Of a DNA stretch of 64,000 nucleotides, positions 1-64,000 are shown piece after piece. The DNA comes from Stigmatella aurantiaca (GTDB lineage Bacteria > Myxococcota > Myxococcia > Myxococcales > Myxococcaceae). The DNA lies in assembly GCF_900109545.1 (NCBI RefSeq), contig NZ_FOAP01000006.1, positions 372,001 through 436,000 on the forward strand, in the 5' to 3' direction. The notes under the pieces were generated by a model. The model had not been told where the DNA came from. It saw nothing but the letters and a program-made list of their open reading frames with translations, and did no database searches. The translations under genes were made by a program, and so were the position numbers. Numbering within the stretch: position 1 is the first letter of the stretch; each line of letters starts with the position of its first letter.

Positions 1-177
1 GGACACCGCCGCGCTCACCACCGGCGGGCTCATCCCCATGCCTCCGGCCAGTCCCGAGCCCGCCCGGACGGCTTCCTGCGCGGTGCGCGCGAAGACGGCG
101 CCGAACTCATTCCGGGGCGTCTGGCGCGGCAGCGTGGACGTGATGGACAGCGAGGCAATGCGGGGATCGTTCTCCAT
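1..177 (-). CDS. Unknown protein, 5' end only
   Basis: Only the first 59 codons are in the window; the gene runs off the left edge. The start ATG (177-175) is preceded by AGGAG with good spacing, which decides the start. The visible protein begins MENDPRIASLSITSTLPRQT and becomes rich in Ala, Gly and Met. It has no signal peptide, lipobox or membrane segment. I do not recognise a family. It is transcribed away from the PilZ gene at 429, with 251 bases between them. Confidence 0.6.
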   Translation of the reverse strand, partial: MENDPRIASLSITSTLPRQTPRNEFGAVFARTAQEAVRAGSGLAGGMGMSPPVVSAAVS

Positions 178-428
178 GTGCACTCTCCTGATGAGGGTTC
201 GTGCAGAGCCCTTTTCAGCCGCCATGCCAACGCCGGGTGCCGGGCCTCCCCCCTCGGTGTCCGCTCGGAAAGTCCGCCCGCACCGCCGCTTTTGCCCCCT
301 GGAGGGTCCACGAAACGGGACGGTTCCTGCCCGCCCCCGTCTCCAGGATGGACGCCCGAAAATTTGCGTCCTCGCCAGGCTGCCCCACACTTGTCGCACC
401 CTGTTGCACCCGAAGAGAGCCCCTGGCC
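178..428. other. Divergent intergenic region
   Basis: This spacer lies between two divergent genes and should hold both promoters. It includes an imperfect tandem repeat, GTCGCACCCT followed by GTTGCACCCG (393-411), just ahead of the PilZ gene. I see no clear sigma-70 or sigma-54 promoter and no convincing coding sequence. Confidence 0.4.
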
Positions 429-755
429 ATGATCCCCTCCCCCAGTGCCCGTCCCGCCGCTGACCGCTTTCACCCCCGCGTGGAAGCCAACCTGATGGTC
501 AAGGTCCTGCTGCCCGGCCGCGTCGTCGGTGCCAAGGCCCGAGACCTGTCCATGGCGGGCCTCTTCCTCCAGGCCCACCCCGCGGACACGCTGCGCGAGC
601 TCACGCTCTCCATCCCCCTGCCGGATGACCGGGAGATCACCACCACGTGCTCCATCCGCCGCCGCACCGCGCACGGCGTGGCGCTCGAGTTCGGCACGCT
701 CGACTGGGACGACTTCCTGGCCCTGGCGCGCTTCCTTCACCCGCGGCTGCCGTGA
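429..755 (+). CDS. PilZ domain protein
   Basis: A 108-residue cytoplasmic protein that is essentially one PilZ domain, the fold that binds cyclic di-GMP. Both signature elements are present: RFHPR near residue 14 (the RxxxR arginines) and DLSMAG (DxSxxG) near residue 38. The ATG at 429 starts just before the domain and has GAGAG about ten bases upstream. The frame stays open further upstream, but that extension is low-complexity and unlike the family. There is no attached output domain, so it probably acts through a partner. Ligand binding is inferred from motifs. Confidence 0.75.
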   Translation: MIPSPSARPAADRFHPRVEANLMVKVLLPGRVVGAKARDLSMAGLFLQAHPADTLRELTLSIPLPDDREITTTCSIRRRTAHGVALEFGTLDWDDFLALARFLHPRLP

Positions 756-767
756 GCCGCCGAGGGC

Positions 768-1166
768 TCAGGGCGCGGCGGCCTCCAGGCGCAGCCGCTC
801 CACCAGGGCCATCAGCTCCGTGCCCCGGAAGGGCTTGTGAATGTAGCCGTCCGCCCCCGCCTGCGTGGCGCTCTCCACATCCGACTTCTTCGCCTTCGCC
901 GTGAGCATGTAGAGCGGCACGCTGGCCGTCACCGGGTCGCTCTTGAGGATGCGGCACACCGAGACGCCGTCGAGCTGCGGCAACACCACGTCCATCAGGA
1001 TGAGGTGGAACAGGTGGCTCTTGGCCAGCTTCAGCCCCTCGATTCCGTCCGCCGCGCACACCACGTCCACCGCCCCGTCGCTCAGCATCGAGCGGACCAG
1101 CTCGCGGATGACCGGCTCGTCCTCGACGAGCAGGATGTGAAAGGGGACTTGAGCTTCGGCGGACAT
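768..1166 (-). CDS. Stand-alone response regulator receiver
   Basis: A 132-residue single receiver (REC) domain without an output domain. The full phosphorylation site is visible: acidic pair E15/D16, phospho-acceptor D59 in LILMDVVLP, T89 in YMLTAKAKK and K111 in YIHKPF. I chose ATG 1166 because translation from it begins just before the first REC strand; an upstream in-frame start would add an unlikely tail. It is the last gene on the strand of the Bat operon, 45 bases after batE, and may be co-transcribed with it. No kinase gene is adjacent. Confidence 0.85.
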   Translation of the reverse strand: MSAEAQVPFHILLVEDEPVIRELVRSMLSDGAVDVVCAADGIEGLKLAKSHLFHLILMDVVLPQLDGVSVCRILKSDPVTASVPLYMLTAKAKKSDVESATQAGADGYIHKPFRGTELMALVERLRLEAAAP

Positions 1167-1211
1167 GGGCGGTGGGAGCACGGGCAATGTAGCCCCGGAA
1201 GGGCGCACGCT

Positions 1212-1961
1212 CTATATCTCCGACACGCCTTCGCGCTCTGTCCAACCTTCCAGCCCGTTGGGGAGGCGGATGCGCACATACTTCCCCGCGTCCTCCAGCA
1301 GGCGGACCTTCAGCCCGGCGTGGACCTCGAAGAGCGTCTTGGCCTCGCCGCGAGGAAACTCGCGGGCCACCAGCTTCGGTGACAGCACCACCGCCTCGTG
1401 CACCGTCCGCTGTACCCAGATGTGGGCCGCGAGCAGGCCGCCCAGGGGCAGCGCGAGCGTCAGGGCCACCCCACCGAGCACCGCCGCCCAGGTGCGGCGG
1501 CCGGGCCGCAGGAACCGGAAGAGCACCAGCGCGCCGAAGCCCACGCACCAGGCGGCCAGGAAGCCCCAGGCCACCCCGGCCTCGGGCGTGGCCAGCACCA
1601 GCCGGGTGAGGAAGTCCTCCTCCAGCGCGGTGCCCACCACCTTGTCCACCTGCCGGGCCCGCGCAATGGCCAGGTTCGCCTCCAGGTCCGGGGCGCGTCC
1701 GCCCTGCTTCCAGGCCCGCTCCAGCGCCAGCGTCGCCCGGCCCAGGTCTCCCTGCGCCAGGTACACGGTGCCCAGGTTGTAGAGGACGTCCGGGCCGCCC
1801 TGGCCATGGGACAGCAGCTTCTCGTAGCCCTCGCGCGCCGCGGTGTAGTCCTCGCGGGAGTAGGCGTCGTTGGCCTGGGAGAAGAGCGTCTCCGCCTCCT
1901 CGGGCGTGTAGTAGCCCTGGCTCAGCAACACGGCGGTGAGCATGGCGGTGAGGGCGCTCAT
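1212..1961 (-). CDS. batE: BatE-like TPR/SH3 membrane protein
   Basis: A 249-residue membrane protein. The N-terminal part carries TPR repeats (about residues 18-105), followed by two hydrophobic segments (about 125-150 and 155-185) and a C-terminal SH3-like stretch ending in NGLEGWTEREGVSEI. This TPR-TM-SH3 order is typical of BatE, the last member of Bacteroides-type aerotolerance (Bat) operons. The ATG (1961-1959) overlaps the batD stop as ATGA, which points to translational coupling and fixes the start. It is thought to work with the VWA proteins BatA and BatB at the inner membrane, but the biochemical role is unknown. Confidence 0.75.
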   Translation of the reverse strand: MSALTAMLTAVLLSQGYYTPEEAETLFSQANDAYSREDYTAAREGYEKLLSHGQGGPDVLYNLGTVYLAQGDLGRATLALERAWKQGGRAPDLEANLAIARARQVDKVVGTALEEDFLTRLVLATPEAGVAWGFLAAWCVGFGALVLFRFLRPGRRTWAAVLGGVALTLALPLGGLLAAHIWVQRTVHEAVVLSPKLVAREFPRGEAKTLFEVHAGLKVRLLEDAGKYVRIRLPNGLEGWTEREGVSEI

Positions 1962-3820
1962 TTCTCCCACTTCTCCATCACGGCCTCCGCCGCATCCAGG
2001 ATGCGGTTGCGCTCGGAGGGCTCCGCGCCCCCGCCAAAGCGCCCCACATCACACGCCTCCAGCACGTAGAGCACCCGCGAGCGGTGCGTGGGCGCCACCC
2101 CCGCCTGGGCCATCTTCTCGCCCAGGGCCTCGCGGGTGAGCCCCACCACGGGCGTGCGCAGCCGGGCCTCCAGGAAGCCCATCAGCGCCTTCTCCACCTC
2201 CGCGTAGAAGGCGCTGGCGCTGCCCTGGCCCTTGAGCTTCTCCGCCGCCTCCAGCCGCTTGCGGGCCGCCTTCGCCTGCTGGTTGTTGCGCCCCACCTCC
2301 GTCTGCGAGAAGAGCTTCCCGCGCATCTGGCCGAGCAGCGCCACGCCGAGCAGCAGCCCCACCGGGGCCAGCACCGTGGGCAGGAAGAAGGCCCGCTCCC
2401 AGAGCGGCACCGCCGGGGCCACGAAGCGCGCCTGGTGGCGCGGGGGACGCAGGCCGCCCACGGTCAGGACGTTCTTCGGCGCGTTGGCCGCATCCGCCAC
2501 GGGCGTGGGCGTGCTGCCCAGGGACGTGGCCCCGCCCGAGCCCGCCTCCACCGTCACGGTGACGGGGTCCGTGCGCGCCACGTCGTACGCGCGGCGGCCC
2601 GGGTCGAAGTAGGGGAACTCCAGCGCCGGCAGGGTGAAGGTGCCCGTGCGCTGCGGCATCACCAGGTACTCCTGCACCCGCTGGCCCTGGATGCGGTTGC
2701 GCACGGGGCTGAGCCGGTCCGAGGTGGACGGATCATAGACCTTCAGCGCCGAGGGGGCGTTCAGCTTCGGCGGGGTGACGTTCTTCACGTTGCCCGAGCC
2801 CTCGAGGGTCACCCTCACGGTGATGGGCTGGCCCAGCTCCACGCTCGTGGGCGACACGTCCAGGGTGAGCTGCCAGTCGCCCACGTGGGCATTGGCCATG
2901 CCCGGCGGCGCGCCCGGGGGCAGCGGCTTGACGCGCACCTTGAGCACGTTGGCCACCCGGTGCACCCGGTGCCCGGCGAACAGGAAGCCCGTGGTGATGT
3001 CCGCCTCCGCGGCGGTGATGGTCAGCGAGCCCGCCTTGACCGGGAACAGGGCCCGGCGGCGAAGCAGGTAGGCGCGGTAGGGAATGCCGTTGACGGTGCG
3101 CCGCTCGCCGGAGAGCTGCGTGGGGCTCTCCACCTCCTCGCTCCAGAAGCCCTCCAGCTTGGGCATGGTCACCGCATCCACGCTGGACAGGTCCACCCGC
3201 GAGTAGATGTAGAGCGACAGCGTCACCTGCTCGCCCACGTACACGTCATCCCTGTCCAGGCTCGCCCGCAGAAACAGGTCCGAGTCCCCCCGGGGGATGA
3301 TGGTGTCCTCGTCCTCCGCGTCATCGCCCAAGGGGCTCTGCCCCGGGGTGGGAAAGTTCCGGAACGGATCCGGCAGCCGGCTGGGACGGCTGGCCTGCCC
3401 GGGCGGAGGCCCGAGCCTTCCCGGGCTCACGGTGATCTCCACCGGCTCGGTGCGGTAGGTGCGGCCCGCGGTCTGGAGCACCGCGGGCGGAATGATGAGC
3501 CGGCCCGGCCGCAGCGCCCGCATGACGAGGGTGTGCTTGGTGACGTCCTGGATGACCGCCGGGCCGCCGCCCGACAACTGGATGGAGCGCTGGCTGCTGC
3601 GGGACGAGGAGATGACCTCGATGTCCTTCGGCGCGGGGAACTGCACCTGCGCCGACGGGGGCGCGTCCACCACCACCACGGTGAGGCGGAAGGCGTCCTC
3701 GGTGCCCACCTCGGGCCGGTCCACCGATTGATAGAACTCGATGGCCGCCCACGCTGGCGCCGAGGCCAGCACGGCCAGCCCGGCGAGCACCATCCGCCAG
3801 CCGCTACCAGTCCTTCTCAT
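1958..3820 (-). CDS. batD: BatD family protein (oxygen tolerance)
   Basis: A 620-residue protein with a signal peptide (cleavage near SAPAWAA), a long series of beta-sandwich (BatD) domains in the periplasm, one membrane helix near residue 480 (FFLPTVLAPVGLLLGVALLG) and a cytoplasmic helical C-terminus. Length and architecture match BatD. The coding region overlaps the end of batC by 17 bases and the start of batE by 4. BatD is assumed to be the large periplasmic part of a Bat membrane complex, because the other bat genes lie beside it in order. Confidence 0.85.
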   Translation of the reverse strand: MRRTGSGWRMVLAGLAVLASAPAWAAIEFYQSVDRPEVGTEDAFRLTVVVVDAPPSAQVQFPAPKDIEVISSSRSSQRSIQLSGGGPAVIQDVTKHTLVMRALRPGRLIIPPAVLQTAGRTYRTEPVEITVSPGRLGPPPGQASRPSRLPDPFRNFPTPGQSPLGDDAEDEDTIIPRGDSDLFLRASLDRDDVYVGEQVTLSLYIYSRVDLSSVDAVTMPKLEGFWSEEVESPTQLSGERRTVNGIPYRAYLLRRRALFPVKAGSLTITAAEADITTGFLFAGHRVHRVANVLKVRVKPLPPGAPPGMANAHVGDWQLTLDVSPTSVELGQPITVRVTLEGSGNVKNVTPPKLNAPSALKVYDPSTSDRLSPVRNRIQGQRVQEYLVMPQRTGTFTLPALEFPYFDPGRRAYDVARTDPVTVTVEAGSGGATSLGSTPTPVADAANAPKNVLTVGGLRPPRHQARFVAPAVPLWERAFFLPTVLAPVGLLLGVALLGQMRGKLFSQTEVGRNNQQAKAARKRLEAAEKLKGQGSASAFYAEVEKALMGFLEARLRTPVVGLTREALGEKMAQAGVAPTHRSRVLYVLEACDVGRFGGGAEPSERNRILDAAEAVMEKWEK

Positions 3821-4826
3821 TCGGTGCCCTCTGCTTCTTCTTCTGCTGGAAACGCCACAGCTGGAGATTCTTCTCGTTCTGCTTCATCGCATCCAGCAGC
3901 CGCTCCGCTTCCTGCCGGTCGATGTCCGCCTGGCTGGCCCCCGCGTCCGCTCCGGATTGCTCCTGGGCCTCGCCCTGGCTGCCCTCCTCGCTGCCGCCGT
4001 CGCTCTCCTCGCCCTCCTCCCCCTCGTTCGAGCCGCCATCGGCCCCTCCGTCCGCGCCGCCATCCCCCTGCCCCTCGTCCTGGGTGCCCGCGTCCGCGCC
4101 GCCATCCCCGCCGTCCTCGCCTCCGTCGGCCCCGCCATCCGCGCCACCGTCCGCGCCCGCGTCAGCCCCGCCATCCGCGCCGCCGTCCGCGCCCCCATCC
4201 TGGCCCGCGTCGGAGCCGCCATCGCCGCCGTCCATCCCGCCATCCTGGGGCTGGCCGCCGTCGGCCTTCTGGCCGCCGTCCTGGCCCGCGTCGGGCTTGC
4301 CCGCGTCGGAGCCGCCATCCTCGCCCCCGTCCGCGCCGCCGTCGGTGCCCCCGTCCTGCCCGTCCTGCTGGGGCGGCGGAAGGTTGCGCAGCACCACCTC
4401 GTAGTTGTGGCGCGCCATGGCGTCGTTCGGATCCAGCCGCAGGGCCCGCCGGTAGGCCTGGAGCGCTTCCTTGCGCTCGCCCTTCGAGGCGGCGAGGTTG
4501 CCCAGGTTGTACCAGGCCTTCTGTTGCAGGTCGGGCCGGTTGGACTCCGCCACCCGCTGGAAGGCCGCCTTGGCCTCCTCCGCCCGCCCGAGCTGCGCCA
4601 GCGCGTCGCCCCGGTTGAACTCCACCGCGGGATCATCCGGACGCTCCTTGCGGACCGCCTCGAAGGCCTCCAGCGCCTTCTCGTACTGGCGCGCGTCATA
4701 CGCCTCGCGCCCCTGCGCCGCGAGCGGGTGGTCCACCTCCAGCGGCCCCGCGGCCCACACCGGCCCCGCCAGGCCCGCCACCAGCAGCCACGCCAGCGCC
4801 CGCCCTGCCCGCCCCGGCCGCCTCAC
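3804..4826 (-). CDS. batC: BatC-like TPR protein with a long Asp-Gly-Gly repeat
   Basis: A 340-residue exported protein: signal peptide (1-25), TPR repeats (about 38-147), a low-complexity acidic tract (155-285) built of DGGADGG, DAGADGG and GEDGG units, and a charged helical tail (300-340). TPR plus position identify it as BatC. The acidic tract is unusual for the family: it is about 130 residues long and nearly all Asp, Gly, Ala, Glu and Ser. Its Asp spacing recalls calcium-binding repeats but does not follow the RTX nonapeptide. The ATG overlaps the batB stop (ATGA). Confidence 0.75.
   Translation of the reverse strand: MRRPGRAGRALAWLLVAGLAGPVWAAGPLEVDHPLAAQGREAYDARQYEKALEAFEAVRKERPDDPAVEFNRGDALAQLGRAEEAKAAFQRVAESNRPDLQQKAWYNLGNLAASKGERKEALQAYRRALRLDPNDAMARHNYEVVLRNLPPPQQDGQDGGTDGGADGGEDGGSDAGKPDAGQDGGQKADGGQPQDGGMDGGDGGSDAGQDGGADGGADGGADAGADGGADGGADGGEDGGDGGADAGTQDEGQGDGGADGGADGGSNEGEEGEESDGGSEEGSQGEAQEQSGADAGASQADIDRQEAERLLDAMKQNEKNLQLWRFQQKKKQRAPNEKDW
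3972..4364 (-). repeat. Low-complexity GGCGCGGACGG-type coding repeat
   Basis: Inside batC the DNA is a run of short degenerate repeats encoding Gly-Ala-Asp-Gly-Gly and relatives (residues 155-285). On the plus strand it appears as reiterated CCGCCATC, CCGCCGTC and CCCGCGTC blocks. Such tracts can change length by slippage or recombination, so the number of units may differ between strains. Confidence 0.8.
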
Positions 4827-5881
4827 GAGGCCCTCCGGCGCGCGGAGGGCAGCAGCAGCATCCCCGCCACGAGCAGCGCCAGGCCCGGCGCCGCGTAGTA
4901 CTGGAAGCGCTCGTCGTACCGCACCGTCACGCGGCTCTCGAGCTCGCTCTTCTGCATCTTGTCGATGCGCTCCACCACCTGCCCCATGGCCACGCCGCGC
5001 GGCTGGTAGAAGAAGGCGCCTCCGGTGGCCTCCGCGATGGCCGTCAGCCCTCCGCGGTCCAGCCGGGTGATGACCGTCTCCCCGGCCGCGTCCTTCTTGT
5101 AGTCCACGAACTCGCCCCGCCGGTTGAAGACGGGGATGGGCTCTCCCGTCTCCGAGCCCACGCCCACCGACAGCACCTGCACGCCCCCGTCCTTGAGCGC
5201 CTCGGTGGCCTCGCCGACTTCGCCGAACAGGTCCTCGCCATCCGACAGCAGGACAATGGCCCGCTCCTTGGCCCCCCGGTCCGCGTTGCTCAGCACCTGG
5301 CTGGCCAGCTTCAGCGCCGCGCCGATGTTGCTGCCCCCTTGCGGCATCTGGTCAGGGTCCACCGCCCGGAGGAACAGCTTCACCGCCGAGTAGTCCGAGG
5401 TGAGCGGCGACTGGATGAAGGCATCGCCCGCGAAGACGACCAGCCCCACCCGGTCCCCCTTCAGCTCATCCAGCAGCGTGTTCAGCTCCAGCTTGGCCCG
5501 CTCCAAGCGGCTGGGCTGCACGTCCCGCGCGAGCATGGACTTGGAGGCATCCAGCACCACCACCACGTCGATGCCCTTGCGCTTCGTCATCTCGCTCTTG
5601 CTGCCGCACTGGGGCTGCGCCAGGGCCACCCCCAGCAGCGCCAGCCCCAGCCCGTAGAAGCTGCCCTGCACCGCCGGGCGCCACTGGGACACGCCCGGCG
5701 CCAGCCGGTCCACCAGCCGCTCGGCGAGCAGCGCCCGCACGCGCGCGCGCCGCCTCAGCGCCAGCACCAGCGCCAGCAGGCCCAGGAACAGGCCCACCGC
5801 GCACAGCAGCAGGAAAATGGGCTGCGCCAGCCCCGCCTGATAGCCGAGCACGGTGAAGCGCCAGGGTTCCACATGCGGCAT
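4823..5881 (-). CDS. batB: BatB, VWA-domain membrane protein
   Basis: A 352-residue protein with two N-terminal hydrophobic segments (about 17-40 and 68-85), a von Willebrand factor A domain (about 90-290) and a C-terminal membrane helix (YYAAPGLALLVAGMLLLP). The metal-ion-dependent adhesion site is intact: DASKS following VVVVL. The frame is open far upstream, but ATG 5881 gives the family length and overlaps the batA stop by one base (TGATG). Paralogue of batA next door. The role is inferred from the operon. Confidence 0.85.
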   Translation of the reverse strand: MPHVEPWRFTVLGYQAGLAQPIFLLLCAVGLFLGLLALVLALRRRARVRALLAERLVDRLAPGVSQWRPAVQGSFYGLGLALLGVALAQPQCGSKSEMTKRKGIDVVVVLDASKSMLARDVQPSRLERAKLELNTLLDELKGDRVGLVVFAGDAFIQSPLTSDYSAVKLFLRAVDPDQMPQGGSNIGAALKLASQVLSNADRGAKERAIVLLSDGEDLFGEVGEATEALKDGGVQVLSVGVGSETGEPIPVFNRRGEFVDYKKDAAGETVITRLDRGGLTAIAEATGGAFFYQPRGVAMGQVVERIDKMQKSELESRVTVRYDERFQYYAAPGLALLVAGMLLLPSARRRAS

Positions 5882-6891
5882 CACGGAAACACCCTCAGGA
5901 AGGTGGCGCGCAGGAACAGCTCCAGCGCGGCGAGGCCGAAGGCCGCCAGCAGGTACGGGTGGAAGTCCTCGCGGTAGGTGGCCGACGCTCCGCCCTCCAC
6001 CAGCTTCGAGCGCTCCAGCGCGTCGAGCACCTTCTGGAGCCCCTGCTTGAGCCCCTCGGGGTCCGTGGCGCGGTAGTACTCGCCGCCCGTGCGCGAGGCG
6101 ATGTCCTGCAGCAGCTCGGGGTTGATGGGAATCTCGGTCTCCCGCCACACGACGTTGCCGAAGAGATCCTGCCCCTGCGGGAAGGGCACCTTGCCGCCCT
6201 TGCCCACCAGGATGGTGTACACGGGAATCTTGAGCGACTCGGCCATGGAGGCCGCGTCCAGCGGGGAAATCTTCCCCGCGTTGTTGTCACCGTCGGTGAT
6301 GAGCACCACCACGCGGCTCTTCGCCTCGGAGTCCCGCAGGCGGTTGAGCGAGGTGGCCAGCGCATCGCCGATGGCGGTGCCGTCCTCCAGCACGCGCGTG
6401 CGGATCTGCTTGAGCACCTCGCGCAGCACGCCGTAGTCCAGCGTCAGCGGGGCCTGGGTGTAGGCGGCGCCGGCGAAGACCACCAGCCCGATGCGGTCAT
6501 TCACGCGGTTGGAGATGAACTCGGCGAGCACCTCCTTGGCCACGTGCAGGCGGTTCTGCGGCCGGAAGTCCCCGGCCTCCATGGAGGTGGACAGGTCCAG
6601 CGCCACCACGATGTCGATGCCCTCCACGCTCAAGTCCCGCACCCGCGCATCGCGCGACTGGGGCCGGGCCAGGGCGAGGAGCGCCGCCACCACGGCCAGG
6701 GCGCGCACCCCGGGCAGCACCGGCAGCAGGTAGGCGCGGAAGCCCCGGCCCTGGCGGGCGAAGACGTGGGCGCCCGAGAAGCGCAGCGCGGCACGCTGGC
6801 GCCGCTCCCGCCAGGCCTGGAAGAGCAGGACGGGCACGAGCAGCAATCCCCAGAGCACCTGAGGGCTATGGAACGCGAGGTCCGGAAACAT
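5881..6891 (-). CDS. batA: BatA, VWA-domain membrane protein
   Basis: A 336-residue protein with the usual BatA layout: N-terminal membrane segment (VLWGLLLVPVLLFQAW), a second one (about 55-75), a VWA domain (about 85-290) with the MIDAS motif DLSTS, and a C-terminal helix. The start overlaps the preceding lipoprotein gene by 26 bases. BatA and BatB probably form a heteromeric VWA assembly whose conformation is set by the MoxR ATPase at the head of the operon. That model comes from other MoxR-VWA systems, not from this sequence. Confidence 0.85.
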   Translation of the reverse strand: MFPDLAFHSPQVLWGLLLVPVLLFQAWRERRQRAALRFSGAHVFARQGRGFRAYLLPVLPGVRALAVVAALLALARPQSRDARVRDLSVEGIDIVVALDLSTSMEAGDFRPQNRLHVAKEVLAEFISNRVNDRIGLVVFAGAAYTQAPLTLDYGVLREVLKQIRTRVLEDGTAIGDALATSLNRLRDSEAKSRVVVLITDGDNNAGKISPLDAASMAESLKIPVYTILVGKGGKVPFPQGQDLFGNVVWRETEIPINPELLQDIASRTGGEYYRATDPEGLKQGLQKVLDALERSKLVEGGASATYREDFHPYLLAAFGLAALELFLRATFLRVFP

Positions 6892-7894
6892 GGGCGGGGG
6901 GCTCGGTGGGGGGAGGCGCCGGCGGGGTATACGTCTTCTCGACCAGCTCGTAGCCGAACGCGAGCGAGGCCTCGCACGAGTCCGGGGTCGCGTCGGCGCG
7001 CGCGTACTTCACCATGTCCGACTCGGAGACGAAGCGCATGAGCTTGTCCTCGGGCAGGCCCGGGGTGTGCAGCTTGCGCAGCGAGGCGAGCAGCTCGGGG
7101 CTCGTGCACTCCAGGGCCTCGAAGCCGTAGCGCTCGCCGAGGTAGCCGCGGATGATTTCCGAGAGCCGGAAGTAGAAGTCCTTCACCCGGCCCTGGCCGT
7201 GCAGGTTCTCCTTCCGGAGCGCATCCAGCGCCTGCCGGGTGCGGATATCCAGGGGGGCCTTGGGCTTCGCCGCCGCCGCGTGCGGGCGGGGCCTTCGCAG
7301 CCACTTCACCACGCCGTAGGCGAGCAGGCCCGCCACGAACAGCCCCAGCGCCACCCACACCAGCCGCCAGGAGCGGATGGGAATCTCGGTGGGCGGCTGG
7401 TAGTCGAGCAGCTCCGCGCCCTTCGCGTCCGCGTCCTGGGGCAGCGTGGGCGTCACCTCGACGTCCAGGCCCGGCACGCTCACGCTCTGCGTGCCCGCCG
7501 GGGCGTACAGCTCGAAGCGCAGCTCGGGCAGCTTCACCGTGCCCAGCGAGAAGGCGGAGAGCTTCAGCCGGAACGTGGTGACGGAGCGGTCCGGCCCATC
7601 CTGGCGCTGGCGCGTCTGCTCCAGCACCTCGAGCTCCTCCAGCTCCTTGGGCATCACCAGCTCGAAGCGCTGGTCCTTCGCGTGGGTGAAGACGAGCTCG
7701 TGCGTGAAGGTCTCCCCCAGCATCACCTGCGGGGGCAGCACGCGCCCGGACACGTCCCAGGGCGCCATCCCCTCGGCCACGCCCCCATCCAGCACCTGGG
7801 CGGTGAGGGGTTGCAGCTCCGGGTCCCCGTCCGGGCCCGACGAGCGCCCACAGGCCGCCAGCCCGAGCAGCACCACCAGCAGAAGCCGCCTCAT
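6866..7894 (-). CDS. Lipoprotein with periplasmic beta domain and one TM helix
   Basis: A 342-residue protein with a lipobox (LGLAAC, Cys near 15), a periplasmic beta-rich half resembling a BatD-type domain (about 40-150), a membrane helix (WRLVWVALGLFVAGLLAYGV) and a cytoplasmic helical C-terminus with an acidic and proline-rich end. It is sandwiched between the DUF58 gene (ATGA overlap) and batA (26-base overlap), so it is an integral operon member. I do not know a named function. Confidence 0.7.
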   Translation of the reverse strand: MRRLLLVVLLGLAACGRSSGPDGDPELQPLTAQVLDGGVAEGMAPWDVSGRVLPPQVMLGETFTHELVFTHAKDQRFELVMPKELEELEVLEQTRQRQDGPDRSVTTFRLKLSAFSLGTVKLPELRFELYAPAGTQSVSVPGLDVEVTPTLPQDADAKGAELLDYQPPTEIPIRSWRLVWVALGLFVAGLLAYGVVKWLRRPRPHAAAAKPKAPLDIRTRQALDALRKENLHGQGRVKDFYFRLSEIIRGYLGERYGFEALECTSPELLASLRKLHTPGLPEDKLMRFVSESDMVKYARADATPDSCEASLAFGYELVEKTYTPPAPPPTEPPAHVSGPRVP

Positions 7895-8772
7895 GCCGCC
7901 AGCCTCCGGGCCCGCGCGCGGAAGAATTGCGCGAGCGCCTTGCCGTGGTCATTGCCGCCGCGCAGCTCCACGTGGTCCAGCTCCAGCTTCTTGAACAGGC
8001 GCTGCCGCTCCAGGCGCTGGGCCTGCATGGCCCGGGCGAACCGGCCGCGCACGCGCGGGTCCGCGGTGTCCACCACGAAGCGCTCCCCTGTTTCGGGGTC
8101 CTCCATCTCCACCAGGCCCAGCTTGGGGAACTCCACCTCCAGCGGGTCGGCGATGACGACGGGGACCAGGTCGTGCTTGCGCCCCACCAGCCGCAGCGGC
8201 TTCTCGTAGTCGCGCGCCAGGAAGTCGGAGATGAGGAACGTCACCGCTTTGCGCTTGGCCACCTGGCGCAGGTACATGAGCCCCACGCCCAGGTCCGTGC
8301 CCGTGCCCTTCGGCTTGAAGGTGAGGATGTCGCTGATGAGCCGCAGCACGTGCGTGCGGCCCTTGCGCGGCGGCACCACCTTCTCCACCCGGTCCGAGAA
8401 CAGGATGAGCCCCACCCGGTCGTTGTTGGCGATGGCCGAGAAGGCGATCTGCGCGGCCGCCTCGGCGGCGATCTCCGCCTTGCTGCGCTCGTGCGAGCCG
8501 AACTCCTTCGAGGCCGACACGTCCACGAGCAGCATCACCGTCAGCTCGCGCTCCTCGGTGAAGACCTTGACGTAGGCCTCGTTCATGCGCGCGGTGACGT
8601 TCCAGTCGATGATGCGGATTTCATCACCGGGCTGGTACTGGCGCACCTCGGAGAAGGCCATGCCCCGGCCCTTGAAGACCGAGTGGTACTGGCCCGCCAG
8701 CATGTCCGAGACCACCTTGCGGGTCCGGATCTCCAGCTTGCGGATGCGGCGGATGAGGTCCTTCGGGAGCAC
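7891..8772 (-). CDS. DUF58 protein with VWA-like fold
   Basis: A 293-residue cytoplasmic protein of the DUF58 family. The family signature region PGDEIRIIDWNVTARM is at about residues 49-64 and a MIDAS-like DVSAS motif is at about 89-93. DUF58 proteins nearly always accompany MoxR ATPases, as here (33 bases downstream of moxR). The start is GTG (8772) and translation begins at the conserved N-terminus MLPKDLIRRIRKLE; no strong ribosome binding site is visible. The gene ends overlapping the next as ATGA. Confidence 0.85.
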   Translation of the reverse strand: MLPKDLIRRIRKLEIRTRKVVSDMLAGQYHSVFKGRGMAFSEVRQYQPGDEIRIIDWNVTARMNEAYVKVFTEERELTVMLLVDVSASKEFGSHERSKAEIAAEAAAQIAFSAIANNDRVGLILFSDRVEKVVPPRKGRTHVLRLISDILTFKPKGTGTDLGVGLMYLRQVAKRKAVTFLISDFLARDYEKPLRLVGRKHDLVPVVIADPLEVEFPKLGLVEMEDPETGERFVVDTADPRVRGRFARAMQAQRLERQRLFKKLELDHVELRGGNDHGKALAQFFRARARRLAA

Positions 8773-8805
8773 GGGGCGCTCGGGGGTCCAGTCTGAGAGG
8801 GGGCG

Positions 8806-9795
<990 letters not shown>

Positions 9796-9915
9796 GTCCC
9801 CTCTGGGCCTCAAACGGCCGGCCAGCCTAGGGTTTCCAGGGTATCCGGCTCAACACCGCAGAAGGGGGGACATTCCGATAACGTGTGCCCCCCTCCCGCT
9901 GGAGTCCCCCCCACC

Positions 9916-10836
9916 ATGCCCTTGACGGCCGGCCCCATCGAGTCGCACCTGCTCGGGCAACTCGCCCCGGTGGTGGCGCCCCGCGCGCACTGGCTGCCCG
10001 GAGGCGGCTCGGTCCGGGTGCTGGAGGGCGGCAGCGGCCCCCCGGTGGTGCTGCTGCACGGGCGTGGCCACGCCGCATCCATGTGGTTCTCCTACCTCAC
10101 GGTGCTGGCCCGGGGGCGGCGGGTGCTGGCGGTGGACCTGCCCGGCTTTGGCCTCTCCTCCTGTCCCGAGCAGCGCCTGCGCACGGGGGAGGACGGGGCG
10201 CGCTTCTTCACCGGGCCGGTGGAGGAGCTGCTCCAGGTGCTCGCCCCGGGGCCGGTGGCGCTTGTGGGCCACTCGCTCGGGGGCCTGGTGGCGCTGGAGC
10301 TCGTGCTGCGCGGGAAGGTGCCCGTGGAGCGGCTGGTGCTCATCGACGCCATGGGGCTGGGCCCCACGATGACGCCCCTGGCGCGCCTGTTCTTCCGCGC
10401 GGGGCCCGAGCGGCTGGCCCGGACGCTGGGAGCCCCGCTCTTCGAGCGGCTGATTCCGCCCCCGGAGACGCCACTGGGCCGCCGGCTGGGCCTGCTCAGC
10501 CACGAGCTGCTCGCGGTGCCGGAGGGCCGCGCCCAGGCCACGCGCGCCTTCAACACCCTGGTGCCCGTGGTGGGCGGGGTGTTCCACCGGCGCGAGCAGC
10601 TTGCCTCCGTGCCCCAGCCCGTCCTGCTCGTCTGGGGGGAGCGCGAGGAGATGCTGCCCGTGTCCCTGGCGGTGGAGGCCGCCGAGCGGTTTCCCGACGC
10701 GCGGCTGCTGCGGGTGATGGCCGGGCACAGCCCGCACCTGGAACGGCCCGAGGTGGTGCTGCCCGCGCTCAAGGCGTTTCTGGGTGACGCTCCGTCCGGG
10801 GTTCCGGGGGCTGACACCGCGCCCGAAGGGGCGTGA
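9916..10836 (+). CDS. Alpha/beta-fold hydrolase
   Basis: A 306-residue cytoplasmic hydrolase. Visible elements are the oxyanion HGRG (LLHGRG, about 48-53), nucleophile elbow GHSLGG (Ser about 117), an acid after LLVWGEREE and the catalytic His in GHSPHLERP near the C-terminus. A helical cap is inserted around 150-220. The overall pattern is that of lipase or haloalkane dehalogenase-like esterases; the substrate cannot be told. The ATG at 9916 follows GGAGTCCCCCCCACC. It is divergent from moxR and followed by a strong hairpin at 10860-10893. Confidence 0.85.
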   Translation: MPLTAGPIESHLLGQLAPVVAPRAHWLPGGGSVRVLEGGSGPPVVLLHGRGHAASMWFSYLTVLARGRRVLAVDLPGFGLSSCPEQRLRTGEDGARFFTGPVEELLQVLAPGPVALVGHSLGGLVALELVLRGKVPVERLVLIDAMGLGPTMTPLARLFFRAGPERLARTLGAPLFERLIPPPETPLGRRLGLLSHELLAVPEGRAQATRAFNTLVPVVGGVFHRREQLASVPQPVLLVWGEREEMLPVSLAVEAAERFPDARLLRVMAGHSPHLERPEVVLPALKAFLGDAPSGVPGADTAPEGA

Positions 10837-10859
10837 GGCGACTTGGGAAGAAAAAGAGA

Positions 10860-10893
10860 AAGCGCGGAAGGAGCGGCCCCTCCTTCCGCGCTT
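10860..10893 (+). terminator. Strong hairpin, likely bidirectional terminator
   Basis: A perfect 14-base-pair inverted repeat, AAGCGCGGAAGGAG / CTCCTTCCGCGCTT, with a six-base loop. It begins 24 bases after the hydrolase stop in a convergent region. There is no T-tract on the plus strand but an A-rich run (AAGAAAAAGAGAA) precedes it, which becomes a T-rich tail for transcripts on the minus strand. It could therefore stop both converging genes. Confidence 0.6.
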
Positions 10894-11093
10894 CATCCCC
10901 CCCAAGTCTGCGTGCACCCTTGAATCGGGTACACAGGGACTCTTGTGCATGGGCCATGCCACGCCAAAACAGGGGGGGATTCACGCCAAAACGGGGTTTT
11001 GAAACGTCTTCGGAACGCAAGCTGCGTCTGAAGTGGACGCAGGCGCTTCCTTTTGGGACGCATGCGTCCGGATTGGACGCAACAGCCTCCCGG
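10894..11093. other. Intergenic region with clustered repeats
   Basis: A 200-base non-coding spacer between convergent genes. It carries an 11-base direct repeat CACGCCAAAAC at 10960-10970 and 10982-10992 (22-base spacing, two helical turns). It also carries a cluster of GACGCA/TGCGTC words at 11023-11081, among them the perfect 14-base palindrome GGACGCATGCGTCC (11056-11069) and the pair CTGCGTC/GACGCAG (11022-11028, 11036-11042). No coding sequence is evident. Confidence 0.6.
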
Positions 11094-11879
11094 TCAGCCC
11101 TGTCCTTGGAGGACAAAGAGGCGATCCAGGCGAAGGCTACCGCGCTCCAAGGGAGCATCCAACCGGTAGTCAAAGTCGTACATCGCCCGAACGTGCATCC
11201 CTGCCGAGCGGAAGAGGCGACGGATCTGGGCCAAGTCGTAGGTGCGGAAGAACCACTCCGTCTCGATGAGCAGGTCCTTGTCCGGGCCGGTGATTCGCAG
11301 GCGGTTGCGCATGGGCGAGCGGCGGAGGCGGCGGTCCGGCAGCCCCTCGCGGGTGTTGCAGACGACGGTGTCCTCGCCCACATGCCCCACCCAGCGCTCC
11401 CGCTCGGGGGTGGTGCGCGCATAGTCGGTGAGGTGGAAGCCGAGCACATAGAGGCCGCCGGGCTTGAGCAGGCGCCGGGTGGACTCCAGGTGCGCGCGCG
11501 CCGCTGCCTCGCTGTCCAGGTAGCGGAACGTGGAGACGAGGTTGAAGGCCAGGTCCACCTGCCCCATCAGCCCGGGCACGGCGAAGGACTCCATCCGGGC
11601 CTGGTGGAGCTGCACCCGGCGGCGCCAGGAGGGCTTCAGCCGGCGGCGGGCGTGCGCGAGCATCGGCTCGGAGATGTCATAGCCCACCACGTCCAGCCCC
11701 CGGCGCGCGGCTTCGGCCACCAGGCGGCCCGCCCCGCACGCGGGCTCCAGCAAGAGCGAGCCCCCGGTGCCGTGGTGCTGGTGGACCTGAAGGAGGAAGT
11801 CCATCTCCTTCCCGGTGTCGGTGCCGAAGATGGCCTCGTAGTACTCGGGGTGGTCGTACCAGTCGGAGCGTCTTTCCAT
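11094..11879 (-). CDS. Class I SAM-dependent methyltransferase
   Basis: A 261-residue methyltransferase. Motif I (LLLEPACGAGR, about 38-48) and the acidic residue after strand 2 (VVGYDIS, about 59-65) form the S-adenosylmethionine site; DLAFNLVSTFRYLDS is motif IV and LKPGGLYVLGFHL motif V/VI. The N-terminus SDWYDHPEYYEAIFG is common to small-molecule methyltransferases of the ubiE type. ATG 11879 was chosen over longer starts because GAGGGGAG precedes it and the conserved N-terminus begins there. Substrate unknown. It starts 13 bases after the ZIP gene, probably as an operon. Confidence 0.85.
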   Translation of the reverse strand: MERRSDWYDHPEYYEAIFGTDTGKEMDFLLQVHQHHGTGGSLLLEPACGAGRLVAEAARRGLDVVGYDISEPMLAHARRRLKPSWRRRVQLHQARMESFAVPGLMGQVDLAFNLVSTFRYLDSEAAARAHLESTRRLLKPGGLYVLGFHLTDYARTTPERERWVGHVGEDTVVCNTREGLPDRRLRRSPMRNRLRITGPDKDLLIETEWFFRTYDLAQIRRLFRSAGMHVRAMYDFDYRLDAPLERGSLRLDRLFVLQGQG

Positions 11880-11892
11880 GGAGGCCCTCCCC

Positions 11893-12639
11893 TCAGTGGT
11901 CCGCGAACTGCGCCAGCGCGAGCATGAGCAGCAGCCCCGCCCCGAGCACCAGCAGGTTGCTGCCCCGCCGGTCCTTGCCATGCCGGTTCACGTGGGGCAG
12001 CAGGTCCGACACGGCGATGTAGAGGAACGTGCCCGCGGAGAAGGCCAGCGCCCAGGGCGAGAACTTCTCGAAGCTCAGCGCCGCGTCGAAGGCCAGGTAG
12101 AGCGCCGCGCCCACCGGCACCATGAGCCCATAGAAGAGCGCATAGGCGAGCAGCGTCCCCGTGCTCCGCCCTTCCGCCTTGAGGATGGAGGCGAGCGACA
12201 GCGACGAGGGCACCTTGTGCGCGGTGATGGCGATGAAGGCCATCATCCCCACCCCCTCCATCACCGCCGAGCCCAGGGCAATCCCATCCACCAGCGTGTG
12301 CACGGACAGGCCGATGAAGGCCGTGAACCCCAGCCCGTGGTGCTTGTGCTCGGTGCAGTCGAGCGGCTCCTCGCACGTGTGCGTCAGCACGAAGCGCTCC
12401 AGCACGAGCAGGAACACGAAGCCCGCGGGCACCAGCGTGAAGGAGCGGTAGCCGCCGCCGTGGAAGGCCTCCGGCAGCATGTGGAAGAAGGCCGCGCCGA
12501 GCATGACGCCAGCCGCGAAGGCCAGGAACGTCACCAGCTGCGTCGGCCGCCGGGTGAACACCACGACCAGCGCGCCCGCCAGGGCTCCCAGGATGATGAC
12601 GAACGAGTAGGCGGCGACGGCGGCCACGACCGGCGACAT
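11893..12639 (-). CDS. ZIP-family metal transporter
   Basis: A 248-residue inner membrane protein with about eight hydrophobic helices. The family core is clear: HTLVDGIALG in helix 4 and HKVPSSLSL in helix 5, whose His, Asp and Glu-like positions line the metal path, plus a His/Cys-rich loop (THTCEEPLDCTEHKHHG, about 86-102) between helices 3 and 4 that is typical of ZIP proteins. It would import Zn2+ or another divalent cation. No zinc-uptake regulator site was recognised upstream. Confidence 0.88.
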   Translation of the reverse strand: MSPVVAAVAAYSFVIILGALAGALVVVFTRRPTQLVTFLAFAAGVMLGAAFFHMLPEAFHGGGYRSFTLVPAGFVFLLVLERFVLTHTCEEPLDCTEHKHHGLGFTAFIGLSVHTLVDGIALGSAVMEGVGMMAFIAITAHKVPSSLSLASILKAEGRSTGTLLAYALFYGLMVPVGAALYLAFDAALSFEKFSPWALAFSAGTFLYIAVSDLLPHVNRHGKDRRGSNLLVLGAGLLLMLALAQFADH

Positions 12640-12698
12640 GGGGCGCGGACCCTACATCAGATGGGCTGGCCGCGACACTCTTCCGCCGCCCGCCCCCA

Positions 12699-13955
12699 TC
12701 AGTAGTACCGCCGCATCACCACGAGCGCGACGCGCCCGGGCCTCACCTCGACCTGCTGCGTGGTGAGCCGCCCCCGGAACTCCACCTCGATGGTGTGCGG
12801 CCCGGGCGGCAGCCGGAAGCGCGCGAGCTGGAACTCCGCGGGCAGCGACAGCCAGGAGCGCAGGTCGGGCTGGTTGGCCAGGTTCAACAGCAGGAACGTA
12901 AGGTAGCCCAGCTCCTTGCTCTTGGTGGCGGCCCCCACCCCCGCGGACACGCCCGCCTTGAGCACCGTGCCCGCGAGCTGCTTGGCCAGCATCCGCCCCA
13001 CCCGGTCGTTGAGGTGCACCTTGGCCACCTGGTCCAGGGACGTCACCGTCACCGCCAGCGCCGAGGCGTCCGCCACCCGCACCCGCGCGGCCGGCGTGCG
13101 CCCCCGGTCCACGTAGACCGGCACGGTGATCAGCTCCACGGATTCCCGGTAATGCTGGTTCGCGGACTCCTTCTCGGGCGCCAGTCCGGCTTCGACCACC
13201 ACCACCACCTGTCCCTCCTGAGGGCTCAGGGGCTCGTGGGGCACGTCCGGAAAGCGCTCGCGAAGCTGGGCATAGAGGTCCTCGCGGCCCGTCTTCTTCG
13301 CCAGCCGCAGCAGCGGCTCGGCCAGGGGGCCCAGGCCCGGCGCCAGCTCGAGCGCCTTCGCATAGTCGATGTAGGCCGAGTCCCACTCGCGTTGATCTTC
13401 GTAGAGGACGCCGCCCAGGTAGCGCGCGATGGCGAGCTGCTCGTAGGGCTTCTTCTCGTCGACGATCATCTTCTCCAGCCGCTCGTTGACGCGGCGGACC
13501 TCGACGAGGGCGTCCTCGTCCTTGCCCAGCTGCGCGTAGTTGAGCGCCTGGAGCACGGTGATCATCAGCTTCTCGAAGTCCTCGCCCCGGTAGGCCCGCT
13601 GGCGCTCGCTGCTCAAGAGCGCCCCGGCCTCCTCCGTGATGGAGATGGCATCCAGCTCCGCGGACATCCGGTCCGCCTCCGCCAGCACCTGGATGCTCTC
13701 CTCCCAGCGCCCCGCGGCGTGCAGCACCATGCCCTTGTCCAGCAGCACGAGCAGCGTGTCCTTGGCGTTGCCGTCCTTCTCCAGCGAGGACAGCTCCTCC
13801 AGGGCGCGCGGGTAGTTCTCCTGCTCGTAGGCCTGGCGCACCCCGCGGGTGCGGGCCACGTAGTCCCCCGCGCACCCCGCCCACAGCAGGGGCCCCAGCA
13901 CCAGGAGCAGGGCCCAGCCGGGCGGACGCGGACTTCGAGCGCGGCGAAGGAACAT
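12699..13955 (-). CDS. COG3014-like lipoprotein with TPR-type repeats
   Basis: A 418-residue lipoprotein: signal peptide with lipobox (LLWAGC, Cys near 28), a helical TPR-like region (about 35-220), then a beta-rich half with a Gly/Ala-rich segment (about 320-350). This matches the uncharacterised COG3014 proteins, which often sit beside LpoB-like genes, as here (29 bases upstream). I chose ATG 13955 because AGGA lies ten bases ahead of it; GTG 13964 has no room for a ribosome binding site. The function is inferred to be in peptidoglycan or envelope assembly from the neighbour only. Confidence 0.7.
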   Translation of the reverse strand: MFLRRARSPRPPGWALLLVLGPLLWAGCAGDYVARTRGVRQAYEQENYPRALEELSSLEKDGNAKDTLLVLLDKGMVLHAAGRWEESIQVLAEADRMSAELDAISITEEAGALLSSERQRAYRGEDFEKLMITVLQALNYAQLGKDEDALVEVRRVNERLEKMIVDEKKPYEQLAIARYLGGVLYEDQREWDSAYIDYAKALELAPGLGPLAEPLLRLAKKTGREDLYAQLRERFPDVPHEPLSPQEGQVVVVVEAGLAPEKESANQHYRESVELITVPVYVDRGRTPAARVRVADASALAVTVTSLDQVAKVHLNDRVGRMLAKQLAGTVLKAGVSAGVGAATKSKELGYLTFLLLNLANQPDLRSWLSLPAEFQLARFRLPPGPHTIEVEFRGRLTTQQVEVRPGRVALVVMRRYY

Positions 13956-13984
13956 GGGGCTCACATCCTACACGCGGCGGCCCG

Positions 13985-14587
13985 TTACCAGCCGACGGTC
14001 TGCTTCTCGAACTTCTTGCGGATCTGCTTCTCGTCGGTCCACTCGATGAGGCCGGTGCGCACGTTGTTCAGCTTCGCCGTCATCTTGTAATAGACGAGCT
14101 TGTCTCTGCCGACCTCCTGGATGATGGAGGCCAGATCGCCCGTCATGAGGAAGTCCACGGAGACCTGCTGCCCGGGGCCCTTGGCCGCGTTCGGATCCAC
14201 GTAGCCGGACTGCTGGTACTCATACTCCTCGGCGATGTCCTGGCGCGCCCCCTGGTCTACCAGGGCGAAGCGGCCCGTCTGCGCCAGCGCCGTCTGGATC
14301 TTGTCGGCCAGCGAGCGCATGTCCACGTGCTCGGAGGTGCTGTTCTTCAGCTTGCCCACCAGCACGATGGGCAGCGGCTGCGCGGTGGCCTGGGCAAAGC
14401 GCGGCGCGCTGGCCAGCGACTCCGCCATCTTCTTGGCGATGAGCTGCAGATCGTTCTCGTTGAAACGGTCCGACAGCATCTCGATGGTGTTCGGGTCCTC
14501 GTAGGTGCCGCGGGTGAAGGCGCGCGGCCCCCCGCAGGCGGTGAGCGAGGCGGCAAGGCAAGCAGAGAGGAGGAGACGGCTATTCAT
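13985..14587 (-). CDS. LpoB-like penicillin-binding-protein activator lipoprotein
   Basis: A 200-residue outer membrane lipoprotein with lipobox LTAC (Cys 18). The region from about 40 to 190 matches the LpoB fold family (COG3417): PLPIVLVGKLKNSTSEHVDM, then QTGRFALVDQ, DFLMTGDL and the end segment GLIEWTDEKQIRKKF. In enteric bacteria LpoB reaches through the peptidoglycan to stimulate PBP1b. The activity here is inferred from the family; no PBP gene is in the window. It is followed by the COG3014 protein in the same transcript. Confidence 0.8.
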   Translation of the reverse strand: MNSRLLLSACLAASLTACGGPRAFTRGTYEDPNTIEMLSDRFNENDLQLIAKKMAESLASAPRFAQATAQPLPIVLVGKLKNSTSEHVDMRSLADKIQTALAQTGRFALVDQGARQDIAEEYEYQQSGYVDPNAAKGPGQQVSVDFLMTGDLASIIQEVGRDKLVYYKMTAKLNNVRTGLIEWTDEKQIRKKFEKQTVGW

Positions 14588-14608
14588 GGGGCATGCACTC
14601 CAGGACGG

Positions 14609-15433
14609 CTAGTTCCATTCGCATTCGAAGCGGCTGCCTTCGAAGCGCCACTTGTAGGCCAGGACCGCGTCCTGGCGGTACCCCGCCGTCAACCGGCAGA
14701 GGTTCTGCAGCGAGGCGCGCGGATAGTCAAAGGTGTAGACCTGCGCCTTGGACCGCTCCAGCTCGGTGAGCTGCGAGGGGTGCGTCAGCGTGGGGCTGGC
14801 GCTGGCGGCCACCAGCACCCGGTGCGGGCCGTACTTCGTGAGCGTCACCTGGCCCGGCAGCTCGATGCGCCGCACCAAGCGCGCCCGGAGGATGTCGCTG
14901 CGGTCCACCATGGACTCGTGCGCATTCTGGTTCTGCAGCAGGTCCGGGATGTTGAGGGTCAGCACGCGGGTGATGTCCCCATCCTCCACGAAGAAGTAGA
15001 GGAAGGCCTCGCGCGCGCTGCGGCTCTCGCCGGTGAAGTCCAGCGTCACCAGCAGGTTGAGGGCACGGTTGGGCGCCAGGCCATGCAGGGAGATGGCCGA
15101 CAGCACCTCTTGGGGCACGCCCTCCTGCTTCAGGCGGATGAGCCCGTCGGCGCTCGCGTCGCAGGCGCAACGGCGCTCTTCGATCATCTTGATGAGCTGC
15201 GCGGAGGTGAAGCCCGCCTTGGCGAGCTTGGCCACCTCCGCGTCCGTCAGCGGCAGCTGGTCCGAGCGCTCGTAGATGCGGGGGAACTGGTTGGAGTTCC
15301 ACTCGATGAGGTTGATGGTCTGCACCTCGCCCTGCGGAAAGACAGGGACGGGGGTGCCCCGGGACGTGGAGATCCGGGGCGCCGTCTGGCCGGCGACGAG
15401 GGCAAGCGTGGCGATGAGGGCGTGTGCGATCAT
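14609..15433 (-). CDS. Unknown exported protein
   Basis: A 274-residue protein with an N-terminal signal-like segment (MIAHALIATLALVAGQ). The middle part contains a helical SHOCT-like/DNA-glycosylase-like stretch (LTDAEVAKLAKAGFTSAQLI, followed by DGLIRLKQEGVPQEVLSAI) and the C-terminal half is beta-rich with few Cys (CACD near 100, C near 260). I do not recognise a named family. It lies 21 bases upstream of the LpoB-like gene and two bases downstream of the barrel protein, so all four genes 12699-16002 look like one operon. Confidence 0.65.
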   Translation of the reverse strand: MIAHALIATLALVAGQTAPRISTSRGTPVPVFPQGEVQTINLIEWNSNQFPRIYERSDQLPLTDAEVAKLAKAGFTSAQLIKMIEERRCACDASADGLIRLKQEGVPQEVLSAISLHGLAPNRALNLLVTLDFTGESRSAREAFLYFFVEDGDITRVLTLNIPDLLQNQNAHESMVDRSDILRARLVRRIELPGQVTLTKYGPHRVLVAASASPTLTHPSQLTELERSKAQVYTFDYPRASLQNLCRLTAGYRQDAVLAYKWRFEGSRFECEWN

Positions 15434-15435
15434 GA

Positions 15436-16002
15436 TTAGAACCTATACCCGACGCTCATGAACACCCGGTGGCTGAGGTTCTCTCCATCGTTCTCGATGG
15501 GCAGGGGGATGTCCGGCGAGTAGGACAGGCCGAGCAGGAGGTTGTCTCCCCGGCCCACCAGCACGTCCGCGCCGATGATGGGCGACAGGCCGAAGCGCGT
15601 GCCGATCTCCGGCATGTAGATGGCCCCGGCCCGGATGCCCAGGTGGAAGCTCAGCGGGTAGCCGTACGTGCGGAAGCGCGGGCCCACCATCAGGTTCAGC
15701 CGCCCGCCGTCCAGCACGTAGGAGCCGCTGAAGTCGAGCTGGTACCAGTCATCGCCCCAGAACGAGGCGGTGAGGCCCAGGAACAGGGGCGGTCCCTCGG
15801 GAGCCCCCAAGGGCGGCTCCTCCGCGTTGACGGCCGCACCCCAGTTGAACTCCAGCGAGAACCGGCCCCCGCGGAGATCTTCGTAACCGCCCTTCCCGTA
15901 CTCGGACCCTTCGGGCCCATCGGTACGGCCCCGATCCTGGGCCAGGGCAGGCAAGGCGGCGAGCAGGGTGACGGCTCCCCACAACGTGGCATGGCGCTTC
16001 AT
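15436..16002 (-). CDS. Small outer-membrane beta-barrel-like protein
   Basis: A 188-residue protein with a cleavable signal peptide (cleavage after ALAQ) and alternating beta-strand pattern up to a C-terminal aromatic residue (SVGYRF), typical of small outer membrane barrels. Strands such as GRLNLMVGPRFRTYG and NLLLGLSYSPDIPL are visible. A GTG lies directly before the chosen ATG; GGAG is closer to ideal for the ATG (nine bases). First gene of the LpoB-like operon. Function unknown. Confidence 0.65.
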   Translation of the reverse strand: MKRHATLWGAVTLLAALPALAQDRGRTDGPEGSEYGKGGYEDLRGGRFSLEFNWGAAVNAEEPPLGAPEGPPLFLGLTASFWGDDWYQLDFSGSYVLDGGRLNLMVGPRFRTYGYPLSFHLGIRAGAIYMPEIGTRFGLSPIIGADVLVGRGDNLLLGLSYSPDIPLPIENDGENLSHRVFMSVGYRF

Positions 16003-16112
16003 CACGGCGGACTCCGGCGGCGCAGGTGGATACTTCCCGGAGCCACGACGCTCCGGCGCGCCGCATATTCACGGGGCCCTGGCCCGCTCGCAAGCGGCCT
16101 GTCGCCTGCCGC

Positions 16113-17726
16113 TCAGGCCCGGGGCGCCTGTCCCTGCTCCGGCGACGGGGAGTCCGTCACCACCGTGACGGGCCGGGTCTCGCTGCGCACCGTGGGCAGC
16201 CAGCCGGGCCGGCCCCGCAGGAAGACGACGAGCCGCTCCCGGACGAGGCACCGCAGGTCGAACAGCTTGCTCGCGGGGGCGCTCACCAGCGCCCGGACGG
16301 AGAGTGTCTTGTCCAGGACATTCAGGACCACCACGGTCTGCACCTTGCCGTCCCACAGCTCGCGCCCCTCGTTCTCCAGGATGCGCTTGAGCTCGGCGCG
16401 CAGCACGTCGATGTCGCAGAAGTAGTCCACCTGGAGAATCACCTCCCCGAGCATCTCCGAGCGCGAGCGGCTCCAGTTCTGGAAGGGCTTGTCCAGGAAC
16501 TGGGTGATGGGGATGACGAGCCGCCGGTTGTCCCAGATGCGCACCACCACATAGGTGAGGGAGATCTCCTCGATGGTGCCGAACTCCCCCTCCACCACCA
16601 CCTGGTCCCCCATGCGGATGGGCTGGGTGATGGACAGCTGGATGCCCGCGAGCAGCGTGGAGATGGACTTCTGGGCCGCCAGACCGATGACGAGGCCGGC
16701 GATGCCGGCGGAGGCCAGCAGCGAGACGCCCACGTTGCGCACCACCTCGAACTGCATGAGCAGCAGCGCCGCGGCGATGACGTAGGTGGCCACCTCCAGC
16801 ACGTGCCGCATCACCGTGAGCTGGGTGTTCAGGCCCCGGATGCGGTCCCCGTTGTCCGGGTTCTTGGAGGCCACCCGCTCCTGCACATAGGCGGAGGACA
16901 CCCCCAGGAAGCGCAGGATGAACCACGCCAGGGCGATGATGGTGAGCGAATAGCTCAGGCGCGCGAAGACGGTCTGCACCGGCTGGGGCAGCAGCAGCAG
17001 GGAGGTCCCCACCGCCAGCAGCAGCGCGAAGTACGGCAGCCGCAGCGGGCCCCTTCCGGCCCCCACCAGCGCATCGTCCCAGGTGAACTTCGTCCACTTC
17101 GCCAGCCGCTGGGTGAAGCCCAGCGTCAGCCGCTCCAGCAGCAGCGACAGCGCCCAGCCCCCCACGAGCACCACGAGCAGCCCCAGCCACTGCCACGCCT
17201 CCAGCCCCAGCACCGTGCGCTTGAAGAAGAAGTCCGGCAGCACCTCCGTGAGCACCGGCCCGTAGGCGCCGAACAACCGGTCCACCTCCTTCACCGTGGA
17301 CTCATTGAAGACCCACACCAGCGCACCCCCATTGTCCACCACGCGCTGGACGCGGATAGGCACCTCGGCCCCCGCCAGGGCGATGGTGCCAATTTGATCA
17401 AAGCGCGCCTCCTTGGGGTCGCCCTCCGGCTCGGCGCTCAGCAGGGACAGGTCCACGGGCAGCTTGCGGTCCAGGACGAACTTCAACCGGCGGGCGAGCT
17501 GGGCCCCGGCGTCCGCCTGCTTGTCACGCGGCAGGTAGTCCAGGTCCAGGTAGTGGGCCGCCAGGGCGTAGTTGCCCGCGTGCGCCTCGGCCAGGAAGCC
17601 TTTCACCGTGGCTTGAGGGGTCAGCCGGTCCACGGTGGGTGGAGGTGCTCCCAGACCCGTATTGAGGGCCCAGGCGGGGAGGCTGGCGAGGAGCGCCACG
17701 CAAATGGCCAGAAAGGCTCGAGACAT
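16113..17726 (-). CDS. MscS-family mechanosensitive channel
   Basis: A 537-residue inner membrane protein. After a signal peptide comes a periplasmic domain of about 150 residues, several membrane helices (from about 165), then the MscS core: pore helix with the Gly/Ala pattern GVSLLASAGIAGLVIGLAAQ, the beta domain GDQVVVEGEFGTIEEISLTYV and the C-terminal alpha/beta domain. This is larger than E. coli MscS (286) and closer to the YnaI/MscK-like group. ATG 17726 has GGAAAG at the right distance. It would relieve osmotic stress; the ligand of the extra periplasmic domain is unknown. Confidence 0.88.
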   Translation of the reverse strand: MSRAFLAICVALLASLPAWALNTGLGAPPPTVDRLTPQATVKGFLAEAHAGNYALAAHYLDLDYLPRDKQADAGAQLARRLKFVLDRKLPVDLSLLSAEPEGDPKEARFDQIGTIALAGAEVPIRVQRVVDNGGALVWVFNESTVKEVDRLFGAYGPVLTEVLPDFFFKRTVLGLEAWQWLGLLVVLVGGWALSLLLERLTLGFTQRLAKWTKFTWDDALVGAGRGPLRLPYFALLLAVGTSLLLLPQPVQTVFARLSYSLTIIALAWFILRFLGVSSAYVQERVASKNPDNGDRIRGLNTQLTVMRHVLEVATYVIAAALLLMQFEVVRNVGVSLLASAGIAGLVIGLAAQKSISTLLAGIQLSITQPIRMGDQVVVEGEFGTIEEISLTYVVVRIWDNRRLVIPITQFLDKPFQNWSRSRSEMLGEVILQVDYFCDIDVLRAELKRILENEGRELWDGKVQTVVVLNVLDKTLSVRALVSAPASKLFDLRCLVRERLVVFLRGRPGWLPTVRSETRPVTVVTDSPSPEQGQAPRA

Positions 17727-17903
17727 GGGCGCTTTCCTTACTCGGTTGCCCGGGGACCGCCACAACCTTCGTTTCGGACGTTGGCCCCTCGACCGTACGC
17801 CCGTGGACACCTGGAAGTGGCCTCACGGGCCCCCCACCGGGAGGAAAGCCGTGGTACCTCGGGAGGCGGATAAGTTAGAACGGAACTCCAAGGGAAGGGC
17901 GCC

Positions 17904-18287
17904 GTGCAAGAGAAGCGAAAGATCCTCCTCATCGACGACAGCGAGATCACCCTCGCCATGGAGAAGGCCGTGCTGGAAGCGCGCGGCTATGAGGTCATCG
18001 CCACCTCGACGCTCATGGAGTTCGAGAAGACGCTCCGGACCTGGCGGCCGGACCTCATCCTCACCGACATCCACATGCCCGAGGCGAAGGGCACCGACAT
18101 CTGCCGCACCCTGAAGAACGAGTACGGCACGCAGGACATCCCCATCATCCTCTTCTCCAGCCTCCCGGACGACGAGCTGGCCAAGCTGGCCGAGCAGGTG
18201 GGCGCCGATGGTTCGCTCTCCAAGGTGAACGGCCTGGAGGCCATGGGCGAGCGCGTGGACGAGCTGGTGCAGAGCATCCTCTGGTGA
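17904..18287 (+). CDS. Stand-alone response regulator receiver
   Basis: A 127-residue receiver domain only. The active site is complete: D11/D12 (LLIDDSE), phospho-acceptor D55 (LILTDIHMP), S85/S86 (ILFSS) and K107 (SLSK). Translation starts at GTG 17904 behind AAGGGAAGG. Its stop overlaps the next gene's ATG by one base (TGATG), so expression is coupled to the UshA-like/tetraheme cytochrome, an unusual partner for a receiver. No kinase lies beside it. Confidence 0.85.
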   Translation: MQEKRKILLIDDSEITLAMEKAVLEARGYEVIATSTLMEFEKTLRTWRPDLILTDIHMPEAKGTDICRTLKNEYGTQDIPIILFSSLPDDELAKLAEQVGADGSLSKVNGLEAMGERVDELVQSILW

Positions 18288-19810
18288 TGCGGCTCGTCGC
18301 GCTCCTGGCGGTGCTGGCCTGCGGCCTCACGGGGTGCAAGCGCAGCCAGGAGCCCCGCCCCGAGCAGGCCTCCGCGCAGGCGGCCCCGGGCGCCATCCTC
18401 CTCTTCTCCGCCGACACGCGCGGGTACCTGGCCCCCTGCGGGTGCAGCGAGAACATGCGCGGCGGCATCGCCCGCGCCGCGTGGCAGGTGGAGGAGGCCC
18501 GGAAGGGCGCCCTGCCCCTCCTTTATATCGATGGGGGCGACAGCCTCTTTGGCCACGCCACGCTCAGCCCCTCCGAGGTGCCCCAGGAGGAGCTCAAGGC
18601 GAAGACGCTCGCGGAGGCGATGAAGCGCATGGGCGTGGCGGTGCGCGCCACCGGGGAGCTGGACCGGGTGCGGGGCCAGGCCTTTCTCCAGGGCCTGGGC
18701 CTGCCGGAGCTGCCGGCCGGCGGGATGAAGCTGCTGCCCGCTGGGGACCGGCAGGTGGGCGTGGTGGCCGTGCAGGACGCGGCCCAGCTCGTCCAGGCCA
18801 GCGCCCAGGCGCGCAAGGCCGGCGCGGACTTCGTGGTGGCGCTCTTCCACGGCACGGTGGAGGCCGCCCAGGCGGCGGTGGCCACGCCCGGCGTCGAGGC
18901 CGATCTCGTGCTGTCCACCCACACCGACACCGAGTTCAGCGGCGAGGAGAACCGGCTGGTGCGCGGCACCCTCCCCGTGGTGGGCCTCCAGAACAAGGGC
19001 CGGTCGCTGCTCCGGGTGGACCTCGCCTTCGGCCCCCCGAAAGGCCGGCTGAGCCTCCAGAAGTCCCAGGAGGACGCGGACCGCGAGGTGGCCCTGCTGG
19101 ACCAGCGCATGGCCCTGCTCAACAAGGAGATCAACCTCCCCGACGCGGCCCCCGCCCGCAAGCAGCTCCAGCAGGGCAAGCTGGAGGAGCTGGTGGCGCG
19201 CAAGCAGCAACTGCTCACGGCCCCGGTGGCCGCCGCCCAGGGGACGCCCGGCTTCACGCTGCGGTTCCTCCCGCTGGAGGCCACCCTTCCGGACTCGCCC
19301 ACCGTGAAGGCCCTGGTGACGGCGTATGACCGGGACGTGGGGACGCTGAACCTCGCCTGGGCGAAGGAGCACGGCCAGGACTGCCCGCCTCCGAAGAAGG
19401 GCGAGGCCGCCTTCGTGGGCAATGGCTCCTGCCAGGAGTGCCACGCGGAGGCCTTCCCCGTCTGGGAGAAGTCCAAGCACCACCACGCCTGGCAGACGCT
19501 CGTGGACGTGGGCAAGCAGTTCCACCTCAACTGCGTGGGCTGCCACGTCACCGGCTACGAGCAGCCGGGGGGCGTGTGCCGCCTGGACAAGGTCTCCGGC
19601 CGCGAGGACGTCGGCTGCGAGAGCTGCCACGGCCCCGGCTCGCTGCACGCGGAGGACCCCACGCCCGAGAACGTCGTGGCCAAGCCCGGACGCGAGCTGT
19701 GCGTCACCTGCCACAACCCGGAGAACTCGCCCCACTTCGACTTCGCCACCTACCTGCCCAAGGTGCTGGGCCCGGGCCATGGACAGGCCGCGGCGAAGCC
19801 GTCTCCGTGA
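18287..19810 (+). CDS. UshA-like metallophosphatase-type domain fused to a tetraheme cytochrome c
   Basis: A 507-residue lipoprotein (lipobox LTGC). Residues about 30-260 resemble the N-terminal 5'-nucleotidase/UshA metallophosphatase fold (FSADTRGYLAPCGCSENMRG, then YIDGGDSLFG), but the usual DxH motif reads D-T-R and later His motifs look degraded, so phosphatase activity is doubtful. A coiled-coil stretch (about 265-310) follows, then a cytochrome c554-like domain with four CxxCH heme sites: CQECH (382), CVGCH (416), CESCH (444) and CVTCH (472), plus extra His for axial ligation (KHHHAW). The pair CGC near 45 is typical of UshA-like (seleno)protein relatives. Probably periplasmic electron transfer. 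Confidence 0.75.
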   Translation: MRLVALLAVLACGLTGCKRSQEPRPEQASAQAAPGAILLFSADTRGYLAPCGCSENMRGGIARAAWQVEEARKGALPLLYIDGGDSLFGHATLSPSEVPQEELKAKTLAEAMKRMGVAVRATGELDRVRGQAFLQGLGLPELPAGGMKLLPAGDRQVGVVAVQDAAQLVQASAQARKAGADFVVALFHGTVEAAQAAVATPGVEADLVLSTHTDTEFSGEENRLVRGTLPVVGLQNKGRSLLRVDLAFGPPKGRLSLQKSQEDADREVALLDQRMALLNKEINLPDAAPARKQLQQGKLEELVARKQQLLTAPVAAAQGTPGFTLRFLPLEATLPDSPTVKALVTAYDRDVGTLNLAWAKEHGQDCPPPKKGEAAFVGNGSCQECHAEAFPVWEKSKHHHAWQTLVDVGKQFHLNCVGCHVTGYEQPGGVCRLDKVSGREDVGCESCHGPGSLHAEDPTPENVVAKPGRELCVTCHNPENSPHFDFATYLPKVLGPGHGQAAAKPSP

Positions 19811-19894
19811 AAAAGCCGTCAGTCCCCCCTGTCCTCCGGGGCGAGCCGGCTCTCCCGGGTGCTGACCAAGGGAACAAGCGGTTGGTCTGCTTGT

Positions 19895-19922
19895 TTGACT
19901 GTCAAGAAATATCGCGAATACT
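19895..19922 (+). promoter_or_regulatory. Putative sigma-70-type promoter for the lytic transglycosylase
   Basis: TTGACT (19895-19900) and AATACT (19917-19922) are separated by 16 bases, in an AT-richer patch 41 bases ahead of the ATG at 19963. Match is five of six and four of six bases to the consensus. No mapping data support it. Confidence 0.35.
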
Positions 19923-19962
19923 GGCCCCTTCCTGATTCCGGGCCTGCGCCCGCCGAGCCGCC

Positions 19963-21891
19963 ATGCCGTCTTTCTGCCTGCTGCTGGTCACCCTCGCCTC
20001 GGTTCCTCCCTCGCCCACGGCGTTGCCGATGCCGCCGCCGCCCACGGGGATGCGGCTGGTGGCCGCCGAGGTCCGCCCGCAGGCGCTGGACGGTGACGAC
20101 GAGCCCGGCGCCGCCGAGAAGCCCGGTGCCGCCGAGGAGCCGGAGGAGGCCAGTGAAGAGGTAGAGGCCGAGTCCGCCGAGCTCGAGGAGCTGCGCGCGC
20201 TGGAGGGCGCCGAGCTGGACCCGGCCGCCCGCCCCAACGCGGAGGTGTTCCAGTCCCTGCGCCGCCTGGGCCTGGCCAACCCGCTGCGCCAGCGCATGCT
20301 CGACGCGATGGAGGAGACCACCTTCCGCGAGGACGATGCCCTGCCGGAGATTCCCCTCATCACGGACCTGGCCAGCTTCGACGTGGGGCAGATCCGCGAC
20401 CGGTACGACATCCCCGTGGAGATGCAGCCGCTGGTGGCCCAGTACATCCAGTTCTTCCAGGGCCCGGGCCGCAAGTGGTTCCGCAAGTGGGTGTCCCGCT
20501 CCACGCGCTACCTGCCCATCATGCAGCCCATCCTGGAGGAGAAGGGGCTGCCGCGCGACACGGTGTACCTGGCGATGATCGAAAGCGGCTTCTCCGCGCA
20601 CGCCTACTCCTGGGCGCACGCCGCCGGGCCCTGGCAGTTCATCTCCAGCACCGGCAAGCAGTACGGCCTGCGCCAGGACTTCTGGGTGGATGAGCGGAGG
20701 GACCCCATCAAGGCCACCCACGCGGCCGCCGCGTACCTCAAGCAGCTTCACCGCGAGCTGGGCCACTGGTACCTCGCCTGGGCGGGCTACAACACCGGCG
20801 GCGGGCGCGTGCGGCGGCTCATGGAGCGCCATGGCACCTCCGACTTCTGGACCCTGGCCGAGGGCCGCGGCTTCGCCCAGGAGACGAAGCACTACGTGCC
20901 CAAGCTCATCGCCGCGGCGCTCATCGCCAAGCACCCGGCCGCCTTCGGCTTCCGCGAGGAGGAGTTCGAGTACGAGCCGCCCCTGGCCTACGACGAGGTG
21001 CCGCTGGTGGACGCCACGGACCTGGACGCCGTGGCCCGCGCCGCCGGGGTGCCCGTCAAGGACGTGTACGACTTGAACCCGGAGCTGAAGCGCTGGTGCA
21101 CCCCGCCCGCCACCGAGCGGGCGCCCTACCTGCTGCGGCTGCCCCAGGGCACCGGGCCGAAGTTCGCCGAGAACTTCAAGGCGCTCTCCCCCAACGAGCG
21201 GCTCACCTTCCGCATCCACAAAATCCGGCGCGGCGACACGCTCTCCCGCATCGCCCAGGCCTACGGCAGCGCGCCGGAGGCCATCCTCCAGTTCAACCGC
21301 CTGAAGAACGCGCGCGCCCTGCGCGTCAACGGCGAGCTCGCCATCCCCGTGCCCGGCGGGCGCGGCAGCGCAACGGCGCTGGAGCGCCACGTGGTGCAGG
21401 CGCGCCGCAGCGGCGTGAAGGCCCTGCGCCCCGAGGAGGAGATTCCCGCCGGCACCCCCACCGCCCCCGTGGCCACCGGCCCCATCAAGACGGAAGTCAT
21501 CAACGGCCGCACCCGCGTCACCTACGGCGTGCAGTCCGGCGACAACCTGTGGGCCATCGCCCAGCGCTTCCACGTCACCGTGGAGGACCTGCGCGCGTGG
21601 AACGAGCTGCCCCGGCGCAAGCGCGGGCTCCAGGTGGGCACCGTCATCCAGGTGTTCCCCGGCACCCCGCCCGCCCAGGTCCAGGAGCGCGCGGGCACGG
21701 TGGTGGCCACCCACACCGTGTCCCAGGCGCCGGCCTCCCGCCCTGGCGTGCACACCCTGGCGGCCGGTGAGACGCTCTGGTCCGTGGCCCAGCGCTACGG
21801 CGTCAGCGTGGAGGACATCAAGCGGTGGAACCACATCAAGGACCACCGCGCCGTTCCCGCCGGCAAGCAGCTCCAGGTGGCCGCGCCCTGA
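19963..21891 (+). CDS. MltD-like lytic transglycosylase with three LysM domains
   Basis: A 642-residue exported enzyme that cleaves peptidoglycan without hydrolysis. Order: signal segment, acidic linker (about 40-80), SLT domain (about 190-320) with catalytic Glu207 in MIESGFSAHA and the GPWQF motif, then LysM domains starting near 417, 521 and 597 that bind glycan strands. MltD of E. coli has the same order with two LysM domains. ATG 19963 gives a short hydrophobic N-terminus; lipid attachment is not evident (no lipobox Cys in the usual position). The gene is convergent with the AAA ATPase. Confidence 0.9.
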   Translation: MPSFCLLLVTLASVPPSPTALPMPPPPTGMRLVAAEVRPQALDGDDEPGAAEKPGAAEEPEEASEEVEAESAELEELRALEGAELDPAARPNAEVFQSLRRLGLANPLRQRMLDAMEETTFREDDALPEIPLITDLASFDVGQIRDRYDIPVEMQPLVAQYIQFFQGPGRKWFRKWVSRSTRYLPIMQPILEEKGLPRDTVYLAMIESGFSAHAYSWAHAAGPWQFISSTGKQYGLRQDFWVDERRDPIKATHAAAAYLKQLHRELGHWYLAWAGYNTGGGRVRRLMERHGTSDFWTLAEGRGFAQETKHYVPKLIAAALIAKHPAAFGFREEEFEYEPPLAYDEVPLVDATDLDAVARAAGVPVKDVYDLNPELKRWCTPPATERAPYLLRLPQGTGPKFAENFKALSPNERLTFRIHKIRRGDTLSRIAQAYGSAPEAILQFNRLKNARALRVNGELAIPVPGGRGSATALERHVVQARRSGVKALRPEEEIPAGTPTAPVATGPIKTEVINGRTRVTYGVQSGDNLWAIAQRFHVTVEDLRAWNELPRRKRGLQVGTVIQVFPGTPPAQVQERAGTVVATHTVSQAPASRPGVHTLAAGETLWSVAQRYGVSVEDIKRWNHIKDHRAVPAGKQLQVAAP

Positions 21892-21910
21892 GGCGCGGCC
21901 TCCCGGCCCG

Positions 21911-23668
21911 TCACTGCTCCTCGAGCAGCATCTTCAGCTCCCGCACCCGGCGGGTGATGCTGTCGCGGTCGAGCTGGCGGAACGGCTCGGGCAGCAGCTC
22001 CCGGCTGGTGCACTCCTGCACCGCCACCAGGTTCTGGAGCTCGATTTCCAGCGGGTAGCTGGGCGGCACGAAGTCCGCCAGCACCGCCTTCAGGTCCTCC
22101 TCCGTCACCTCTTCCCGGCCGGCCGTGAGCGCGCGGAACTTCGAGCGCACCATCACCGCCTCGATGTCCGCGCCGCTGAGCTGGCTCGCGTGCTCCGGCA
22201 GCAGCGCCGAGAAGGAGGCCACCGGCACGCTGACGCCCGTCTTCTTCTGCATCACCTGGAAGAGCTCGTCCCGCTCGGCCTCGGTGGACGGATAGAAGAG
22301 CGCCAGGTGCTCCTCGGCGCGCCCCTGCCGCTTGAGATCGATGGGCAGCAGGTCCGGGCGGGCCGTCATCAGGAACCAGACAATCTTCCCGCGGTACTGC
22401 GTGTTGCCCATGAAGGACGCGATGGAGCCGAACACGCGGCTGCTCGTGCCCGAGTCCCCGCCGGAGTCGCGGTTGCCCAGGAACGTGTCCGCCTCGTCCA
22501 CCATCACCGCCACGGGCCACAACGCCTTGAGCAGCGTGAAGATGCGCTCCAGGTTCGACTCCGTCACGCCCTGCCACTGGCTGCGAAAGTTGAGGAACTT
22601 CACCACGGGGATGCCGATCTCCCCGGCGAAGCACGACACCAGGAACGTCTTGCCCGTGCCCACCGGGCCGCTGATGAGGTAGCCCATGGGCATCACCTCG
22701 TTGCGGCCCTTCTTCAGCGCGTTGGCCGCGGCCCTCAGCATGTCCTTCGCCTTGGCGTGCCCGGCCACGGCATCCAACGTGTGCGCAGGCTCGATGAACT
22801 CCAGGAGCCCGTGGCACTCCGCCTGGATGAGCTCCTTCTTCTTCTCCTTGAGCAGCTCCGGGGTGATGCGCACCTCGCGCTCCAGCGCCTCGGTGAGCAC
22901 CCGGTCCAGGTTGATGCGCGACAGGCCCGCGGTCATCTTCGCCAGCGCCGGCAGCGCCACGTCCGAGATGGACTGGAGGCGCTTGCCCTCCAGCTTCGAG
23001 CGCACGTAGTCCAGCCGCTCCTCCTCCAGGGGCAGCGGCAGCTCGATGGGCGCCACGTACGGGTTGCGGGCAATCCGCGGGGAGATGTCCGAGAGGTTCT
23101 CCGCCAGCAGCACCACGGAGATGTCGTTGGCCAGGAACTGCGGGTCATGCGCCCACTTGTCCAGCGTGGCCACCACGAACCGGTCCTCCGTGGACAGGTG
23201 GCTCATCTCCCCGCCGGGCACCAGCGTCTCGGCGAAGTCGATGATGAGCGCCATGGACTTGCCCTCGCCCAGGCGCAGCCGCAGGAAGTTCTCCAGAATC
23301 TGCAGCGCCCGGCCTGGATCCCTCGGCAGCGACTTGGCGTAGTCGGTGCCATAGAGCGCGTCGTAGCCCGCCATGGCCCGCTGCAGGTCCTTCTGCGTCT
23401 CCGGCGCGGCGGCGCGGATGCCCGAGGACCGGTCATAGAAGATGACGTGGTCCCGTCCGCCGAACAGCTCCTCGGAGAGGAACGTCTTGAGCGTGCCGAA
23501 CTCCCGGCCGCCCTCCGCCGCGGTGAGGGGCTGCAAGTCCCGCACCGAGCCGTAGAGCAGGAAGGTGCAGACCGTCTTCGTGTAGTACTTCTGGGCGAGC
23601 TTCTGGGCCCAGCGCGGCAGATCCGCGAGTGGATCCGCCTTGCTGCTCTTGCGTGTTTTGGTCGTCAC
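21911..23668 (-). CDS. AAA+ ATPase with a divergent N-terminal module
   Basis: A 585-residue cytoplasmic ATPase. The C-terminal half holds a complete AAA module: Walker A GPVGTGKT (334-341), Walker B VAVMVDEADTF, a polar sensor-1 segment (WFLMTARPDLL) and the helical lid. The N-terminal half (about 20-290) looks like a second AAA-like module without a P-loop: it keeps an acidic strand (ALIIDFAETL) and a sensor-like strand (SVVLLAENL). The GTG start 23668 is set by GGAGGGAC; a longer frame upstream is unlikely. Transcribed after the Ser/Thr kinase gene (64 bases). Target unknown. Confidence 0.75.
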   Translation of the reverse strand: MTTKTRKSSKADPLADLPRWAQKLAQKYYTKTVCTFLLYGSVRDLQPLTAAEGGREFGTLKTFLSEELFGGRDHVIFYDRSSGIRAAAPETQKDLQRAMAGYDALYGTDYAKSLPRDPGRALQILENFLRLRLGEGKSMALIIDFAETLVPGGEMSHLSTEDRFVVATLDKWAHDPQFLANDISVVLLAENLSDISPRIARNPYVAPIELPLPLEEERLDYVRSKLEGKRLQSISDVALPALAKMTAGLSRINLDRVLTEALEREVRITPELLKEKKKELIQAECHGLLEFIEPAHTLDAVAGHAKAKDMLRAAANALKKGRNEVMPMGYLISGPVGTGKTFLVSCFAGEIGIPVVKFLNFRSQWQGVTESNLERIFTLLKALWPVAVMVDEADTFLGNRDSGGDSGTSSRVFGSIASFMGNTQYRGKIVWFLMTARPDLLPIDLKRQGRAEEHLALFYPSTEAERDELFQVMQKKTGVSVPVASFSALLPEHASQLSGADIEAVMVRSKFRALTAGREEVTEEDLKAVLADFVPPSYPLEIELQNLVAVQECTSRELLPEPFRQLDRDSITRRVRELKMLLEEQ

Positions 23669-23732
23669 GGACGAATGTCCCTCCGCCCCACGGAGTGGGG
23701 CCCCCACGCCCACCGGGAACGGATGGGCGTGG

Positions 23733-26207
23733 CTACCTGCAACCCGGTTGTTTCCGCAGGGTCCCCTTCAACAGCGCCTGGGACTCACCCGCGGCCGGCG
23801 CGGTCACCGTCACGGGGGTGTCTTGGAAGCAGCGCAGGCGCAGCATCACCTGCTTGATGTTGGGCGCAAGCTCGAGATCCGCGGGCGTGCTTCCCACCGC
23901 CTTGCCGCCGGCCATGATGGTGGCCCCCGAGGGCTCGGACTCCACCCGGACACTCACCGCTTGGGACTTGAGCTGCGCGGTCACCTCCAGGAGGTTGGAG
24001 CCCTCCGGCGGCTGCTTGGATTGCGTCAAGGGCTCGTGGCCCGGGGCGCTCACCTCGATGGACAGCGGACCGGTGAAGGTCATCTCGAACGACAGCGCGG
24101 TGCTGCCGTACGGGCGCAGCACCTTGCCGTTCACCTTCACCTCCGCGTCCCGCGGCTGGGTGGAGAGCACCAGGAACCCCTTGCGCTCCATCGCCTCGAG
24201 CGCCGCGGCCACGCGCGTCACCTGCGTGCCCTCGTTGACCGTCACCGTCTGGGTGAAGGCCTTGTAGCCCTCCGCGCTGACCATCACCACCACGGGCCCT
24301 GCCGGCATCTGCTGGAGGATGTCCCCGGTGGTGGAGGCCACCGCCTCGCCATTGAGGGACACCTTGGCCGTGGCGCGCACCGCGGCGGGCAGCTCCACCA
24401 TGATGAAGCCCAGGGCGGGCTTGGACGGCATCAGCAGCACCACCATCAGGAGGATCAACGCGACCGCCGCGCCCCCCACGCCCAGGAACAGCACCTTGCG
24501 GTTGCCGCCCATGGTGTTGAGGTCCGTGGAGTGCTCCGCCGACTTGGGCTCGGGGGGCAGCGCCGGCGCGGGCCGGGACGCGTGGCCCGCCGACCCCAGC
24601 ACGGGAGGCTCGCCCCGGGCAATGCGCGGCAGCCCATCCGAGCCCCGGCCGTGACGCGCGGGCGGCGGGGACTCCTGGCCGGGCGGCGTCACCAGGGGCA
24701 TGCCAATCATGGAGGCACGCACCTGCACGCTGGGCGGCGAGGACACCGAGGGGATGTTCGGCATCGAGGGCGCGCGCGGCATCGGCGGATGCGTGGACGG
24801 CGGCGGCCCGATGACGGCCGTCTTGCCGGTGCTGGGCTCCTCGCCCTCGCCCAGCCGCTGGGCCGCGGGGGTCTCCAGCGGCGTGATGGCGCGCCCCACG
24901 GCGCCCGGCATCGTGGTGGGCTCCTCGGCGTCGTCGAAGTACTCCCCGGGCGACACCAGCATCGTCGCCACGCCCTCGTCGTCCTTGGGCGCGGGCACCG
25001 CCGCGGCGGCGGTCAGCTTGGGCAGCGAGGTGAGCGAGGCGGTGCGGCGGATGCCTCCGGCGGCCGTGAGGTTCGGGTTCGACGGGGGGTTGGCGGCCTT
25101 GGGGGGCTCCAACGGCGCGAGGCTCGGCGGCGCGGTGGGCGCAGGGGGCACCACGGGCGCGGCCACGGGCGCAGCGCCGGTGAAGCCCGCCTCGATGGCG
25201 GACAGCATGGCCTCGGGCGGCTTGATGGAGGCGTACTCCGTGAGCCGCTGCTTCTCGCGCTCCACCTCTTCGGCGAAGGTGGACTTCATGTACTGCATGA
25301 GGTCCTTGCGGCCGAAGATGGTCTCGCTGGTGATGAGGAAGCGCTGCAGGTCATCGCCCAGCTCGCTGGCGTACTGGTAGCGCTCGTCCACGTCCCGGGC
25401 GAGCGCCTTGAGGACAATTTTCTCCAGCGTCTCCGGGATGCGGCGGTTGTAGGTGGACGGCGGGGCCACCTCCGCCTTGCGCACCTTCTCCAGCACCGAG
25501 AAGTCGCTCTCGCCCACGAACAGGCGCTCGCCGGTGAGCATCTCGTAGAGGCACACGCCGATGGCGAACACGTCCGAGCGGCGGTCCAGGGGCAGGCCGC
25601 GGATCTGCTCCGGGCTCATGTAGCCGAACTTGCCCTTGAGGATGCCGGCCTGCGTCTTGGTCGCCTTGCCCGCGGCCTTGGCGATGCCAAAGTCGATGAC
25701 CTTCACCTCACCCTCGTAGGACACGAGGATGTTCTGCGGCGAGATGTCGCGGTGGACGATGTTCATGTCCCGCCCCATCCCGTCCTTCTTCCGGTGGGCG
25801 TAGTCCAGCCCCTCGCACATCTTCGACACGCAGTAGGCCACCAGCGGAATCGGCGCCGGCTCGCCCTTCTTGCGGCAGCGGTCGAAGATGGCCCGCATGT
25901 CCTTGCCGGGGATGTACTCCATCGCGATGAAGTAGCTGCTGGAGATCTGCCCCAGCTCGAAGATCTGCCCGATGTTGGCGTGCGTCAGCTGGACGCTGAT
26001 CTTCGCCTCATCGATGAACATCGAGATGAACTCGTCGTCCTCGGCGATGTTCGGGAGGATGCGCTTGATGGCCACGAGCCGCTCGAAGCCACTGGCTCCG
26101 AATTGCTTGCCACGCCACACCTCCGCCATGCCGCCGATGTTGATGCGGTCAAGAAGCAGGTACTTCCCAAATGGGATGGGTTGGCGCTTGGGTTGGCTTG
26201 TCGTCAC
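23733..26207 (-). CDS. Membrane Ser/Thr protein kinase with PEGA-type tail
   Basis: An 824-residue kinase. Catalytic domain about 14-300: Gly-rich loop altered to INIGGMAEV, ATP Lys48, catalytic loop HRDISPQN (152-159) and DFG (172-174). HRDIS replaces the usual HRDLK, so the catalytic-loop Lys is lost, a change common among myxobacterial kinases that may still be active. Then a Pro/Ala-rich linker (about 340-570), one membrane helix (about 572-594) and three PEGA-like beta repeats outside. The cytoplasmic kinase would sense the envelope through PEGA domains. Start is GTG; no good ribosome binding site is seen. Confidence 0.88.
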   Translation of the reverse strand: MTTSQPKRQPIPFGKYLLLDRINIGGMAEVWRGKQFGASGFERLVAIKRILPNIAEDDEFISMFIDEAKISVQLTHANIGQIFELGQISSSYFIAMEYIPGKDMRAIFDRCRKKGEPAPIPLVAYCVSKMCEGLDYAHRKKDGMGRDMNIVHRDISPQNILVSYEGEVKVIDFGIAKAAGKATKTQAGILKGKFGYMSPEQIRGLPLDRRSDVFAIGVCLYEMLTGERLFVGESDFSVLEKVRKAEVAPPSTYNRRIPETLEKIVLKALARDVDERYQYASELGDDLQRFLITSETIFGRKDLMQYMKSTFAEEVEREKQRLTEYASIKPPEAMLSAIEAGFTGAAPVAAPVVPPAPTAPPSLAPLEPPKAANPPSNPNLTAAGGIRRTASLTSLPKLTAAAAVPAPKDDEGVATMLVSPGEYFDDAEEPTTMPGAVGRAITPLETPAAQRLGEGEEPSTGKTAVIGPPPSTHPPMPRAPSMPNIPSVSSPPSVQVRASMIGMPLVTPPGQESPPPARHGRGSDGLPRIARGEPPVLGSAGHASRPAPALPPEPKSAEHSTDLNTMGGNRKVLFLGVGGAAVALILLMVVLLMPSKPALGFIMVELPAAVRATAKVSLNGEAVASTTGDILQQMPAGPVVVMVSAEGYKAFTQTVTVNEGTQVTRVAAALEAMERKGFLVLSTQPRDAEVKVNGKVLRPYGSTALSFEMTFTGPLSIEVSAPGHEPLTQSKQPPEGSNLLEVTAQLKSQAVSVRVESEPSGATIMAGGKAVGSTPADLELAPNIKQVMLRLRCFQDTPVTVTAPAAGESQALLKGTLRKQPGCR

Positions 26208-26314
26208 GAGATTCGAGGGTCTCGGGGTTTAGAAGGAGGCGAGCCTATCGACCGCGCCTCCATAGGGTCAACCATGGGGCCACCCCTCCCCGAACAAGGC
26301 AAGCAAGCTTGCAG

Positions 26315-27073
26315 CTAGGGCGCTCGCTTCCCGGGTTCAGCCCCGGCGCCCTCGCGGAAGGCCCCCCCGCGCTCAAGGGTCTCCGACTCATCTTGTTTTA
26401 CTGGTTGAACCAGTAAAAACCGTGTTTCACCCGCCTGGGAGAGCACCTCGGGCGCGCCGAAGCGCCGCTCGGCCGGCAGCCCCACGAGGGTAACCCAGGC
26501 CCCCTGCCCCTGCGGGGCGACGCAGTAGAGGAGCGTCCCGGGCAGCAGGCCAGAGGCGGAGCGGACCGGGCCCTCGCAGTTCTCGCGCACCTGGAGGGTG
26601 TACGCGGGCACGGGCTCCCCCCGGACGAGGTAGGGGGGCGCGCCCAGGCCCTTCAGCAGCGCGCCGAGGACGCGGGGATCCGCGGGAACGTTCCCGGCGG
26701 TGGCCTGCGCCTGGGCCTGCCCCGCGAAGTGCTGCAAGGCGAGGCTCGCCATGTCCCAGGAGCCCAGGGGCACCCGGCGCTCGGCGCTGACCAGGTCCAC
26801 GAACAGCGCCCCCACCAGGACCAGCGGCAGCAGCCGGTAGCCCTTGTAGTCCTCGCCCCGGCGGCGCAGCAGGCCCCACACCGCCCCACCCAGCGCCCCG
26901 GAGGCCACGGCCAGCACCGCCACGGGCAGCAGGAGCGGGGGCAGCTGGGCGAAGGCGGCGGTCTCCGCGCTGCGGGCGCGCAGGGCATCGGCCAGGTCCC
27001 CGCCATAGAGCCAGGCCAGCAGCACCAGCGCGGCCCCATTGGCCAGGAGCGTCTTGCGCGAGGGGCCCTTCAT
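26315..27073 (-). CDS. Unknown membrane protein of an ABC exporter operon
   Basis: A 252-residue protein with about three hydrophobic helices in the first 90 residues (LANGAALVLLAWLYG, LLLPVAVLAVASGALGG, LLPLVLVGALFVDLV), then a soluble part with a Cys pair (ENCEG and LYCVA) that could form a disulfide. I do not recognise the family. The ATG (27073) overlaps the permease stop (ATGA), so it is the last gene of the lipoprotein/ATPase/permease operon and may be an exporter accessory. Its 3' end contains a 23-base perfect palindrome (26396-26418). Confidence 0.65.
   Translation of the reverse strand: MKGPSRKTLLANGAALVLLAWLYGGDLADALRARSAETAAFAQLPPLLLPVAVLAVASGALGGAVWGLLRRRGEDYKGYRLLPLVLVGALFVDLVSAERRVPLGSWDMASLALQHFAGQAQAQATAGNVPADPRVLGALLKGLGAPPYLVRGEPVPAYTLQVRENCEGPVRSASGLLPGTLLYCVAPQGQGAWVTLVGLPAERRFGAPEVLSQAGETRFLLVQPVKQDESETLERGGAFREGAGAEPGKRAP
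26396..26418. repeat. 23-base perfect palindrome inside a coding region
   Basis: TTTTACTGGTT and AACCAGTAAAA flank a single G. Arms are 11 bases, and the segment is AT-rich inside otherwise GC-rich coding DNA (codons for VQPVK of the gene above). The form is that of a dimeric repressor operator. Because it lies about 190 bases ahead of the kinase gene, it might serve that gene's regulation. Confidence 0.6.
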
Positions 27074-28350
27074 CCGGCGAGGGTTCGGGCCGGGTCGGTG
27101 GCGGCGGCGCGGCGGCTGGGGAAGTAGGCGCCCGCGAGCGCCGCCACGAGCCCCAGCAGCACGCCCCCGAGCACCACGGGCCACGGGAAGGCGAAGAAGC
27201 TGTCGGGCTTGAAGGGGAAGGTGGGCAGGGCCCCGGCGGCGAACCGGTCCACCGCCAGCGCGAGCGCCATGGCCACCGCCGTGCCCACCGCGCCCCCCGC
27301 GAGCCCCAGCACGCACGCCTCGGCCAGGACGATGTTGCGCACATCCGCGCGCGAGGCCCCCACCGCCTGCATGACGCCGATCTCCCGGGCGCGGGCGCGC
27401 ACGGAGGCGGACAGGGCGTGGGCGATGTTCACCGCGGCCAGCACGCAGATGAGGATGGACAGCAGCGCGAGCGCGGAGGTGGTGAGCGCCACGGCCGCGC
27501 CGGCGTTCTCGGCCATGCGCCGCTCCTGGTCGTCGATTTCCAGGCCCATCTCCTTCACCGCGTCCATGAGCACGGGCACCTGGGAGGGATCCTTGGCCAC
27601 CAGCGTCACGGCGCTGAAGGTCTCCGCGTCCACGCCCGCGGCGCGGTTGAGGCGGATGGCGGTGTCCAGGGGGATGGTGATGCCGGCCAGCAGGGCCCGG
27701 TCCGAGGCCCCCACCACCTGGGCCTGCGAGGGAAAGGTGGGGCCCGGCGCGGCCTGGGCCACGTACGAGCGGTTGAACTCCACCGGAAAGCCGAAGCCCA
27801 GCAGCATCTGCGCGGAGAGCTGGGGCAGCTTGCGCGCCGGGGCGAACGTCTTGTTGTAGATTTCCAGGAGCCGCGAGGAGATGACCACGGGGATGGGCTG
27901 GTCCGGCGGCATGTCTTTGAAGGTCCCCAGCTTCACGTCGGCCTGGACGAAGTCCGGCTCCACGCCCACCGCCAGCACCTCCATGCCCATGCGCAGCCGG
28001 GAGCCGAAGAAGGCGCCCTCGTAGCGGCTGACGGCGGGCACGCGCACGTTCATCTTCCGGTAGACGCGCTCCACCCCGTCCAGCGCGCTCAGGCGCTCCA
28101 CCGCCGCCGCGTCCAGCTTGCCGCCGCCCAGCAGCGAGCCCAGCGACACCGCCGGGGGCACCACATCCACCAGCCGGGCATCCGAGGGGAACACCTTCTC
28201 GCGGATGACGCGGCCCACGCCCAGCCCCAGGCCCACGAAGAAGACGAGGGCGCCCACGCCCATGGCCACGCCGAACGCGGAGAAGAAGGCCCCCCGGCGA
28301 TCCCGGGCCAGGCTCAGCCGGACCAGCCGGGACAGCGCCGCGAGCCTCAC
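27070..28350 (-). CDS. ABC transporter permease of the MacB/LolC type
   Basis: A 426-residue inner membrane protein with one N-terminal helix (FFSAFGVAMGVGALVFFVGL), a large periplasmic domain (about 45-285) and three C-terminal helices forming an FtsX-like domain with the typical VGASRADVRNIVLAEA cytoplasmic loop. The start is GTG 28350, coupled to the ATPase stop by GTGA overlap. Together with the ATPase it forms a type VII (mechanotransmission) exporter. The cargo is unknown; the adjacent lipoprotein suggests envelope or lipoprotein handling. Confidence 0.85.
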   Translation of the reverse strand: MRLAALSRLVRLSLARDRRGAFFSAFGVAMGVGALVFFVGLGLGVGRVIREKVFPSDARLVDVVPPAVSLGSLLGGGKLDAAAVERLSALDGVERVYRKMNVRVPAVSRYEGAFFGSRLRMGMEVLAVGVEPDFVQADVKLGTFKDMPPDQPIPVVISSRLLEIYNKTFAPARKLPQLSAQMLLGFGFPVEFNRSYVAQAAPGPTFPSQAQVVGASDRALLAGITIPLDTAIRLNRAAGVDAETFSAVTLVAKDPSQVPVLMDAVKEMGLEIDDQERRMAENAGAAVALTTSALALLSILICVLAAVNIAHALSASVRARAREIGVMQAVGASRADVRNIVLAEACVLGLAGGAVGTAVAMALALAVDRFAAGALPTFPFKPDSFFAFPWPVVLGGVLLGLVAALAGAYFPSRRAAATDPARTLAG

Positions 28351-29048
28351 GGGGCACCTCCCACGGACGGACGCTCCACGAGGGACTCCTCGAGGAGCCG
28401 GCCCTCCTTCAGGCGCACCACCCGGCGCGCGGCATCGCGCATCCGCTCCTCGTGGGTGACGGCCAGCACGGTGAGCCCGTCGCGGTGAAGCTCCTGGAAG
28501 AGCTGGATGACGCCGTCGCCGGTGGCCGCGTCGAGGTTGCCGGTGGGCTCATCGCACAGGAGCACCTTCGGGCCGGTGAAGAGCGCCCGGGCAATCGCCA
28601 CGCGCTGCCGCTCACCGCCCGACAGGCGCACCGGCTCGCGGTTCTTCTTGGCCAGGAGCCCCACGCGGTCCAGCAGGAACTCGGCGCGCTTGCGGCCCTC
28701 GGCCGTCACGCTCCCGAAGTGCGAGGGCAGGAGCACGTTCTCCACCGCGGACAGGTTGGGGATGAGGTGGAAGGACTGGAAGACGAAGCCCACGTGGAGG
28801 TTGCGGAAGCGCGCCAGCTGGCGGTCCTTCAGCCCGCGCAGCTTCACCCCGGCCACCTCCACCTCGCCCGTGTAGTGCACGTCCAGCCCGCCCAGCAGGT
28901 GCAGCAGCGTGGACTTGCCGCTGCCCGAGGAGCCCACCACGGCGACGAAGTCTCCGGCCTCCACCTCCAGCGACAGGCCATCGAGCACCTTCACCCGCGA
29001 GCCGTCCCCGTCCACGTACTCCTTGACGATGTCCCGCGCGCGAATCAC
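28347..29048 (-). CDS. ABC transporter ATP-binding protein of the LolD/MacB type
   Basis: A 233-residue nucleotide-binding subunit. Walker A GSSGSGKST (about 39-47), Q-loop (FVFQSFHLIPNLS), signature LSGGERQR (about 143-150), Walker B VLLCDEPTGNLD and switch His (VTHEE) are all present, and the NLD after Walker B is typical of the LolD/FtsE/MacB group. The GTG start overlaps the stop of the upstream lipoprotein gene as GTGA. Pairs with the permease downstream. Confidence 0.93.
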   Translation of the reverse strand: MIRARDIVKEYVDGDGSRVKVLDGLSLEVEAGDFVAVVGSSGSGKSTLLHLLGGLDVHYTGEVEVAGVKLRGLKDRQLARFRNLHVGFVFQSFHLIPNLSAVENVLLPSHFGSVTAEGRKRAEFLLDRVGLLAKKNREPVRLSGGERQRVAIARALFTGPKVLLCDEPTGNLDAATGDGVIQLFQELHRDGLTVLAVTHEERMRDAARRVVRLKEGRLLEESLVERPSVGGAP

Positions 29049-30682
29049 GGCGCCTCGCTCGAAGGCGCCGGAGGGGGCGTCAGCTGGAGCGACAGCTGGG
29101 CCTGGAGCGCCTTGTCCTTGCGCGACAGGCCCAGCGTCACCGCGCGCAAGTCATCGGTGGCCTCCAGCCACCGCAGGGCCGTGGCGCGGATGGCGAAGCC
29201 GCCGACGCCCCAGGCCGAGGAGGGCAGGTTCTTGATCGCCTCGGACATCTTGCGCAGGTCCAGCACCACGCCGAGCACGGGCTCCTTCACCGCGTCTTGA
29301 AGCTCCTCCGCCACGGGGCTCTTCCCGGGCGAGCCCGCCAGGGCCGTGAGCGCCGCCTCCAGCCGGGCCCGCGGCGCCGCCAGCACCAGCTTGCCGCCCA
29401 CCTCCGCGAAGTGCGCCCCCTCCCCCGCCCGGTACGACGTCAGGTAGGCGCGCTGGCCCCCCACATCCTCGGGAGCCACCTGGGCCCCGAAGCCGGCCGC
29501 CATCCCGGGCACCTTCTCCAGCGTGGAGCGGGCCTTGGCCGCATCCTTCGCCTCGCCCACCGACACCAGGTGCACGAAACGGAAGGGGTTGGTGCGCCGG
29601 ATGTCCAGGGAGGGCACGCCCGCGCCAAGCTGCGCCGTGGGCGCCAGCGCCACCCCGGCCACAATCCCGCTCTGCAGGTTGTCCAGCAGCTCCGTCTTGG
29701 GGTCGAACCCGCTCTCCTGAAACGCGCGGGTGAGCCGGGGGCCCGCGAGGTACGGCCACACGGCGCCGAGCGTGGCGGGGTCCCCGCCGTAGCGCGCCAC
29801 CAGGAAGCTGTCCGCGGGCAGATACCCGAGCAGCTCGGGCCCCTTCTGGGGCACGAACGGCGCCAGCGCCGCCTCCGTGTCGGGCCACGGCGCATCCGCG
29901 TGCACCGTCACCGACTTCTCCTCGATGCGGCCGGTGAGCGTCACCGCCTGCACCGTGCCCGCCGGGAGCAGCCCGGTGCCGCCCGGGAAGTAGACGTGGA
30001 AGTCCGGGTCCTTCGGGAGGCGGGAGAGCGATGCGGCCAGCACGGGCTCCTCGGCCACGGACTTCTCCACGGGCAGCGTGGCCAGCCCGGGCAGCCGGGC
30101 CACCGCCGCGCCCGGGGCCAGCAGCACGAAGTCCCCCACGAAGAGCAGCCCCAGCGCCGGCACCTCGGCGCCCTTGCGGCTGAAGGTGACGAGGGTGCCG
30201 CCCGCCACCTTCTCCTCCTTGCGCTCGGAGGCCCCGAGCCGGTTGCGGGCCAGCGTGGCGAAGGTCTCCTCCAGCGTCTTCGCGTCCTTCACGCCAAGCA
30301 CGGTGAATGCCTGGTTGCCGGACAGGAACGCGGCGCCTGCCCCCTTGCCTGGCGCAATGCCCGCAGCCTCCATGGCCGTGCGGCTGCGCAGGTCCACCCC
30401 CACCTGCCGCATCACCGCGGAGACGAGCGCCTCGGCGGACTGGGCGTTCTGGAGCTGGGCGAGGAAGGAGGCAATCTTGAGGTTCTGGAACCGGGCGAGC
30501 TTCTCCCCCAGCTCGCCGAGATCCTTCACGACGATGGCGGCCTGGGCATCCCGGGGAAGGTAGCGGCTGACGCTGGCCGCCTTGCCGGATGGGCCCGCGG
30601 CGCCCTCGTCCTTTCCACAACGGGAGCAACCAGCGAGCGCGGCGAGCAGCAGGAGAAGCCAGGGAGAGGCGCGGCGGACCAT
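29045..30682 (-). CDS. Large unknown lipoprotein (DUF3352-like)
   Basis: A 545-residue lipoprotein with lipobox LAGC (Cys 19), followed by a CGKDE stretch. The body is a repeating alpha/beta pattern with segments such as YLPRDAQAAIVVKDLGELGE and YLPADSFLVARYGGDPATLG, resembling DUF3352-type proteins. Assignment is weak. It is the first gene of the four-gene operon with the ABC exporter and could be its periplasmic client or partner. The divergent gene at 30777 leaves 94 bases for promoters. Confidence 0.65.
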   Translation of the reverse strand: MVRRASPWLLLLLAALAGCSRCGKDEGAAGPSGKAASVSRYLPRDAQAAIVVKDLGELGEKLARFQNLKIASFLAQLQNAQSAEALVSAVMRQVGVDLRSRTAMEAAGIAPGKGAGAAFLSGNQAFTVLGVKDAKTLEETFATLARNRLGASERKEEKVAGGTLVTFSRKGAEVPALGLLFVGDFVLLAPGAAVARLPGLATLPVEKSVAEEPVLAASLSRLPKDPDFHVYFPGGTGLLPAGTVQAVTLTGRIEEKSVTVHADAPWPDTEAALAPFVPQKGPELLGYLPADSFLVARYGGDPATLGAVWPYLAGPRLTRAFQESGFDPKTELLDNLQSGIVAGVALAPTAQLGAGVPSLDIRRTNPFRFVHLVSVGEAKDAAKARSTLEKVPGMAAGFGAQVAPEDVGGQRAYLTSYRAGEGAHFAEVGGKLVLAAPRARLEAALTALAGSPGKSPVAEELQDAVKEPVLGVVLDLRKMSEAIKNLPSSAWGVGGFAIRATALRWLEATDDLRAVTLGLSRKDKALQAQLSLQLTPPPAPSSEAP

Positions 30683-30776
30683 GGGGGCGGAGTGCAGACG
30701 GACGCGTGCCGAGAGTCAATTTCTTCCTGCGCAAGCGGTCGGGAGTGGACAGCCCGTCCCGTGCTATCCTGGGGCC

Positions 30777-30995
30777 ATGAGCGACCCTACCGGAGGCTCC
30801 GAGTACGACTACGGCCGTTGCCCCTGCACCGGCCAATACGCTCAGCACCTCATCGAGGTGGAGCTGGCCGTGGCGCAGCGGACCGTGGTGCTCACGAACA
30901 TCCCCCAGGGGGAGTGCGTCGTGTGCAGCTCGCAGGTCTACAAGATGCAAATCATGGAGCGGCTGGAGACGCTGATGCGCTCCGAGCAGAAGTAG
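30777..30995 (+). CDS. YgiT-type zinc-finger-like small protein
   Basis: A 72-residue protein with CPC near residue 15 and CVVC near residue 48, spaced by a beta-hairpin, and ending in a helix (MERLETLMRSEQK). The pattern is close to YgiT-type zinc-finger domains, which sometimes act as antitoxins, but the HTH part of MqsA is absent and no toxin lies beside it. The short start (ATG 30777) removes a low-complexity N-terminus. Role unknown. Confidence 0.65.
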   Translation: MSDPTGGSEYDYGRCPCTGQYAQHLIEVELAVAQRTVVLTNIPQGECVVCSSQVYKMQIMERLETLMRSEQK

Positions 30996-31004
30996 GCCCG
31001 GCGC

Positions 31005-31814
31005 TCACCGCACCCGGGTGCCGTGCGGCAGGGGCCTGCCCACTTCCTCCTGGAAGTCCAGCAGGCGCTCCATCTCGCGCACCGTCTCGTCCGTGGCCTC
31101 CACCTCGGCGCTCACCACGTCGAGCTGCCGGTTCACCGTCTCCGGATCTCGAATGGTGATGGACTGCTCGTGCGTCAGCCGCATCAGGTCCTCGATGCCC
31201 GCGAGCTGATGGCTCACCACCTCGCGGCTCTCCCCGGCCTGCTCGAAGCGCGAGAGGCGCTTGCGCAGGATCTCCAGCCGCTTCTCCTTCACGTCCTTCA
31301 GCCGGGGGTTCGCCTCCTGGGCCACCTCGGCCTCCAGCTCGCGCAGCTCCTTCTCCAGCGGCTGGCGGTCGGCGCTGTTCAGGTAGGAGCGGTGGTGGTT
31401 GAGCGCGGACACCAGCCGCAGGAACGAGGTGAGCAGCGCGTCCAGCCTGGGCTCGCTGTCGGTGGACAGCATCTTGCCGGCGGGCAGCCGGCGGTAGTTC
31501 TCGAGGATCTTCTCCTTGAGCCCCACGAGCGACTGGTAGTGCTCGCGCTGGGAGGGCGCCAGCTCCGCGAGCAGCGCCTCCACTTCCTTGCGGCCCGCCT
31601 CCGGGGCCTCCTCGGCCGCGTGGTTGGCGCGGATGGCCCGCTGGAAGCGCTTCATGGACGGGACGATGCCCAGGTAGAGCCCCTCCACCCCGAGCGCCAC
31701 CAGCGCCGGCAGCGGCTCGCCCGTCATCAGCGCCGAGGCCCCGGCCGTGAGCAGGCCCACGAGGTTCGCGGGCAACAAGAAGGCGGCCTTGAGGTAGCTG
31801 GGAGACTCCGCCAC
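31005..31814 (-). CDS. Unknown coiled-coil membrane protein of the PspA operon
   Basis: A 269-residue protein with two adjacent hydrophobic stretches near the N-terminus ([20 protein letters not shown] and [18 protein letters not shown]) followed by a long, charged, predicted helical coiled coil (about 70-250) with the repeat [20 protein letters not shown]. It is the third gene after pspA and the SBP-like gene. I chose GTG 31814 because AGGAG lies eight bases upstream; the other GTG (31823) overlaps that site. Family not recognised; it may be a membrane anchor for a PspA scaffold. Confidence 0.65.
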
Positions 31815-31842
31815 GGCATCCACTCCTGCCCTCGAAGGGGCG

Positions 31843-33030
31843 TCAGGGACCGCGGGCCTCCGAGACGTACTTCAACGCCCCCAGGTCCCGCGTGTCCTCC
31901 GCAGGGGGCGCCGGGGCGCGCTTGCGGAGCTTCTGAAAGAGCGCCGAGGCGCTCTGGAAGAGCTCGTCATAGGTGACGGGCGCCTCCCCGGAAAGGCCGA
32001 AGAAGGAGCGATTGTCCGCCAGTGTCGCCGGCGGGGCAGAGCGGATGGCCTCCGTGGGGTCTCCCAGGTAGGGCGCCACGTCCCCCAGCAGCCGCGCCGC
32101 CTGGGCCGGGTCCTTCTGCACGGCCTGCCCGGCATCCAGGAGCCCACGCAGCACCCGCCGCACGGCGTCCGGGTAGCGCGCGGCGAAGTCCCCGCGGGCC
32201 ACCAGCACCGTGGCCAGCAGGTGGGGCGCATCCGCGGTGGTGGCCAGCACCGCGCCGCCCCGGTCCCGGGCCGCCAGCTCCACGTCGCCCCACAGCCCCA
32301 CCACCGCGTCGGCCCGGCCCTCGCGCAGCGCGCGGCCCGCATCCAGCGTGGAGGGCAGCTCCACCCACGTCACATCCGACATCCGCAGGCCGATGCGCGA
32401 CAGCAGCCACAGCGCGAAGTAGTGCGAGGCGCTCGCCGGATAGACGCCCAGGCGCTTGCCGCGCAGGGACGCCAGGTCCGGCACCCCCACCGCCGCGAGC
32501 GCCTCCTGCCCCCGGCTGCGGCCCACCAGCATCACCGTGCGGGGCGCCGCGTCCCGCAGCGACGGGGTCCAGTCCGCCAGCCGGTCCACGGAGAGGGCCG
32601 CCATGTCCACGCCCCCGTTCTCCGCGCCGATGGCCAGCGCATGCCGCAGCTCCTCGTCCCGGGCGAAGAGCACCGCCCGGGCATCCAGCGCGTAGGCCGT
32701 CTTGAGCAGGCCCTGGGCCGCGCCCGGCGGGGCGCCCGGCGCATCCAGGGTGGTGGCCCCTCCGGTGGCGAGCAGCAGGGCGGCGGCCGAGCCCCTCGGG
32801 GAGAAGCCCACGAGCACGGGCCGCAGCGGCACCGAGGCCACATCCGCCACCGGGGCCGCCACCCCCGCGGGAAAATCCCCGGGGGACAGGCGCACCGCCT
32901 CCTTGGCGGAGGGAAAGAAGCGCGCCTGGAGGCGGTTCAAGTAGCCCATCCGCGACGCGAGCGTGTAGCCCACGCCGGACAGGCACAGGAGCAGAAACAG
33001 GAAGAGGCCGGGCCCGCGGTGCAGCTTCAT
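31843..33030 (-). CDS. Membrane-anchored NMT1/TauA-like substrate-binding protein
   Basis: A 395-residue protein with an N-terminal membrane segment ([18 protein letters not shown]) and a periplasmic binding protein fold of the NMT1/THI5 type (about 70-340). Segments [20 protein letters not shown] and [12 protein letters not shown] are characteristic of the ligand hinge region of TauA/SsuA proteins. There is no ABC ATPase or permease nearby; instead the gene sits 27 bases after pspA. It may sense rather than import a ligand. Confidence 0.75.
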
Positions 33031-33057
33031 GGGAGTGGCCTCTTCCCGGGGGGAGGG

Positions 33058-33792
33058 CTACTTCACCTCCACCTTCTTGCCGATGGTCTTCTCCTGCCCG
33101 CCGCTCACGTCGGACACGGGCGCGGGGCTGTCCAGGCCCATCTCCATCTTGAACTGCTTGACCAGCTCGTTGGCCTGGATCTTCTCGGCCTCTTCCTCGA
33201 TGGACAGCGCCTGGTGGTCCACCGACTCGAGCGCCATCTGCATGCGCGCCTCGTTCACGGCGGCGCGCTCGTTCACCTTGGAGATCATCTCGTCGTGCGT
33301 GGCGTCGATGCCCGCGACGGTGAAGCTCTCCATGGTGTCGGCCACCTTGGACTGCCACTTGGCGCGGCGCGCGTCCCGGATGGCGGTCATCGCCTCCTGG
33401 GTCTTGCGCTCCTTCTCGCGCATGAACGCCTTCTTGAGGTTCAGCGCCTTCTCGTACGCCAACTTCGCGGTATCGAGCTGGACCTGGTTGCGCTCGAGCG
33501 CCTGCTTCTCCATCTGCAGGCGCGTGGCGTACTGGGCCGCCAGGTCATCGCGGCCCGCCTGGATGGCGGCCTTCACCTTGGCGGTCAGCTCGCGCACGTC
33601 CTGCTGGTACTTGGTGTTCTCCTTCTCCAGCAGCGTCACGTTCGCCCGCACCATGGCGATGGACTCGTTCATCTTCGGAACCTGATCGTTCAGGTCCCGC
33701 ACGTTCTGCTCGAGGATGAGTTCCGGATCCTCGATGGAGGAGACAAAGAAGCCCCCGAAGCTGCGCATTGCTCTCTTGAACCGTTGCCACAT
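33058..33792 (-). CDS. pspA: PspA/IM30 family protein
   Basis: A 244-residue, almost wholly helical protein with the PspA/IM30 pattern: N-terminal amphipathic helix [16 protein letters not shown], then the [18 protein letters not shown] segment, a long coiled coil and an extended charged C-terminus. PspA oligomers bind and stabilise damaged inner membranes. ATG 33792 is preceded by AGGAGG. No pspF or pspBC lies near; instead it heads an operon with a binding-protein-like and a coiled-coil membrane protein. No sigma-54 promoter was found upstream. Confidence 0.88.
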
Positions 33793-33989
33793 GGCGGCTG
33801 CTACCTCCTCCAAGGATTCCCTTGCTTTGACCTTACACGATCCCAGCAACGCGAAGCGCTGTCCAACGCTCTCGTTCTACGCATGCCGGACACGAAGGAT
33901 TGCCTCCCCCACCCCTTTCCGCCCGGGTGCCCGGACGCGGGGGAACCTGCCGTGTCAGACCTTGGCGCACATGTCCGGGAGCCCCCCGC

Positions 33990-35339
33990 TCAGGGGTTCA
34001 CCTGCTCGACGATGCGGCTGGCATGCCTGCGGGCGTTGTCCGCGACTTCGGCGGGGTCCAGGGTGAGGAGCTTTCCGTCCTTGAGCACCAGCCGGCCGTC
34101 GATGACGACGTGGGAGACATCGGTGGAGCGGGCGGCATGCACCAGCGCGCCCATCACGTCGCGGGGCACCGGGGTGACGTGCAGGCCGCGCAGGTCCACC
34201 ACGGTGACATCCGCGCGCTTGCCCACCTCCAGGGAGCCCACCTCGGCCTCCAGCCCCAGCGCCCGGGCGCCCTCCAGGGTGGCCATCTCCAGCACGCGCA
34301 GGGCGGGCATGCCCAGGGGCCCCACCCGCGGCTTGTGCAGCAGGGCCGCCAGGCGCATCTCCACGAAGAGATCCAGGTTGTTGTTGCACGGGGCGCCATC
34401 GGCCCCCAGGCACACGTGCACCCCGGCATCCATCAGCTCGGGCACCTTGGCGATGCCGGAGGCCAGCTTGAGGTTGGAGCTGGGGCAGTGGCACACCACG
34501 GTGCCCGTCTCGCGCAACAGCCGCTGCTCCTCCGCGGTCAGCCACACGCAGTGGGCCAGCGTCACGTGGGGCCCGGTGAGCCCCAGCGAGTGGAAGTAGG
34601 CCACGTTGTCCTGGCCCACGCGCTGACGCACCACGTCGCACTCGGTGGCGTTCTCGCTGGCGTGCGTGTGCACGCGCACGCCTTTCTCCCGCGCCAGGTG
34701 CGCCACCTGCTTGAGCAGCGGCTCGGAGCAGGACAGCACGAAGCGGGGGGCGAAGGCGTAGCGCAGCCGGTCCCCGTGCGTGCCGTGCCAGCGCTCCAGC
34801 AGGGCCACGCTCTCGGCGAGGGAGGCCTTCGTCGTCTCGCGAAGCCCCGCGGGCAGCCCCTGCCCCGCGTCCATCATCGCCTTGCCGCCGGTGAGCCGGA
34901 AGCCGCAGTCCCGGGCGGACTCGAACACGGCGTCGTAGTGGCGCACCGAGCCCATGTCGAGCGCCGCCGTGGCCCCCGACTGGATGAGCTCCGCGAACGT
35001 CAGGTCCGCCGAGGCCCGCATCGAGTCCGCGTCATGCGCCGCCTCGAAGGGCCAGATGCGCTCGCGAAGCCAGTCCAGCAGCTCCATCCCATCCGCGTGG
35101 TTGCGGAACAGCGTCTGGCAGGCATGGATGTGCCCGTGGATGAGGCCGGGCATCACCACCTGCCCCGTCACATCCAGGGTGCGCCGCGCCCCCCCTGCCA
35201 CCTTCAACCCCCGGCCGATGCGGGCGATGCGGCCATCCTGGATGAATACGTCCGCCCCCACGAGCACCTCGCGCTCGCGGTTCATCGTCAGGACGGTGCC
35301 ATTGGTGAGGAGCAGATCCACGTCGGCGGGCTTTACCAC
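33990..35339 (-). CDS. Amidohydrolase / nucleoside or SAH deaminase family
   Basis: A 449-residue metal-dependent hydrolase of the amidohydrolase superfamily (COG0402). Metal ligands are visible: [12 protein letters not shown] (HxH, about 67-75), H in RVHTHASE, H in TLAHCVWL, and D in [11 protein letters not shown]. This matches S-adenosylhomocysteine/methylthioadenosine deaminases and guanine deaminases. The chosen start is GTG 35339, 14 bases after cytidine deaminase; the frame extends upstream but into that gene. Here it probably deaminates a purine or nucleoside, given its neighbours; the exact substrate cannot be read. Confidence 0.8.
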
Positions 35340-35353
35340 AGGGCCCGCCTGAC

Positions 35354-35758
35354 TCAGAGGAAGTCGCGCGTGAACGCGTACGGCAACAGCTCCCGGAGGC
35401 TGTAGCTGGCCTCCTGGTCCTGCAAAGTCCGGCTGCGGATGGGCAGCTCCGGCCCGGCGAACTCCGCCATCACCTGCCGGCACATGCCACACGGGGGGCA
35501 CGGGGTGGGCGTGTCCACCACGATGGCCACCGCCACCGGCCGGGAGTGCCCCTGCGCCACCGCCGCCGCGAAGGCGTTGCGCTCGGCACACACCGTGAGT
35601 CCGTAGGTGGCGTTCTCCACGTTACAGCCCGTCACCACCGAGCCGTCCGCGAAGAGGACGGCCGCCCCCACCGGGAAGCGCGAGTAGGGCACATGGGCGC
35701 GCTCGCGCACCTTCGCCGCCTGCTGGAACAGCGACTCCCAGGGAATGTCCGTGGCCAT
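35354..35758 (-). CDS. cdd: Cytidine deaminase
   Basis: A 134-residue homotetramer-type cytidine deaminase, which converts cytidine and deoxycytidine to uridine and deoxyuridine. The zinc site is complete: CAE (in TVCAERNAFA, Cys57 with catalytic Glu59) and CPPCGMC (about 87-93). NVENATYG precedes it as in the family. It starts 29 bases after the PilZ gene and is followed closely by an amidohydrolase, both in the nucleoside region. Confidence 0.93.
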   Translation of the reverse strand: MATDIPWESLFQQAAKVRERAHVPYSRFPVGAAVLFADGSVVTGCNVENATYGLTVCAERNAFAAAVAQGHSRPVAVAIVVDTPTPCPPCGMCRQVMAEFAGPELPIRSRTLQDQEASYSLRELLPYAFTRDFL

Positions 35759-35787
35759 GGGCCCTCCTTCGGGTTCAACGCTCAGGC

Positions 35788-36144
35788 TTAACGCGGGGAG
35801 CGGTTCAGCTCCAGGTCATCCAGGTGCCGCGCGATGGCCCGCTCCTCCTCGACGGAGAGGTCGAGGAAGCGCACCCGCGCCGCCCCGCCCTGCGTCACCG
35901 GGAGCACCTCGCCCTTCACCTTCAGCTCATCCGGGGCGGTGGGCAGCAGCAGCCGCAGCTCCACCTGGGCCCCGCCCTCCAGCGTGCCGCCGCGAAGGGC
36001 GCACCCTCCCAGCGACAGGTCTCCCTCATAGGCCTCGAACCCCGCCTCGCTCCCGGCGCGCCGCACGAGGAAGCGCATGGGAACCCGGGGAGACTCTCGC
36101 CGCTCTTCCGCCCCGGATACCGGGGAAATCTTGCTCTCCGCCAT
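35788..36144 (-). CDS. PilZ domain protein inside nucleoside locus
   Basis: A 118-residue protein consisting of one PilZ domain. RRESPR (about 15-20) and DLSLGG (about 42-47) are the cyclic di-GMP motifs, both intact. It lies 17 bases after the purine nucleoside phosphorylase gene and 29 bases ahead of cytidine deaminase, all on the minus strand, so it is probably co-transcribed. This could link nucleoside use to cyclic di-GMP, but the arrangement may also be chance. Confidence 0.8.
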   Translation of the reverse strand: MAESKISPVSGAEERRESPRVPMRFLVRRAGSEAGFEAYEGDLSLGGCALRGGTLEGGAQVELRLLLPTAPDELKVKGEVLPVTQGGAARVRFLDLSVEEERAIARHLDDLELNRSPR

Positions 36145-36161
36145 CGCAGTCGAATCCTTGC

Positions 36162-36992
36162 TCAGGTGCGTGCCACTCCGGGAAGAAAATCCGTGAGCAG
36201 CCGGGAAAAGATACCCGCTACGCGCTGGGCCGTCTCGGCCACCTCGTCGTGCGTGAGCAGCGCGGTGCCCACCCCCGCCGCCAGGTTGGTGATGCAGCTG
36301 ATGCCCACCACGGGCACGCCCATGTGGCGGGCGGCCACCACCTCGGGCACCGTGCTCATGCCCACCGCGTCGGCCCCCAGGGTGCGCAGCATGCGAATCT
36401 CCGCGGGCGTCTCATAGGAGGGGCCCGCCACCATGGCGTACACCCCCTCGCGCAGGGGCACGGCCACCCTGCGGGAGGACTCCAGCAGGTGCGCCCGGAG
36501 CGCCGGGGCGTACGCCTGGGACATGTCCGGAAAGCGCGTGCCCCAGCGGTCCTCGTTGGGCCCCGCCAGCACGTTCCACCCGGAGAGGTTGATGTGGTCG
36601 GTGATGACCATCAAATCCCCAGGGGCGAACTGGGGGTGGATGCCCCCCGCGGCGTTCGTCACCACCAGGGCGCGGATGCCCAGCGAGCACAGCACCCGCG
36701 CGGGCAAGGCCACCTGCGCGGGCGAGTACCCCTCGTAGGCATGCACGCGGCCCTGCATCGCCACCACCGGGGCGCCTCCCACCTCGCCGAGCACCAGCCG
36801 GCCCGCGTGGCCGGGCACCGAGGAGTGGGGAAAGTGGGGCAGCTCCGCGTAGGGGATGACCACCTTGCGCGCGAAGCTCTCGGCGAACGCCCCCAGGCCA
36901 CTGCCCAGGATGAGGCCCACCTGGGGCAAGAGGCCGCCCGCGCGCTGCCGGACCGCCTGCACCGTCTCCTGGATTTGCTCGTAAAGTCCCAT
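36162..36992 (-). CDS. Purine nucleoside phosphorylase
   Basis: A 276-residue enzyme of the trimeric (mammalian-like, PNP-I/MTAP) family, which cleaves inosine and guanosine to base and (deoxy)ribose-1-phosphate. Motifs: LILGSGLGAFA (phosphate loop, about 26-36), GRVHAYEGY, NAAGGIHPQFAPGDL and GPSYETPAEIRM with MSTVPE (base and sugar pocket). ATG 36992 is preceded by GGGGGA and gives the typical length. It is upstream of the PilZ gene by 17 bases and fits with the other catabolic genes. Confidence 0.93.
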   Translation of the reverse strand: MGLYEQIQETVQAVRQRAGGLLPQVGLILGSGLGAFAESFARKVVIPYAELPHFPHSSVPGHAGRLVLGEVGGAPVVAMQGRVHAYEGYSPAQVALPARVLCSLGIRALVVTNAAGGIHPQFAPGDLMVITDHINLSGWNVLAGPNEDRWGTRFPDMSQAYAPALRAHLLESSRRVAVPLREGVYAMVAGPSYETPAEIRMLRTLGADAVGMSTVPEVVAARHMGVPVVGISCITNLAAGVGTALLTHDEVAETAQRVAGIFSRLLTDFLPGVART

Positions 36993-37056
36993 TCCCCCGC
37001 CAGCATACCCCAGCGGGCGGGGGGCCGGGCAGCCGCCCTTCAGCGGCGCGGGCGGA

Positions 37057-37923
37057 TTAGATGTTCCAGCGGACCATGCCCTGGAGCACGTTCTCGGTCT
37101 TGCCCTCGATGAGGTAGCGGTTCCAGGCCACCTGCCACTCGAAGCCCGCGTAGAGCTTGCCGGGGGTGAAGTGCAGGGGCTTGCCGAAGTCCCACAGGAA
37201 CTGCGGCTGGGCGAGGAAGAACTGGTTGCCCTCGCTGCCCGCGTTGGCGCCCTTGCCGGCGCCCTCGCCGAACAGGCCCGTCTGGAAGAAGCCCGAGAGG
37301 ATGAAGTCCTGGCTGAGGATGGAGAAGGACTTCTGGAAGGCCGCGCCCACCTGGAAGTCGATGCCCTCGAACGCGGCGTCATCGCGAATCACCGTCGTCA
37401 CGTTCATGAAGTCCAGCACCGGCACCGCCAGATCCCACTGCAGGCCGTAGTAGCTGAGCATGCCGAACTTCGCCACGTGCTCGGCCTCGTACTTGAGGGA
37501 CACGTCCGACAGCAGCCCCCACTGGAACTGACGGCCCGTGGCCTTCTCGGCGATCTTCTTGGGCGACAGCGTCACGGTGATGCCGCCGAAGAAGCCGCCC
37601 CGCTCGTTGGGGATGAGATCGCTCGCGGCGGGGCTGTTGAAGGGCCCGGTGATGTCGTAATACAGGAACATCGTCCCGTACTCCCACGCCTGGAACGCCT
37701 TGATGGACAGGATGGTGCGGGAGCCATCCCCGTTGAAGTCCTTGTTGAAGCAGTCGATGGAGCCCCGGTAACGGCCAATCACGCCGTTGTCCTGCTTGAT
37801 GTCGTCCCCATTGCCCGTCAGGCAGGGAGCGCGCAGCAGTTCGAACCAGACGCCCGCGTGGGCGTTGAGCGGGGACAGGAAGACGGCGAAGAGCGTGGCG
37901 GCGAGTAGGGCGCTGCGAAACAT
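37057..37923 (-). CDS. Tsx-like nucleoside outer membrane channel
   Basis: A 288-residue protein with signal peptide (cleavage after NAHA), then a 12-strand-like barrel ending in MVRWNI. The pattern AWEYGTMFLYYDITGP, VSLKYEAEHVAKFGMLSYYG and LYAGFEWQVAWNRY matches Tsx/OmpK family nucleoside channels. The assignment rests on these motifs plus the surrounding nucleoside genes. GGGAGG lies ahead of ATG 37923. It is separated from thymidine phosphorylase by 83 bases. Confidence 0.75.
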   Translation of the reverse strand: MFRSALLAATLFAVFLSPLNAHAGVWFELLRAPCLTGNGDDIKQDNGVIGRYRGSIDCFNKDFNGDGSRTILSIKAFQAWEYGTMFLYYDITGPFNSPAASDLIPNERGGFFGGITVTLSPKKIAEKATGRQFQWGLLSDVSLKYEAEHVAKFGMLSYYGLQWDLAVPVLDFMNVTTVIRDDAAFEGIDFQVGAAFQKSFSILSQDFILSGFFQTGLFGEGAGKGANAGSEGNQFFLAQPQFLWDFGKPLHFTPGKLYAGFEWQVAWNRYLIEGKTENVLQGMVRWNI

Positions 37924-38006
37924 GGAGGGGCCTCCCGGTGGCCCCCCGATCTCGCACGAGACCCGTCAGGTCTTCAAGAAATGTGACGGACAGTTTGGAA
38001 AGGACT

Positions 38007-39311
38007 TTATTCCAGCCGTTCCACGACGAGCGGCCGGGGCGCGGGGATGTGCGCCCCAAACGAATACGCGGCCAGCAGGCGCTCCTGCACGTCCTTCAGG
38101 GGCCCCTCATTGTTGTAGTGCACGCGCACCACGGGCTCACCGGCCTTCACGGGCTCGCCCACCTTGCGCAGCAGGGTGAAGCCCACCGCCGGATCAATGA
38201 GGCTGTCCACCCGCTGCCGCCCCGCTCCCAGCGCCACCGCCGCCAGCCCCACCGCCTCGGTGTCGATGGCGGTGACGAAGCCGTCCACGGGGGCCGGCAC
38301 GTCGCTCGTGGCCCGGGCCTGCGGCAGGCGGGAGTAATCGTCGATGGCGCGGGGGTCCCCGCCCTGCGCCTGGACAATCTCCTTCAGCTTGCGCAAGGCG
38401 CTGCCATCCGCCACGGCGCGCTGCAGCAATTCGCGGGCCTGCTCCGGCGTGGCGGCCTTCCCGCCGAGCACCAGCATCTCCGCGGTGAGCGCCAGCGTCA
38501 CCTCGGTGTAGTCCTCCGGCGCCCGCCCGTGCAGCATCTCCACCGCCTCCACCACCTCCAGCGCGTTGCCCACCGCGCGCCCCAGCGGCTGATCCATGTC
38601 CGTCAGGAGCGCCGTCACCTTGCGGTTCATCGCCGTGCCCAGGGCAATCATCGTCCGCGCCAGGGCCCGCGCATCCTCCAGGCGCTTCATGAAGGCCCCG
38701 CTGCCCACCTTCACGTCCAGCACGAGCGCGTCGATGCCCTCGGCCAGCTTCTTGCTCATGATGGAGCTGGCGATGAGCGGCAGGCAGTCCACCGTGGCCG
38801 TCACGTCCCGGAGCGCGTAGAGCTTCTTGTCCGCGGGGGCCAGCGTCGCCGTCTGGCCGATGAGGCACACGCCCACGTCCCGCACCAGCCGCCGGTAGTC
38901 CGCCACGGACAGGTCCACCCGGAACCCGGGGATGGACTCCAGCTTGTCCAGGGTGCCCCCGGTGTGCCCCAGCCCCCGGCCGGAAATCATCGGCACGGGC
39001 ACCCCACAGGCGGCCGCCAGCGGCGCCAGGCTCAGGGACACCTTGTCCCCCACCCCGCCGGTGGAGTGCTTGTCCACCTTGACGCCCGGCGTCTCGGACA
39101 GGTCCAGCACCTCGCCGGACTCGAGCATGGCCTGCGTCCAGGCGCCCAGCTCCTGGGCATTCAGCCCCCGGAAGACGACCGCCATGCACAGCGCGGACAT
39201 CTGGTAATCCGGAACATCACCCCGGGTGTAAGCGGCGATGAATTCCCGGATGCTCCCGGGGGGCAGGGGGTGGCCGTCGCGCTTGGCCTTGATGAGCTCG
39301 TAGGGTCTCAC
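38007..39311 (-). CDS. deoA: Thymidine (pyrimidine-nucleoside) phosphorylase
   Basis: A 434-residue enzyme that splits thymidine or uridine with phosphate, giving base and (deoxy)ribose-1-phosphate. Signature: KVDKHSTGGVGDKVSL (about 78-93), phosphate-binding segment, VPMISGRGLGHTGGTLDK (about 108-125) and KVGSGAFMK. Start GTG 39311 gives the family N-terminus MRPYELIKAKRDG; longer ATG starts would add an unlikely tail. It faces away from the BMP gene, sharing a 92-base divergent promoter region. Confidence 0.93.
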   Translation of the reverse strand: MRPYELIKAKRDGHPLPPGSIREFIAAYTRGDVPDYQMSALCMAVVFRGLNAQELGAWTQAMLESGEVLDLSETPGVKVDKHSTGGVGDKVSLSLAPLAAACGVPVPMISGRGLGHTGGTLDKLESIPGFRVDLSVADYRRLVRDVGVCLIGQTATLAPADKKLYALRDVTATVDCLPLIASSIMSKKLAEGIDALVLDVKVGSGAFMKRLEDARALARTMIALGTAMNRKVTALLTDMDQPLGRAVGNALEVVEAVEMLHGRAPEDYTEVTLALTAEMLVLGGKAATPEQARELLQRAVADGSALRKLKEIVQAQGGDPRAIDDYSRLPQARATSDVPAPVDGFVTAIDTEAVGLAAVALGAGRQRVDSLIDPAVGFTLLRKVGEPVKAGEPVVRVHYNNEGPLKDVQERLLAAYSFGAHIPAPRPLVVERLE

Positions 39312-39403
39312 GGGCTCAGGCCATAGCAGGAACCCGGCCGGTGGGGTACCCATCACGAGCCAATCTCTTCCCTCACGTCCGTCATCTGGTAGATACGAGC
39401 CCC

Positions 39404-40615
39404 ATGACCCGAACCCTCCGCCTCTCCGTCCTGGCCGTCGCCGCGATCCTGGGCGCGTGCAAGAAGGAACAGCCCGCCGCCCCTGCCCCTGCCGCCGGAC
39501 AACAGCAGGCGCAGGGCCAGGCCGCTCCCCCCGCCGCGAAGACCCGCAAGGTGGGCCTCATCACCGACGTGGGCGGCCGCGGCGACAACTCCTTCAATGA
39601 CGCCGGGTTGCGCGGCCTGGAGCTCTGGGCCTCGGGCAAGAAGTACGAGGGCGGCAAGTACGTCACCGCCTCGCCGGAGGACATCCAGAAGACCCTCACC
39701 CCGGACCTGCGCGCGCTCCAGTCCCCCATCACCCCGCAGCCCATCGAGCCGCTGGTCATCCAGAGCAAGTCCCCGGAAGACTACGAGCCCAACCTCCAGC
39801 TCCTGGTGGACCAGGGCGCCGACCTGTCCGTGGGCAACGGCTTCATGCTGGAGACGGCGGTGGAGACCATCGCCAAGCGCAACCCCAACTCCCAGTTCCT
39901 GCTCATCGACAGCCCCCTGCTGGACGCGTCCGCGGGCAACAAGCCCTACACGCTGCCCAACGTGCGCACCGTCACGTTCAAGGAGCACGAGGGCAGCTTC
40001 CTGGTCGGCGCGCTGGCGGGCCTGGTGACGAAGACGGGCAAGGTGGGCTTCGTGGGCGGCATGGAGGTGCCCCTCATCAAGCGCTTCGAGGCGGGCTACC
40101 GCGCGGGCGTGAAGGCCACCCAGCCGAAGGCCTCCGAGTCCCTGCTGGCCGTCTACTCGGGCAGCTTCGACAACGTGGCGGCCGGCAAGCAGGTGGCGCA
40201 GGACCTCATCTCCAAGGGCGCGGACGTCATCTACCACGCCGCGGGCGCCGACGGGCTGGGCGTCATCAAGGCGGTGGAGGAGGCGCGCGCCGCGGGCAAG
40301 TCCGTCTACGCCATCGGCGTGGACTCGGATCAGTCGCACCTGGCCCCCGAGGCGGTGCTGACCTCCATGCTCAAGCACGTGGACCTGGCCGTGTACGAGG
40401 CGGCCAAGGACCTGGCCGCGGGCAAGTTCACCCCGGGTGACCAGCTGCTGGGCCTCAAGGAGGGCGGCGTGGGCTACGCCGAGGTGCGCGTGGACTTCCC
40501 CGGCAAGGCCGAGGCCCTGCAGAAGGTGGAAGCGCTGCGCCAGCGCATCGTCTCGGGAGACCTGAAGGTCCCCGCATCCGTGGACGAAGTCTCCTCCTTC
40601 CAAGTCTCGCCCTGA
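39404..40615 (+). CDS. BMP-family nucleoside-binding lipoprotein
   Basis: A 403-residue lipoprotein (lipobox LGAC, Cys 19) of the BMP/PnrA family, the binding component of nucleoside ABC importers. Segments KVGLITDVGGRGDNSFNDAG (about 49-68) and TVTFKEHEGSFLVGALAGLV are diagnostic, and GADVIYHAAGADGLGV is in the second lobe. It begins the operon BMP, ATPase, permease, permease. Ligand is probably purine and pyrimidine nucleosides, given the family and the neighbouring phosphorylases. Confidence 0.9.
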   Translation: MTRTLRLSVLAVAAILGACKKEQPAAPAPAAGQQQAQGQAAPPAAKTRKVGLITDVGGRGDNSFNDAGLRGLELWASGKKYEGGKYVTASPEDIQKTLTPDLRALQSPITPQPIEPLVIQSKSPEDYEPNLQLLVDQGADLSVGNGFMLETAVETIAKRNPNSQFLLIDSPLLDASAGNKPYTLPNVRTVTFKEHEGSFLVGALAGLVTKTGKVGFVGGMEVPLIKRFEAGYRAGVKATQPKASESLLAVYSGSFDNVAAGKQVAQDLISKGADVIYHAAGADGLGVIKAVEEARAAGKSVYAIGVDSDQSHLAPEAVLTSMLKHVDLAVYEAAKDLAAGKFTPGDQLLGLKEGGVGYAEVRVDFPGKAEALQKVEALRQRIVSGDLKVPASVDEVSSFQVSP

Positions 40616-42120
40616 TCTCCCTTCGCCACATCCACAAGCAGTTCGGTGGCGTCGCCGCGCTGGACGACGTGTCGCTCGAGATCCGCGCGGGGGAGCTGCT
40701 CGCGCTGGTCGGTGAGAACGGCGCGGGCAAGTCCAGCCTGATGAACGTCCTGTACGGGCTCTACCACCCGGACGCGGGCGACATCCTGCTCGACGGCAAG
40801 CCGGTCCGCTTCAAGAGCCCCCGGGACGCCATCGCCCGGGGCATCGGCATGGTGCACCAGCACTTCATGCTGGTGCCCACGTTGACGGTGGCCGAGAACG
40901 TGGTGCTCGGCCGCGAGCCCTCGCGCTGGGGGCGCATGGACCCGGAGCGCGCGTGCGCCGAGGTGGCCGCCACGTGCCAGCGCTTCGGGTTCCAGTTGGA
41001 TCCGCGCGCCCGCGTGGACTCGCTCAGCGTGGGCTCGCAGCAGAAGGTGGAGATCGTCAAGGCGCTGCACCGCGGCGCCAAGGTGCTCATCCTGGACGAG
41101 CCCACCGCGGTGCTGACGCCCCAGGAGTCCGAGGACCTGTTCCGCGTGGCGCGGGGCCTGGCGGCCCAGGGCCACACGGTGGTCTTCATCAGCCACAAGC
41201 TGCGCGAGGTGCTCAGCGTGGCCGAGCGCATCGCGGTGATGCGGCGCGGCAAGCTCGTCGCCGAGGTGAAGGCGGCTGAGACTTCGGCGAGCGTCCTGGC
41301 GAACCTCATGGTGGGCGAGAGCCGCACCGGGCCCTCGGTGGCCGAGCCCTACCAGCCGCCCACCGGCAGCGTGGTCGTCTCGGTGGAGGGCCTCACGGCG
41401 CGCACCGACGAGGGGCGCCCGGCGCTGCAAGGGGTGACGCTCGAGGTGCACTCCGGGGAAATCGTCGGCATCGCCGGCGTGGACGGCAACGGCCAGCGCG
41501 AGCTGGCCGAGGTGCTCACCGGCCTGCGCCCCATGGAGGGCGGCCAGGGCGCGCTGCTGGGCAAGCCGCTGCGACACCTCACGCCCGCCGAGGCCCGGCG
41601 CCGGGGGGTGGGCCACATCCCGGAGGACCGGCTCAAGCGCGCGGTCGTCAAAGGCATGAGCGTGGAGGAGAACGTGTCGCTGGGGCGCCAGGACCAGCCC
41701 CCCTTCACGCGGGGCCTCTGGCTGGACTTCGCCGGGCGGCGCGAGCGCACGCGGTCGCTGCTGGCCGCCTACGACGTGCGGCCCCAGGATCCCCAGGTGG
41801 CCATCCAGGGGCTGTCGGGCGGCAACCAGCAGAAGGTGGTGGTGGCGCGCGAACTGGACACCCGGCCGAAGCTGGTGGTGGCGGTGCAGCCCACGCGCGG
41901 GCTGGACATCAGCGCGGTGGCCCAGGTGCAGGCCCGGCTGCGCGAGGAGCGGGCCCTGGGCGCGGGCGTGCTGCTCATCTCGCTGGACCTGGAAGAGGTG
42001 CTGGCCCTGTCGGACCGCGTCTACGTGCTCTTCGAGGGGCGTGTGACGGGAACCTTCACCCGGCCCGAGTTCGACGAACAGGAGATGGGCCGGCGCATGA
42101 TGGGAGCGGACCATGGGTGA
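40612..42120 (+). CDS. Nucleoside ABC transporter ATP-binding protein
   Basis: A 502-residue double ATPase (two nucleotide-binding domains) of the NupO/RbsA-like group. First half: Walker A GENGAGKSS, signature LSVGSQQK, Walker B LILDEPTAV; second half: GVDGNGQRE in place of a canonical P-loop and LSGGNQQK. The conserved N-terminus ISLRHIHKQFGGVAALDDV lies upstream of the first GTG (40669), so translation probably starts at the CTG at 40612, which overlaps the BMP stop as CTGA. A GTG start would delete the first strand. ATPase overlaps the permease start by 8 bases. Confidence 0.85.
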   Translation: MISLRHIHKQFGGVAALDDVSLEIRAGELLALVGENGAGKSSLMNVLYGLYHPDAGDILLDGKPVRFKSPRDAIARGIGMVHQHFMLVPTLTVAENVVLGREPSRWGRMDPERACAEVAATCQRFGFQLDPRARVDSLSVGSQQKVEIVKALHRGAKVLILDEPTAVLTPQESEDLFRVARGLAAQGHTVVFISHKLREVLSVAERIAVMRRGKLVAEVKAAETSASVLANLMVGESRTGPSVAEPYQPPTGSVVVSVEGLTARTDEGRPALQGVTLEVHSGEIVGIAGVDGNGQRELAEVLTGLRPMEGGQGALLGKPLRHLTPAEARRRGVGHIPEDRLKRAVVKGMSVEENVSLGRQDQPPFTRGLWLDFAGRRERTRSLLAAYDVRPQDPQVAIQGLSGGNQQKVVVARELDTRPKLVVAVQPTRGLDISAVAQVQARLREERALGAGVLLISLDLEEVLALSDRVYVLFEGRVTGTFTRPEFDEQEMGRRMMGADHG

Positions 42121-43225
42121 GCGCTGGCGCTCGGCGGTACCGTCCCTGCTCTCCGTGGCGCTCGCCCTGGGGGTGTGCTGGGTGGCCATCGCGCTCACGC
42201 GGGACGCGGAGGTGGCGGGCGAGGCCTACCTGCAGATGCTCTACGGTGGCCTGGGCCAGTGGCCCCGGTTCCTGGAGACCGGGGACGTGGGCACCCTCAC
42301 CCGGCCCCTGGGCGAAGCGGCCATCAAGGCCGCCATCCTTCTATTGACGGGCCTGTCCGTGGCGGTGGCCTTCAAGGCGGGCCTGTTCAACATCGGCGCC
42401 CAGGGCCAGATGCTGCTGGGCGCGCTCATGGCGGCCCTGGCCGGCGCGCACCTCTCCCTGCCCTCGGTGCTGCACGTGCCCGTGGCGCTGCTGGCCGCGG
42501 CGGTGGCCGGCGCGGCCTGGGCCCTCATCGCCGCGGCGCTCAAGCTGTTGCGCGGCGTGCACGAGGTCATCAGCACCATCATGCTCAACTGGGTGGCGGT
42601 GAGCCTGGTGGACAACTGGCTGGCCGTGGGCCCCCTGCGGGCCAGCGTCAGCGGGGGCCACTCCATCTCCGGCACGGCGGAAATCCTCCCCAGCGCGCAG
42701 TTGCCCCGGATGCTCGGGGACTTGTCGCGGCTCAACCTGGGCTTCGTGCTGGCGCTCGTCATCGCCCTGCTCGTGTGGGTGGGGCTGTTCCGGACGCGCC
42801 GGGGCTTCGAGATCCGCGCGGCGGGCCTGGGGGCCGAGGCGGCCCGGACGGCGGGCATCGCCGTGAAGCAGCGCACGGCGGAGGCCATGGGCCTGGCGGG
42901 CGCGCTGGCGGGCCTGGCGGGCGCGCTGCTGGTGCTGGGCACCGAGTTCCGCTACCCCGGCTCGCTGGGGGCCCCCTACGGCTTCGACGGCATCGCCATC
43001 GCCCTCATCGGCAACAGCCACCCGGTGGGCGTCACCCTGTCGGCCCTGTTCTTCGGCATCCTGCGCGCGGGCGGCACGCGGATGCAGCTTTTGGGCGTCC
43101 ACAAGAGCTTCCCGGAGCTCATCCAGGGGCTCGCGCTGCTGTTCGTCGCGGGCCGACTGGTGTGGCTGAGCCTGCTGCGCAAGCGCCGCGCCGTGTCCGC
43201 TTCCACCGAGGTGCCCCGTGCTTGA
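42113..43225 (+). CDS. Nucleoside ABC transporter permease (first)
   Basis: A 370-residue inner membrane protein with about ten hydrophobic segments, of the BPD_transp_2 family. FKAGLFNIGAQGQMLLGAL (about 86-104) is the typical N-terminal motif and TAGIAVKQRTAEAMGLAGALAG a cytoplasmic loop of the family. ATG 42113 overlaps the ATPase by eight bases. It pairs with the next permease, with which it would form the heterodimeric channel. Confidence 0.9.
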   Translation: MGERWRSAVPSLLSVALALGVCWVAIALTRDAEVAGEAYLQMLYGGLGQWPRFLETGDVGTLTRPLGEAAIKAAILLLTGLSVAVAFKAGLFNIGAQGQMLLGALMAALAGAHLSLPSVLHVPVALLAAAVAGAAWALIAAALKLLRGVHEVISTIMLNWVAVSLVDNWLAVGPLRASVSGGHSISGTAEILPSAQLPRMLGDLSRLNLGFVLALVIALLVWVGLFRTRRGFEIRAAGLGAEAARTAGIAVKQRTAEAMGLAGALAGLAGALLVLGTEFRYPGSLGAPYGFDGIAIALIGNSHPVGVTLSALFFGILRAGGTRMQLLGVHKSFPELIQGLALLFVAGRLVWLSLLRKRRAVSASTEVPRA

Positions 43226-44147
43226 GCTGCTCGAGGCCCTGCTGTTCTCCACCCTGGACGCGGCGCCCGCGCTCATCTTCGCGGCGCTCGGGGGGGTGCT
43301 CTCCGAGCGCGCCGGCGTGGTGAACGTGGGGCTGGAAGGCCAGATGCGCGTGGGCGCCTTCTGCGCGGCGGTGGCGGCCCTGTCGATGCCCACCCCCCTG
43401 GCGGTGATGGTGGGCATGGTGGCCGGCGCGGGCCTGGCCTCGGTGCATGGCTACCTGAGCATCCGGTGGCGCTCGGATCAGGTGGTGTCCGGCATGGCCA
43501 TCAACCTGGTGGCCATGGCGGGGGGCACCTTCCTCCTGGAGGCGCTCTACAGCCCCAACGGCACGCCGCCCATCGCGCAGCTGCCGCGCTGGACCCTGCC
43601 GGGACTCGCCGAGGTGCCCCTCCTGCGCGCCCTCTCGAACCACCCGAGCCTGGCGTACCTGGCGCTGCTGCTGCCCTTCGTCTTCCATGCCGTGCTGCAC
43701 CACACCCCCGTGGGCCTGCGGCTGCGCGCCGTGGGCGAGAAGCCGCACGCGGTGGCCACCCTGGGGCTGAGCGTGGCGGCCCTGCGCTGGGGCGCGGTGG
43801 TGGGCGGGGGCCTGCTCGCCGGCCTGGGCGGCGCGGTGCTCTCCACCGCCGTGCTGGACCGCTTCGAGCAACACACCCCCGCGGGCCTGGGCTTCATGGC
43901 CCTGGCGGCCGTGGTGTTTGGCCGGTGGACCCCCCTGGGGGCCTTCGCCGCCGCCCTCTTCTTCTCCTTCGGCAACGCCCTGCGCATCGGCCTGGCCTCC
44001 AGCGCCCCGGGCCTGCTCGACGTCATCCCCCAAGGCTTCCTGCTCGCCCTGCCCTACCTGCTCACGCTGATTCTCCTGGCCGTCCAGGGACAACGCAGCA
44101 GCGCCCCCGCGGCCCTGGGCACCCCCTACGAGCAAGAGTCGCGCTGA
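43218..44147 (+). CDS. Nucleoside ABC transporter permease (second)
   Basis: A 309-residue inner membrane protein, also BPD_transp_2. GGVLSERAGVVNVGLEGQMR (about 27-46) is the matching N-terminal motif, and VGEKPHAVATLGLSVAALRW the cytoplasmic loop. Start is GTG 43218, eight bases inside the first permease. The gene ends the transporter operon; 275 bases of AT-richer DNA follow before the next gene. Confidence 0.9.
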   Translation: MLELLEALLFSTLDAAPALIFAALGGVLSERAGVVNVGLEGQMRVGAFCAAVAALSMPTPLAVMVGMVAGAGLASVHGYLSIRWRSDQVVSGMAINLVAMAGGTFLLEALYSPNGTPPIAQLPRWTLPGLAEVPLLRALSNHPSLAYLALLLPFVFHAVLHHTPVGLRLRAVGEKPHAVATLGLSVAALRWGAVVGGGLLAGLGGAVLSTAVLDRFEQHTPAGLGFMALAAVVFGRWTPLGAFAAALFFSFGNALRIGLASSAPGLLDVIPQGFLLALPYLLTLILLAVQGQRSSAPAALGTPYEQESR

Positions 44148-44422
44148 AGGCAGCCCCTCCCGTGGCGTTGGGGTCGAGCCGACCTGGGTCTTTTGAGCCC
44201 AAGGGTTGGCTTTGACCCCTGCGCTTTTGCCTACCTTTCATGCCATTCTCAAATTCTAAGAATAAGTGACTTTCCCAACCCTCTGCCGTTGCTTGGGAAT
44301 CTCTTCCCTAGCCTCAAAACTCGGGAAAAAATTAAGTCGCTGAAAACTAGGCACGCATCTCGCAGGTGGGATGATTCCTCACGGAACTTCGACCAACCTG
44401 GGTCCCTTCAAGGGGGTGCGAG
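44148..44422 (+). other. AT-richer intergenic region
   Basis: This 275-base spacer is much less GC-rich than its surroundings (runs such as AAATTCTAAGAATAAG and AAAAAATTAAG). It precedes the gene at 44423 and should contain its promoter. A 12-base word TTTTGCCTACCT at 44225-44236 recurs at 54073-54084. I could not pick a unique promoter. Confidence 0.4.
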
Positions 44423-44989
44423 ATGATGGCGACGACGGCAACGACGGCAACCCCTCGCAAAGCCCTGTCGGTGGATTCCCAGGCGCTCCACCGCATGCGG
44501 TCCTTCCCAATGGAAGGCGGGGAGGCCACCAACAACGTGGTTTCCCTGGAAGCCTACCTGCGCGAGTCCCTGCCGGTGGAGCTGGGCCGCGTGGCCGAGG
44601 AAGTCATCGGGCAGATGGCAGGCGAGGGCCGCCTGGCAGGCATCGAGGTGCTCTACCACCTGGCCGAGGAGCCCGTGCAGGTGGAGCTGCCCCGGCGCCC
44701 GTTCGAGCAGGTGGTGGAGCTGCTCGTGGCCGCCTCCGCCCAGGCGATGCAGGGGGTGGCCGGCAAGCCCCACGTGCTGCGCGTCATCATCGAGGCGGCG
44801 GATGCGTTCGGTGACTACGGCCCGCGCCTGCGGCTGCAGGACACCGGCGAGGCCGTCCCCGCCGCCACGCTCGAGGCGGTGGCCGAGCGCGTGGAGAAGC
44901 TCGGCGCGAAGCTGACGGTGAAGACCCGGCCCTCGGGTGGGAACATCTTCGTGGTGGAGATGCCGCCCGAGGAGCTCGCTTCCTGGTAG
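44423..44989 (+). CDS. GHKL (histidine-kinase-type ATPase) fold protein without kinase parts
   Basis: A 188-residue protein. The C-terminal two-thirds looks like a degenerate HATPase_c domain: FEQVVELLVAASAQAM resembles the N box, RLQDTGEAV the G1 box (DTG), and GGNIFVVEMP the final strand. There is no HisKA phosphorylation helix, sensor or G2 box, so it is not a full kinase. ATG ATG at 44423/44426 follows AAGGGGG. It may be a regulator or an anti-sigma-like fold; the role is unknown. Confidence 0.6.
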   Translation: MMATTATTATPRKALSVDSQALHRMRSFPMEGGEATNNVVSLEAYLRESLPVELGRVAEEVIGQMAGEGRLAGIEVLYHLAEEPVQVELPRRPFEQVVELLVAASAQAMQGVAGKPHVLRVIIEAADAFGDYGPRLRLQDTGEAVPAATLEAVAERVEKLGAKLTVKTRPSGGNIFVVEMPPEELASW

Positions 44990-44995
44990 CCGCCG

Positions 44996-45670
44996 TTAGA
45001 ACTTCACCGCCACGCCCAGCAGCGTCTCCAGGGTGAAGTAGGCCTCCTCACCGCCCAGGCCCCTTCCCTCCCCCGGCACCAGGGAAGGGCCCATGCGGAC
45101 GTTGGCCGTCACCGCGAGGTTGCGGTCGAAGAAGTACTCCAGCCCGCCGCCCACCAACACGGGCACCACCGCCCCGCCCCCCTCGCCGAAGTAGACGTGG
45201 AAGGGCACATCCAGCCCCACGTTGACCATCAGGGTGTTGCCCACGGGAATGCCCACCACGAGCGCCACCGGCAGCGTCACCCCCACCTGGGTGTCTCCCT
45301 CGTGGAAGTAGAAGAGCAGCCCCGGCTGGAAGGTGGCCGCCAGGGCCACGGTGTCGAGCTGCAGCAGCTTCAGCCGCGAGTAGCCCTGGAACTTGAGGCC
45401 CGGCTCGACGACTTCGACGAGGCCCTCCTGGCCATAGTTGAAGGTGAACCGGCCGCCCAGGTCCACGTTGGGCGACATGCCCCGGAGCACCGCCAGCGAC
45501 AGCCCGGGCCAGCCGGCCTGCCCGGAGAACACGGTGTTGCCCTCGCCCACGGTGTCCGCGGCGAGCGCGGACCACCCCTGGCCCCGGCCATAGGAAACGG
45601 CCTCCTGCGCGAGCGAGACGGACGAAGCCAGGACACAACCAAGAACCAACACGGGAGCAAACCGCTTCAC
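44996..45670 (-). CDS. Outer-membrane barrel-like protein
   Basis: A 224-residue protein with a signal peptide (cleavage near SLAQE) and repeated amphipathic strands (GGRFTFNYGQEGLVEV, FQPGLLFYFHEGDTQVGV, GLDVPFHVYFGEGG) ending in VAVKF, as in outer membrane barrels. Start GTG 45670 has AGAGGG upstream; the frame continues far upstream without support. Family unknown; the location in the nucleoside region suggests but does not prove an outer membrane uptake role. Confidence 0.6.
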   Translation of the reverse strand: MKRFAPVLVLGCVLASSVSLAQEAVSYGRGQGWSALAADTVGEGNTVFSGQAGWPGLSLAVLRGMSPNVDLGGRFTFNYGQEGLVEVVEPGLKFQGYSRLKLLQLDTVALAATFQPGLLFYFHEGDTQVGVTLPVALVVGIPVGNTLMVNVGLDVPFHVYFGEGGGAVVPVLVGGGLEYFFDRNLAVTANVRMGPSLVPGEGRGLGGEEAYFTLETLLGVAVKF

Positions 45671-45729
45671 GAAGCCCTCTGCGAAAAGGGCCGCGCGACG
45701 GGCGCGGCCGGTGGGAAGACACAGGATGC

Positions 45730-47457
45730 CTAGGCGGGCTGGCCCCGCTCCCGCGCGAGCGCCACGAAGGCGTCGATGAAGGTGCGCAGGTGCGCCTCGG
45801 CCCGCGCGCGGGCCTGCACCAGCGGCTCGCCTCCGGCGGGGGCCTCCTTCAGCTCGAAGTAGTATTTGATCTTCGGCTCGGTGCCCGAGGGCCGCAGGGT
45901 GACCCGCCCCCCGCCCTCCAGCTCGAAGGCGATGACGTTCGAGGGCGGCAGCCCCTGCACGCCCTTCTTGTAGTCCTTGGCGTTCTGGACGGCGTAGGCG
46001 CCGACCCGCGAGGGCGGCTGCTTCCGGAAGCCGTCCATGATGCGCGCGATGGTCTGGGCCCCCTCGGCGCCCGGGAACGTGAAGTTGCGCTGGGCCCCGA
46101 CGAACAGGCCATGGCGGCGCTGAATTTCCTCCAGGTAGCCGGGCACCGACACCCCGCGGGACTGGCACCAGGCGGCCAGGTCCGCGAACACCAGCGCCGC
46201 GCTCACGCCGTCCTTGTCCCGCACCACCGGGCCCACCGTGTAGCCCAGGGCCTCCTCGTAGCCGAAGACGAACTGCGTGCCCTCGTCACGCTCGCGCTCC
46301 AGCGCGCGGTTGGCGATCCACTTGAAGCCGGTGAGCACCTCGTCGAACGCCACGCCCAGGTCGCGGGCAATCTGCCCGAGCTGCACGGACGAGACGATGG
46401 TGGTGGCCACGTGGGGCTTGGCGTGCTTCGGCCCCTGGGTGAGCAGGTAGTGCCCCAGCAGCACGCCGATCTCGTTGCCGGTGAACATGCGCAACGTCCC
46501 ATCCTTGTCCCGCGCCATCACCGCCAGCCGGTCCGCGTCCGGATCATTGGCGAGCACGAGGTCCGCCTTGTGCCGCTCGGCGGCGGCGATGGACAGGTCC
46601 ATCGCGCCCGGCTCCTCGGGGTTGGGGAAGCGCACGGTGGGAAAGGTGCCATCCGGCCGCTGCTGCTCGGCCACCGGGTGGAAGCGCGAGAACCCCGCGG
46701 CCTTCATGACCCGCTCCATCCACTCCCCGCCCACCCCGTGCATGGCGGTGTAGACGATGGAGAGCGCGTCCGCCCCCTTGCCGAACACGCGCAGCCCGAG
46801 CAGGGCCTGGAGGTACGCCTCGCCCATCGACTCAGGGATGTCGCGCCAGAGCCCCCGCTCCCGGGCCTCGGCGGGGCGGAGCAGCCGCACCTGGTTGGCA
46901 GGCTCCACCGCGTCGATGGCGGCGGCGATGCCCAGATCATGCGGCGGGACAATCTGCGCGCCGTTGCCCCAGTAGACCTTGTAGCCGTTGTACTCGGGCG
47001 GGTTGTGGCTGGCGGTGACCATCACCGCGGCACACGCGCCCAGGCGCAGCGTGGCGAACGCCGTCAGGGGCGTGGGCACGAGCCCCGGAAACACGAGCGC
47101 GGGAATGCCCTCGGCGGCGAGCACGCAGGCGGTGTCCTCGGCGAACTCGGCGCTCATCCGGCGCCCGTCCCGGCCGATGACGACGCCGCGGGAGGCGGCA
47201 TCCGGCACCTGGGCCTTGAGGTAGCGCGCCAGCCCCGCCGAGGTGCGGCGCACCACGGCCCGGTTCATCCGGTTGGGGCCCGCGCCCAGCACGCCCCGCA
47301 GGCCCGCGGTGCCGAACTCCAGGTTGCCCGCGAAGCGGTCGGCCAGGTCCGCTGAGTCCTCCTGGGCCAGCACCCGGCCCAGCTCCTCGGCCGTCGCGGG
47401 GTCCGGGTCCGCCTTGCGCCACGCCTCTGCCTGCTCTCTCAGTCCGATGGTGCTCAT
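45730..47457 (-). CDS. Alpha-D-phosphohexomutase family enzyme (PGM2/phosphopentomutase-like)
   Basis: A 575-residue mutase. Phosphoserine loop TASHNPPEYNGYK, metal loop DPDADR (after LANDP), sugar loop GYEEALGY and phosphate loop RPSGTEPK are all intact; FGTAGLRG marks the N-terminus. Length and the longer loops resemble the PGM2 group, which includes phosphopentomutases that turn (deoxy)ribose-1-phosphate into the 5-phosphate. That reaction would fill the only gap in this locus. The alternative is a general phosphoglucomutase. GGAGGGG precedes ATG 47457. Confidence 0.85.
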   Translation of the reverse strand: MSTIGLREQAEAWRKADPDPATAEELGRVLAQEDSADLADRFAGNLEFGTAGLRGVLGAGPNRMNRAVVRRTSAGLARYLKAQVPDAASRGVVIGRDGRRMSAEFAEDTACVLAAEGIPALVFPGLVPTPLTAFATLRLGACAAVMVTASHNPPEYNGYKVYWGNGAQIVPPHDLGIAAAIDAVEPANQVRLLRPAEARERGLWRDIPESMGEAYLQALLGLRVFGKGADALSIVYTAMHGVGGEWMERVMKAAGFSRFHPVAEQQRPDGTFPTVRFPNPEEPGAMDLSIAAAERHKADLVLANDPDADRLAVMARDKDGTLRMFTGNEIGVLLGHYLLTQGPKHAKPHVATTIVSSVQLGQIARDLGVAFDEVLTGFKWIANRALERERDEGTQFVFGYEEALGYTVGPVVRDKDGVSAALVFADLAAWCQSRGVSVPGYLEEIQRRHGLFVGAQRNFTFPGAEGAQTIARIMDGFRKQPPSRVGAYAVQNAKDYKKGVQGLPPSNVIAFELEGGGRVTLRPSGTEPKIKYYFELKEAPAGGEPLVQARARAEAHLRTFIDAFVALARERGQPA

Positions 47458-47506
47458 ATGCCCCTCCGCTCCCCCAAGTGGCGCACACGCACCGTGCGCC
47501 ACGCGT

Positions 47507-47899
47507 TCAGGTGTAATCGGTGAGCTTGCGCCGCGTGGGCCCGCCCTTGGGCTTGTCCTTGTTGCCCTGGCAGTCCACGCAGAACTCCACGTAGGGCACG
47601 GCCTTGAGCCGGCCATAGGGCAGCTCGTCCCCGCACTCCTCGCACTCGCCGAAGCTGTCCGGATCGTTTCGCAGCTTTCCCAGCGCCTTCACCACGCGCG
47701 CCAGCATCCCGTCCGTGTTCCGGTTCCGGCTGGAGGCGATGGCCTGCATCATCTCGTTGAGGGGCTGCTCGTCCTCATCCCCGCCAATGCGCGCATCGTC
47801 GGTGCGGTTGGGTTCGATCTTCAACGGCACCTTGCCCGTCAACTCCGCATGCAGGGCCAGCAGCAGGGTCCTCATTTCCTCTCGCTGAGCATCCGTCAC
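47507..47899 (-). CDS. DksA/TraR-type zinc-finger protein
   Basis: A 130-residue protein: helical coiled-coil half (about 1-80) and a C-terminal C4 zinc finger, CEECGDEL and FCVDCQ. This matches DksA/TraR proteins, which insert a coiled coil into the RNA polymerase secondary channel. DksA-type acidic tip residues are not obvious, so it may be a distant relative. Start is GTG 47899 behind GGGAGC. It lies 24 bases after deoC on the same strand and may be co-transcribed. Confidence 0.8.
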   Translation of the reverse strand: MTDAQREEMRTLLLALHAELTGKVPLKIEPNRTDDARIGGDEDEQPLNEMMQAIASSRNRNTDGMLARVVKALGKLRNDPDSFGECEECGDELPYGRLKAVPYVEFCVDCQGNKDKPKGGPTRRKLTDYT

Positions 47900-47923
47900 A
47901 AGCGCTCCCAGGGCTCGCTGGGT

Positions 47924-48754
47924 TCAGTACTTCGCGGTGGACTTCTGGCCGCTGACGATGGCCACCGAGGCGGACGCGCCCAGACGGTTGGCGCCGGCCT
48001 GAATCATCTTCATCGCGTCCTCGGCGGAGCGCACCCCGCCGGAGGCCTTCACGCCCACCTCGTCGCCCACCACCTCGCGCATGAGCGCCACGTCCTCCAC
48101 GGTGGCCCCGCTGGCGCTGAAGCCCGTGGAGGTCTTCACGAAGGCGGCCCCCGCGGCCTTGGAGAGCACGCAGCCGATGATCTTCTCCTCGCGCGTGAGC
48201 TGGCTCGTCTCCAGGATGACCTTCACCGGATACGGGCGGCTCGCGTCCACCACCTGGGCGATGTCCTGGTGCACCCGCGCGTAGTCCCGGGACTTGAGCG
48301 CCCCCAGGTTGATGACCATGTCGATCTCCCGCGCCCCGGCGCGGATGGCCTCGCGCGCCTCGAAGGCCTTGGCGCTGGAGAGCGCGGCGCCCAGCGGGAA
48401 GCCCACCACGGCGATGGGCACCGTCTTCGAGCCCTCCAGCACGCGCGCCACCAGCGCCACGTTGGACGAGTTCACGCACACCGTGGCGAAGCCGTGCTGC
48501 CGGGCCTCCTCGGCCACCTTGAGGAGCTCCTCGCGGCTGGCCTCGGGCTTGAGCAGCGTGTGGTCGATGTACGGCGCCAGGTCCGCGCCCGTGCGCAGGG
48601 ACTCCAGGGACACCCGGGCCGTGGCCACCTTCACCGAAGGCCCGGGGCCTTCGCCCGGGAGTGAAGTCCGCCCACCGTCCGAGGGAGCGCCTGGAGGGGT
48701 GAGAGGGACTTCGTTCATGCCTGCCCGCGCGGAGATGGTGTCAGCCTCGGCCAT
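47924..48754 (-). CDS. deoC: Deoxyribose-phosphate aldolase
   Basis: A 276-residue TIM-barrel class I aldolase that splits 2-deoxyribose-5-phosphate to acetaldehyde and glyceraldehyde-3-phosphate. Catalytic region: YIDHTLLKPEA (about 62-72), the aspartate EIDMVINLGALKSRDY, Schiff-base Lys in AAFVKTSTGF and VGVKASGGVRS. The N-terminal 55 residues are Pro/Gly-rich and longer than usual; an inner start at GTG or ATG 48718 is possible. It is the final step of the deoxynucleoside route encoded in this region. Confidence 0.9.
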   Translation of the reverse strand: MAEADTISARAGMNEVPLTPPGAPSDGGRTSLPGEGPGPSVKVATARVSLESLRTGADLAPYIDHTLLKPEASREELLKVAEEARQHGFATVCVNSSNVALVARVLEGSKTVPIAVVGFPLGAALSSAKAFEAREAIRAGAREIDMVINLGALKSRDYARVHQDIAQVVDASRPYPVKVILETSQLTREEKIIGCVLSKAAGAAFVKTSTGFSASGATVEDVALMREVVGDEVGVKASGGVRSAEDAMKMIQAGANRLGASASVAIVSGQKSTAKY

Positions 48755-48863
48755 GGCGGCGGATGTAGCCTAGATGGGCCCCCCTCGGGAAGCGCCCGGA
48801 CGAGGCCCAGGCCCCATGCGCCCAGTGCCGCACACCCGGGGCAGGCAGTAGAGTCGCCGGGTG

Positions 48864-49967
48864 ATGGCCCTCCCACCGCGGCTCTGTCTGCTTTTCATCC
48901 TCCTGCTGGCCTCGGTGGGGCTGGCGGCCCCTGCGCCCGCGCCTCCGGGCAAGCCCCTCACCGTGCACTTCTTCGACGTGGGCCAGGGGGACGCCGCCCT
49001 CGTCATCTCGCCCACCGGCAAGACGGTCCTCATCGATGGAGGGCCCCCGGAGGCCGGCCCGCGGCTGGTGGAGCGGCTGCGCCAGCTCGTCCACGCCCCG
49101 TTGGATCTCGTCATCCTGACCCACCCGCACCTGGACCACCTGGGGAGCATGCGGGACGCCATCCAGGCCGTGGGGGCGCGGCGCTTCATGGACCCGGCGT
49201 TTGACCATCCGAGCGCCGCGTACCGGGACCTGCTGGAGTTCGTGGGCCAGGAGGTGGGCCAGGTGATGACCGCCAGCCCCAACCCGAAGGCCCCCAGCAC
49301 GTTCCTCACCATCGGGCTGGGCGAGGGCGTGCAGCTGACGCTCTACTGGCCCCGCCACCCGCTGGAGCCCTTCCTGAAGGACACCCGATCCGATGCGAAC
49401 TCCAACTCCATCGTCGCCCGGCTCTCCTATGGAAAGACGTCCTTCCTCTTCACCGGCGACGCGGAGCCGGACACCGAGCAGGCCTTGCTCCAGAGGAGCC
49501 TCCCCCTGGCCTCCACCGTGCTGAAGGTGGCGCACCATGGCGGGAGACACTCCTCCACGGCGCCCTTCCTGGCCGCGGTGAAACCCCAGGCAGCCGTCAT
49601 CTCCTGCGGCGCGAACAACGAGTACGGCCACCCCAACCCCGAGGCGCTGGAGCGCCTGGCGGGCGTGGGCGCGCGCATCTTCCGGACGGACTTGCAGGGG
49701 GACATCCAGGCCACCAGCGATGGCACCACCGTCACCTTCCAGACCGGGCGCCCGGCGCCCCCCGCCAAGCCCGCGCCCCCTCCGGAGCGCCCCGCCGCCA
49801 CCGCCGCCCCGGAGGCCCCGCGCTACATCAGCCTCAAGGGCAGCCAGGTCTTCCACCGGGAGGACTGCGCCACGCTGAAGCGGGCGAAGACGAAGGAGCG
49901 GAAAATCTATACCCGCCGCGCGGACGCCCTCCGGGAACGCCGGGCCGCCGAGGACTGCCACCCATGA
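48864..49967 (+). CDS. Secreted ComEC-like metallo-beta-lactamase-fold protein
   Basis: A 367-residue protein with a signal peptide and an MBL domain like the C-terminal domain of ComEC/Rec2 (VHFFDVGQGDAALVISP, about 35-51; metal motif HPHLDHLG, 87-94; FTGDAE; VAHHGGRHSS). Metal ligands look complete. A Pro-rich linker is followed by a small C-terminal domain (about 320-367) with FHREDCATLKRAK and EDC, resembling the metal-binding Ada-type domain found after nucleases. ATG 48864 is one codon after a GTG. ComEC MBL domains may degrade DNA; here activity would be exported. Confidence 0.8.
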   Translation: MALPPRLCLLFILLLASVGLAAPAPAPPGKPLTVHFFDVGQGDAALVISPTGKTVLIDGGPPEAGPRLVERLRQLVHAPLDLVILTHPHLDHLGSMRDAIQAVGARRFMDPAFDHPSAAYRDLLEFVGQEVGQVMTASPNPKAPSTFLTIGLGEGVQLTLYWPRHPLEPFLKDTRSDANSNSIVARLSYGKTSFLFTGDAEPDTEQALLQRSLPLASTVLKVAHHGGRHSSTAPFLAAVKPQAAVISCGANNEYGHPNPEALERLAGVGARIFRTDLQGDIQATSDGTTVTFQTGRPAPPAKPAPPPERPAATAAPEAPRYISLKGSQVFHREDCATLKRAKTKERKIYTRRADALRERRAAEDCHP

Positions 49968-51304
49968 ACGCGCGCCTGCTGCCCCTGCTGGCCCTGCTCC
50001 TTGCCACCGCGTGCCAGGAGCCGCCCGCGCCCCCTGCCCCGCCGCCGGCCCCTCCGCCCCCCGCCGCGAAGCGCTACTTCGCGAAGCCCGCGGATGGGAA
50101 GCTCCACGTCTACTTCCTGGACGTGGGCGCCGGGGATGCCGCGCTCATCGTCTCGCCCGAGGGCCACACCGTCCTCATCGACACGGGCCCGGCCGCCTCG
50201 CTCAACTACCTGGTCAACCGGCTGCCGGAGCTGCTCGCCACCCGGTTGGATCTCGCCATCCTCACCCACCCCGCCCCGGACCACTACGGCGCGCTCGATG
50301 CGGTGCAGAAGGTGGCGGACATGCGCCGGCTGCTCGAGCCGCAGCTGCCCGGGACGGCCCCGGAGTACGACGCCCTGCTCACGGCCCTGGGCACCCGGGG
50401 CGTGGAGATCTTCTCCCCGGCCCCCAACCCCAGCCACCCCAACGAGCCGATGCGCCTGCCCCTCGGCGGGGGCGCGGAGCTGACCGTCCTCTGGCCGCGA
50501 GCCCCCACCGAGCCCCTGCTGGCCGTGGAGGGCGCCGGGCACGCCGCCAACTCCATCGTCCTGCGGCTCACCTATGGGGAGACGTCGGTGCTCTTCATGG
50601 GCGATGCCCGCGCCGAGACGGAGGCCCTGCTGCTCAAGCGCCAGGAGCCCCTGCGCGCCATGCTCCTCAAGGTGGGCGCGCACGGCGCGGCGCTCGCCAC
50701 GAGCGCGGAGTTCCTCCAGGAGGTCCGCCCCCAGGCCGCCCTCCTGAGCCTGGGCACCGGGGGCCTCCCGGACCTGCCCGCGCCGGACACGCTGGCCAGG
50801 CTGGAGGCCGCCAAGGCCACCGTGTTCCGCACGGACAAGGACGGGGAGATTCACGCGGTGAGCGACGGCAAGCAGTTCGTCCTCACCCCGCAGCGGCTCC
50901 CCCCTGGGAAGAGCGCCCTCACCGAGCACGTCTTCGTGCCCGAGGAGGAGGAGGACCCCCTGGCCGTGCCGCTCGTCGCGCCCTCCAAGCCGGAGCCCGC
51001 GAAGAGCCCCCCGCCCCCCGCCCGGGCCGTCGCCTTGAAGACACGCGAGACCGAGGACCTCTCCCGCTTCGGGCAGGTGGTGGACATCGATCAGCTGCCC
51101 AAGGCGGACCGCACCTCGCGGCAGCCCTCGAAGCCCAAGGCCACCGCGGCGATGGAGCGGTATGTGGCCAGCCGCAAGAGTGACGTCTTCCATGTCCCGG
51201 AGTGCCGCAATGCCAAGCGAATCTCGCCGGAAAACCTCATCACGTTCCGCACCCGCGAAGAGGCCGCCAAAGAGCGCCGGCCCGCCCGGGACTGCAACCC
51301 CTAG
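49964..51304 (+). CDS. Tandem ComEC-like MBL paralogue with a degraded active site
   Basis: A 446-residue lipoprotein (lipobox ATAC, Cys 17), paralogous to the gene before it: VYFLDVGAGDAALIVSP matches VHFFDVGQGDAALVISP. The metal motif reads HPAPDHYG (102-109), with the second His replaced by Ala-Pro, and AHHG has become GAHGAA, so catalysis is probably lost. A long Pro/Lys/Glu linker leads to the same Ada-like C-terminus (VFHVPECRNAKRI, ending RDCNP). Start overlaps the first copy by four bases (ATGA). Could bind DNA or regulate its neighbour. Confidence 0.75.
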   Translation: MNARLLPLLALLLATACQEPPAPPAPPPAPPPPAAKRYFAKPADGKLHVYFLDVGAGDAALIVSPEGHTVLIDTGPAASLNYLVNRLPELLATRLDLAILTHPAPDHYGALDAVQKVADMRRLLEPQLPGTAPEYDALLTALGTRGVEIFSPAPNPSHPNEPMRLPLGGGAELTVLWPRAPTEPLLAVEGAGHAANSIVLRLTYGETSVLFMGDARAETEALLLKRQEPLRAMLLKVGAHGAALATSAEFLQEVRPQAALLSLGTGGLPDLPAPDTLARLEAAKATVFRTDKDGEIHAVSDGKQFVLTPQRLPPGKSALTEHVFVPEEEEDPLAVPLVAPSKPEPAKSPPPPARAVALKTRETEDLSRFGQVVDIDQLPKADRTSRQPSKPKATAAMERYVASRKSDVFHVPECRNAKRISPENLITFRTREEAAKERRPARDCNP

Positions 51305-51323
51305 GAAAGCCAAGGGCCGCGCC

Positions 51324-51560
51324 ATGAGCCAAGCCACCGTGGATCGCTTCGAAGAGGGCCTCGCCGTGCTCATCGTGGACGGCCGCGAGGTGACGCGTCC
51401 CCGGGCCGGGCTGGCCCCAGGCGTGCGCGAGGGAGACGTCATCGACCTGGCCACGGGCCAGGTGGACGCGAAGGCCACCGAGGCCCTGCGGGAGGAGGTG
51501 CGTCAGGCCCGCAAGCGCGCGGCCCGCCAATCGCCTCCCCCCGGAGACTTCGAGCTCTAG
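51324..51560 (+). CDS. DUF3006 domain protein
   Basis: A 78-residue protein beginning with ATVDRFEEGLAVLIVDG, the DUF3006 signature. DUF3006 genes often lie beside ComEC-like MBL genes, as here (19 bases after the second copy), so it is probably a functional partner. ATG 51324 has AAGGG upstream. Its role is unknown. The gene is convergent with AgmX, two bases apart. Confidence 0.85.
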   Translation: MSQATVDRFEEGLAVLIVDGREVTRPRAGLAPGVREGDVIDLATGQVDAKATEALREEVRQARKRAARQSPPPGDFEL

Positions 51561-51562
51561 GG

Positions 51563-53305
51563 CTACATCGCCCCGGAGGACAGAACGAGCGGAATCTCCA
51601 GGTCCACATCCTCCCCGGCCTCGAAGGGGGGGAAGACCATCCGCTTGGCGCTCTTCTTGATGCAGTCGCCCACCGGGGACTTGTCCAGCTCCTTGCGGTC
51701 CAGCGAGGCCTTCTTCACGGTGCCCGAGGTGCCCACGGTGGCCGTGAGCATCACCTTGCCGCCGCGGAACGAGGGGTTCTTGCGGAGCTCGCGCTCCACA
51801 CACCCCTGGATGGCGCCCTGGGAGCTCTCCACCACCCGCTTCACCTCGTCCTGCGGAGGCCCCGCCTTGGCCGCGGCGCCCTTGGCCGCGGCGGCCGCGT
51901 CCTCCCGGACGGCGGGCCCCTCATCCTCCTTCTCGGAGTCCGCATAGATGGCCTCCAGCCCTCCGGTGGCCTTGCCCGTCTCCGGATTGGCGGGCGGCGG
52001 GGCCGCCTCCGGCTTCTGCGCCCCCTGGGGCTTCTTCTCCGCGGGGGGCACGGGGGCGGCCGGGGGCTTGCGGCCCAGGAGCCGGTCCCTCAGCTCACTG
52101 ACGCCCTCGCCCGAGAAGAACAGGGACTTCTCGACGGTCTCGCCCTTGGCGTTCACCACCTTCACCTTGGGCACGAAGTTCAAGCGGTCCGCGGCGAAGA
52201 CGCCGCCAACCACCAGCCCCACCGGCACCAGGATGAAGAGCGCCACCTTCCAGATGGGATTGCGCCGGGTGACGCCCGACTGCACCATGAAGTGGCGCGT
52301 GTCCTCGACGGGCTTGCCATCCTTGCCCTGGCCGCCCGGCACGCCGGCCAGCGGGTCCGCGTCGCCCTCCGGGGGATAGGGGCCCGTCTCGTCCCCATCG
52401 CCCTTGAGCGGCAGGTCCAGGTCGGAGAACAGATCCCCCATGCCCGCGTCCTTGCGCTGCGGGGCGGTGGGCTGCTCGGCCTCGTCGCTCCAGGGCTGCT
52501 CCGGCTGCTCCGGCTGCTCCGGCTCGTTCCAGTCGGACGAGGACTCCGCGGCGGGCGCATCGTTCCAGGGGGCCTGGGCCTGCGCGGCGGGCTCGGGCTC
52601 CGGCTCGAACCGGGCGTGCTGGGGCTCGGCCTCCACGGGCGGATCCAGATCCCACGGCGCGCGGCCCCCCTCGGCGGCGGCCGGAGCGGGGGCCTCCTCC
52701 CAGGGCGGATCCGCCTGAGGGGCGGGCTCGGGTTGTGCCCGGGACGCGGCCCCACCCCGGTTCCCACGGGCCTGCGTCGTGACAGGCTCCGAGGACAGGA
52801 TGGGCGCGGGCGTGGGAACAGGCACGGGCGCAGGCGCGGGCGGCGGGGCGAAGATGCCCGCGAGCTCCGGGACGTCCGAGCCCCGCTTCCAGTCGGCCAT
52901 GCCCTGCTGCCAGAAGAAGCTGCGCGCGGAGACGGCACCGCTGGCGACGAGCGCGCTCAGCCCCGCCTCATCCAGCGGGCCTTCCTGCTTGCTCTTCACC
53001 ATCACGAACCACTGCACGCCCGACGAGCGGCCGGGCGCGGCGCGGGTAGGCTCCTCCTCGCCCCAGGGCCCTTCCGAAGCGGCGGGGGCCGCGGATTGGG
53101 AGGCCGCCAGGGAGCGCTCCTGCTCCCGGAGCCGCTCCACGTCCGCGAGCGACACCACGCGGGTGCTCTCTTCCAGTTCCTGGGGAGGCCCCTGGACGGA
53201 GATGACGTTCTGGCAGTTTTTGCAACGGACCTTGACGGTCTTCCCACGGACCTTTTCATCCGCGATGGAGTACCGCCGCTGACACTTGTCACAGGAGAAG
53301 TTCAA
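51563..53305 (-). CDS. AgmX-like gliding-motility protein
   Basis: A 580-residue protein with an N-terminal zinc ribbon (CDKCQRRY and VRCKNC, about 5-31), a GYF_2-type domain (WFVMVKSKQEGPLDEAGL, about 98-115), a long Pro/Glu/Ala linker, a membrane helix (about 350-370; VALFILVPVGLVVGG) and a C-terminal AgmX/PglI, TonB-like domain (IQGCVERELRKNPSF, about 490-504). This order is that of AgmX/PglI proteins of adventurous gliding in Myxococcus. Start is TTG 53305; no ATG is available at the conserved N-terminus. Likely a cell-envelope spanning regulator. Confidence 0.8.
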   Translation of the reverse strand: MNFSCDKCQRRYSIADEKVRGKTVKVRCKNCQNVISVQGPPQELEESTRVVSLADVERLREQERSLAASQSAAPAASEGPWGEEEPTRAAPGRSSGVQWFVMVKSKQEGPLDEAGLSALVASGAVSARSFFWQQGMADWKRGSDVPELAGIFAPPPAPAPVPVPTPAPILSSEPVTTQARGNRGGAASRAQPEPAPQADPPWEEAPAPAAAEGGRAPWDLDPPVEAEPQHARFEPEPEPAAQAQAPWNDAPAAESSSDWNEPEQPEQPEQPWSDEAEQPTAPQRKDAGMGDLFSDLDLPLKGDGDETGPYPPEGDADPLAGVPGGQGKDGKPVEDTRHFMVQSGVTRRNPIWKVALFILVPVGLVVGGVFAADRLNFVPKVKVVNAKGETVEKSLFFSGEGVSELRDRLLGRKPPAAPVPPAEKKPQGAQKPEAAPPPANPETGKATGGLEAIYADSEKEDEGPAVREDAAAAAKGAAAKAGPPQDEVKRVVESSQGAIQGCVERELRKNPSFRGGKVMLTATVGTSGTVKKASLDRKELDKSPVGDCIKKSAKRMVFPPFEAGEDVDLEIPLVLSSGAM

Positions 53306-53378
53306 GGGGACGATCGATAGCGCGTGAGAAACACGGCCCGGAATCTACCCCTATACGCTTCGAGCGCAAAACGCCCCG

Positions 53379-53407
53379 TTGACTCCTAGCCACGAGCCAA
53401 CTATGCA
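53379..53407 (+). promoter_or_regulatory. Putative sigma-70-type promoter for the FYDLN protein
   Basis: TTGACT (53379-53384) and TATGCA (53402-53407) are 17 bases apart, 53 bases ahead of the ATG at 53461. The -35 match is good (five of six), the -10 weak (three of six). Confidence 0.35.
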
Positions 53408-53460
53408 CCCGCGCCTCAGTTAGGATTCAGCTTTCCCTCGTCTCCCCGAAAGGTGGCGCG

Positions 53461-53748
53461 ATGCCGGCGAAGGACCTCGGGAACAAGTACGTCTGCTTCA
53501 AGTGCAGCACGAAGTTCTACGACATGAAGAAGCCGGATCCCCTCTGCCCCAAGTGCGGAGCGGATCAGCGCGAGAGCCCGGCCCTCAAGCCGGCTACGGA
53601 AGGGCGCCGGGGCCGCTTGGCCTCCACCCCGAAGGTCATCGAGCCCATTGAGCCCGAGGAGCCGGAGGCCGCCGAGTCCGAGGAGGAGGAGGACCTGGAC
53701 TCCTTCGACGAGGAGCCCGTCGAGGCCGAACAGGAAGAGGAGATTTAG
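53461..53748 (+). CDS. FYDLN-type zinc-ribbon acidic protein
   Basis: A 95-residue protein with a C4 zinc ribbon (CFKC and CPKC, about 12-35) containing KFYDMKKPDPLCP, then an acidic disordered tail (EPEEPEAAESEEEEDLDSFD). This matches the TIGR02300 (FYDLN acid) family, small proteins common in proteobacteria with no known reaction. ATG 53461 follows AAAGGTGG. A bidirectional terminator lies 39 bases past its stop. Confidence 0.85.
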   Translation: MPAKDLGNKYVCFKCSTKFYDMKKPDPLCPKCGADQRESPALKPATEGRRGRLASTPKVIEPIEPEEPEAAESEEEEDLDSFDEEPVEAEQEEEI

Positions 53749-53787
53749 GCACCGGCAGCACCGGGTGGGTCGTTTTCCACCCAGCCG

Positions 53788-53826
53788 AAGGGGCCTCCGC
53801 TCATGGGCGTGAGGTCCCTTCTGCTT
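53788..53826. terminator. Bidirectional intrinsic terminator
   Basis: AAGGGGCCTC (53788-53797) and GAGGTCCCTT (53811-53820) form a ten-base-pair stem with one G-U pair and a 13-base loop, followed by CTGCTTT. On the minus strand the stem is followed by CGGCTGGGTGGAAAAC. It sits between the FYDLN gene and the small convergent gene at 53837-54004. A smaller hairpin GGGTGG/CCACCC (53763-53782) precedes it. Confidence 0.65.
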
Positions 53827-53836
53827 TGCGGGCCCT

Positions 53837-54004
53837 TCAATTCCCAGCGACGAGCTTCACCTCGACTTCCAGCGCGGCCACGGTCTGGCGGATCTGCTCG
53901 TAGAGCGTGGGCCCCATGGTCTGCATCCCCACGGGGCGCGGGGCCGGCTTCGGACTGGCAGGGCGGACGTCAACCATCCCCTGGACTCGCTTCTTGGTGT
54001 GCAT
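53837..54004 (-). CDS. 55-residue small protein
   Basis: A short gene that is easy to miss. ATG 54004 is preceded by a consensus ribosome binding site AGGAGGTGA, and the stop TGA (53839-53837) lies 11 bases ahead of the terminator. The product starts MHTKKRVQGM, has a Pro-rich stretch (RPASPKPAPRPV) and ends in a helix (YEQIRQTVAALEVEVKL). Basic and Pro-rich, with no membrane segment. I know no family. The upstream 183 bases hold no other gene on this strand. Confidence 0.7.
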   Translation of the reverse strand: MHTKKRVQGMVDVRPASPKPAPRPVGMQTMGPTLYEQIRQTVAALEVEVKLVAGN

Positions 54005-54187
54005 CGGCAGTCACCTCCTGTCTGACGTTGCAAACCCGGACGTAGCAATTTTGTCGCCACACCCGCTCTTTTTTTTGCCTACCTAACATTTCAGCCACTT
54101 GCGGGGCCCCCGGGCGGGGACCGGGAGCCGCACCGGGACGAATGTGTCCCAGAAGGTCTCCTTTTCGTCATTTGTGACCCAGGCGGC

Positions 54188-54961
54188 TCAGCGCAGCGCG
54201 CTCACAGGCCAGGCCTGGTCGGCCTGCTGCGTCTGCCCCACCTCGAGGGTGAAGGAGCGCGTGGCGTCGGGCAGCCGGGGGTGCCAGAAGAGCACCGTGT
54301 GGGTGCCCTCGGGCACCTCCAGGCGGAAGCGGCCCTTCTCGTCCGTCGTCGTGAAGTAGGGATGGTCGAACGTGCGAATCACGGCCCGCATCCACGGGTG
54401 GACATCGCACTTCACCTGCAGCACCCCGGGGGCGGCCGGCAAGGGCCTGCGCAAGCTGGTGCCCTCCAGCGGCATGGCCACATTGAAGAGCGGCTGGGCA
54501 CCGGCGGCCGCGCGCACGTTGTGCATCACCGGGTCCGAGTTGCGCACCTCCAGGGTGGCGCCCACCCGCGCGGCGAGGATGGGAGGCTCGTAGGCACACT
54601 TGCGCTGGTCCAGCACCGGGGGCGGCGGCGTGAGCCCCTCCTCGGGCAGCGAGGCGCCCTCCACGAGCGCCACCACCACATGGGCCAGGGCCCCCTCCTC
54701 GCCCACGGCGAGGGACCGGTCGGGCACCGTGTCCCCACACACCGCGGCCACCGAGGCCGTGGTCTCCCGCAGCTCGGGCGGAGGCGGCGTACCGGTGAGC
54801 CGGACCTGGCCGGTGAGGAGGCCGCGTCCGGCCGTCGGGGCGGCGGCTCCCGCCTTGGCGGGAGGGGAAGCAGGCGGCACAGGGCCCGGGGCCGAAGAGG
54901 GCCGGCAGTCCGGAAGGGCCACGCCGAGCAGGAGAGCACCAAGGGGCAAGAGCTTGCGCAC
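54188..54961 (-). CDS. Cupredoxin-like lipoprotein with carboxypeptidase-regulatory-like domain
   Basis: A 257-residue lipoprotein (lipobox ALPDC, Cys 19). The segment from about 135 to 205 has type-1 copper ligands in the right order: His in DPVMHNV, then Cys, His and Met in KCDVHPWM. A carboxypeptidase-regulatory-like beta domain follows (YFTTTDEKGRFRLEVPEGTH). This combination recalls plastocyanin-like proteins of methylamine or c-type electron pathways. Start GTG 54961 with GAGGGG. A copper electron carrier or copper sensor is likely; the partner is unknown. Confidence 0.7.
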   Translation of the reverse strand: MRKLLPLGALLLGVALPDCRPSSAPGPVPPASPPAKAGAAAPTAGRGLLTGQVRLTGTPPPPELRETTASVAAVCGDTVPDRSLAVGEEGALAHVVVALVEGASLPEEGLTPPPPVLDQRKCAYEPPILAARVGATLEVRNSDPVMHNVRAAAGAQPLFNVAMPLEGTSLRRPLPAAPGVLQVKCDVHPWMRAVIRTFDHPYFTTTDEKGRFRLEVPEGTHTVLFWHPRLPDATRSFTLEVGQTQQADQAWPVSALR

Positions 54962-55126
54962 GAGCCCCCTCTAATGGGTCTGCGGGAGCGTTTCAAATGG
55001 CGCCCACCCAGCGGCTCCCCTAAAGGATAGAGACGGGGGCACTTTGGGCGTTGGACCCCAATGCATTTTATTGGTAGAGGTGCGCTGGACCACACGCCGA
55101 TGTGGTCCTCGTGGGAGGCAGCAACT

Positions 55127-55855
55127 TTGCGGGAGAAACTGAAGGCGCTGGCGAACCTCCAAAAGGTGGACATGGAGGCGGCCGCCCTACGTAAGGCCGC
55201 GGATGTCCATCCCAAGCAGATCGCCGAGTTGGAGCGTGAGCTGGGTGCCGCTCGCAGCGCGATCGAAGCCGAACGCAGCCGGGTCGCGGACATCGAGCGC
55301 CAGAAGGCGCAGCTCGAGCAGAACATCACCGACGACAAGGACAAGGTGAAGAAGTGGGAGGCGCGCCTGGCAGAGCAGCGCTCCACCCGCGAGTACTCCG
55401 CCCTGGCCCGTGAAATCGACATCGCCAAGAAGGCGAACCTCACCATGGCGGATGAGCTGGTCGAGCTGACCAAGACGCTCGGCGCCGCGCGCGAGACGGT
55501 GAAGGGCAAGGAGGGCGAGTTCGCCACCCGGCAGCAGCAGCTCGGCGCACGCATGAGCGAGCTGCGCGCCAAGCTGGCCGAGTCCGAGACGCAGGTGAAG
55601 CAGCTGGAAGGCCAGCGCTCCAACGTGGCCGAGGGCGTGGACTCCAACCTGCTGCGCCGCTACGAGGCCATCCGCAAGAAGAAGCTTCCTGCGCTGGTGG
55701 GCGTGGTGGCCGGCACCTGCCAGGGCTGCAACATGAACGTGCCCCCTCAGCTCTACAACCAGCTGAGGACCTCGCTGGGAACCGACGTGTGCCCTTCGTG
55801 CAACCGCATCATCTATGCGGTCGAAGCACTCGCCGACCCGACGGCGTCGAAATAG
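55127..55855 (+). CDS. Zinc-ribbon coiled-coil protein (COG1579)
   Basis: A 242-residue protein: a long coiled coil (about 1-175) followed by a C4 zinc ribbon (CQGCNMNV and CPSCNRII, about 195-228). This is COG1579, a widespread but poorly studied nucleic-acid-binding-like family. The start TTG 55127 lies eight bases after GGGAGG and gives the family N-terminus LREKLKALANLQKVD. The next ATG codons upstream (55100, 55061) lack such a site. It is followed four bases later by RNase HI. Confidence 0.85.
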   Translation: MREKLKALANLQKVDMEAAALRKAADVHPKQIAELERELGAARSAIEAERSRVADIERQKAQLEQNITDDKDKVKKWEARLAEQRSTREYSALAREIDIAKKANLTMADELVELTKTLGAARETVKGKEGEFATRQQQLGARMSELRAKLAESETQVKQLEGQRSNVAEGVDSNLLRRYEAIRKKKLPALVGVVAGTCQGCNMNVPPQLYNQLRTSLGTDVCPSCNRIIYAVEALADPTASK

Positions 55856-55859
55856 CCTC

Positions 55860-56486
55860 ATGCCGACGCCCACCGAGGCCGAAATCCTTCGCCACATCGC
55901 GCGGGAGGAGCCTCTGACGGCGACCGTCCGTGCCTTCCGGGGCATGACGCGCGAGCGCCTGGGGCAGCTCCTGGAGCAGGCCGCCGAGCAATTGGCGCCC
56001 TCCGCGCCCCCGGCCGCCGCGGCGGCCCCTGTCCCCCCCGAGTCCCCGGGAACGCCCGCCACCGACGAGGCGAAGGGGACGGTTCCCCGCCTGCGGCTGT
56101 ACTCGGATGGCGCGGCCCGGGGCAATCCAGGGCCCGCCGGTGCCGGAGCGGTGCTCATCGAGCCCGGCGGCCAGGTGGTGGCGCGGATCGGCAAGTTCCT
56201 CGGCCAGCAGACGAACAACTACGCCGAGTACATGGGGCTGCTGATTGGCCTCAAGCACGCGCGGAGCCTGGGGACGAAGGAGATTGAAATCTTCGCCGAC
56301 AGCGAGCTGCTCATCCGCCAGTTGGGCGGGCGCTACCAGGTGAAGAGCCCCATCCTGCGTCCTCTGTACGAGGAGGCAGTGAAGCTGCTCAACGACTTCT
56401 CCCGCGTGAAGCTCGTCCACGTGCCCCGCGAAATGAACGCCGAGGCCGACGAGATGAGTAACCGGGCCATCGACGAACGCCTGTAG
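55860..56486 (+). CDS. Ribonuclease HI family protein
   Basis: A 208-residue protein; the C-terminal part (about 75-208) is an RNase H domain with the catalytic carboxylates visible: LYSDGAARGNPGP (Asp), NNYAEYMGL (Glu), EIFADSELL (Asp) and NAEADEMSN (Asp). It hydrolyses RNA in RNA-DNA hybrids. An N-terminal extension of about 75 residues (helical, then Pro/Ala-rich) is not part of the enzyme; its function is unknown. Immediately upstream of rnpB. Confidence 0.9.
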   Translation: MPTPTEAEILRHIAREEPLTATVRAFRGMTRERLGQLLEQAAEQLAPSAPPAAAAAPVPPESPGTPATDEAKGTVPRLRLYSDGAARGNPGPAGAGAVLIEPGGQVVARIGKFLGQQTNNYAEYMGLLIGLKHARSLGTKEIEIFADSELLIRQLGGRYQVKSPILRPLYEEAVKLLNDFSRVKLVHVPREMNAEADEMSNRAIDERL

Positions 56487-56489
56487 CGA

Positions 56490-56508
56490 AGCCGGAGTGG
56501 CCCCGGCT
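56490..56508 (+). terminator. Possible weak hairpin after RNase HI
   Basis: AGCCGG and CCGGCT with a seven-base loop lie just after the RNase HI stop codon. There is no T-run, so termination is doubtful. It may separate the RNase HI transcript from rnpB. Confidence 0.25.
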
Positions 56509-56532
56509 GCCCCACTGTTGTAAGAGGCGGGT

Positions 56533-56935
<403 letters not shown>

Positions 56936-57100
56936 CCCTTGTATTTCCACCTACTTAGGCCCAGGATAATCAGGGATTTAGCAGATTAACTGGGATCTAA
57001 ATTCGTGCTTAACCGGGCAGTCTAAGACTGGCTGCCTGCCCTTTTCGTCAGCTACTTAGTGCCTATATATTAATAGTGGATTGGTGATGTAGGAGTGCCC
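56936..57100 (+). other. AT-rich spacer after rnpB
   Basis: This 165-base stretch is markedly AT-rich compared with the rest of the window. It contains a terminator-like hairpin (57015-57045) and TATATATTAATAG (57064-57076), a possible -10 region for the gene at 57101. No tRNA or att-like repeat was seen. Confidence 0.45.
57015..57045 (+). terminator. Intrinsic terminator downstream of rnpB
   Basis: GGGCAG (57015-57020) and CTGCCC (57036-57041) close a hairpin, with an inner AGTC/GACT stem, followed by TTTT (57042-57045). It would stop any readthrough from rnpB before the nucleotidyltransferase cassette. Confidence 0.5.
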
Positions 57101-57286
57101 ATGGAACTTGTGACGGCCACCAGCACTGACTTCCCCCCCGAACGCCGTAGTAAATGCGCCGAGGAGTCAAGGCGATTTGCCGAAGCCCGGCTCGCACACC
57201 TTTCGCGAGAAGAGAAGGAAGAGCGTTTCCGGTCGTTCAACGCAGGACTTTTGGACCTGATCCAGTCGGGTCACTTCCAGAAGTGA
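57101..57286 (+). CDS. Small helical protein, possible antitoxin
   Basis: A 61-residue charged, mostly helical protein (MELVTATSTDFPPERRSKCA at the start, AEARLAHLSREEKEERFRSF later). ATG 57101 follows AGGAG at five bases; a GTG at 57095 overlaps that site. It sits six bases before a nucleotidyltransferase gene, and both are less GC-rich than neighbours. I know no family match. The arrangement of a small gene upstream of an NTase suggests an antitoxin. Confidence 0.5.
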   Translation: MELVTATSTDFPPERRSKCAEESRRFAEARLAHLSREEKEERFRSFNAGLLDLIQSGHFQK

Positions 57287-57289
57287 CCC
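57268..57289. repeat. Perfect inverted repeat at the cassette junction
   Basis: GGGTCACTT (57268-57276) and AAGTGACCC (57281-57289) flank CCAG. It covers the end and stop of the small gene and stands four bases ahead of the nucleotidyltransferase GTG. GAAGTGAC also occurs as a direct repeat (57280-57287 and 57290-57297). It may be an RNA hairpin that controls translation of the second gene, or an operator. Confidence 0.6.
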
Positions 57290-57292
57290 GAA

Positions 57293-57835
57293 GTGACGTC
57301 GTCCGAAGCATCTACGGTGCTTGCCAAGCAAGTTTGGGCCGTTCTTCAGCGGTATACCGTTGATGCTGTCGTGATCGGAGGCGTTGCTCTCGCTGCGCAC
57401 AACTATCCAAGATCCACCGATGACTTGGATCTTGGTGTTATCGCGACTCGCGCTACGCTGCGCGCGGTTTACGATGAGTTCTTGCGGTTGGGCTACACTG
57501 CAGAACTTCGGGAGCCAGACGGCGACGATCCCCTCGGCGGGGTAATCGATGTTGAGGATAAGGCTGGTGGGTTCGTCCAGATCGTCAACTTCGATAACAG
57601 CCCAAGCGGTGGGTTTCCCAGGGTCATTCGTGATGCGCTTCAAGCCCTCGGTCCTCCCATCAGCAGGCTTCCCATTGCTCCCCTGCCCCACATCATCGCC
57701 ATGAAGCTCTACGCGGGCGGCGATAAGTCGCGGCGGGACATCCAAGCGCTGGTTCGAAACAACCCGGATGAAGACTGGGAAGCGATTCGAACCCTGTGCA
57801 AGAGCTACAACTTGGACACTTACGGGCTGTTCTGA
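57293..57835 (+). CDS. Nucleotidyltransferase of the AbiEii/DUF6036 type
   Basis: A 180-residue protein with the nucleotidyltransferase fold: GGVALAAHNYPRSTDDLDLG (about 29-48) carries the GG and DxD motif, and AMKLYAGGDKSRRDIQAL (about 139-156) the helix typical of AbiEii/DUF6036 proteins. In known type IV systems such enzymes modify tRNA and stop growth. Start is GTG 57293. GC content and codons (GATCTTGGTGTTATC) differ from the surrounding genes, suggesting transfer. The toxic role is inferred. Confidence 0.7.
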   Translation: MTSSEASTVLAKQVWAVLQRYTVDAVVIGGVALAAHNYPRSTDDLDLGVIATRATLRAVYDEFLRLGYTAELREPDGDDPLGGVIDVEDKAGGFVQIVNFDNSPSGGFPRVIRDALQALGPPISRLPIAPLPHIIAMKLYAGGDKSRRDIQALVRNNPDEDWEAIRTLCKSYNLDTYGLF

Positions 57836-57837
57836 TT

Positions 57838-58389
57838 TCACGAACCCACGGGAATCTGCGCCAGCAGGATGCGGCTCTGCCCGTCGTTGCGCACCGCCTC
57901 CGGGTTGGTGAGCGTCATGCGCTTGTCCCCGCGGGGCTCCCACAGGCCCATCCACAGGTTGACCTGCGGCGAGGTCAGGCCCGGCGGAAGGAAGAGCGAG
58001 AACTCGTCCTTCACCGTCTCGCCCGGCTTCCACTGTGTAGTGGCGTACAGGCCGCTCGCGGGCTTGTGGTCCAGGTTCATCCGCTCCATGCGGCCCGCCG
58101 GGTCCTCCACGTGCACGAAGACGATGTAGTCCTCGTCAATGGGCGCCAGCACCTTGAAGAAGACGGTGATGCGGGCCTGCTCGCCGGGCTTCACCCGGCC
58201 GGGCTGCACCGAGGCGCCCACCACCTCCACCTTCCCGCCCAGGTTCGCCCCGCTCTTGATGGACACCGCGGGCACCTGGGACACCGTGGCCTGCCGACGC
58301 TCATTCTCGGTGGCCCCTCCGGGCGCCTCGACGATGCAGGCGCAGAGCAGAAACAGCGGCGAGAGGCGGAACGGGAGCGGGACGCGCAT
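57838..58389 (-). CDS. Unknown lipoprotein-like protein
   Basis: A 183-residue protein with an N-terminal lipobox-like sequence (LFLLCAC, Cys near 16-18), then beta-rich sequence (VEVVGASVQPGRVKPGEQAR, IVFVHVEDPAGR, LWMGLWEPRGD). The beta domain resembles domains fused to glycosyltransferases, but the match is loose. It is convergent with the nucleotidyltransferase, two bases from its stop. It faces away from ftsY (58459). Function unknown. Confidence 0.6.
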   Translation of the reverse strand: MRVPLPFRLSPLFLLCACIVEAPGGATENERRQATVSQVPAVSIKSGANLGGKVEVVGASVQPGRVKPGEQARITVFFKVLAPIDEDYIVFVHVEDPAGRMERMNLDHKPASGLYATTQWKPGETVKDEFSLFLPPGLTSPQVNLWMGLWEPRGDKRMTLTNPEAVRNDGQSRILLAQIPVGS

Positions 58390-58458
58390 GGTGAAGGGGG
58401 TTTTTACCGGTCCTCGGGCGCTGCATCCACCGGCGGATTGTTATAAGCGGTGCGCCCT

Positions 58459-60036
58459 ATGACGACTCCGCCGCTCCTGGACGTCCTCACCGCGCAGGTG
58501 CCCGCCCCTTCTCCCCTGCCCCCGCCGCCGAACGCGACGCCGGGCACGCCCCCCGGCACCGAGACCGGAGTGCCCCCAGCCCCCGAGGCCAGCCCCGTGA
58601 GCACGGTGGTGGGCTACGGCGTCATCGGGCTCTTTGTCCTGCTGATGCTGCTGGCGATGCGCAAGCTCCTCTTCAAGCCCGCCCGGGCGCCGGAGCTTCC
58701 CAGCAAACCCACGCAGGCGCCGGAAAAGCCCGCCCTGCCCGAGCAGGCGCCCCAGCTCCGCGTGGAGCTGCCCCCCTCCGAGGCGGAGCTGGCCCGGCTC
58801 CGCGAGGCCGACGAGGCCCACGCCCGGGTCCAGGCGCTGACCCGCCAGCGCGAGGAGGCCACCCGCGCGGCCCGGCAGGCCCGGGACGTCACCGAGCGCA
58901 CCCGCCTGGAGGCCGAGGCCGAGGCCCTCAAGCAGCGGGAGGAAGAGGAGAAGCGCGCCGAGTACCGCGCCAAGAAGGCCGCCGAGGAGGAAGCCCGGGA
59001 GCGCCGCAAGCGCGAGCGCGAGGAGGCCGAGCGGCTCGTGGCAGAGCAGAAGGCCCGCGAGGCCGCCGAGGCCGAGGAGGCCCGGCGCGCCGTGGAGGCC
59101 GCCGAGCGCGCGAAGATTCAGGCCGAGGCGGGCCGGACGCTCGCGCAGGGCCTGGACAAGACCAAGAGCCAGGGCTTCATGGCTCGCCTCAACGGCCTGT
59201 TCGGCCAGAGCCGCCAGGTGGACGAGTCCGTGCTGGCGGAGCTGGAGGAGATCCTCTTCACCGCGGACATCGGGGTGCGCACCGCCTCGAACCTGGTGGA
59301 GCTGGCGCGCGAGAAGCTCAAGCGCAACGAGCTGAGCAACCCCGAGCGCATCAAGGCCCTCATCCGCGACGAGGTGGCCCGCATCGTCGACCTGCCCGTG
59401 CCGCGCTCGCTGGAGGGCGGTGGGCCGCCGCACGTGGTGATGGTGGTGGGCGTCAACGGCGCCGGAAAGACCACCACCATTGGCAAGCTGGCCGCGCAGC
59501 TCACCGGCCAGGGCAAGAAGGTGGTGCTCGCCGCGGGAGACACCTTCCGCGCCGCCGCCACCGAGCAGCTCGATGTGTGGGCCCAGCGCGCCGGGGCCGA
59601 GCTGGTCCAGGGCGCGGACGGTGGTGACCCCGGGGCGGTGGTGTTCAACGCGGTGAAGCGGGCCCAGGAGGTGGGCGCCAGCGTCGTCATCGCGGACACG
59701 GCGGGACGGCTCCACACCCAGGCGCCGCTCATGGAGGAGCTCAAGAAGGTCAAGCGCGTGCTGGGCAAGGCCCTGGAGGGCGCCCCCCACGAGGTGCTGC
59801 TGGTGCTCGACTCCACCAACGGCCAGAACGCCATCCAGCAGGCCAAGCAGTTCCACGAGGCGGTGGGCATCAGCGCCATCGCGCTCACCAAGCTGGACGG
59901 CACCGCCAAGGGCGGCGTCATCATCGGCATCTGCGACGAGCTGAAGCTGCCCGTGGTGTGGGTGGGCGTCGGCGAGAAGATCGCCGACCTGCGCCGCTTC
60001 GAGCCGCGCGACTTCGTCAAGGCCCTGTTCGACTGA
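58459..60036 (+). CDS. ftsY: Signal recognition particle receptor FtsY, membrane-anchored
   Basis: A 525-residue SRP receptor. Unlike E. coli FtsY it has an N-terminal membrane helix (about 49-67), then a highly charged Glu/Ala/Arg linker (about 80-230), and the NG GTPase domain. G1 is GVNGAGKTTT, G3 DTAGR, G4 TKLDGTAKGG, followed by GVGEKIADLRRF. ATG 58459 was taken over GTG 58450. It guides nascent membrane proteins to the translocon; the helix anchors it permanently. Confidence 0.93.
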   Translation: MTTPPLLDVLTAQVPAPSPLPPPPNATPGTPPGTETGVPPAPEASPVSTVVGYGVIGLFVLLMLLAMRKLLFKPARAPELPSKPTQAPEKPALPEQAPQLRVELPPSEAELARLREADEAHARVQALTRQREEATRAARQARDVTERTRLEAEAEALKQREEEEKRAEYRAKKAAEEEARERRKREREEAERLVAEQKAREAAEAEEARRAVEAAERAKIQAEAGRTLAQGLDKTKSQGFMARLNGLFGQSRQVDESVLAELEEILFTADIGVRTASNLVELAREKLKRNELSNPERIKALIRDEVARIVDLPVPRSLEGGGPPHVVMVVGVNGAGKTTTIGKLAAQLTGQGKKVVLAAGDTFRAAATEQLDVWAQRAGAELVQGADGGDPGAVVFNAVKRAQEVGASVVIADTAGRLHTQAPLMEELKKVKRVLGKALEGAPHEVLLVLDSTNGQNAIQQAKQFHEAVGISAIALTKLDGTAKGGVIIGICDELKLPVVWVGVGEKIADLRRFEPRDFVKALFD

Positions 60037-60052
60037 CGGGCCCCGCCGGGCC

Positions 60053-61819
60053 CTACGGAGACATCGGGCCCAGGAAGTCCTCCAGCAGCTTCAGCGTCTC
60101 CTTGTCGAGCTGGGACGCATCCATGCCCCCCATCAGGGCGCCCAGGCTCGGCTTGCCCAGGTCCTCGTCCCCGTGGGCCTCCTCCCACCAGCGCTCCTGG
60201 AGCCGCGCCAGCTCCCGCGCATGCGAGGGGGCCGCCTTGCTCAGCTCGCGCAGGAACCCATCCGCGCGGGCCCACTTGTAGCGATAGGTGTCCACGTACG
60301 TGCGCAGCGCGCGCTGGAACGTCTCCTCCCCCACCCGCTTGCGCGCCGCATCGAACATCAACGGCGCCTTGCCGTAGACGATGGCGCCGTACTCCATGGA
60401 GCTGGAGAACTGCTCGGTGGGCCGGTGCGCCGGGCCATCCTCGCCCCCGGACATCCGGTACAGGTGGTAGGCGGACACCAGCGCCTCCGCCTTCAGGGCC
60501 TCGGCGGCGGGCTTGCCGTGGGCCCACTCGAAGTAGAGCACCGCCGCGTACTGCGTGAGCGCCTCGTCGGCCACCGGATCCTGGATGGGGTCCGAGCCCA
60601 CCAGGCCCGCGAAGTACTGGTGCCCCACCTCGTGCGCCACGGTGAACTCCACCGTGCGCTCCAGCGTCTTCGCCAGGTTCGCGAACGGCCCGCCGCCCAG
60701 GTCCCCCATGCCCTGCGCGGACAGCCCCTTCATCATCTCCTGGAGCATCTCCATGCCCTGCACCCCGGCCAGGATGCTGTTCGGGTCCGTGACGCCCCGG
60801 TACAGCGAGGTGGCCACGGTGATGAGGCCCTGGAACTCCATGCCGCCGGCGCCATCGGACAGCGGCGCCTCCAGGACGCGGAAGGACCGGTACGGCAGTG
60901 GCCCGAGCCGCTGCTCGAACTCCGAGAGCGCCGAGGCGGTGTACTTCAGCACGCGCTTGCCCACCGCCGCGTCCTGGGCCGCGTAGATACTCTCGATGGT
61001 GACGCCATTCACGGACGTGGAGGCCATCTGGTACCCGCGAGAGACGAACACGGGGAAGTCGCGCACCAGCGCCGCGGCGAACGAGTAGCGCGGCCGGCCA
61101 TCCTTCCCGGGCACCTCGCCCAGCGCCTCGCCCGTGGCGTGCACCTGCCACCCGGACGGCACCCCGATGGAGCCCAGCACGTTCGAGGGCTCATAGAGCG
61201 CCAGGTCTCCAATGCCCGAGGGGCCCGCCCACGGCTGGCCGTCCTCATTCAAGGGGGGCATCATCGGCACCACGCCCACCAGGCTCAGGAAGTCCGGCGA
61301 GGCGGCGAAGGCCCCATAGTCCCCCGCGGGCCCGGAGGCGCCGAGGGCCCCCAGCAGTGAGCTTGCGTTCTTCTTGCCCTGCGGCAGCCTGGCCTGGAGC
61401 GCCACCTCGATGCGCACCACGGTGCCCGGCTCCGCGGGGGGCTCCAGGGGAATCCGGAACAGCGTCGGCTCGGGCCGCTCCAGCTTCACCGGCTCGCCGT
61501 TGAACTTCGCCTCCGAGAGCGTCACCTGCCGCCCCTGCGCATTGGGCGTCGCGCGCAGGAACAGCTCGGAGCGGGTGCGCCCCTTCACCGTCAGCTCCAC
61601 CTGCACCTTGCCCTTCACCTCGCGCTTGGCGGGGTCCGCGTCGAGCTGCACCCGGTACAGCGGCAGCTCCTCCAGGGGCCCGAGCAGCTTGACGGCCCGC
61701 TCCCGCTCGGCGGGCTTGAGGTGCTGCAAGCACAGCTGCACCTCGGGCCGGGTGGCCGCCAGCGCGGGAGCCACCAGGAGCAGCGGGACCAGGACCAACC
61801 ACCGGGGAGCGCTTGCCAT
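60053..61819 (-). CDS. M1-like metallopeptidase
   Basis: A 588-residue secreted protein with signal peptide (ALA cleavage). The zinc site HEVGHQYF (HExxH) and a Glu 18 residues later in DEALTQYAA match M1 (gluzincin) aminopeptidases, and GGMEFQG stands in place of GAMEN. The N-terminal part resembles the M1 beta-sandwich (about 50-280). It probably digests peptides in the periplasm or outside. Length is shorter than the 850-residue PepN class. Confidence 0.85.
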   Translation of the reverse strand: MASAPRWLVLVPLLLVAPALAATRPEVQLCLQHLKPAERERAVKLLGPLEELPLYRVQLDADPAKREVKGKVQVELTVKGRTRSELFLRATPNAQGRQVTLSEAKFNGEPVKLERPEPTLFRIPLEPPAEPGTVVRIEVALQARLPQGKKNASSLLGALGASGPAGDYGAFAASPDFLSLVGVVPMMPPLNEDGQPWAGPSGIGDLALYEPSNVLGSIGVPSGWQVHATGEALGEVPGKDGRPRYSFAAALVRDFPVFVSRGYQMASTSVNGVTIESIYAAQDAAVGKRVLKYTASALSEFEQRLGPLPYRSFRVLEAPLSDGAGGMEFQGLITVATSLYRGVTDPNSILAGVQGMEMLQEMMKGLSAQGMGDLGGGPFANLAKTLERTVEFTVAHEVGHQYFAGLVGSDPIQDPVADEALTQYAAVLYFEWAHGKPAAEALKAEALVSAYHLYRMSGGEDGPAHRPTEQFSSSMEYGAIVYGKAPLMFDAARKRVGEETFQRALRTYVDTYRYKWARADGFLRELSKAAPSHARELARLQERWWEEAHGDEDLGKPSLGALMGGMDASQLDKETLKLLEDFLGPMSP

Positions 61820-61872
61820 GGGGCCATGTTAGTTGACCCCCGCACGAGCCGCTCGCTACAACCCGGAGGCGC

Positions 61873-62460
61873 ATGCTGCCTCGCCGACTCTTTCTGGCCA
61901 TCACCGCTGCATCATTCCTCGCCTGCGTGAAACAGGTGCCCGCTACGCCTACACGCTCCAGCGTCCAGGCGGTGCCCTTGCTGGCGGAGACGCCGGAGCA
62001 AGAGACCGAGCAGCTCGCGCAGCGGCGCGAGGACGTGGAGATCGACACGCGCAACTTCGACCGCACCCCGCGCGTGGTGGCCACGGGGGAGACGCCGCTG
62101 CTGCGCCTGGAGGGCTCCCGGGCGCGCCTGGCGGGCGACGCGGCGGGCACGGTGGGCTTCTCGGTGGACAACTTCATCCTGCTGGAGGTGCTCGACGAGC
62201 GCGGCCGGGTGCTGAACCGGGGCGCGGTGGGCTTCACCGACAGCGTGCACATCGGCAAGGAGCAGGTGGACAGCGTGGGGCGGATGTCCTTCGCCTTCGA
62301 GCCCGGAGAGGTGGACCTCACCTCCCTGCTGCCCGAGAGCCTGCCGTTCAAGCTGCGCGCCACGGTGCTGGACTACTCCGGCGTGGGCCGGGTGAGCCCT
62401 GTCTTCCTGCGGCTCGAGCCCCGCGGCCCGAGCGCCGAGGACGACCTGCGCGGCCACTGA
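61873..62460 (+). CDS. Unknown lipoprotein
   Basis: A 195-residue protein with lipobox FLAC (Cys 18) and a beta-rich body (GETPLLRLEGSRARLAG, FSVDNFILLEVLDERGRV, FKLRATVLDYSGVGRVSP). The family is not recognised. CGGAGGC precedes ATG 61873. It is transcribed divergently from the M1 peptidase and convergently with the MshEN gene, 14 bases away. Confidence 0.65.
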   Translation: MLPRRLFLAITAASFLACVKQVPATPTRSSVQAVPLLAETPEQETEQLAQRREDVEIDTRNFDRTPRVVATGETPLLRLEGSRARLAGDAAGTVGFSVDNFILLEVLDERGRVLNRGAVGFTDSVHIGKEQVDSVGRMSFAFEPGEVDLTSLLPESLPFKLRATVLDYSGVGRVSPVFLRLEPRGPSAEDDLRGH

Positions 62461-62474
62461 CTCCCCGCGGCGCC

Positions 62475-63506
62475 TCAGCCCACCTGGCGCAGGGACTCGC
62501 GGCCGGCGCGAAGCTGCTCGTGGACCGCGTCAATCAAGCAGTCGGCGCGCAGGGGGCCGGACAGGTACTCCTGGGCCCCCAGGGCCCACGCCCGGTCCAC
62601 TTCGCGCGAGCGGCCCGCCAGCAGCAGCCGGGCCTGGACACCGCGCCGCTTCACGCTCTCCACGGACTGCACCGGCGCCAGCACCACCGTGTGCGCGCTC
62701 GCCTTGCGCACATCCTCGGTCCGCGCCACCTGGGCGCGCACGCCCGCGTGCTCCAGCAGCTCCATCAGCCCCTGCGTGGCCTGGCGGCCCCAGCCATACA
62801 CCCACACCTCGGGCTCGGCCGGCTTCGCGGGCGTGAGGACCCGCGTCACCACCGGCACCTCGCGCTCGGTGATGCGGGCGGCCACGGGCAGCTCCTCCGT
62901 CAGGGGCTTCATCACGGGCAGCCCGTTCTTGAAGGTGTACGCCGAGTCCCGGCGCCGCAGGAGCCCATCGAGCATCAGGCACTCCGCGCGCTCGGTCACC
63001 AGCGGCAGCGCCTCGTCGGCCTCGGGAAGCGGAATGGGCTCCACCGGGCGATGCGCGCCGTCCAGGTGCGGGTAATAGAGCCGCTCGATGGCCTGGGCGA
63101 TGGCCGCATCGGTCGCCAGCAGCGACACCACGCGCGTCTTGCCCGTGAGCCGGGCCACCTCGTCCAGGGTGTCCGGGTGGCCGGGCGCCGCGGTGGCCAC
63201 CACCAGCACCGAGTCCCGCGGCCCTTCCTGGCGCAGGGGGATGACGCGGTAGTTTTCGGCGGCCCACACTGGCAGCACCTCGATGAGCTGGGAATCCAGC
63301 GGCTCGGCCTCCAGGTCCACGGCGGGAAGCTGCGCCTGATCGGCCAGCACCTCGAGCACCTGCTGCGCGGTGCAGAACCCCAGGTCCACCACCACCTGGC
63401 CCAGCGGCGTGCCCCACTTGTGGTGGAACCCCAGGGCCGCGCGAAGCTGCAGCTCGTCCACGAGCCCCACCGCCTGAAGCAGATCTCCCAGCCGTTTCTT
63501 CCGCAT
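62475..63506 (-). CDS. MshEN-domain protein with pseudo-receiver C-terminus
   Basis: A 343-residue cytoplasmic protein. The N-terminal part (about 4-135) is an MshEN/T2SSE_N domain, as in PilB and GspE: RLGDLLQAVGLVDELQLRAA, then TPLGQVVVDLGFCTAQQVLE, spacing that binds cyclic di-GMP in MshE. No PilB-type ATPase follows. The C-terminal 100 residues (VWVYGWGRQATQGLME, then ALGAQEYLSGPLRADCLIDA) look like a receiver without phospho-acceptor Asp and with Ser-Gly instead of the active-site Lys. ATG 63506 has GAGGGC upstream. Possibly a cyclic di-GMP sensor. Confidence 0.75.
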   Translation of the reverse strand: MRKKRLGDLLQAVGLVDELQLRAALGFHHKWGTPLGQVVVDLGFCTAQQVLEVLADQAQLPAVDLEAEPLDSQLIEVLPVWAAENYRVIPLRQEGPRDSVLVVATAAPGHPDTLDEVARLTGKTRVVSLLATDAAIAQAIERLYYPHLDGAHRPVEPIPLPEADEALPLVTERAECLMLDGLLRRRDSAYTFKNGLPVMKPLTEELPVAARITEREVPVVTRVLTPAKPAEPEVWVYGWGRQATQGLMELLEHAGVRAQVARTEDVRKASAHTVVLAPVQSVESVKRRGVQARLLLAGRSREVDRAWALGAQEYLSGPLRADCLIDAVHEQLRAGRESLRQVG

Positions 63507-63746
63507 GACCGTGCCCTCGGGTGCTACCGCCGCGGGCACGCCATTGCGCGCCACGTGCCAGCGCCCGGCTCCCGTTCATACACCAGCGCTCAAGGGTTTA
63601 CATCCCCCCTCAAGCACCCAGAGCGGTGACTGTTGCCTACAGTGTGGTGACAGCCGTCACCACCTCTTTTCCCAAGAATGCCGTGAAAGCCATTTTACAG
63701 GGCCATGTTAAGGGGCCGTCTCGGTGTGACTCCCAGGGAGGTTTCC
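63507..63746. other. Divergent intergenic region with a palindrome
   Basis: A 240-base divergent region between the MshEN gene and the PI-PLC-like gene. It contains GTGGTGAC and GTCACCAC around AGCC (63644-63663), a perfect eight-base-pair operator-like palindrome, with a further GGTGAC copy at 63625-63630. No coding sequence was seen. Confidence 0.45.
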
Positions 63747-64000
63747 ATGACTCAGTTCCAGCGGCTCCTGCCCGGCCTCACGGCCCTTCTCCTGTTCGGT
63801 GCCTGCGGGGTGACGGACGAGGCCGAACTGCCCTCACTCGGCCTCCAGGAGCAGCCGGCGCTGGCGGACACCTGGGCCGCGAAGGCCGCGCGCATCCAGC
63901 AGCGGGATCTCCAGTCCAACGTCCCGCTCAACCGCTGGCAGCGGCTGGGCACCCACAACTCCCACGTCAGCACCCCGTACACGAAGTGCGGCGCGGGGCT
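63747..64000 (+). CDS. PI-PLC-like lipoprotein, 5' part
   Basis: The first 84 codons of a lipoprotein (lipobox FGAC, Cys near 20) that runs off the right edge. After a linker, PLNRWQRLGTHNSHVST matches the first catalytic motif of phosphatidylinositol-specific phospholipase C-like proteins, with the general-base His in GTHNSH. A strong ribosome binding site GGGAGG precedes ATG 63747. The rest, with the second catalytic His, is outside the window. Confidence 0.65.
   Translation, partial: MTQFQRLLPGLTALLLFGACGVTDEAELPSLGLQEQPALADTWAAKAARIQQRDLQSNVPLNRWQRLGTHNSHVSTPYTKCGAG

Follow-up and report, generated by a model that had tools for sequence, protein, structure and literature searches.

Tandem ComEC-type MBL proteins with predicted export signals, one of them catalytically broken, beside a DUF3006 gene in the Myxococcaceae

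The window analysed here is a stretch of 64,000 nucleotides from Stigmatella aurantiaca, whose genome assembly comprises 9.37 Mb on 61 contigs. Between deoC and a zinc-ribbon/GYF/TonB-type gene, both on the minus strand, it carries a set of three genes on the plus strand, all of which the first-pass annotation had correctly recognised, i.e., two tandem genes for MBL proteins, called copy 1 and copy 2 in the following, and a DUF3006 gene:

48864-49967, plus strand: copy 1 (ORF1), a standalone ComEC-type MBL protein of 367 aa, predicted to be exported
49964-51304, plus strand: copy 2 (ORF2), a paralogue of copy 1 of 446 aa, predicted to be a lipoprotein
51324-51560, plus strand: DUF3006 (PF11213) gene, 78 aa
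49964-49967, plus strand: ATGA, a 4-nt overlap of the copy 1 stop and the copy 2 start
49854-49964, plus strand: C-terminal tail of copy 1, HxxxC ... AxxCxP, an Ada_Zn_binding derivative with the third Cys changed to Ala
51164-51301, plus strand: C-terminal tail of copy 2, HVPEC ... ARDCNP, the same motif as in the copy 1 tail

The overlap between the two MBL genes is exactly 4 nt in 55 of the 56 orthologous pairs in which it was resolved, start codons having been picked by signal-peptide score without regard to overlap, and translation of copy 2 is likely coupled to that of copy 1 through the ATGA. The locus is flanked by pgm, dksA, deoC and the GYF/TonB-type gene; no DNA-uptake gene was found, and no com gene recognised, among these flanks.

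The intact protein, the broken paralogue and their tails

Copy 1 consists of a signal peptide (residues ~1-22), an MBL domain (~32-292), a Pro/Ala-rich linker and an Ada-derived C-terminal tail. Its residues 32-288 match 9IC4, the crystal structure of the MBL domain of Moorella glycerini ComEC, with an E value of 7e-31 (8e-61 for the family profile), and among curated families it matches the C-terminal part of ComEC/Rec2 best (TIGR00361; E 1e-32), where its score of 113 stays under the cut-off of 190. The ligand set is complete (H87, H89, D91, H92, N181, D199, H224 and H256), and HPHLDH, noted already at first pass, is retained along with GD, AHHG and YGHP; all motifs are intact in 62 of 62 copy-1 orthologues in the ligand alignment. 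The 9IC4 domain is a Mn-dependent ComEC nuclease domain, in which the metal ligands H598, D600, D602, H603 and D700 have been mutated, as have H725 and S728, the putative DNA contacts (PMC12455585). Their equivalents in copy 1 are, by alignment, H87, H89, D91, H92, D199, H224 and G227, respectively, the sole ligand difference being a His (H89), which is the canonical MBL residue, for D600. Silale et al. inferred three His, four Asp and one Asn as ComEC ligands (PMC8579336); by elimination, the third His would be that of GHP (H256 of copy 1) and the Asn would be N181 or N179. A signal-peptidase-I type N-terminus is seen in nearly all copy-1 orthologues, export signals having been assessed by sequence pattern throughout. 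By analogy with 9IC4, its nearest solved relative, copy 1 may be a nuclease that handles DNA, and it is on this analogy that the DNA-handling role first proposed for the locus continues to stand.

Copy 1 is not a ComEC/Rec2 DNA transporter, given its 367 aa, its one signal peptide and its TIGR00361 score below the cut-off, and a canonical competence gene is ruled out by the separate full-length ComEC, with its own MBL domain, encoded in the same genome together with the flanks free of recognised com genes. An anti-phage system was likewise rejected, the PADLOC and NCBIfam matches being at superfamily level only and the flanks consisting of housekeeping genes; membership in the Avs1a or LmuA MBL families failed, as the similarity is at superfamily level over the MBL domain (48 bits for Avs1a against a cut-off of 420), and none of the NTPase or protease partner genes of those systems was identified in the locus flanks. 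In one genome (G085; L127:3098-4981), copy 1 is predicted to have 628 aa, with an extended linker, compared to 350-430 aa elsewhere. The window genome encodes a further ComEC-like MBL protein (L007, G000:C33:9547-9747; ~378 aa) with HVDVDH and PHHGS, and its gene is preceded by an ORF of ~510 aa; by eye the arrangement resembles nuclease-protease defence pairs.

Copy 2 shares 45% identity with copy 1 over 274 aa (E 1e-68) and is made up of an MBL fold (44-311), a disordered linker (331-397) and a C-terminal tail (400-446). In its AlphaFold2 model (mean pLDDT 81.9, mostly above 90 in the MBL domain) the tail is well predicted, and the model fits 9IC4 with a Z score of 34.2 and an rmsd of 1.9 Å over 257 residues; the next best structural match is the phosphorylcholine esterase Pce (1WRA/2BIB; Z 26.6), and RNase J is found at Z ~17. 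Both proteins belong to the MBL fold, as had been supposed. The catalytic site of copy 2 is broken, its lesions in the window being A104, A239 and the absence of the GHP His: the first motif reads HPAPDH, GD is retained, and AHHG has turned into GAHG, which lacks the first His and still has the second one and the Gly. Aligning the metal ligands across the family confirms that no copy-2 orthologue has the complete dinuclear site found throughout copy 1, as the equivalent of ComEC H725 is a His in 0 of 61 scorable sequences (Ala in 41, Ser in 17, others in 3) and the GHP His is kept in 0 of 59. Other positions are more variable or better kept: the second His of HxHxDH is retained in 34 of the 61 orthologues, with Asp replacing it in 17 and Ala in 8, 45/61 have the bridging Asp, and the last His of HxHxDH is present in 61/61. 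The most eroded sites belong to the genus (g6) that includes Corallococcus (QPDPKH, AGGA, SPG). The two lesions listed at first pass, HPAPDH and the loss of AHHG, hold for the window, but HPAPDH is a trait of the window genus and one close neighbour, the universal lesions being those in HHG and GHP, the latter of which had gone unlisted.

The window copy 2 has the lipobox LATAC, and the lipobox pattern recurs in 60 of 62 orthologues, so that copy 2 is a predicted lipoprotein, with a signal of a different type from that of copy 1; export signals are indeed recognisable on both proteins. In Myxococcus, Lys at position +2 is the mark of lipoproteins of the inner membrane and Ala at +7 that of lipoproteins sent to the matrix (PMC3222651). 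Position +2 of copy 2 is Q in the window, K in 20 and Q in 23 of the orthologues, and E also occurs, a variation which allows no uniform prediction of inner or outer membrane, and position +7 of the window protein is Pro, by which matrix targeting under the Ala+7 rule was rejected (PMC3222651). Copy 2 could simply face the periplasm, and the term extracellular, as initially applied to the system, is an unproven label. An acidic VDID-type motif is present in the copy 2 linker (331-397) of 29 of 62 orthologues and in the linker of 1 of 62 copy-1 proteins.

The tails of copies 1 and 2 are 41% identical over 61 aa. Clostridial relatives have tails that match PF02805 (Ada_Zn_binding) with 27.6-31.1 bits (cut-off 23), one related myxococcal tail reaches 16.9 bits (E 0.006), under the cut-off, and the window tails of both copies have no Pfam match to PF02805. 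HxxxC and the last Cys are kept, and the third Cys has become Ala or Ser, not only in copies 1 and 2 but also in the majority of single-copy relatives; it is because this third Cys is Ala that the window tails miss PF02805, and they do not have all four Cys/His ligands of that domain, PCxxC included. The Ada-like C-terminal domain of the first-pass annotation is therefore, going by the clostridial matches, Ada-like by descent, and no longer a scoring Ada domain in the window proteins.

The DUF3006 neighbour

The third gene matches PF11213 with an E value of 8e-13 (48.9 bits, against a gathering cut-off of 32.3). A signal-like hydrophobic N-terminus was found in 0 of 75 DUF3006 proteins, their maximum hydrophobicity being 8 of 12, and mostly 7, compared to 9-12 in copies 1 and 2. 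A three-part system that is entirely extracellular, as originally suggested, is therefore unlikely, and a cytosolic DUF3006 protein could not join the exported pair unless it were exported by an unknown route. The structural model is of low confidence (pLDDT 70.7) and shows a small beta-barrel or OB-like N-terminal part and a helix, with unspecific matches (HypC as the best, at Z 6.9, EF-P/IF5A and cold-shock folds; Foldseek E 0.017), and the sequence has no significant match in the PDB. The low-confidence model and the lack of both a significant match and an export signal led us to reject a split ComEC, in which DUF3006 would serve as the OB fold of the exported MBL protein. No mention of DUF3006 was found in the open-access papers searched.

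The window protein ends in GDFEL, and the pattern G[DNS][FILV][DSEKA]L (51546-51557 in the window) ends 70 of the 75 DUF3006 proteins, also beyond the Myxococcaceae; it resembles a short peptide motif for binding or degradation. The window genome has a second DUF3006-like gene (L002:1501-1650, i.e., G000:C1:599372-599521), directly downstream of a radC-like gene and near a sirtuin-like one, and most Myxococcaceae genomes have similar weak DUF3006 matches at a second place. In another genome (G139; L136:411-977) two tandem DUF3006 domains are found in one protein, with no MBL gene in the stretch examined.

Distribution, age and selection

The Myxococcaceae are predatory soil bacteria. Ninety-six genomes of this family in the broad sense (f1) were searched, and the locus was found in 70. 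The complete triad is present in 59 of these (on one contig in 58 and on two contigs in one), which bears out the proposed stability of the intact/broken pair, and within the family it is the exception, rather than the rule, for one of the three genes to be missing. In four of the 70 the locus is interrupted by contig ends, six (G042, G043, G044, G046, G047 and G092) have copy 1 and DUF3006 without copy 2, and in a single one (G088, L126; 78% complete) neither copy 1 nor DUF3006 accompanies copy 2, which lies ~250 bp from deoC and is the only lone pseudoenzyme seen. The site is constant in the family, with pgm-dksA-deoC upstream and the GYF/TonB and FYDLN genes downstream, and in G024 and G143, which belong to two other families, one MBL gene occupies the same neighbourhood.

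In the maximum-likelihood tree, built from 140 MBL domains, a single branch (SH-aLRT 99) separates all 61 copy-2 sequences from the rest. Four of the single-copy genomes (G043, G044, G046 and G047) fall within the copy-1 tree beside their two-copy congeners G045 and G048, so that copy 2 must have been lost from them secondarily. The outgroups have copy 1 and DUF3006 only, and the absence of copy 2 from these and from the six genomes within the family makes it a family-specific accessory. In named genomes from many phyla, DUF3006 is found near 18 of 56 standalone MBL loci, which is a lower bound given that the profile was built from myxococcal sequences, and near 1 of 24 full-length ComEC genes; these 80 loci are the best of more than 500 matches, a non-random sample, and among them no broken second copy was found outside the Myxococcaceae. 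Recurrence of the arrangement and of the lesions in ~60 genomes is far above chance. Copy 2 is under purifying selection, with dN/dS values of 0.11-0.49 compared to 0.11-0.67 for copy 1 (18 close-relative pairs, Nei-Gojobori), the high values stemming from pairs with dS near 0.1.

A possible pseudoenzyme partner and its known counterparts

The interpretation we favour, with a probability of about one half, is that copy 2 is a membrane-anchored pseudoenzyme that arose by early tandem duplication and serves as the non-catalytic partner of copy 1. The ancestral unit would have consisted of an exported ComEC-type MBL phosphodiesterase or nuclease and its DUF3006 neighbour, and a single tandem duplication of the MBL gene would have followed early in the Myxococcaceae. 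Copy 1 would have gone on as the enzyme, its signal-peptidase-I signal leading to release into the periplasm, and copy 2 would have become lipid-anchored, keeping the fold and the C-terminal tail and losing the catalytic site, and would most likely act as a membrane tether, a substrate holder or a regulator (i.e., a restraint) of copy 1 as a periplasmic Mn-dependent nuclease. DUF3006 would most likely stay in the cytosol, as an accessory to the older one-enzyme unit. Gene overlap, anchor and asymmetric loss (copy 2 gone from six genomes that have copy 1 and DUF3006, and the reverse seen once, in an assembly 78% complete) together speak for an accessory role of copy 2 beside copy 1. Against this interpretation as a whole speak the flanks without a DNA-uptake gene, the genome's own full-length ComEC, the HPHxDH and bridging Asp of most copy-2 lineages and the lone copy 2 of G088.

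The substrate of copy 1 could also be a phosphodiester other than DNA (e.g., a phosphorylated envelope polymer or lipid), which we consider a possibility to be kept in mind, if on the unlikely side. Pce, second to 9IC4 among the structural matches of the copy 2 model, would be a precedent, no competence gene lies at the locus, and copy 1 has a Gly in the place of ComEC S728, a Ser next to HHG that contributes to DNA cleavage (PMC12455585). Even so, 9IC4 is clearly closer than Pce, both by structure (for copy 2) and by sequence (for copy 1), and it is the C-terminal part of ComEC/Rec2 that gives the best curated family match.

Somewhat more doubtful is a copy 2 that works on its own, as an anchored protein binding DNA, nucleotides or another phosphodiester, whose emptied groove would make it a receptor or scavenger without any contact with copy 1. 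Conservation of fold and groove, purifying selection, the lipid-anchor signal and the lone copy 2 of one genome would all be in keeping with such a function, whereas the 4-nt overlap, constant in all but one of 56 pairs, would not, nor would the repeated loss of copy 2 while copy 1 stays, the reverse being almost never seen.

That copy 2 might have stayed an enzyme whose site is reduced or altered, with one metal ion or a different substrate, seems improbable to us. Most copy-2 lineages may still bind some metal or have an altered chemistry, judging by their HPHxDH and bridging Asp, the last His is universal, and in ComEC itself the D600A change makes the rate only about five-fold lower (PMC12455585); however, every aligned copy is missing both the H725 equivalent and the GHP His, the window genus is also without the second His of HxHxDH, and in genus g6 the gene has been retained with a site eroded further still (QPDPKH, GG, SPG). 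A decaying duplicate kept by chance, to which the lineage-specific extra ligand losses might point, is refuted by dN/dS values that are well under 1 in all 18 pairs and by the conservation of fold, lipobox and reading frame over ~12 genera in one old clade.

If copy 2 is indeed the partner of copy 1, one may go further and propose, tentatively and at odds well below even, that the two form a periplasmic heterodimer of active enzyme and pseudoenzyme, anchored in the membrane through its dead subunit and processing DNA at the envelope without the ComEC channel; this would be an exported prokaryotic counterpart of CPSF73/CPSF100, of independent origin. Standalone ComEC-type MBL proteins with DUF3006 are widespread; a search of the open-access literature yielded no role for the pair. 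A conserved pair in which catalysis has already been removed from one partner offers a clean genetic handle on the family, could reveal what tethers or restrains exported nucleases, and would be one more, independent example of an MBL nuclease accompanied by a dead paralogue. An MBL protein, MXAN_1394, is enriched in M. xanthus vesicles (PMC4158809), and is at most a candidate orthologue of the proteins of this locus.

Among known systems, the MBL domain of ComEC/Rec2 (BLACT/CTD) resembles copy 1 in its fold, in the order of its motifs and at the active-site positions tested (9IC4; PMC8579336; PMC12455585), and, if the predicted export of copy 1 is correct, also in its location outside the cytoplasm. 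Copy 1 differs from it in being a standalone secreted protein without channel or OB domains, with HPH rather than HPD in motif II, a linker and an Ada-derived tail, no competence locus, and a dead paralogue beside it.

Pairs of an RNA-cleaving MBL enzyme and a pseudoenzyme partner are found in CPSF73/CPSF100 and INTS11/INTS9. The logic would be the same, i.e., an active MBL nuclease accompanied by a paralogue that lacks metal ligands and has kept the fold; copies 1 and 2, which show gene overlap and co-conservation, would be a putative pair of this kind. Those proteins, however, are of the beta-CASP type and have their RNA substrates in the nucleus, whereas the pair described here is of the exported bacterial ComEC type. 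RNase J1/J2 is a bacterial pair of MBL paralogues, one of which is weaker; it is cytosolic and beta-CASP, and RNase J2, unlike copy 2, is no pseudoenzyme with universal loss of ligands. In Streptococcus pneumoniae the CTD of ComEC is degenerate and has been suggested to guide DNA if inactive (PMC8579336). Like copy 2 it is a ComEC-type MBL domain retained after changes in its metal ligands, yet it sits within ComEC itself, its changes are conservative, and the strand-degrading nuclease in that species is the unrelated EndA. The dead paralogues CPSF100 and INTS9 and the S. pneumoniae CTD are precedents for such a logic, and do not make the locus a member of any of these systems. The standalone exported ComEC-like MBL proteins with DUF3006 of Bacillota, Acidobacteriota and other Myxococcota have the same two-gene core without the second, broken copy.

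Follow-up and report, generated by a model that had tools for sequence, protein, structure and literature searches.

MenT-type nucleotidyltransferase (NTase) toxins are known mainly from Mycobacterium tuberculosis. In the MenAT1 module of that organism, the gene of a small antitoxin of 68 aa (MenA1, Rv0078B) lies upstream of the gene of the toxin (MenT1, Rv0078A), the same order as in the locus described here, where the small protein has 61 aa. Residues D41, K137 and D152 of MenT1 are required for toxicity, and T39 is a phosphoacceptor that becomes phosphorylated upon MenA1 binding (PMC10435456, PMC11375011). The module has been described as laterally acquired, and the known homologues of MenA1 numbered just 21 (PMC10435456).

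Our locus lies in a 64,000-nt stretch of DNA, hereafter the window, which corresponds to G000:C6:372001-436000 of a 9.37-Mb genome. Like MenAT1, it encodes an NTase of the ∼180–195-aa class with the same fold (Z 16.5, 21% identity) and four conserved key residues, and a short partner without a DNA-binding domain directly upstream (in the window, no Pfam domain and a spacing of six bases). It differs from MenAT1 in several respects. The partner profile has no detectable match to MenA1, a negative that carries little weight for so short a protein, and the partner carries a motif of its own, RRSxCA...EER. Some members of the partner family are fusions with HTH or RHH domains, and the motifs PDxxDPLGG and KLYAGGxKSxxD set the window NTase family apart as a separate subfamily.

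Other described systems resemble the locus in part. AbiE (AbiEi/AbiEii), a type IV toxin-antitoxin system of abortive infection, has the AbiEii/DUF1814 NTase superfamily in common with it, but AbiEi is a two-domain antitoxin, with an N-terminal winged HTH and a C-terminal domain, whereas the partner here is a 61-aa helical protein lacking any Pfam or PADLOC match. HEPN/MNT modules likewise consist of an adjacent NTase and helical partner; the window partner, however, has neither the HEPN motif nor the size of a HEPN protein, and the polarity is probably reversed. DUF6036 nucleotidyltransferases fall within the same broad NTase superfamily, although the match of the window NTase to them is below the cut-off.

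A foreign two-gene cassette behind rnpB

The RNase P RNA gene rnpB (bacterial class A; Rfam RF00010, 302.6 bits) occupies positions 56536..56931 on the + strand. It is followed by an inserted cassette of ∼900 bp (56936..57835, + strand), whose left edge is the T-run of the rnpB terminator (56931-56935, + strand), a junction drawn from comparison with the sister genome G038. The cassette begins with a leader recognised by its low GC content (56936..57100, + strand; GC 0.46). A terminator-like hairpin (57014-57038) lies within this leader, between rnpB and the small gene, where the hairpin count is no higher than in shuffles. The small ORF (57101..57286, + strand) starts with ATG, has AGGAG upstream, and encodes a helical protein of 61 aa with the motif RRSKCAEESRRFAEARLAHLSREEKEERF, a predicted antitoxin on the basis of HMM/profile comparison and purifying selection. 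Six bases later, in the same frame, comes the NTase ORF (57293..57835, + strand), which has a GTG start and encodes a MenT1-type protein of 180 aa, a predicted toxin by its Pfam AbiEii match, PDB match, fold and invariant residues. The initial annotation had described this arrangement of a 61-residue ORF, six bases and an NTase behind rnpB, and it holds for both ORFs and for rnpB. On the right, the host flank consists of a convergent, conserved lipoprotein gene (57836..58389, − strand), identified by synteny in family genomes, and then ftsY. The stop codon of the lipoprotein gene (57838-57840) is two bases past that of the NTase. Most family genomes examined share this gene order, in which an RNase H-family gene precedes rnpB, the lipoprotein gene and ftsY.

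In G038, the site is empty, with rnpB (...CTCCGGCTTTTTTCACGAACCC), up to its terminator T-run, directly abutting the lipoprotein gene. Because the same flanks are joined in G038 and ∼900 bp apart in the window, it follows that the window carries an insert. The RNase H-family protein and the lipoprotein are 99.5% and 96.7% identical, respectively, between the two genomes. The insert has a GC content of 0.555, compared to 0.704 for the window, and a GC3 of 0.65, compared to a mean of 0.93. CAI-like values are 0.30–0.31 for the insert genes; the lowest of 50 host genes in the window reaches 0.477, and their median is 0.76. The lower GC and different codon use noted initially are thus borne out, with CAI-like values below that of every host gene in the window, and the cassette is foreign in origin. 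No integrase was found within the cassette, and no imported recombination tract was seen at the G000 flanks. Relatives of the NTase were absent from the viral contigs, plasmids and phages searched, and hence there is no evidence that those elements carry the cassette.

Similarity of the NTase to MenT1

The NTase matches Pfam AbiEii (PF08843) with an E value of 1.4e-4 and 22.3 bits, against a gathering cut-off of 22.5, and PADLOC returned only a weak AbiEii match. For DUF6036 (PF19502), the E value is 0.065 and the score 13.5 bits, which fails the gathering cut-off of 23.6. The sole sequence match in the PDB is MenT1 (E 6e-4 with the single sequence, 1.4e-7 with a profile). MenT1 is also the best Foldseek match of the predicted structure (MenT1/MenAT1 8an5, 8e-8) and the top match in VIA-align 2, with Z 16.5 over 167 residues at 21% identity, against 11.4 for the next family; ANT(2'')-Ia and LnuA come next in the fold list, with Z about 10 to 10.7. 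Sequence and predicted structure point to a MenT1-like enzyme rather than a DUF6036 protein. Hence, the AbiEii/DUF6036 assignment in the initial annotation is corrected to AbiEii/MenT1, with the AbiEii score lying just under its cut-off.

In a profile alignment, T39, D41, K137 and D152 of MenT1 correspond to T42, D44, K138 and D149 of the window NTase, for which the predicted catalytic residues are R40, T42, D44, (D46), K138 and D149. R40, T42, D44, K138 and D149 are identical in 43/43 relatives, and D46 is identical in 42/43. The predicted toxins, with PDxxDPLGG and KLYAGGxKSxxD as subfamily motifs, make up a new subfamily within an already known class. A single-protein scan of genome contigs with exact peptide patterns, which were too narrow, yielded no relative; an alignment of nine NTase sequences led to 56 loci, in Verrucomicrobiota, Lentisphaerota, Kiritimatiellota, Planctomycetota, Myxococcota and a few Pseudomonadota. 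The family is present in 18 of 195 Myxococcota genomes and 11 of 289 Verrucomicrobiota genomes.

At four loci, mostly from Opitutaceae MAGs (L129, L130, L131 and L133), there are two to four 3'-terminal NTase fragments per locus. These fragments lie in direct repeats of 0.14–1.2 kb (about 80–86% identical), which lead into a conserved ∼170-nt tail.

A recurrent family of small partners

The small protein of the window has no match in Pfam, NCBIfam, PADLOC or the PDB. An HMM nonetheless detects a motif-bearing ORF, mostly of about 60 aa, upstream of the NTase in 44 of the 45 full-length loci, which come from Verrucomicrobiota, Planctomycetota, Lentisphaerota, Kiritimatiellota and Myxococcota; at the 45th (L127), the upstream partner ORF was recognised by eye. 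The family motif reads RRSxCAxxSRxxE..R...MSvEERIxaALtMgxRFsWLkP. The partner ORF ends at most about 50 nt from the NTase start, either overlapping it by four bases or separated from it by a few. Held-out, independent Verrucomicrobiota loci have the partner in 7/7 cases, and it is present at six more distant Myxococcota loci, mostly with weaker scores. The two families are obligately paired.

The window protein aligns to this family gap-free across RRSKCAEESRRFAEARLAHLSREEKEER and has diverged towards its C terminus, over half of its length. When the three close small proteins are combined in one profile, they match the family profile, itself built without window-type small proteins, with 94% probability (E 1.4e-7). 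When single sequences were scored with the family HMM, the window protein (15.3) came narrowly above the best of 3000 shuffles (12.2); the G032 copy also exceeded all 3000 shuffles, and the G036 copy (11.7) did not. The view taken initially, that the small partner resembles no family, is thus right insofar as no catalogued family matches, yet the protein does have relatives and belongs, as a divergent member, to a partner family that recurs.

Three relatives from Myxococcota carry the partner segment C-terminal to an HTH_3 or RHH_1 domain, a build typical of antitoxins. For those family members that were searched, neither Pfam nor NCBIfam offers a convincing home, and no description of the family was found in the open-access literature searched. 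The partner profile gave no match to the MenA1 chain at E ≤ 10, the protein being too short for this absence to count. Judged from sequence, the partner family appears to be uncatalogued in the libraries searched and recurrent across phyla. A sister subfamily with a recurrent, uncatalogued antitoxin across phyla would show general control of MenT-type toxins, and natural variation in the partner family can be used to test the generality of antitoxin-driven phosphorylation at the conserved Thr.

Because the window genes, like those of several relatives, are in frame across one stop, we modelled the pair as a single read-through chain. AF2 gave a pLDDT of 88 and a pTM of 0.72 for the window pair in this artificial form. 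For the L091 pair, treated in the same way, the pLDDT was 93.7, reaching about 91–97 in the helices of the partner, and the pTM was 0.88. These confident predictions suggest that partner and NTase adopt a defined arrangement with a docked interface.

Sporadic and discordant inheritance

Rather than being fixed behind rnpB throughout Myxococcota, the exact pair was found in 3 of 96 family genomes, namely G000 and G036, of the same genus, and G032, of another. Its place is immediately after rnpB in every case, and each of these genomes has a close relative without the pair (G038, G037 and G033, respectively). The three NTases are mutually equidistant (76–78%), and the small genes are closest between G036 and G032 (84%, versus 68% between G000 and G036). 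For the flanking lipoprotein, by comparison, identity amounts to 86% inside the genus and to 67% from one genus to the other. Hence, the cassette distances clash with the species tree, which implies that this site received the cassette by lateral transfer repeatedly. Such repeated arrival could reflect either targeted insertion or one original insertion spreading among relatives. We did not rely on dS alone, since strong GC3 bias lowers host dS. We also considered a purely vertical history, with one old insertion and many losses; it is not favoured, as the NTase and small-gene distances are discordant with those of the lipoprotein.

The three copies group together in the NTase tree (100/100); their clade has a long stem and is placed next to a group from Verrucomicrobiota/Planctomycetota. 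The window leader has no significant similarity to the G036 and G032 leaders, except for the start region of the latter; the leaders are thus mostly unrelated, and the shared part is the two genes. Pairwise dN/dS values among the three genomes (about 0.14–0.20 for the NTase and 0.11–0.15 for the small gene) indicate purifying selection on both. The pair is intact in G000 and G036, with all catalytic residues kept. Several genomes have a broken NTase with an intact partner and none has the reverse, an asymmetry that must be read with the small number of cases in mind, given also that the NTase is a three times longer target and that some breaks may be assembly errors.

In G032 (L063, about 2190-2210), a 16-nt deletion near codon 20 frameshifts the NTase next to an intact small gene. 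Comparable NTase breaks occur in L098, L106 and L126. In G036, a perfect 12-bp inverted repeat, TCATGCTGCCGT-T-ACGGCAGCATGA, is found just upstream of the small gene (L062:2024-2048) and is operator-like.

A probable MenAT1-like toxin-antitoxin module and competing readings

The initial annotation regarded the pair as a transferred toxin-antitoxin cassette, and this is the best reading of its foreign composition, absence from G038, sporadic occurrence and phylogenetic discordance. More specifically, the insert is probably (with a likelihood of about 0.8) a laterally acquired two-gene MenAT1-like toxin-antitoxin module. Antitoxin-first order, a MenT1-type toxin, translational coupling, DNA-binding fusions and sporadic inheritance all fit such a module. 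The 61-aa protein would serve as the antitoxin, translated first and translationally coupled to the NTase. The NTase, by homology to the fold and active site of MenT1, would be the toxin, adding nucleotides to the 3' acceptor ends of tRNA and thereby halting translation. Binding of the two-helix stretch of the partner (RRSxCAxxSRxxE..R...MSxEER) to the NTase may block the active site or reset it, and neutralisation could, by analogy with MenA1, proceed via phosphorylation of T42, the equivalent of T39 in MenT1. A role of the module in phage defence is only a possibility.

The roles of the two proteins might also be exchanged, the NTase being the antitoxin, as in MntA, and the small protein a toxin that it modifies. 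In HEPN/MNT modules, a nucleotidyltransferase does serve as the antitoxin (PMC7641770), and here too a small helical protein precedes the NTase. However, the 61-aa sequence contains no R-x4-6-H HEPN motif, relatives of the small protein bear HTH_3 or RHH_1 domains, which are typical of antitoxins, and the fold of the NTase is that of MenT1, a toxin. We therefore consider reversed polarity very improbable. The appearance of ANT(2'')-Ia and LnuA next in the fold list raises another idea, that the NTase modifies small molecules as these enzymes do and that the small gene is an accessory, with no toxin-antitoxin function. This, too, seems improbable, as the Z of 16.5 for MenT1 is well above the values for those enzymes and as the NTase has an obligate small partner that carries DNA-binding fusions in relatives; ANT enzymes are not known to have these features.

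The insert might instead be a non-functional passenger that was trapped between convergent genes, in a region permissive to insertion, and is by now in decay. Many unrelated inserts share the rnpB site, and the NTase of G032 is frameshifted by its 16-nt deletion, both of which are in line with decay of trapped DNA. Purifying selection on both genes and the intact pairs of G000 and G036, with every catalytic residue, argue against it and leave little likelihood for a passenger as opposed to a toxin-antitoxin module.

An insertion hot spot between rnpB and the lipoprotein gene

The gap between rnpB and the lipoprotein gene is empty (≤69 bp) in 45 of the 73 genomes examined, and at least 17 other genomes have different inserts of 0.25–5.7 kb at this site, among them an amino-acid permease gene and genes for small secreted proteins. 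The Myxococcaceae loci concerned are window positions 56931-57838, L062, L063, L157-L161, L162, L165 and L175. The rnpB–lipoprotein intergenic site of Myxococcaceae is an insertion hot spot.

At the right end of the G036 cassette (L062), about 925 bp after rnpB and directly before the lipoprotein stop, the final 24 nt of rnpB recur as a near-copy, which was matched in 0 of 1000 shuffles. It is possible that this near-copy reflects DNA integration at the rnpB 3' end, with duplication of the attachment site, or that it is a hairpin terminator. A search of 18 inserts for duplication of the rnpB end gave a clear case only in G036 and a weak one in G075 (p 0.044); none was present in G000 or G032. 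Site-specific integration at rnpB is a lead rather than a finding, and a recurrent landing site there would be unusual. A broader proposal, which we advance tentatively and think somewhat doubtful, is that the small proteins constitute a new multi-phylum antitoxin family, each acting on MenT-type NTases as a portable two-helix 'off switch', coupled with HTH or RHH regulators in different lineages, and that modules and other inserts in Myxococcaceae preferentially enter the 3' end of rnpB at a site-specific point marked by the G036 duplication.

A simple signature search for rnpB beside related loci of other phyla found none, the sole match being a Myxococcota locus (L123). At the position equivalent to that of the G036 near-copy, G075 and G077 have a weaker CCGCTCAGGCG. 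In G011 (L073), the gene order continues immediately past ftsY with a distant NTase homologue whose partner is RHH-fused; its distance downstream of rnpB is 4.5 kb, a proximity that is possibly coincidental.
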